Assembly (NCBI GenBank): GCA_024220525.1
Contig: JAMYWO010000226.1
Coordinates: 5,452-37,077 of the forward strand
Reading direction: 5' to 3'
From: Cochliopodium minus
Taxonomy: Eukaryota > Discosea > Himatismenida > Cochliopodiidae
DNA length: 31,626 nt
Positions 1 to 31,626 of the stretch are shown piece by piece. A model generated the notes under the pieces. That model did not search any database and was not told the DNA's origin. It was given only the letters and a program-made list of their open reading frames with translations. Both the position numbers and the translations under genes were made by a program. The first letter of the stretch is position 1, and each line of letters begins with the position of its first letter.

Positions 1-3000
1 GTATCCTACGATATCGTGCTCACTTCCTACGAAATGCTCAGCAAGGACATTGAGACTTTCAACTCGATCAAGTGGAGCTATATGATTTGTGACGAAGCTC
101 ATAGAATGAAGAATTCCAATTCCAATACATTCATAAACTTGTCCTCAATCAGAGCTTCTCACAAGTTACTCATGACCGGAAGTAAAAAAAAATTCGATTT
201 ATTTTTACATTATTTTTTAGTTTTTATTTTTTTTATTTTTATTTTTTAAATTTAGCACCTGTACAAAACAATATGGAAGAGCTTTTTACACTTCTTAGCT
301 TCCTCCACCCTGAAAAGTTCGAAGACAAAGACGAGTTTTTGGAGGACTATGGCGACTTGAAAGACTTTTCCAAAGTTCAGAAACTTCAAAAATTATTGTC
401 TCCCTACTTATTAAGAAGAATGAAAGAAGACGGCAATGATTTTTAAAATAAAAAAAATTTTCGTTTCATTTATTTATTTTTTTTTTTGTTTTATTTTTAA
501 ATTATTTTTATATTTTAGTTGAGAAAACTTTGCCAAATAAGATTGAGACAATTATCAATTTGGAACTCACCAGCATCCAGAAGACCATGTACAAGGCAGT
601 ACTTGAGAAGAATGCTGATTTCTTGAGATCTGTCACCAATCACAGAAAAACTAGTATGAACATGATGATGAATGGTAAATTAAAAATTATTTAAATTATA
701 TGAACATTTTTATTTTTCATTTTTAAAATTATTTTATTTTAAACTTTAATTTTTTTATTATTTATTTAAATTTAATTATTTTTGATCATGTTTTATTTTT
801 ATATTTTTTTTTATTTTTTATTTTTTATTTTTTATTTTTTATTATTTTTTTTTTTTTTTATTTGTTCTGACTTATTTTATTTTAAAAGTGAGAAAGATCT
901 GCAACCACCCATACCTCATACAAGGAGCAGAGTTCGGAATCAAAAAAGCCAACGAGAACGAAGAAGAGCTCTACAACATCATAAGATCCTCCTCCAAAAT
1001 GGTGCTCCTCGACAAACTCCTCAAAAAACTTCAGTCAGAAAAAAGAAAAGTTCTCATCTTTTCCCAGTTTACCATGATGTTGGACATTTTGGAGGATTAC
1101 ATGACTTACAGCAACTTCAAGTATGTCAGGTTGGATGGGCAGGTCGACAGGGTTTCTCGACAGGATCGTATTGATGAGTTTTGCGATCCCAACTCTGATT
1201 TGTTTGTTTTTCTCATTTCTACTAAAGCTGGTGGTATCGGAATTAACTTGGTAAAAAAAAAATTGTTTTCTTTATCATTTTTTTTGGTTTCAATTTTTTT
1301 GGTTTCATTTTTACATTTTCTTTCTTCATATTTTTTATTTCTTTTTTAAATATATTGATTTTTTATTATATTTTATTTTTTATTTTTACTTTTATTTTTT
1401 AAAATTATTTCTTATTTTTATTCGTAGCAAGTTTCTGATTCAGTCATCATTTTTGACAGCGACTGGAATCCACAAAACGACATCCAAGCAATTTCAAGAA
1501 GTCACAGAATCGGCCAAAAGAATGTTGTTCAAATTTATCGTTTGATAACGAAAGGAACTTATGTAAAAAAAATATTTAAAACAAACTATTATATGGTTTG
1601 TTTCAAAATTTAATTTTTTTTTTTTAAATTATATTTTTTTTTATTTTAATTTTTTTATTAAAATTTTCATATATTTTCATTAATTTTTTATTTTTCATTT
1701 ATTTAAATATACATCTTTTAATGTTTTTGATTTAAATCTTATTTAATTTTCATTTATTGTTTATATTTTTTTTCTTTTAATTTTTCTTTTTATTTTTTAT
1801 TTATCATTTTTTAATTTTTTTTTTAGGAGGAATACATGTTCCAAGTTGCATCGAAAAAATTGGGATTGGACTGCGTGGTGCTCGGAAACTTCGGTTCCAA
1901 AGACGCCTTCGAAGAAAAATCGGTGGACGAAATAAACATCGAAAAACTTTTGAAGTTCGGAGCTTACTTCCTTTACACCGACAAAGAAAACGAGGAAAAC
2001 AATTTAATAGAGGAAGATATCGAGTCCATATTGAAATCCCGCACTGTTGTCATTGATCATACTGTTCAGCCCGAACAGGACAACAATAACTCTCGCCTTG
2101 GCGTTAGGAATTTGAGCAAAGCTACTTTCAATGTCGAAAATTCTAATGACATTTCTTTGGATGACAAAAACTTTTGGTAAAAATTATTTTTTTTTATTTT
2201 ATTTTTCATTTTTTATTTTTTTATTTTTATTTTCTTCCATTTTTTTATTTTTTTTTTTTTTCATTTTAAAGTTTTATTTTATTAAATTATTATAAAGGGA
2301 TAAAATTTTGGTTCACACTCACACTCCCATCTCCTTATTCAATTACATGGAAAAGATTGAAAAAGATTCAAACTTTGACAGAGAAAAGTTTGTCTTGGGT
2401 AAAAATCTAAAAAAAATGAATATTTGTTATTCTACATTATTTTTACAACATTTTTAAATATTCCCAAAATATTTTTTAAAAATATTTTTAATTTTAAAAA
2501 ATTTTTTTTAAATAATTTTTTTTTAAATAATTATTTTAAATAGGAATAAAACAAGTCTACACTCACATTTTGGAAGACAAGAAAAGCAAACTGATAGACT
2601 TTGACATCAACGACAGAATCACCAAGTTCATCATGGTGCTCGAAAACGTCTCCAAAAACAGTTTCTTCACCGAAAAGCAACAAAAGATGGCCTTTTCCTT
2701 CCTCGACCATCTCAAAAACGACAGAAAGAAGAAAGTAGATTACAAAAAGACCAAGATCATCAAGGGTATCGAAGAAATTGTCGAGGAAAACAAAATAAAG
2801 ACTTTTCAAGAGTACTTTTACGAAGCTGTTGAACGCTTTGGTCCTTTTCAGTACACTAGGGTCGCCGAATATTTGAAAGACAACACCAAAGTAAATTTTA
2901 TTTTAATTTTTTATTTTTTACAAATTTTTTATTTTTTCTCAATTTTGTTTTTTAATTTTTCTCAATTTTTGTTTTTTAATATTTATATTTTAAATTTTTT

Positions 3001-5166
3001 AATTTTGAATAGGTGATTTTAAACAATATTGCTTTGAGATCAAACATAGAGAACTTCCTCTACTTTCTCTTCATCACCTCGTTCACTCATAACAAGAAGC
3101 ACAACCCAAAGGACAAGAGAATCGAAACACTAGCGGATGTTTTCGATTTTTACCTCCGCAAAGTCATTCAACATGAAATCTCCGCCATTCTAAAAAATTC
3201 CGCAAACGTATGGTATCCTTTGCACGCTTTCACCATCTCTTCAAAAGCACAAAGAGTTTTCTTATCTGCCACTCCTATCGACTTGACTATTTCCGCAAAC
3301 TACAAGAAGACTTTTAACTTTGATGATGATTTTGAACATCCTCCTGTCGTTTATGTTGCTTTGTCTTATGGTGATATAAACAATTTTGTTCGTCTCTACG
3401 AAATCAAGAATCCCTTCTTGAAGGATTCTGGTTCTACCAATCTCAAAATTTATTTGCCTGGTTTTGAAGGGTAAAAAAAAAAAATTTGTTTTTTTTTTTT
3501 TGTAAAATTGTTCATTTATTTATTTTTTAAATTTTTTAATATTCTCATTTAATTTTAATTATTATTTTGAATTTACAATAAAATAAAAATTTTATTAATA
3601 TATCCTGGATAAAATTAGTTTTTTCTTTTTTGAATTTATTCTTTATCGATGTGTTTTAAAAAATTTTAATGAACAATAAATTAACAATTTAATTTAATTT
3701 AATAATTTTTATTTATTTAAAATTTTGTTTAAAATTAATTTGTTTTATTTTCTTTTATTTTTAGTAAATAGTATTTTTTTTACTCATTTTTTTTTCTTAG
3801 TTTGTACTCAGCTCACGTAATAATCAAAAACAAGAAATCAGGAGTTCAAATCGTCTCATCATTCGAAAACAACTTCAGAGTGACGGACAACAAAGGACTC
3901 AAAAAGATTTATAAATTCGTCAACTTTATGTACTCTGAAAACAAATCTTTCATTCAAAACTTCACCACCTTGACCAACCTCCACTTTGTTGACCACCAAA
4001 ATTTTGTCAATGTTAAATCTCCTGTAAGAACCATTTTTTTTTTTTTTATTAATTAATTTTATTTTTAAATTTGTTAACATAATTTCTTTTGTTATTTTAA
4101 CAATTTTTGTAACCAGTTTTAAAATGTTTTATTTTTTTTTCAGAAAAATGTAATATCAAAAATACCATGGATTTTATTTTCCTTAATTTTTTTTTATTAT
4201 TTTCAAAATTTTGAATTATTTTAAAAATTTTTTGAAAGTAATTTTTATTTTTATTTTATTTTTCATTATTTTTTTTAATTTTAAAAAAATCATATTTTTT
4301 GTTCATTTTTCTCAATTTGTTTTTTTTAAAATAATCAAAAAAAAAAATTTAACAGCACACATTTTGGGACAAGTAAAGAAAAAAAAAAAAAAATTTAAAC
4401 AAACTTTATAATCCTTTCAAAAAAAAAAAAGGACATTCGACAAAAAGTTGTTGGAGTTGGCATCGAAATTCGGAATAAACGATTTCAAAAACACAAAAAA
4501 GAAAATGATAAACTTCCACAACAAAAAATTCGAAAAAGAAAACGTGAAAAGATTGGAAACCCTCTTTACAAAGAAATTTTATAATGAGAGGATTCAAGTT
4601 TTAGCTGAAAATTTCTCAAAGACCAATGAAGCGGAGGTTAAAAAAACTTCCTCCAGTGTTTTTCACACTGAGGATTTCTTGATTTATTGTCAGGGACACA
4701 AGATTGTTCTTCCTCTTCAAAAACATTACTCTTCTTTTTTGAATGGAAATAATCAAACTCCACAAATAATTGATCTCACAGGCGACACCAAAAGTAAAAA
4801 AAAAATCATTTTATTATTTTATTTATTTTTATTTATTTTTATTCATATTTATTTATTTTTTATTATTTATTTTTATTTTTTCTTTAGTAGATAAGAAAAA
4901 AGAAAGTGGAAACAAAAAAATGAAGAAAGAACAAGAAGATTATACTGTAGATTCGGACTTGTTGAACTCACCTCAGCCTAAAACCAATGTACCTTTCATT
5001 TATTATTTTTTATAATTTTTAATTTTTTTTATAATTTTTTTTGTCAACACAGAGGAAGAAAAGGGAAATAGAAGTTGAAACTGTTGTCTCCAACAAAAAA
5101 TCCAAAATAAAAACAGAAAGTTCCAATAACAACGAAATCTCCATTCTCGTTGAAGAAAAGGACTAA
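1..5166 (+). CDS. CHD-type SNF2 chromatin remodeller, subfamily III-like (CHD6-9/Kismet), 5' partial
   Basis: Exons: <1-181, 256-432, 519-674, 889-1250, 1428-1562, 1827-2176, 2298-2398, 2544-2890, 3013-3470, 3801-4023, 4356-4372, 4432-4793, 4888-4988, 5053-5166. This gives 1027 residues in one frame to a TAA. It is an ATP-dependent nucleosome remodeller. Visible motifs, numbered from the window edge: DEAH (31-34); LLMTG/TPVQN across the first junction; [10 protein letters not shown] (173-182); [18 protein letters not shown] (282-292); [11 protein letters not shown] (312-322). The segment after helicase motif VI matches CHD6-9 proteins: [34 protein letters not shown] and [11 protein letters not shown]. 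The C-terminal half is family-divergent. A helical SANT/Myb-like stretch may lie at 831-856, and the Lys-rich tail looks disordered. The chromodomains and first ATPase motifs would lie upstream of base 1. Family call is very likely; orthology to one CHD paralogue is not claimed. Confidence 0.94.
433..518 (+). other. GC-AG intron in the CHD gene
   Basis: The exon ends ...GAC G and the next base pair is GC (433-434, gcaatg) instead of GT. The intron ends ttttag at 518. Splicing here restores the conserved MKEDVEKTLP stretch of the remodeller. Reading through gives a TAA within four codons, and no usable GT lies before base 488. All other introns in my models begin GT. A base-call error (GC for GT) cannot be excluded. 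Confidence 0.8.
4356..4372 (+). other. 17-nt microexon of the CHD gene
   Basis: This 17-base exon encodes HTFWD plus two bases of a Lys codon. An acceptor ending aacag precedes it and a donor gtaaag follows it. It links exon 3801-4023 (phase 0) to exon 4432-4793 (phase 2). Skipping it puts the next exon out of frame and runs into a stop near 4585. Including it gives a smooth [16 protein letters not shown] junction. Both flanking introns are very A/T-rich. Confidence 0.8.
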
Positions 5167-5280
5167 AACTCAAAAAGAAATGATTTAACAAAAAAATAAC
5201 TTTTTAATTAAAGGATACATTTCTTATTTTATTTTCTATTTTTATTATTTAATTTTTTATTATTTAATCATTTTTTCTGT

Positions 5281-6771
5281 TCATTTATTGTACAAATACA
5301 ACTCATCTGTTGCATAAATTTCTATAATCATACACATGATCGGTTTTGGGATGAGAATTTTATGAAACTTAGAGAAAAGCTTGATCAAAATACAAAATAT
5401 CATTATCTTTTCCTTTATTTCTCTTGGGAAAATGTAGTGGAATCTTTTAGACCACAAAATACTATGATATTGAAACTTCTTCATTATTTTAATTGTTTGT
5501 TTATCTTTGTATTTTTCTGCGATTTGCAAAGGACTTTGTCCCTTTTTGAAAAAAATAAAAAAAATTTAAAAAAGGTAACAATATAAAAATTTACATTTCC
5601 AATATCGATATTTTTTATTGAATAAGAAGCTTTGTGAATCAAAAGAGCAAAAACATTTTCTGGTTTTTTGACCATGCAAGCGTAATGAAGAGACTTAAAA
5701 AAACAAAAAAAAAATTTTTGAAATTAAAAAAAAATAAAATAAATAAAATTTTCTTAAACAGTATTCCCGCCAGAATCTCTAATATTAGGATCTCCTCCGT
5801 TATTCAAAATTTTATACAAAATTTCGATAGTAATATTTGGATTTCTTTGTTTTTTTTTAAAATAAATTTTAATTATTTTATTTTTTTTTGAAATTGGTTT
5901 CTTTTACCTGCATGCCCTTTGCAAACAAGTCATTCCAGAATAACTTTCTTTCAAATTTGGATCTGCTTTTCGAGAAATCATCATCTGAAAAATATCTTTA
6001 AAAAAAAAAACAAAAATACAAAATAAATAAAAATAATACATTAAAAATCAAAATAAAACAAAAATAAAACAATAAAAAATAAATTAAAAAAAAAATAAAT
6101 AAATGAAATTATTTTTACTTTGATTAATTGTGTTGTTGGAGCATAGGTTGTGAAAGGGAGTTAACTTGACTTGATTGAGCAAGTTAGGATCTGCTTTTTC
6201 TTCCAACAAGATTTTTATAACTTCGTACATCTCTCCGCTTTCTTTTTGGCAAGCAAAATGCAATGCGCTGTTTCCTTTATAAAAAAAATTTACATGATTC
6301 TGATAAATTTAAACAAATAATACTATTTTATCTTGGATTGATTTTGATATATAAACTTTATTTGAATGGTAAAAAGTATTATAATTTATTTGAAACTTCA
6401 ACATTCACAATTTTTATAATTATTGGATGGATAGATGTATTAAATTATGCAGAATGATAATTATCCATAATTATCTATCATTTTCTATCTTCTCTTATAA
6501 CACACCATATATAATAATATAATTTTTTTTTAAATTCACCTTTTTCATCAACTTTGTTTATATCAAACTTTGAATCCAATAATGATCTTACGAAATTTGG
6601 ATTGAATGTTTCGAATGAAAATAAATTGAGGAGAGCTTCTGGTTCTCTGAAACTCAACACATTGTTTTGGATGTATTTATTGAAGGAATCTATCTCTCCC
6701 TTCTTTACCACTCTTATGAAATCATTATATTGTTTTTCTCTCATCTTCGAAAAGGATATTTTGTTCCCCAT
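5281..6771 (-). CDS. Ankyrin-repeat protein with a hydrophobic C-terminal module
   Basis: Exons in transcript order: 6771-6540, 6274-6119, 5995-5908, 5844-5760, 5693-5595, 5541-5281; 306 aa ending TGA. The start is the ATG giving MGNKISF; an upstream in-frame TTG is not a plausible start. Ankyrin signatures recur: GNSALHFACQ, EEKADPNLLNQ, RKADPNLKES, LNNGGDPNIRDSGGNT, SLHYACMVKKPE and GQSPLQIAEKY, about five to six repeats. Ankyrin repeats are protein-binding solenoids, so the partner is unknown. After the last repeat comes a helical module with FPREIKEKI and IPKPIMCMIIEIY, F-box- or SOCS-box-like in feel but not assignable. All five introns end in AAG. The gene is convergent with the CHD gene (114 bp apart). 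Confidence 0.86.
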
Positions 6772-7469
6772 TTTTAATTTATTTCCTTTCAAAACTGGAT
6801 CATTTCAAATTTTTTGTTGTTTGCAAATTTTTGGAAAGTAGAAATATTGGATCTAAATACTCGATAAACTGATAGATCACAAATCTTTATCGAGTATTTA
6901 ATTTGGTTCATGATCTGCTCGAAAATTCCAAAAATAGAATTTTAATGTTGTGGTACTCATAATGTGAAAGAGTAATCAATAAGATCTAAATTATCGTTTT
7001 AAGATGGAGTGTTTGTTAATGTATATTAACATTAAAGATAATTTTTTTTTTCATTTTTTTTTGAAATTTTTTTGAACTTAACAACATTGAATTAATCTAA
7101 ATGAGAATCAAGGACCTAGTGGGTCAACTACCACTTTGAATTAAGTCCAATTTTGATGAAGGAGATCTATTTTTTGATAAAGGAGAGCATTTTTAAAATT
7201 TTAAATTGTCTTTACCTGAAAAATATAAAATACATTTTTGTTAATTTATTTCAAATTTTTCGATTTCACAAATTTGTTGAATTCAAAATCATTTGCGGGA
7301 GTTCAAAACTTTGCAACAGTTTTAAATTTTGTTTTCAATTAATTTATAAAAAAAAGTTGTTTGACAATCAAAAATTTAATGCTTTATGTTCCCATTTTTA
7401 ATTTTTAATTTTAATAAATATTATCAATCCAATAAAAAATATGGAAAAAAAAAAAAATTGAAAGGGAAG
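6772..7469. promoter_or_regulatory. 698-bp divergent intergenic region (ankyrin gene / RCC1 gene)
   Basis: This is the longest gene-free stretch between two genes. It must carry the promoters of the leftward ankyrin gene and the rightward RCC1 gene. It contains a perfect 15-bp inverted repeat (6854-6900) and a short upstream ORF (7441-7461, MEKKKN) just before the RCC1 start. A 247-nt open frame at 7153-7401 has only A/T-rich hydrophobic content and no splice or domain support, so I do not call it. I recognise no canonical TATA box near either ATG. Confidence 0.5.
6854..6900. repeat. Perfect 15-bp inverted repeat upstream of the ankyrin gene
   Basis: TAAATACTCGATAAA (6854-6868) and its exact reverse complement (6886-6900) flank a 17-base spacer. 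The left arm begins 83 bp upstream of the ankyrin-gene ATG. It could be a regulator-binding site, a transcript hairpin or a small mobile-element relic. No target-site duplication is evident. Confidence 0.75.
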
Positions 7470-9406
7470 ATGATGGAATTTTATTCAAAAAGTTGTAATG
7501 GTGATCACAGTTTCTTTTTTGATGGTAAAAAATTGAAATGAATAAAGGAAATATTTGCAATTATTTTTCTCTTCTTCGATAAAATATTCCAGAAAAGGAA
7601 AAAATAGTTTATGGATGTGGAAGTAATCAATATGGTAATTTAATATCTCAATAAAAAACTCTTTCAATGATTTCAGAGAAAAAAAAACATTTGAAATTTC
7701 AAATATAAATACTTTTTTCAAAATATAAATAGGTCAATTAGGAGATGGAACAATCGAAAGTAAAAAAATAATTGTGGAGGTATTGAAAGGAATAGATGTG
7801 CTCTATATAAGTTTCGGAGAAAAATTTTCGCTGATTTATTGCTCAAATGGAGATTTGCTAGGAATGGGAGATTCTGATTACTTAAACCAGAAAAAAAGGA
7901 AGATAGTGGAGAAATTTATTTTGAGGCCTAAATTGATTTTAAATGATGTTGATATCAAGTCTGTTTGTTGTGGGACTGATTTTGTTGTTTTTTTGAAAAA
8001 TGATGGCACTGTTATTCTCAATTATATCATTAAAATTGAGACTCACATTCAATTTATTTCTGCTGGTAAAAAAATTAAATAAAAAAACAAAAACAAATAG
8101 TGCGAAAAAATAAAAAAATAAAAGATGAATAAAATATAGATAAAATGAATAATAATTAAAATAAAAAATGAAAAAATAAAAAAATGAAAAAATGAAAATA
8201 AAAAATAATAAAAAATAAAAAAATATAATAAAAATAAAAATAAAAAATAAAACTAAAATAAAATAATAAAAATAAAATAATAAAAATAAGCTCCAAAAAT
8301 AATGAAAAAAAAAAATTATTATTTTTTAAACAGGAAAGGACTTTTTTTTGATGTACTCATACGATGAAAGAATGTTCGGATACGGTTCTAACAAAAATTA
8401 TCAACTTGATCAAAGTTTGGAAGAAAAGGATTATTTTACCTCCACTCTTTTGTTCGAAATGCCTCATTTAAAAATGTTGGAATGTGGTGGAAACTTTACA
8501 TTGGCTTACAAAGAAAATGGAGATTTGATGGGTTGGGGAAGTAACAGTAAATATTTTTTAATATTTATTTTAATTTATTTTTAAAATTTAATTTTCACAA
8601 TTTTGTTTTTACAATTTTTTTTGAAAGACTGTGGTCAACTTTGTTTGAATGGAGAAAAAATAGGAACTCCAACATTGATACTAAATAACAAAGATATCAA
8701 ACAAATAAGTTGTGGCAATCTGCACAGTATGTATTTAACTAATGATAGCGAAATCTTCGTTTTTGGAGGAAATAAAAATGGACAAGTATAAATAAACTTT
8801 AAATTCAATTTTTCTTTTAAATTTAAAATTTTTTTTTACAAGCTTGGGATAGGATTTTTAAATAACACAGATTCCCCCAAAAAACTTGAAACAAAAAACG
8901 AAGGAATTAAATATGTAGGTGCGTGTTCTCGCCATTCTATGTATTACACAGAAAAAGGTGATGTTTATGCTTTTGGATTCAACTCGTAAAAATAATTAAT
9001 TATTTTTTTCTTTTTATAAAATTTTTTCAATTACATTTTTTTTTTTAGAAATGGGCAAATTGGGATAATCAACAAACAGAATATTAATATTGAAATTCCT
9101 CAAAAAATAATGAGTAATGCCAATCTTTCCATGATCATTTCAAAAACAAACAGAACAATATGGACATCAGATAGACATTCCTCATTTCCAACTCTCTTCA
9201 AAGAAAACGTGTCGACATTTATTAAATGTTTGAAATGTAAGCAAACTGTTTGGAATGTAAAGATTCCCAAATTCGTTTTGTTTCACATCATCTCGCTTTA
9301 TTCTTCTCCTCCTTACATTCCTTCTTCCAATCAATCTACCAAAATTTATGAATATGTTGAAAACAATGATTATGATGAAAACGCCAATTATTGTTCTATC
9401 TTTTAA
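7470..9406 (+). CDS. RCC1-repeat (regulator of chromosome condensation-like) protein
   Basis: Exons: 7470-7524, 7593-7634, 7733-8065, 8334-8546, 8628-8785, 8843-8985, 9049-9406; 433 aa ending TAA. The protein is almost entirely an RCC1-type beta-propeller. Blade signatures recur: VYGCGSNQYGQLGDG, MFGYGSNKNYQL, MGWGSNNCGQL, VFGGNKNGQLGIG and AFGFNSNGQIGI, each followed by a (S/A/E)CG/ACS...H/F..Y/L stretch. Blades are cut by introns inside the G-N-x-x-G-Q motif. After the propeller a C-terminal segment contains KIPKFVLFHIISLY (9260-9301) and a Tyr/Asn-rich tail. RCC1 propellers act as Ran GEFs or as general protein-interaction modules; no catalytic claim is made. The start could be 7473 instead, as two ATGs are adjacent. 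It is convergent with the Sir2 gene. Confidence 0.88.
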
Positions 9407-9474
9407 CAATAAATAAATAAAAAATAAAAATAAAAAAAAAAAAAAAATAAAAAATAAAAATAAAAAAAAAAAAT

Positions 9475-9509
<35 letters not shown>

Positions 9510-9539
9510 AAATAAAATAAATTATTAAACAACTTTTTT
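9407..9539. repeat. A-rich simple repeat between convergent genes
   Basis: The spacer between the RCC1 and Sir2 stop codons is mostly (AAATA/AAAATA)n. It holds overlapping AATAAA-type hexamers that could serve as polyadenylation signals on the + strand. No ORF of interest is present. Confidence 0.7.
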
Positions 9540-11454
9540 TTAATCCTCAAACAATTTTAAAATTCCATCTTTTGCTCCAAGATTAATCAAAACCTGTCTA
9601 TCAGATCTTTGAGAATCATCTTTCAAAAAGCTGTGAAAAGGATTGATCCGAACAAGAGAAACATTAGAATTGTTCTGCAAAAGAAGTTCGGTCTCAATGC
9701 GCAAAGAATGAGCAGAGATGCCACAACCAATCTCCAAAATCAAAAGATTGTTCTGAGAATCAGCCACTTCATTGCTGACACATTTCTCACATTTACAATT
9801 TCCCTCACAAACGAAACATTTCCAATCATTATAAATTAATTCATTCTCAGAAATTGTTTCGCTAATTAAATTATTCTCGGAAATATTTCCGATTATCAAT
9901 TTATTCTCAGAAGAACTGAGATTCATCTTTGTTTTCTCATTCCCAAAATCCTTGTTATTCTCCTTGTTCAACTTACTGAAGCAATCCCTGCAAAAAGGAG
10001 CCTTGCAAAAAGCACAATGCATGAAAGAAGAAAGAACCCTTCGAGTAGGATAAAGATCACAACAATGGCAAGAGATGCCAGAACAATTTTTTTTTTTATT
10101 CGAAGAAATTTGAGGAGAAGATTTTTTTCTCTTCTCAATTTTAGGCTTAATTTGAAAGGCCTCTAACATTTTTTTATTTCTTAAATCCAAATTGACGAAA
10201 TTGCTCAACCAGCCTAAGAATCTTTGTTTTTGCTTGTGGATGCGAGATGAAACGAATGAGGTGTTGTCGTCGTTGAAGAGGCTTACGTTAGGGCGTGCGA
10301 CTTGTTGGCAGGTTTGGCAGGTGGGCAAATGCTTTTCTTCGGTCACTTTTAACGTTTCTTTGTCGTATTCTGGGAGATCTTTCAGATCCCATGTATGTTC
10401 ACCACAAGGTTTTGAACATTGTAAAGAAGAAAAACTTTATTTTTGTTTTCAAAAAAAAAAAATATAAAATAATTTGTCCATTTGGAATGTCTTGTATTAA
10501 TATATTATGATATTTGTTATATGAAGTACATTTATGAAAAAGTAGATTTTAATATTTTGAGTTGTAAGTAATATTTACCTTCCATGTGCTTCATATATTT
10601 TATCTTCTTGATATCCAGCTCTATAAAACATTCCATCTACATTCGAACTGAATACAAAGAAATTTTTGTTCATTTTTTCGAGTGATTCTAATAATTTGTA
10701 ATATCCATCATGTGGATTTGAATTCCTGTAGACCCCTATCTTTTGAGAGTATAATCCCCAAGCATTAATAGGATTTTGCAAAAACCTAACAATTAATTTT
10801 TAATTCTTGTTATTTTAAATCAATATTATGTTTATATTGTTGAATTATACCATGATGGATCGCTTATTTGTTCTATAGTCAAATTAAATTTTTCATATAT
10901 TTCGTTATCTGTCCATACTCCTTTCTCTCCTCTATATGTTGGTAATCCACAATCTGAACTCATTCCAGCACCAACAATTACCAGTATTGCTGATGATTCT
11001 TTGATCATTTTTTTTGCAGTGAGTATATTTTGCTCTAATTGAAGAATTTTGATGTCCCCAGATGGAACTGATGGTGCTATATAAAAGGGATTTGGTATTC
11101 CATATCCATCCATATCAAATTCAGGGAAAGATACTGAAGTATTTAACTTAATTCAAAGATAATTGTGAGATTTGTAGATATTTTTTGAATATGAGTATTT
11201 GGATTCATTTTATTGGTTTCAATATTTTAATTGAGATATCTTTTTTTATAACGGGAATTTTTTTTGAAAATTTGATTAAAATTAAAGTTTCTTTTTTGAT
11301 TCCAAAACAATCCAAACAAAATGAATCTTTCAAATGATAGTTTTTTCTTTTAATAAGTTTGTACTTTTTGTTTGTCTGAAGACCATATGACTATTTCTTC
11401 ATAAATATGTGAACTTAACCATTGAACTTCTTTTTCATCTTCTTTTAAATCCAT
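9540..11454 (-). CDS. Sir2-family NAD+-dependent deacylase with a 4CXXC zinc finger inserted in the catalytic domain
   Basis: Exons in transcript order: 11454-11365, 11146-10851, 10785-10579, 10434-9540; 495 aa ending TAA. Sir2 enzymes remove acyl groups from lysine using NAD+. Motifs in order: GAGMSSDCGLPTYRG (89-103); FSSNVDG (174-180); catalytic AHG (H196); zinc ligands C204, C208, C237, C240 (QCSKPC, CQTC); RPNVSLFND (245-253). The Rossmann end follows only at LLILEIGCGISAHSLR (about 428-443) and RINPF. Between these lies a cysteine cluster at 320-416: CHCC, CAFC, CRDC, then WKCFVCEGNCKCEKC. The last spacing equals that of zf-4CXXC_R1 fingers (CDCA7 and JmjC-type proteins). Acyl preference cannot be told. 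The first exon (MDLKEDEKEV...) is inferred from phase and splice sites; a start at 11113 is the alternative. Confidence 0.89.
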
Positions 11455-11725
11455 TCTTTTTTTAAAACTTTTTTTTTTTTTCTAAGTTCCAAATTAATCT
11501 TATATTTAATATTTTTTTTTTTATTTTTTCATAAATTTAAAACAAAATATAAATAAAATTAATGTCATACTATATTGCAGGAACCATACTTTAAAAAAAT
11601 TAAATTATAAAATTTTTTGGTATTTTGCTTTGGAAAGAGATAAAAAAAGGATTTTGATCAATGAAATAAAGAGTGGTTGGCAAATATAAAAAAAAAAAAA
11701 ACGGAAGTAGGAATATTCAAATTTA
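11455..11725. promoter_or_regulatory. 271-bp divergent promoter region (Sir2 / PPPY gene)
   Basis: This A/T-rich spacer lies between divergent start codons at 11454 (-) and 11726 (+). A TATAAA-like run sits at about 11685, some 40 bp upstream of the rightward ATG. No other element is recognised. Confidence 0.4.
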
Positions 11726-12710
11726 ATGGATAAAAATACGAAATACAAGAAAATATCATTGACTAGAGAGGAAGATCATGAATCGTTGGTTCATTATGAT
11801 ATGGGGCAGGCAATAATATGGGTACATTTAAAACTTGAATAAATCATTTTCATTCATAAAAACGGATATATTTCAAATCATATTTAACTCTTACAAATAT
11901 TTCTTTTGAATAGGATAATCATAATAGAAATAAGGATATATTGAAAAAAGATGAACAAATGGCAAAAGAATTGCATAAATCAATCAATAATAACCCCAAA
12001 GATGAAGGATCTTTGAAAAGAGATGAGATGTATGCCAAAGAACTTCATAAATCAATCAACAGCAACAATAAAACGAAAGTAGTGGATGCCAATAACAACC
12101 AAGAAGGGAATAGGTCAAATCAATCGATATTAGACGAAGAATTGGCAAATAAATTGCAATTGGAAGATATCTTTGATGAATCAGACAATCTTGATCCCAA
12201 AGAAAAGAAAAAGATACAGAAAGTGAAGAAAGTGAAAAAGATAAAAAGCAATAATATCAATAAAGGTACCAAAATCCAATCCAATCAAATAAAAATAACA
12301 ACATATAAACGTATAATTAACCTAACAAAAAATATAAATTATTAATTCAGCTAAAAAATTTAATTTTAATTTTTATTGAAGAAAAGAAAGCGATCAAAAC
12401 GCCCGGTAATCAATCCAAAAAAGAAGATGAATTCAACAAATATTTTGATGAAGATCCTCCACCATATCAGAAACCAACTTCCTATTCCCCTTCTTCCATC
12501 AACAAAAGCATGGATGATAAAGATCCACCTCCCTATCCAAATCCTCCATCCTATTCCACCTCCGTAGAGAGACAAAGAAGTCCCAGAAATGCCAAAAAGA
12601 TTACCAAAATCTTGGTTTCTCCCAAATCTGATTTCAATGAAAAAGAGGATGAGAGGGATGATTATGAATACGAGAACATTGAATTTGAAATTGATGGTAT
12701 AATGAAATAA
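11726..12710 (+). CDS. Lys-rich protein with two PPPY (WW-binding) motifs and UIM-like repeats
   Basis: Exons: 11726-11821, 11914-12265, 12382-12710; 258 aa ending TAA. I do not recognise a named family. Two near-identical segments, DEQMAKELHKSIN and DEMYAKELHKSIN, are followed by a related DEELANKLQLED. These resemble ubiquitin-interacting motifs (acidic start, hydrophobic, conserved Ser), but the central Ala of a true UIM is Glu or Lys here. A basic cluster (KEKKKIQKVKKVKKIK) could be a nuclear signal. The last exon holds DEDPPPYQKP and DKDPPPYPNPPSY, two PPxY motifs that in other eukaryotes bind WW domains of NEDD4-type ubiquitin ligases. The end is acidic. Low-complexity composition suggests disorder. 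An adaptor for ubiquitin ligases is an inference only. Confidence 0.76.
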
Positions 12711-13028
12711 TTTTTTTTTATAATAATTTCATAAAATAATAAAATATATAAAAAATTTTTCATTTTTATATTATATTCATCAAGTTTATCAAATATTTTC
12801 TTTGAAATAAATTATTTTCTTTAAAAAAGTTGAAATTATTTTTATTTAATTTTTAAAAGTAGATTGAGAAAATAAAATAATTGTATTTCAAAAATAACAA
12901 AATTTTAAAAAAGTAAAAATTTAAAAAATATTAATTTATTGTGAATATTTTATTTAACAAAAAATATTTTTATTATCAAAAATAAAGAAAGAAAAGAAAA
13001 AAAGGAAAAACAAAATGTTTCAATCTCG
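12711..13028. other. 318-bp spacer between tandem + genes
   Basis: This A/T-rich spacer holds the 3' end of the PPPY gene and the promoter of the CUE gene. Near its end, an ATG at 13015 opens a 12-codon out-of-frame upstream ORF (13015-13050) that overlaps the CUE start codon. Nothing else is seen. Confidence 0.5.
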
Positions 13029-13286
13029 ATGGAACAACAAATTCTTTTAGACAACCTCTCTGAAATGTTTCCTGGTGTCAAAAGAAACCGTTTGATCACC
13101 TACCTCATCAGGTACGATAGTGACATAGAGAGGGTGGTGGATCATGTTACAAGAAAGCTCCAAAGGCCTAAAAAAGTGAAGCCTCCCAAGTCTCCTCATA
13201 AATATCTCAAGAAGAAAGTCATTGTCAAAAAACTTGTTAAGAAGAAAAAGGTTCCTGTAAAAGTTGAAGAAAAAAGCGATAATTGA
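13029..13286 (+). CDS. Small CUE-domain (ubiquitin-binding-type) protein
   Basis: A single intron-less frame of 85 aa ends in TGA. Residues about 5-42 form a CUE-like three-helix unit: LLDNLSEMFPGVKRNRLITY with the diagnostic MFP, then YDSDIERVVDHV in place of the usual ...LL ending. CUE domains bind ubiquitin. The rest is a very basic tail (PKKVKPPKSP, KKKVIVKKLVKKKK) that could be a nucleic-acid-binding or nuclear-localising region. The preceding gene also has ubiquitin-linked motifs. An overlapping short upstream ORF may lower translation. The missing C-terminal di-leucine leaves real ubiquitin binding uncertain. Confidence 0.72.
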   Translation: MEQQILLDNLSEMFPGVKRNRLITYLIRYDSDIERVVDHVTRKLQRPKKVKPPKSPHKYLKKKVIVKKLVKKKKVPVKVEEKSDN

Positions 13287-13399
13287 TTATTTTTCATTAA
13301 TTTTATTGTGAGGGAGTTGTATTTAATTAAATTTTAATAAAAAATTGTTATTTTTTATAAAATATTTTTTTATTTTTTTTTTTTGAACAAATTTCCAAA

Positions 13400-16300
13400 T
13401 TAATTTTCTGATAGAAGATCATTTGAGGAGATAGATGGTTGTAAAAATTTGATATGTTCATCAAATCCATATTTATATCTGTAAACTATGTTATCTTCGC
13501 AAACCAAGACACAATCAACAGAAATTTGAAGCATGGAAGTAATTTTGCCTTTACAATTTGGAAAACTCTTTACAAGTTGGAATGTATTAGAATCAAAAAT
13601 CTTAATTTCTATTCCGCAAGTAACCCAAACATGAAGGAGATTCGAACAATTTACAGTAAGAAAAGAATCGATGTTACTTTTAAATGCTGAAAAGTGTGTC
13701 ACTAAAAAAAAAATTTATTAAAAAAATAAAAATTAAGTTAAAATAAAAATAAAAATTTTTTTTTTACCCAACTGAAAGTTTGATAAATCAAAAACATAAA
13801 TTTCACCACTTTCTGTCGGAACCCAAAGATGATCATTACAAACGAAAAGATGCGTGACATTACCTTTACACCCATCCAAGGCTACCTTTGTTTGAACATT
13901 ATCGCCCAAAATAGAAAACGCCCAAACTTTAGTTTTTATGGAAACAAAAATAAAGCTGCTCTCGAAACTTTCTGAATAAAAACAATGAGATGAAGGGAAA
14001 GAAGACAATGGAGCACTCCATTTTTTCTTTTTAAATTTGTCGGTGAGAGTGTACAGAACCTTTAAAAATAGAAAAATTTAATGAAATCAATAAATTTTAA
14101 AAAATAAATTTAATAAATAAATTAAAAATATTAAATTAAAGATATCAATAAATTGAACAAAAGAAATAATCATTAAAAATAAATAAAATTAAATTAAAAA
14201 TAAATTAAATTATCAAATATTAAATAAAAAATAAATTTAAAAAAAGTAAACCATTTTCTCATTGTCGAATAGAACCACCTCGCTATTTGAAAGGAAAAGA
14301 AGAGAATTTTTCTTTTCTTTGTAGAGGATTTTGGGTTTAGAAAGGGAGTTCTTGGAGAGTTTGGTAGAGAGGACAAAATTCTCGCTGGAAAGGAGACACT
14401 TGTCCTCTTCGAAGAAATGCATGAAACTCACCGCAGAGCTAAAAAAAGAGGAGTTGGAAACGATTTTGTTAGAAAGGAGATCTAAACAAACAATGTTGTT
14501 GTTTTGCAAACAAAAAAAAACGGATTGTTTGTGTAAACATGAAAAAATGCAAGCGGAGGAAAGTTCCGCCGCGAAATTTTTTTCAAAATTGATTTTGTTG
14601 AATTTTTTCTCGGATTCGTTGTTAAGGACATCGAGGGGATTAAATTGCGAGTTATTGCTGTTGCTGTTTTTGTTGAGTTTGATTCCGGTGAGGAAGCAGA
14701 TTTTGTCGACGATTTCGGCGAAGCTGGGTCTTTCGCTTGGCTCTGTTTTCCAGCATTTGTAGACCATCTCGCTCAATATTGATTTTGGAAAGTTTGGTCT
14801 CAATTCGTGTTTTAATATTGCTTTTTAATTTTCAAATAATAGTAAAGCGAATAAATAATTAACAATAAAAATTAAAAAAATATGAATAGAAAGAAAATAA
14901 AATAATATTCAAAACAAAAATCAAAAAAACATTTGAAAAAAACAATTCAGAAATAAAAGCAATTTTTTTTAAGAAATAAATACATTTTTTTTTTAAAATT
15001 TATAGTCAATAAGTAAAATTTAAAAAAATAAAATTTTATTAAAAATAAAAATAATTTAAAATAAATCAAAATAAAAACATTTTAAAAATCAATTAATAAA
15101 AATTAAAATTTGAAATATCTACAATTAAAATCAAATAAATTCTAAAATAAAAAGTGAATAAGTAAAATTTAATTAGAAAAATAATTATAATATCAAAATG
15201 ATTTTTTTAAAAATTAAAATTTAAAAATTAAATTTTAATTTGAAAAATAATTATAATATCAATTAAAATCAAATAAAAAAATTTTAAAATTTTTTTTACC
15301 TTCGATCAAATCACGACCATTATTTTTCCAAACCCTTTTCTTTTGTCCCAAAACAATTTTAGTGCCAGAAACGTTCAAAGCGTTTTCGCTGGTATTAAGA
15401 TCCATGTTTCCGCTGTTGGTAATGTTTTCGTCCATCACTTCAATTTCTTGGATGAACTCTACGTACTCCGAGAAACTCTCTTTTCGGGTGAACACTTCGT
15501 AAACGATCATTCCAAAGCTGTACACATCTACTTTTTCATCGTATCTTGAATGGTTCAGGCATTCGGGTGGTACAGTTGTGAAATTAGCTAAATATTTTAA
15601 ATGTTTTTTTATTTTGTTTTTGGTTAAATTTTATTGAATTTTTTTTATTTTTTGTGTTAAATTTTATTGAATTTTTTTTTTTTTTTATGTTAAATTATTT
15701 TTTCATTTTCAATTTTTTAAAATATTTTTTCAAATTTTTTCGAGCTATTTTTTTGATTTTTTAATGTAAAAAGTAAAGTTTGATCTCTTCCATTATTTTT
15801 ATTTTCATTTTTAGTTCAATTAATTTAATTATTTTTCCATTATTTTTTAATTTTTTATTATGTTTTAATGTAAAAAGTAAAGTTTAATCTCTTCCTTTAT
15901 TTTTTATTTGAATTCAATAAATTTGATTATTTTCTTTAATTATTTTTTCACTATTTTTTATTTTTATTATTTTTTTTCATTTCTCATTTTTTATTTTTTA
16001 TTTTATTTTAACTGTTTTTTTATTTTTGATTATTTTTTATTATTTTTTATTTTTTATTATTTTTATTTTTATTTTTATTAAAATTTGTTTTACCCAATAC
16101 TTCCTCCAATTTACTCGAGAATTGCTGAGCAAGACCAAAATCACCAACCTTGCAACACACATCTGCGTCCACTTCCAAACTAACCACGAAAACATTGGGA
16201 CATCTCAAATCCCTGTGGATGATGGGAATCGAATGCAAGTACTTCATTGCCTTTGCAACATCCAAACAAAATCTCATTTTTAATTTTTCTGACATTTTTT

Positions 16301-19300
16301 GATAAAATAAAAATAAAATTAAAATAAAATTAAAACCGATTAAACTAAATTAAATAAGAAAAATAAATAATAAATAAAAAATAATTAAAATTTAGAAACA
16401 AAAATCAAAAATAATAAAATACTGAAATATAAAATCAAAATCAAAATTTACAATTAAAATATTTTAATTGTAAAAAAAAAAATAAAAAAAAAAGTAAAAT
16501 AAATAAAATTAAACAATTTAAATTGAAAATAATTAAAATTTAGAAATGATTTTAAAATAATATTAAAATTAAATAATTTACCAGAAAAAATTTCTTCAGG
16601 CAACAAAGTAGTATTTTTGAGATGTTTGTAGAGGTCTGGTAGTTGGCAATACTCGAGGACCATTTGTGGAGGATTAGACTTGATTATACCCAAAAACTTT
16701 ACTAAGTTATCATGTGAAAGAGAAGACATCAAAACCTAAATAAAAAATTAATTATTAATTAATTTGAAAAAAAAAATTAATAAATTAATTATCAATTAAA
16801 TTAAAAAAAATTTATTATTAATTAAATTAAAAAAAATTTATTATTAATCTAATTAAAAAAAATTAATTATTATATTAAAATTAAATTGTTTTACCACTTC
16901 ATGTTGAAATTCTCTGAACCCATCCAATAAAGTGTCTTTATTCAAATCTGTGTTGAGCCTTTTAATGGCGACAGTTCGAAAATTATTGTGAATTCCTTTA
17001 ATTTATAAAAAAAATTAAAAAATTTAAAATATTAAAAATAAATAAAATTTAAAAATAAATAAAAATTAAAATGATAAAAATTTTTAAAATTAAAAGAAAA
17101 AATTTTATTTAAAAAATAAAAAATAAAAATAAAATATTTTAAATTTGAAAAAATAAATAAATTTTTAAATTTTGATAAAAATGAATATAAATTAAAATTG
17201 AAAAATTAAAAAAATAAAAAAATATTTTAAATAAATTAAAAATTTAAAATTTAAAATGATATAAAAATTTGAAAATTAAAATGAATAATTTCTCACCTTT
17301 GTAGACAGTTCCAAATGAACCTTTTCCGATCTGTTCCAAAACGGTGACATTCTTCAAAACGGGAACATGACTCAAAGTGATGTCAGGGGTGAGTTTGTAA
17401 AGAGAAATGAAAGAATTGCAGAGATTGCACTCAACAGAAGTTTTTCCCGCCAAAAAAGACTGAAGACATTCTTTGTATCCGAAAGACTTCTCCTTCTCCT
17501 TCCCGATGCATTGGTAGCAATACACTCTGTGAGAAACTTTGCTTTGGTTGTTTCCGGAGTAAGTGCTTTGGATGAGGGAGTTGATCAAACTGATGAACTG
17601 GTGGATGAGAGGAACTCTTTCTTTTTTGTTTTTAATAATTAAATTTTCGTTGAAATTATTTTCTATTTTTCTATTTTCTATCGTATCATTTTTATTATTA
17701 TTTTCTATGTTATTATTTTTATTATTATTATTTTCTATGTTATTATTATCGTTATTTGCATTTTCTTGGTTATTTCCAACGGGATCTTTTTTTTCATCTT
17801 TTTCCTTGGAGTTGTCGTCGTTGTCCGCCTTTTCTATCGTGATGATCTCCAATGCAAAGAATATTCCCCTCGTTGTTTTCACTTCTTCTTGAAGAAACCT
17901 AATTGATCCACTTATTTCCAACTCTAATCAAAAAAGTGAATTTAAAAGTTTTTTATTTTTTAATTGAATTAATTTTTTGTTTGATTTTTTTCTGATTTTT
18001 ACAATATTATATTTTTTTAAAATAATTTTTTTTTGAAACAATTTTTTTTTGCATTATTTTTTTTTTGTATTATTTGAATTAATTTAAATTTATTTATGAT
18101 TTTATTTTTGTTTTTATTTTGATTTTTTAATATATTGTTTTTACCTTTGTTTTCAATTTCGATACCATTTCTCCAAACATTGATGACCCGAGCTTGAATG
18201 GTGTTAATAACCCTAACAATGATCCTAGAAAAGAAGCCATGAGGCAAAAACTTAAAGTTGAAAACCCGCTTGAAAAGAGAAAAGCCCCTCTGCCTCCTCT
18301 CCTCAAAATTAACCGAAGAAACGACAAGTTTGACTTCAGGAAGCTCCGGCAACAAAGAAGGGATCACCACAACTTTTTTGTTGTTGTTTTCCAAGTTCAT
18401 GCGGTAGACGACTTCGAATTTCTCGAGGAGGGAGACGAGAAATTCTCGCATTTTGCTGGGGAACTTCTCCCAGATCTTGTCGATCACTTCTATGGAGGCG
18501 GTGGCGTGGTGGAAGTTGTTTTTGAAGGAGATGATGTCGCTCATTCTGTTTGCGAGCCATTGCGGCGATAGGACCACCACGTCTTTTAAGTTTGGATTGT
18601 CAGGAAAGTACATTAATGTTCCCTATTCAAAAAATAATTATTTTTTTTTTAATTTTAATTTTATTATTTAATTTTTATCATTCTTATTTTTGATTTTTTA
18701 TTTATTTTTTTATTTAATTTTAACTATAAATGTTTTTATTGAATAACAAATTTATATTTTTTTAATTTTACATTTTTTATATTTTAACTTTAAATGTTTT
18801 TATTGAATGAAAAATTTATATTTTTTTTACATTTTATATTTTTAATTTTATTTTAAATATTTTATTGATTTCATTTTATTTTGTTTTACTTGTTCGTGAA
18901 GAAATGAAGTGACTGAAGACAAAGAGTTGATAGGAACTCCAACACTAGATATCGCCAAGTTTTGATACTCATCATATGTGATGATATCTTTTTTTGTTGC
19001 CAATTTTTTTATTGCTTGGTCTAATTTTAACTATCAAAATTTTTAAAAAATAAAAGAATATAAGAAAATAAGAAATAATAATAATAAAATAGAAATTATT
19101 AAAAAATAAAAAAATTTTAAAAAAAAATTAAAAAATTTTTTTGAAATTTACCCAAAAAGTAGGAACGACTCGTTTGTTTAGGTTTTTAGATCTAACAATA
19201 TCTACAAGAACTTCTTCCAATTCTTTGATTCCCTTCCCTGTTTTACAAGAAACGAAATTGACGTGTTTAAGCTGAGAAATTTTCAACTTTTTAAAACTCT

Positions 19301-22300
19301 CCAATATTTTTTCAAGATCTTCCTTATTTTGGATTGCATCAATATGGGTACCAACCACAACAAAATGTGGTCTGGGAATCCAAAAACTTTTAAATAAATT
19401 TAAATAAATTAAAATTTATCAATTTATTCAAAAAAATTAATAATATTAAAAATAAAAAATATTTGCTAAAAATTAAAAATTTAAAATTGATAATTAAAAA
19501 TTAAAATTAAAATTAAAAATTAAAAATTAAAAATTAAAATTAAAAATTAAAAATTAAAAATTAAAAATTAAAATTAAAATTAAAATTAAAAATTAAAATT
19601 AAAAATTAAAAAAATTAAAATTAAAATTAAAATTTAAATTTTAAAAAAATTTTTTACCTTGATTTTGGATTGTACTTAAAATTTTAAGATTTAATTAAAG
19701 TTTTAGTATTTAATTAAAGTTTTAATATTTAATTTTATTTTTTAAAATTTTTTTTTACCTAAACCAGTAATTGACTCTTTGTTGGTACTCAGGGTCCGTG
19801 CAATTAAATACAACTAAATATATTGCCTGAGAAGTGAGATGAAATTGATGACAAGGATAAAATATTTGTTGTCCTCCAAAGTCATAGGCAAGAAACTTTA
19901 CTTGCGCTTCCTTTTTTCCGGATATCCATTCGTGTATCTCGATACCGTTGGTGGAAATGTTGGAATCGTATTTTGCTTTTTTGAATCTTTTTAGGAGATG
20001 TGTTTTACCAACTCCTTCCTAAATTAACAAAAAATATAATTTAAAATTGATAAAAAATTTAAAATTAACAAAAAATAATAATTATATTTTAATAAAATTA
20101 ACTCAACTAAAAATGATTAAATAGAATAATTAAAAAGTTAAAAAAAAGAAAAAATTAAAAATAAAATTAAACAAACCTTAATTAAAAGACAAAATATAAA
20201 TTTAAAAAAATGGAAATTAAAAATTTAAAAAAATTGAAAAAATGAAAAATAAATTAAAAATAAAATTAAAAACAAAGTTAAAAAAATTTAAACCAAAAAC
20301 TTAAAATAAAAGTATTAAACAAACCTTAATTAAAATAAAAAAAAATTTAATTTAAAAATATAAATATAAATTTGTCAATTAAAAAATAAAAGTTGAAAAT
20401 AATAAAAATTAATAAATAAAATAAAATTAAAAACAAAAGTTGAAAAAATGAAAATGAAATTAAATCACCTTTCCAAGAATGATCAACTTGACAGAATCCC
20501 ATATTGATGAAGAAGATTGCAGCTCTTTCAAATAGAAAAGAAAGGCTTCAGTTCCTCTGTTATAAACTTCGATGACCAAGTTGGAGAGACATGGGTTTCC
20601 TTCCAAATTGAGTTTCACAAGTGGAAGGTTACAAAGGTCGGAAGGAATCTCCGTTATTTTGTTGTTTGACAAGTCCAAGTATTTAAGTTGCTTGCATTTA
20701 AGGATTACTGAAGGAACCAATTCTAGATTACCTTATTAAAAAAAATTAAATAAATAAATTAAATTAAATTTTAAAAAAATATAAAAGAAAAAAATAATTC
20801 AAATGAATTTTTTAAAATTAATTAAAAATTATATCTAAAATAAATTAATAAAAATAAAATAAAAATAAAATGTTAAAAACAATTAAATAATAAATTGAAT
20901 AAAATAAAAATAAAAATGTTTTTTTACAGTTAGAAAGGTTTAATGCAAAGCAAGTCAAAGTTGTAGGCAGAAGATTCAAATAATTGATTAACTGCGGCTT
21001 GTTTTGTTGGCAACAAACCTCAAAAAGTTTTTGTTGAAGGCCAGTGGGAAGGTTGGGAAGGATAGGTATGAATTTGTACAAGATGTCTTGAGGAGACTTT
21101 TTAATTATTTGGAACATTGCAGATCTGATAGCAAAACAGTTCAAATCTACCAAAAAGCTGTTTTCTAGGTTAATTTCTTTGATTAATGGATTGTCTATGA
21201 GTTGAGGCAAGTTATAGCTTATTTTTACATCTCCTGTCATAGCCTCTCCTAAAAATAAAAAAAATAAAAAAAATAAAAAAATAAAAATTAAAGAAAAAAA
21301 GATAAAAAAAAATAAAAAAAATCAAAAAAATTAAAAATTAAAGAATAAAAATTTTGAATATTGGTAAATTTAATTAAATACATAAGTAGAATTAATGAAA
21401 TACATTACTGAATTAATGTTGAATTAAAATATTAAATATAAAATTTTAAAATAGGAATCTTGAATTATAAAGTATAAATTAAAAGTAAAAAATAAAAAAT
21501 AAAAAATAAAAAGATTAAAAAAATAAAATAAAAAATAAAGAATAAAAAATAAAAAATAAAAAATAAAAAATAAAAAAAATTAATTTGAAATAATATTTAC
21601 CATGATCATTATTTCCCCATGCATAAAAGTTTCCACTTTCTGTTTTTGCAAATGAAGTGTAATAAGAACCACCAATCCCTATCGCTTTTTCATTCAAAGT
21701 TCCTCCAAGAATAACTTTAGTAGGTTTGTTCATGCCAGAATTAGAATTATGTCCCTGTCCTCCTTCTCCCTTGAGATTATTTCCACAAACGAAAATTTGC
21801 CCACATTTCGTTAAAAAAAGGGAATGGAATCCACACAATACTAGAAATAACAAAAAAAAAAAATTAATAAAAATAAATAATTAAAAATATAAAAATAAAC
21901 AATAATTCATAAAAAAATAAATTTTAAAAATAAACAAGAGAAGTAAATTTAAAAAAGTAAAAATAATATAAAAAAATAAAAATAATAAAAAATATTAATA
22001 AAAAAATAAAATTCAAAAATAAACAAGAGAAATAAATTGAAAAATAAATTCAAAAATAAACAAGAGAAGTAAATTTAAAAATAAAGTAAAAATAATATTA
22101 AAAAATGAAAATAATAAAAAAATAAATTTTAAAAATAAACAAGAGAAATAAATTGAAAAGTAAATTTAAAAATAAACGAAATAAATTTAAAAATAAAGTA
22201 AAATAATATTAAAAAATAAAAATAATAAAAAAATAAATTTTAAAAATAAATTTTTTACCAATATTTGCAATTTCATACCCATTTAATTCTTTCATTTCTG

Positions 22301-25300
22301 TTGGTGAAGTAACTTCGTTATTATGTCCTAAACCAAGTTGCCCAACTGTGTTTTTCTTTAAAAAGAAATTAAAAGAGATTTAGAAAAAGTTTATAATTAA
22401 TTTTACACCAAAAGAGTAAATCGTTTTGGATTTGCTCATGATCATGGTATAGTTAGCTCCACATGCACATCCAATACTTTCATCATTTATGTTTATCAAA
22501 GTTGGAGATCTCACAATAGGAACAATGGAGTTTGAAGTATTAATACCACATTCTCCAAACTGATTTGCTGAAAATTAAAATTAATTAAATTCAAATAAAA
22601 AAATAATAATAATTTTAAACGATAAATTATTCAAAATTAAATTAATAAAAATAAAATAAAATTTAAATAAAATTAATTAAATTTAAAAAATAAAAAAAAA
22701 AATGAAAAATAAAATAAAAATAATTGAAAATTAAATGAAATAAAAAAAATAATGATTTTAAAAATAATTTTGAATAACAATTTAAACGATAAAAATAATT
22801 TAAAATAAAATTAATAAAAGTAAAATGAATAATAGAATAAAAATAAAATAAAATTTAAATAAAATTAAATAAATTTAAAAATGATTTAAAATAAATTAAT
22901 AAAACAATTTAAACATTAAAAATAATTTAAAACATAAAAATAAAACTAAATTTTACCTCCAAATGAATACGATTGACCCTTTTCAGTAATTAGGACTGTG
23001 TGTGCCCACCCACAAAAAACACCAACCACAACATCGTAGAAGGGAACGAGTGTAGGAGTGGTGATGATATTATCATTTTGTCTTTCAAACCCAAGTTCGC
23101 AGTTACTGTTGAATCCAAAACCATAAACTTTCCCAAATTCTGTGAGAATCATAGTATGATTCCCACCACAACTTGTTGATCTCACAGGTTCTGGAATTAC
23201 AATTTGTTTTGGTATTGGAACACCTGAAAAAAAAAATGGAATGAATAAAACAAAACAAAATAAAATAAAAATAAAAAGATTTCAAAAATAAAAAAATTCA
23301 TAAAAAATAGAAATAAAATTAATTTCAAAAATATCATAAAATTTCAAAAAAAAAATTTAGACAAGTTCAAAATTTATTCATATAAAATCAATAAAATTTG
23401 GAAAATAAAATAAAATATTAAAACTTTTACAATTTTCTTTTTTTCCTATTCCAACTTGACCTGTTTATATGTTAAAATAATTATTTTAAAAAGTGAAAAT
23501 AAAATGAAATCCAATTACCAGCTTGACAATTTCCAAAACCAACAACATTTCGGTCATTCAACATCAAAATGACGTGAGAATATCCAGCACTCAAACCACA
23601 GATGCTAGAATTTTCAATGACGTCTATTTTCTTGGGAGACCTGTATATTTCTTCTGCCTCTTTAACTCCACCTTGATGGTAATTGTTGTAACCACAAGAC
23701 AAGAAACCATTTTCTTTAGATTGAATGTATGAAGTGTAAGAAAAGCTGCAGGAACAGTATGGTTGGGTTTCCATCTTGTCTAGGAGTCTTTTGAGGAAAT
23801 GCGCGTTTTGTTCCAGACAGGAGAGGTAGAGGACCTTGGATCTTTCGGAGGGAGACAGATTTCTGAACTCTTCAAAGATGTAGTTGAGATTGGACTCTTC
23901 GTCTACATTTCTAAACTCTATGTTTAACAAGTCAATGTATTTTGAATATACATCAGAATACTAAAAAAAAAAAAAAAAAAAAAAAAATAAGGAAATTAAA
24001 ATAGGAAATTAAAATAGGATATTAAATAAAAAAACTTTTTTTTCTAACAATTAAATGAGAAATAGTCGGGATGAATATTGGAATAACACTCTTTTGTAAT
24101 TCTAATCCTAGTTGACCAGACTTTCCATCTCCCATAGAATAAACTTTGTTGTCTTCGGTCAAAACGTACAAAGTTTGGTAACCAGAATTAATGCAGAGTG
24201 GCTTTTTGTCATTGAAAAACTTTATCTGCTCTGGCAAAACGACAATATTCTCCGAACCAAAAATGCCCCAGTAAAAAATTTTGAAACATTGAGTCAAACA
24301 AGCAACAAAAGTGTTACCCACCGTAACATTTTTTATTTTGTATTTATCTAACATTTTGATAAAGGTTGGTTTAAAGTGATTTGTTTTTGCGCCCAATCCT
24401 AAGACACCGTTTGAACCTTGCCCACAAGAATATAAGAATCCACTGTTAGTAAGGAAGATGGTGAAGTTTTCTGATGGAAACACTTTCACTATGATTTCGT
24501 CTTTGGAGTTGAAGAGAATTTTGACTGGCTTCTTAATATAATTCAATGTTTTTCCAAAATACTCTTCATCTTTACCAAAACCTTTTTAATAAAATCAATG
24601 TTATAATTAAGATTAATAGATTATAAAAAATTAAATTTAAATAAATAAAAATTAAAATTATTTATTCTTAAGATTAATACCCAATTCGCCAAATCTAAAA
24701 TTTCCCCATCCATAAACATTATAATTATTATCAATCGCAAAACTATGATGTGATCCTGATACGATATCAATTATTCCCATTTCTGAAAATTCAGTGATTT
24801 CTGTGAATGAATGTGAATGATCAACCTCTTCTGTTCCACTCGCATACACCTTGTTATTTTCAGTGAGTAAAATTGTGCCTGATTCTCTCAATGCAACTTT
24901 TATCACTTTGAAATCTATCTTTATATATACAGGTTCTATTGTAGTATCTATCAATATCTGTCCAATACCAAATTGACCCTGATATATCAAAAATAGAGAA
25001 AATTATTTTTGATATATTAAAAATTATATATTATTCCCTGTATTACTTTTTAATAATATCGATAAAGGATGTATATTATCCATTGTGGGAGTATTTATTG
25101 AAATATATATGATTTATTTACTTTATCAGCTTTTCCCATCCCTCTCATCGTTCCATCATTCAACAATACTATACATAAATCCTTTGAACCAAAGATATGT
25201 TTTATTTGATATGGTGCATATAGATCCACTTCGTCTACTTTCGCATTTGGATGTTTATCTCTCCTCAAAGCTTGCCCATTATTGTTTGATCCGAAGGTAA

Positions 25301-25382
25301 ATAATGCTTCATTGGACAATAAATAGGTTGTCCTTGATAGATGAAATGTTGTATGATCGAATCTATGGGAAAGATGGCTCAT
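13400..25382 (-). CDS. Giant ROCO kinase: RCC1 repeats - LRR - Roc GTPase - COR - protein kinase - propeller-like tail
   Basis: Exons in transcript order: 25382-25122, 24978-24681, 24581-24049, 23960-23519, 23460-23431, 23223-22957, 22567-22407, 22355-22259, 21840-21601, 21248-20928, 20731-20469, 20018-19759, 19386-19152, 19030-18890, 18622-18145, 17923-17297, 16995-16895, 16735-16582, 16288-16094, 15587-15300, 14820-14252, 14059-13768, 13701-13400; 2184 aa, open throughout. Residues 1-about 790: two RCC1 blocks split by a helical insert (about 365-430). About 865-915: LRR (LKYLDLSNNKITEIP). Roc: P-loop GKEGVGKT (970-977), DFGGQQ (1017-1022), VVVGTHID. COR: LSPQWLANRM, Asn-rich loop (1392-1436), CYQC...CNLC. 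Kinase: GKGSFG (1542-1547), VAIK (K1563), HRDLRCPN (1661-1668), DFG (1686-1688), ERPSF. Tail 1850-2184 reads like a degenerate beta-propeller (VWAFSIL, GEIYVFDL, EIKIFDS). LRRK2 and Dictyostelium Roco proteins share the Roc-COR-kinase core. The kinase looks active; exons 10, 11 and 16 each span two domains, arguing for one protein. Confidence 0.9.
14821..15299 (-). other. 479-nt A/T-rich intron of the ROCO gene
   Basis: This intron interrupts the kinase C-lobe between DLIE and AILKHELRP. Donor gtaaaa, acceptor taaaaag. It contains repeated ATAATTATAATATCAA-type words but no ORF, RNA or mobile element that I can recognise. Confidence 0.75.
15588..16093 (-). other. 506-nt intron of the ROCO gene with reversed strand skew
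   Basis: This is the longest intron in the window, between EEVLG and ANFTTVPPE of the activation loop. The + strand is T-rich here, so the transcript is A-rich, unlike most introns of this gene. A phrase around gtaaaaagtaaagttt...atctcttcc occurs twice (about 15764-15793 and 15865-15894), a diverged internal duplication about 100 bp apart. No gene is seen inside. Confidence 0.6.
19478..19640. repeat. (AAATT/AAAATT)n simple repeat in a ROCO intron
   Basis: This is a long run of AATTAAA and AATTAAAA units within the intron 19387-19758 of the Roc domain region. Length variants are mixed. No coding potential. Confidence 0.8.
21905..22250. repeat. Imperfect ~120-bp tandem repeat (minisatellite) in a ROCO intron
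   Basis: About three diverged copies of a unit containing AAATAAACAAGAGAA, then AAATTTAAAAATAAAGTAAA, then AATAATATTAAAAAAT. The word AAACAAGAGAA recurs near 21932, 22021, 22057 and 22139, giving spacings near 117-126 bp between like copies. It fills most of the intron 21841-22258 between two RCC1 exons. Confidence 0.65.
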
Positions 25383-25483
25383 TTTTTTTTTTTTTTTGAA
25401 TATTTAAATTTTTTAACTGAAAAATAAAAAAAAATTGAGAAAGAAGCATATTAGAGATTGTATAAAAAGAAATATCTAACAAG
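25383..25483. promoter_or_regulatory. Compact 101-bp bidirectional promoter
   Basis: Only 101 bp separate the ATG of the ROCO gene (-) from that of the secretory protein gene (+). A TATAAAAA run at 25461-25468 lies 16 bp before the rightward ATG, which would imply a very short 5' leader if it is a true TATA box. A long T run (25382-25397) sits next to the leftward start. Confidence 0.45.
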
Positions 25484-28400
25484 ATGAATAAATCTCTCTT
25501 TTTAATTCTTTTCATATTTTTTGTTCATTTTTCATTAAATCAAGAACCTGAATTGGATATAGAGCATGGATGGTTGAAAGAAGATCTTATCAAGGATGAA
25601 TTCACTCCAAGTTCCAAAAAAATAGAGAATTTTGATATGTCAGAAGAGAAATGGTTGGCGAGTCATAATTTACAGACTTATTTCGAAATATTTCCAGTGA
25701 AGAAAATATCAATTCCAATCTACATCAATCTAATCTTTCTGGGTAAAATACCTTTCTTTAACCAATTATTTATGTATTACTCAATACAAGAAAACATTTG
25801 ACGATTTTATTGATAGATACTTGAGATCTTTTTATATAGATAAGATGATTCAAAGAATAATGGATTTTATTACAAACATATAATTCTTATACAATCAAAT
25901 AATTTTCCAAATAAATTTTTTGGGATCATTCTTGATGAACATATCTTTATTTGAAAGATATATTTTATTTTTTGCAATTCTTGGTTTAATGTCATAAAGT
26001 TAATAAAATTTAAAATATAATTTTAAAAGATACACGTCTCTGATTAAATATTTTGATTTTAATCATTAATATACCTTAATATAAAGGATTTGATGGAGAT
26101 GGCAATGATGCCATACAATTGGTAGATGAGAATCTCGAATTATGGTTTGAACATGTGACACATCAACTTCCACATATAGTATTGCCCGTGGGAGAAGAAC
26201 AAACAAACACAAAGAAAATTAAAATGGAGGATACAAAACTTGATTACATCTATTCAATCAATGTTATCAAGTTAGATCCTATGGTAAACACAATCATTGA
26301 AGATGTATTAGTATGGGGAGTTAGAGATGAATATAATACGTAAAAACTTTTTTTTAATTAATTTTTTTAACTTTATTTTTTAAACTTTATTTTTTAAACT
26401 ATATTTTTTAAGTTTATTTTTAAACTTTATTTCCATTCATTTTAATAAACTTTATTTTTATTTTCATTTTTATGAAATTTTTTAAGAAAATTAATTTTTT
26501 ATTCATTTATTCAAAATACTTTTTGTTTTTTTTTTTATTTTTCTTTTTTTGTAGTGCAGATTCAAAGAAAGGAAACATATGTTATGTCGACTCATACAGA
26601 GTGACCACCGTCCTACATTCCTTATTAGACCATCTCAAACTAACCAAGTCATACACACTCTTCGTGATGAACCCAAAGAAGCCCCTCCCCCAAAAGAAGC
26701 AACAGTACGGATACAGAACCGGGTTTTCCCAAACAGAAATCGACACATTGTACAACTCTACTTACAAATACGAGCTAGTCACTTTGCTTAATGGAAACAA
26801 GTATAAAGGTGATCAAAGATTTAGTAAACTTCCTCCCATTAAGGAGTCTTTGGAGAAGGGCGAGCAGGGGAAGGTCACAACCACCAATTTTCAGTACCAG
26901 TCTCTTCAGTGGGCCAAGTGGTATGTTTCTACTTACAGTGATAATGATAATGAAATCGGAGTTCATGACTTTATTCCAAAGGCTTGTAGGTAAAAACCTT
27001 TTATTCAATAAATAAATCAAAATGAGTTTTAAATAATAAAATTAAAATTTAAAAATAAAAATTGAAAAATAAAAATAAAATATTAATAAAAATTAAAAAT
27101 TAAAAAATTAAAAAATAAAAATAAAAAATAAAATAATAAAAAAATAAAAAAATAAATAATAAATAAATAAAAATAAATAAATAATAAAATAAAATAATTT
27201 TTTTGAAAAAAAGATATGAAAGAGACGAAGAAGACAGAGATATCAGATGTGTTTCGCTTGCTAAAACAGAACATTTGGATATTTACAATTATACCAAACA
27301 TTTGGCAAAGTTTGGGGCAGATCACGAAAGAAAGTATCTCAGAGACATAATTGAGAGAGGGAATTACGCAAAACAAGAATGTTTAGTTGATGCATGGGTA
27401 TCTCACGAAAGATTTGCTTTCATTGATCTTTCTGCAGGTCCTTTTAATTGGTAAAAAAACTTTTTAAAAAATAAATAAAAAAAATTGAAATCAAACTCAA
27501 AAAATTTATTTAAAAAAAAATAAAAATTAAAAAAAAACAAATTAAAAAAATTTTTAAAATAAATAAATAAATAAATTTATTAAAGGGGTCCTCTTTTCGT
27601 TGCGGAAGGAGTTAAGACTGAAGATACTTTCCCTTTATTTCCTAAACTCAACCAAACTTCGGAGGCTCACAGTAAAAGAGTTGAGAAACAGATGAATACT
27701 CTTAAAAAACAATACTCCGACATGTGTTTCGGAGATGACAGAGAAACTAACAGGTAAAAAAAAAAAACATTTTTAAAATTAATTAAATTAAAAATTTTGA
27801 TTAAAATTAATTTAAAATTAAATGAAAAAATAATAAATTGATTTAAAATAAAATTTATTTAAAATTTAATGAAAAAAAAAAAAACAAAGCTTTGTTTGCG
27901 ACAGTCTCACAGAAAAAATCAGAAAACTTTCTAAAGAAGCAATAGAGGAAAAAAATTTCTTCTTCGGCGTCGACGGAAACAAAGAAGAAATGGCAGTAGG
28001 CAACACACAACTCGACTACTGGCTCTCCGACCTCGGCGCCCTCATCTCCTCCAGCCTCCGCCACGTCTTCTCGCCAGGAGTTCCGCTCTTCCGCACACAC
28101 TTCTCCGAAAGAGTTTCTTTCGACATTTTCGTTATTTCCGATCATGATTCTTTCGATCCTTTGGGGGAGAACTTCTTTGAGATGGGCGAATTCAAGAAGG
28201 AGATGTTGCGTTTCAAGCTCAAGCAGCAGGAGTTCTCTTTCAACGTCAAGCTCATCAAGATGTCTGAGGATCCTTATGTTTCCATCGCTTTCCAAAATTC
28301 TCTCAAGTCTTCTGTTTTGCCTGACCTCAACGCTGATGGTTCTTTTACTCACAAACAACAGTTGTACATCGATTCTAAAGTAAAAAAAAAATATTGTATT

Positions 28401-28813
28401 TTAATTTTTTTTTTCATTGTTTTTATTTTTTCTCAAAATTTTAATTCTTGTTTTTGTTTTGTTTTTATTTAATTTTTTTTTTTTTTTCATTTTTAAAAAA
28501 TTTCATTTCATTTTATTTTTTAATTTTAGTTTTTTATTTTATTTTTTCTTTTTTCTATTAATTATTTTTAAAATTTTCTATAAAGGAAGTGAGAAGACAG
28601 TTGAGATCAATGTATAGACAAGACCAAAACCTTAGAATAACAGAAGAGCAAAAGGGAATCAAGAAAGGCGGGAAAATCGTCAAAAATACTCGACACATCC
28701 CCGTTTACATCTTCTCCGTCAACTACGATACTCCCGTCTTAGTTGACAAATATTACCAAGCTAAAGCTCTCCAAAATATGGTTGTTGCTGTTCAATCAAA
28801 CTTTTTTAAGTAA
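25484..28813 (+). CDS. Secretory-pathway protein resembling the plant DUF7906 family
   Basis: Exons: 25484-25742, 26087-26339, 26555-26989, 27214-27450, 27586-27753, 27890-28379, 28586-28813; 689 aa ending TAA. Residues 1-19 (MNKSLFLILFIFFVHFSLNQ start) form a clear signal peptide, so the product enters the ER. Recognisable blocks: YFEIFPVKKISIPIYINLIF then LGFDGDGNDAIQL (86-98), and RFAFIDLSAGPFNWGPLFV (about 382-400). I remember similar VFVGFxGDGN and F-D-(L/V)-(S/T)-A-G-P blocks in plant membrane proteins such as At3g28720/At5g58100 (DUF7906). Their molecular role is unclear to me, and At5g58100 has been linked to pollen-wall formation. No second membrane segment is evident, so this copy may be lumenal or secreted. 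NST and NQT sites could be N-glycosylated. Five of six introns end in AAG. Confidence 0.83.
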
Positions 28814-29119
28814 TTTTAAATTTGAAATTTTTACTTTTTATTATTTTTATTTTTTAATTCTGTTTTAATCTTTTTATTTTTATACTTTTTATTTTTTAAA
28901 ATTTTTTTGTTTTTATTCTGTTTTAATCTTTTTATTTTTTATTTTTTATTTTTTATTTTTTATTTTTTATTTTTTATTTTTTATTTTTTATTTTTTATTT
29001 TTNATTTTAATTTTAATTTTAATTTTAATTTTAATTTTAATTTTAATTTTAATTTTAATTTTAATTTTAATTTTAATTTTTTATTTTTATATTCATTTTT
29101 ATTTTTTATTTTTTGGATT
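28814..29119. repeat. Convergent intergenic microsatellites with an undetermined base
   Basis: This 306-bp spacer lies between convergent stop codons. From about 28930 to 29002 it is (TTTTTTA)n. One N stands at 29003. From 29004 to about 29080 it is (ATTTTA)n. The N sits at the junction of the two repeats and probably marks an unresolved or joined assembly position, so the true length is uncertain. No gene is seen. Confidence 0.85.
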
Positions 29120-30576
29120 TTACGTGGTTTCAGGGGAAAAAGGGCTGTAAATGTTAAGCAATTCTGCCAACTCAGAAGAGTACTTAGAAGAGTAGATTTT
29201 CTCTATGTATTTCGCAAACTTTTTGAAATGAGACTTTTCCGTTGTTTGTCCTTCTTCGCTGAAAAACTTTTTTATTATCCTTTAAAAAAAAATGGAAAAA
29301 ATAAAAATAAGAAAAAAAAAATAAAAAAAATAAAAATAAGAAAAAAAAAATAAAAAATAAAAAATAAAAATTTTTTTTAATAATAGCAAAACTGATGATA
29401 AAAAAATTAAGTTTGTTTACTCTATTTTTAATTCTTCATAAGATAATGGTATGAAATGTTCGGCAGGTACTTCTATGAAGCTCTAAACAAAATTTAATTA
29501 TTTTAAGAATTTATTTAATAATTTATCTTTATTTTAAGAATTAATTTAACTTGTTTTAATAATTGTTTAAACAATTTATTTAAATTAAATTTAATGTAAA
29601 AATAAAGAAATAATTATTTATACCCTGACATCTTTGAAGGAACGATTTCTCTCAATGGCTTTTTGAAGGCAAATGATGAAATAGATGATGAGACCAAAGA
29701 TGATGAAGATGAAGATGGAATCCCAGAAAGACAAGCCTATCTCGTTCATTATCATCTCGTAGTTTTCCTCCAAAACCTCTGCTTTATCCTTGAAATCATC
29801 CAACACAACATTCATCACATCCTTTATGTTGTGGATATCCTTCACATTATGGATCTCCTTCTTCTCCTTTTTTTCTTTCCTCTTTTTCTTTTTACTAACA
29901 CCCGATGTGGTGTTTGATTCTGATGCATTATCTGTTGATGTTGTGGTATTTGATTCCAATGCATTTTCTTCTAATGTGCCATTAACTTTATTATCTTGAA
30001 TTGTACCATTTGATTGTGATGTATCTGCATTATCTTGATTTGAATCTTTTTTAATTGGAAATCAATTTTATATTAAAGAAACATGACAACTAGTTGTTTG
30101 ATTTTACCTTTTGATTCTTTAATTGAATTATTTTCTTCGGACAAATCGTTATTTTTATCTTTATTCTCTTCGTTAGGTTGAAATTGAATCTCTTCTTTGG
30201 TTGGTAGAACAGAATCAATGGGATTGGGTGAATTTTTCTCATTTTCAGATCTGATATCGGCGATATCATTAGATTCAGAACCTTGTTGATGTTCATCATT
30301 TTTTTCAGTTGCCTCAATAACATTATCATTGTATGTCACATTTGTATTATCCAATGCTATCTCTATATTTTCTGATGAAATCAAATTATTTTCATCTCCT
30401 CCTTTTACTGGTTCATTATTGAAATTCTCAATGTGAATTTTTGTTCTCTCCTCAACAATGTTTTCATTTTTATCTTCTGAATTTGCTTTTTCTTTTACTT
30501 CTTCTTCGTTTTGGATTTGAGAAAATACAATAGAAAACAGAAGAAAGAAATAAAGCAAATAATAAATAGATTTCAT
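29120..30576 (-). CDS. Signal-peptide, single-pass (type I) membrane protein of unknown function
   Basis: Exons in transcript order: 30576-30108, 30045-29624, 29482-29421, 29279-29120; 370 aa ending TAA. I recognise no family. Residues 1-19 (MKSIYYLLYFFLLFSIVFSQ start) are a signal peptide. A long acidic, Asn/Glu/Ser-rich region follows, probably disordered, with several N-x-S/T sites (NVT, NGT, NTT). Next come a very basic stretch (SKKKKRKEKKEKKE), a predicted helix (KDVMNVVLDDFKDKAEVLEE) and a hydrophobic segment (SIFIFIIFGLIIYFIICL) that is a clear membrane helix. The remaining ~80 residues would be cytosolic and mostly helical (FFSEEGQTTEKSHFKKFAKY). The exon at 29482-29421 ends at GA|gtaaac; reading on would stop at once, while splicing to 29279 restores the frame. 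It lies 125 bp downstream of the CDC123 gene on the same strand. Confidence 0.77.
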
Positions 30577-30701
30577 TGGTTTGTTTTCTATATTTTTTTA
30601 TTATTTTTTTATATTTTTTTTTGAACTTGAATATATATTTTTGTTTGTTTCTATCTAAGAGGGAGATTAAAATAGAGATTTGATAAACAGATGAGATTTG
30701 C

Positions 30702-31626
30702 TCAATTCTGTTGTATTCCCAATTCATTATCGACTTTGTTGAATAAATCTCTCCAAATAACAGATTTAACCTGATTATGAATCAAATTATCAACTTTTTG
30801 CTTTTCCATTCTGAATTCAAAGGGAGATTCTCCAAACAAAAGGCTCTTATCTTTTTCCCAATCGAACATGCAAGAAGAAGTTCCATTCCCCTCGTAATCT
30901 CTGAAAGGATTCAACTCAATTATGTAGCATTTATCATTTTCAAAATCAACAACAAAATCTTATCAATAAAATCAACATAAATCATCAAAACAATCAAATA
31001 AGCGTTTTAAAAATTAGAAATTATTTTACCAACAACAGCACTACAATTTTTATTTCCAAATTTTTCAGATAGAACCTTTGGAAATAAAGTTTTCACTTCT
31101 TCGAAAAATTTCTGTACTCTTTTCAAATATTCATCCTTTTTATCGATCAGATTTTGAAAGTAGACATGATGATAGTATTGGCATAAAGCGGTCAATTTGT
31201 TTTGATAAATGAATCCACGAAATTCATTGCTGATAGGAATGGTAACCCATTCTCTCAAAATGACATGTTGGCTCCATTCTTTTTCATTTTCCAAAGCGAG
31301 TTCTAAATCTGTTTTAATTCTTTCAGATCTTTTAAAAAATTCCAAACATTGATCTCCATTATCACATTTCAATGCTTCAATATGTGCTGTTGAAAGAAAT
31401 ATTGTCAAATTTTATTTATATTTTTAAAATATTGGTTATAAAGGTTTTATTTGTTATCACCTCTATAGATACATGCTACCTTTGCATTATCATCCTTTTC
31501 TTTTGATTCTGTATAATATTTTCTGTACAAATCTTCAGTTCTTTGGCCGGCCATAGAAGCATCTTTTGGAGATCTTGAACTTAATTTACAAAAAGCACCA
31601 GATGAATTGAATTTTTTGATTGCCTG
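30702..31626 (-). CDS. CDC123/D123-family protein (eIF2 assembly factor type), N-terminus beyond window
   Basis: Exons in transcript order: >31626-31461, 31386-31030, 30958-30702; 259 residues visible, ending TGA. CDC123 is an ATP-grasp-fold cytosolic protein that promotes assembly of the eIF2 translation-initiation complex. Diagnostic blocks: FCKLSSRSPKDA near the window edge (matching the family's F-x-K-L-x-x-x-S-P-K-D-A), ILREWVTIPISNEFRGFI, LTALCQYYHHVYF, FVVDFENDKCYIIELNPF, and a closing SLLFGESPFEFR. The IELNPF motif holds the acidic and Asn residues that bind Mg-ATP in the family. The order and spacing are as expected, and only the first part (start codon and early strands) is missing. 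No sign of decay. Confidence 0.92.

Follow-up and report, generated by a model that had tools for sequence, protein, structure and literature searches.

A Cochliopodium minus sirtuin with a divergent zf-4CXXC_R1 zinc finger inside its catalytic domain

Judged from its sequence, a Sir2 protein of Cochliopodium minus has its sirtuin core interrupted by a zinc finger of a type otherwise found in chromatin proteins; the same arrangement occurs in two other sequences. The finger may bring the enzyme to chromatin. The gene lies in a stretch of 31,626 nucleotides (contig JAMYWO010000226.1 of assembly GCA_024220525.1, positions 5,452 to 37,077 of the forward strand), here called the window. Positions below count from its first nucleotide, and residues are those of the window protein.

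Gene model, transcript and sirtuin core

The Sir2 gene is on the minus strand, and its spliced model joins four exons (11454-9540) into a 495-residue protein. Exon 1 (11365-11454) encodes residues 1-30, in agreement between the spliced model and a full match to the EukProt transcript ORF P0001. Exon 2 (10851-11146) holds the start of the Sir2 domain and the NAD-binding motif GAGMSSDCGLPTYRG, with GAG at 10964-10972, and exon 3 (10579-10785) holds the catalytic SSNVDG (N177, D179) and EAHG (H196, 10584-10586). Exon 4 (9540-10434) carries the Sir2 structural zinc module, the insertion and the C-terminal Rossmann half without interruption, and is exactly the single exon that the original prediction had placed there. 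The introns are 218, 65 and 144 nt long, all GT..AG. P0001 (495 aa) is identical to the spliced model at 494 of 495 residues from end to end, the sole difference being D487E. This match shows that the gene is transcribed and that the insertion is present in the mRNA, and the agreement over the whole length upholds the earlier claim that the insertion is no splicing artefact. The earlier residue numbering is also correct, with RPNVSLFND starting at 245 and LLILEIGCG at 428.

The gene model was built by hand, which could in principle favour an artefact of gene model, assembly or pseudogene. Against this stand the near-identity of P0001 and two homologues, both on ENA contigs, in which the insertion recurs and the Sir2 halves are conserved. 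In practice these already refute it; we give it next to no probability.

Pfam SIR2 (PF02146) matches residues 89-264 (1.3e-20, 74.5 bits, cut-off 24), the match ending close to the insertion. All Sir2 motifs are present, as originally reported: G89-G91, N177, D179, H196-G197, C204/C208/C237/C240 and E432-G436. Across 23 aligned sequences, G89-G91, S176-N177, D179, H196-G197, R245-P246, E432, G434, G436 and R443 are invariant or conserved in at least 90%. In the structural zinc module (10308-10418, minus strand; LQCSKPC and CQTC), C204, C237 and C240 are invariant and C208 is conserved in at least 90% of the same sequences. The C-terminal Sir2 half (9540-9752, minus strand) comprises the LLILEIGCGISAHSLR strand and loop, LVRINP and the stop codon. 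By sequence, the closest sirtuin in the PDB is 1ma3 (7.6e-14). Seven NCBIfam deacylase models match the window protein in part, every one under its cut-off. Sir2 is the sole enzyme domain detected in the window protein and in its homologue P0002, and neither has a JmjC domain. We infer from these motifs that the window protein is an NAD-dependent protein deacylase with all catalytic residues. Its Sir2 subfamily is widespread in bacteria.

Exon 1 also encodes an N-terminal motif, WLSSHIYEEIVIWSSD (11374-11421, minus strand; residues 12-27), which has no Pfam match. Similar stretches, of the form WxxSHxxxxxxxWSS, occur near the N-terminus of the finger-free, eukaryotic-looking relatives P0005, P0017 and P0018. 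P0018 has an additional N-terminal region of an unfamiliar kind.

The insertion and its zinc finger

The insertion (9753-10199, minus strand; approximately residues 277-425) lies between a helix at 261-274 and a strand at 428-433. The gap from RPNVSLFND to LLILEIGCG is 174 residues, so the figure of about 175 given originally is real. Because relatives have a normal connection across the gap, the net insertion is only about 144-148 residues. We measured the span from RPN to the end of ExGxG in 28 of 41 protein matches and in 78 of the 80 bacterial loci kept. The span is 192 residues in the window protein versus 41-46 in all 78 measurable bacterial loci. Among the measurable proteins it is 42-52 in 24 of 28, 145-192 in P0001, P0002 and P0016 (hereafter the trio), and 76 in P0017, where it reflects a basic loop without a finger. 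P0018 has an extension at the insertion site and an unrecognisable C-terminal half. The insertion is not a chance event, since P0002 and P0016 have it at the same site with all 11 cysteines aligned.

AlphaFold predicts that both Sir2 halves close into one sirtuin fold despite the insertion, which is itself modelled at low confidence. The original prediction hinged on the two halves being able to come together, and in the model they do. VIA-align places the model on sirtuin chains over residues 65-495; the structures it lists are all sirtuins, and it is silent on the finger. Alpha-to-beta connections of a Rossmann fold are found at its edge, facing away from the NAD pocket. Because the insertion makes such a connection in the model, from helix to strand, the earlier suggestion that the finger could gate the active site now appears unlikely.

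Directly N-terminal of the finger is a basic, NLS-like linker (10080-10178, minus strand; residues 284-316). Between the WL motif and the finger, lysine and arginine make up 12 of 43, 11 of 32 and 9 of 31 residues in the trio, with a comparable basic stretch in P0002 and P0016. We infer from this composition that the linker may work as an NLS. On the other side, only 11-32 residues separate the finger from the following Sir2 strand in the trio.

The finger itself (9780-10070, minus strand) runs from C320 to C416, with CHCC at 320, CAFC at 338, CRDC at 346, WKCFVC at 402 and CEKC at 413, and has a 54-residue loop between signature cysteines 6 and 7. All 11 signature cysteines and the tail CxxCx3CxCxxC are present in all three trio members. 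Against Pfam zf-4CXXC_R1 (PF10497, cut-off 22.7 bits), the finger segment of P0016 scores above the cut-off (25.6 bits, 1.4e-5) and the whole protein just below it (22.5 bits). P0002 is below the cut-off as a segment (20.1 bits, 7.6e-4) and as a whole (17.5 bits), as is the window protein (14.1 bits whole, 12.5 bits for the insert). Removing the long loop from the window finger leaves 8.9 bits (E 2.3). With the window's copy short of the Pfam cut-off, it is P0002 and P0016 that carry the family assignment. The profile check proposed earlier therefore holds for the SIR2 flanks, which match PF02146, and for the finger of P0016; it fails for the window's own finger.

In a search of the PDB with a profile of the trio finger, CDCA7 takes ranks 1-3 (3.2e-4, 8.5e-4 and 2.1e-3), followed by HRS at 0.019, with a composition bias of about 11-12 bits in these scores. 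Weaker matches of this profile, with E values of 0.019 and above, include FYVE, RING and TRIM proteins. The P0002 finger alone matches nothing significantly in the PDB: RIM2 (0.32), WSTF (0.38) and UHRF1 (0.48) come ahead of CDCA7, which is fourth (0.94). We also compared CDCA7 and 18 zf-4CXXC_R1 loci of the same genome with cysteine-fixed shuffles, using scores without null2 correction that can be read only against the shuffles. For CDCA7, none of 300 shuffles reached the real score (37.2 bits versus a mean of 15.1); among the 18 loci, 12 had no shuffle of 300 as good and six had 1-4.

A competing family assignment is zf-CRD, known from CHFR. The window insert scores 20.4 bits against it (E 6.8e-4, cut-off 26.3), better than against zf-4CXXC_R1. 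We rejected it because P0002 and P0016 have no zf-CRD match, zf-4CXXC_R1 being the best family for their finger, and because the trio profile ranks CDCA7 first in the PDB. The zf-CRD score, the result for the loop-less window finger and the P0002 search of the PDB remain, and count against a simple reading of the window's copy. On the profile evidence, the trio finger is a relative of zf-4CXXC_R1.

In PMC10538959, class I zf-4CXXC_R1 fingers, the CDCA7 type, have 11 cysteines and three ICF residues; class III fingers, the IBM1 type, keep the 11 cysteines, lack every ICF residue and carry deletions between cysteines 4-5 and 6-7. At the positions of the ICF residues R274, G294 and R304, the window protein, P0002 and P0016 have D/A/L, G/K/L and N/I/Y, so that none of the three is kept in any member. 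The spacing between cysteines 4 and 5 is 4 in the trio versus 7 in CDCA7. Between cysteines 6 and 7 it is 54, 23 and 15 versus 19 in CDCA7, so the class III deletion there does not hold uniformly. With CDCA7 (class I, HMZF) the trio shares the 11 cysteines, an identical tail, and CHxC, FCxxC and NWxC, with DW in place of NW in the window protein. It differs in lacking the ICF residues, in tighter spacing between cysteines 3-4 and 4-5, and in being embedded in an enzyme with scant room for the C-terminal HMZF extension. By its residues and spacings, then, the trio finger is not of the CDCA7 type (class I). It resembles a divergent class III finger, the likeness to IBM1 being drawn from the published description only. 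The earlier description of a CDCA7/R1-type finger inside a Sir2 protein thus stands as to family, on the P0016 segment and the trio profile, and falls as to the CDCA7 type.

According to PMC10538959, the class III JmjC proteins IBM1 and DMM-1, together with KDM3, likewise couple a divergent 11-cysteine finger to a chromatin enzyme, and class III shares the shortened C4-C5 spacing and the absence of ICF residues. In contrast to the trio, their enzyme is a demethylase rather than a sirtuin, and their finger is described as lying outside the catalytic domain.

Relatives and genomic setting

Three protein searches (15, 27 and 17 matches) gave 41 distinct proteins, and the letters of 29 of these were inspected. 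The tail pattern CxxCx3CxCxxC occurs in three of the 41, namely the trio. Homologues with the same insertion, which the original prediction proposed to look for, therefore exist: P0002, on an ENA contig of 12,340 bases, and P0016, on one of 4,037 bases. A tree was built, with the inserts removed, from 35 rows, of which 22 were drawn from the 41 proteins and 13 from the 78 bacterial loci. The trio forms one clade in it, with 100/100 support and recovery in all 200 bootstrap trees; only 48% of the columns are filled for P0016, P0001 has an unusual composition and five other rows are long-branched. A single gain of the finger is apparently the simplest reading of the tree.

The nearest finger-free comparison is with Sir2 proteins of bacteria and protists of the P0003/P0005 type (HGSxxxLQCxxxC ... 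ARPNxxMFGD ... ExGxG). These share the catalytic motifs, zinc module, RPN and ExGxG but have no finger, and their RPN-ExGxG span is 41-52 (76 in P0017) compared to 145-192 in the trio. In prokaryote genomes, the insertion was found in none of 78 measurable loci (80 kept of 88). That scan was seeded with a single bacterial protein and so is no test of all Sir2. Among 62 pattern matches in viral contigs no insertion was confirmed, and none of seven scored candidates in the same genome is a paralogue with the insertion. Other Sir2 matches in the genome, on contigs C29 (3.0e-11), C26 (4.1e-5), C321 (0.0012) and C159 (0.228), do not reach the insertion. A PADLOC antiphage search gave no match for P0001, P0002 or P0005 and one weak 'Effector' match for P0003 (0.0036).

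Genome domain searches were run exon by exon. Of the 18 zf-4CXXC_R1 matches in the 44.65 Mb assembly (598 contigs), eight lie on contig C50; the window's finger is not one of the 18. On C50 and other contigs (L029-L046), many fingers read CHQCK..FW..KCxGKYC. The locus L038 (G000:C229:17933-18163) has the top score to the trio finger profile (50.7 bits) and the same compact middle spacing; its second cysteine is missing in the stretch read, leaving one fewer than in the trio. It is possible kin of the donor finger. The DNA methylase profile search found one locus (two matches of four candidates), which we take from its motifs PPCQPFTRLG and CFTKGY to be DNMT2-like. DNMT2 is a tRNA methyltransferase. 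The genome also has one partial SRA match, under the cut-off, and three JmjC matches of 10 candidates. The zf-4CXXC_R1 set resembles a lineage expansion, in a genome for which the search gave a single, DNMT2-like methyltransferase locus.

Within the window, the remodeller noted originally is confirmed at family level as a SNF2-type Helicase_C domain (786-1349, plus strand; 3.9e-12), CHD being the earlier label. An RCC1-like gene sits between this gene and the Sir2 gene. RCC1 repeats occur in genes to either side of the Sir2 gene, at 7729-8082 (plus strand) and 23481-24585 (minus strand), and further RCC1-like stretches can be seen by eye as far as 25002. A Roco-type kinase gene is suggested by COR-A/COR-B and protein kinase pieces, some below cut-off, at 17244-18622 and 14237-15630 (minus strand). 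A D123 domain fragment lies at 31007-31411 (minus strand; 3.8e-14).

Function and significance

We put the probability at about one half that the protein is a chromatin-targeted NAD-dependent deacylase whose finger, on its basic linker, recruits rather than gates. On this proposal, the finger was gained apparently once, on a basic linker, in the alpha-to-beta connection at the Rossmann edge away from the NAD pocket. The linker would take the protein to the nucleus, linker and finger would together dock it on DNA or nucleosomes, and the docked sirtuin would deacylate nearby histones or chromatin proteins. The best-known relative of this finger acts on nucleosomes. The finger would thus recruit the enzyme and leave the active site ungated, much as in 4CXXC-JmjC demethylases of the IBM1 type, with a sirtuin replacing the demethylase. 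Several observations argue against targeting: the window finger is below the cut-off, the P0002 finger alone finds CDCA7 only at 0.94, the ICF residues are all lost, and the 11-32 residues that follow the finger leave little space for a C-terminal extension like the one on which human CDCA7 depends. In PMC11343034, the cysteine-rich segment of human CDCA7 did not bind DNA by itself when that extension was missing. The insertion is also modelled with low confidence, and the nearest solved folds are class M ADP-ribosyltransferases. A more specific proposal is that the finger, acquired in a single event by a bacterial-type Sir2 of a eukaryotic lineage, reads DNA or nucleosomes and passes this binding directly to the NAD-binding Rossmann strand next to it, limiting deacylation to the bound nucleosome. 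This would be the first sirtuin known to have a chromatin reader inside its catalytic domain; we hold the proposal tentatively, at rather long odds.

The strongest competitor, which we consider a real but clearly lesser prospect than recruitment to chromatin, is that the finger reads no DNA and has a structural or protein-binding role instead, making the enzyme a dimer, binding a partner protein or aiding catalysis in cis. The insert lies within the enzyme core, and PMC3623819 describes KDM3A as dependent on its C2HC4 finger for JmjC activity. The loss of every CDCA7 ICF residue fits such a role, as do the weak FYVE, RING and TRIM matches of the trio profile and the P0002 finger's slight, non-significant preference for RIM2, WSTF and UHRF1 over CDCA7. 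It sits less well with CDCA7 as the top PDB match of the trio profile and with the basic linker ahead of the finger in all three members. Nor does the basic fold require the finger, since relatives without it retain the catalytic motifs. CDCA7's rank and the shared Pfam family could also suggest a hemimethylated-DNA reader of the CDCA7 kind, coupled to the deacylase in DNA methylation maintenance, and the genome does have its one partial SRA match. We regard this as very improbable: no ICF residue is kept in any trio member, the C4-C5 spacing is 4 rather than 7, and there is little room for the extension. With only a DNMT2-like locus found and the SRA match partial, a role with hemimethylated DNA is less likely; as the search took exons singly, DNA methylation itself may still occur.

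The enzyme might instead be mainly a protein ADP-ribosyltransferase of the class M kind, with the finger taking it to chromatin or some other target. Class M sirtuins (SirTM, Mfs1; 5a3a, 8rsn) are the nearest solved folds to the AlphaFold model, and the window protein shares the zinc-module stretch QCSxPC with the class M-like P0035. This closeness leaves ADP-ribose transfer possible, though the catalytic histidine is present: the QG of class M, retained in P0035, is HG here (H196-G197). A Q-to-H change abolished the activity of SpySirTM, and a finger is absent from the class M description, both according to PMC4518038. No macrodomain was found in the protein or in the 18 window ORFs covered by a non-exhaustive scan. 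We consider ADP-ribose transfer as the main activity improbable, and recruitment of a deacylase to chromatin is the reading we prefer.

The original prediction knew of no Sir2 protein with such an insertion, and our literature search likewise found no published report of Sir2 and zf-4CXXC_R1/CDCA7 in one protein, most subscription papers and bioRxiv preprints lying outside its reach. One paper mentions the two Pfam families together, but in different tomato proteins, PF10497 belonging to a KDM3-type JmjC protein. The available portion of PMC10538959 describes eukaryotic 4CXXC fingers in CDCA7, DDT-WHIM proteins, chromodomain proteins and JmjC demethylases, and leaves Sir2 unmentioned.

A whole zinc finger within a Rossmann core whose catalytic residues are kept is a clean natural domain insertion, and relatives that lack the finger can be compared with it. 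Should the finger read chromatin, deleting it would offer a simple way to test how a sirtuin finds its targets. With this sirtuin, 4CXXC fingers would occur in two kinds of chromatin enzyme, the other being the JmjC demethylases, which suggests that this finger may be an adaptor that evolution has attached to chromatin enzymes.
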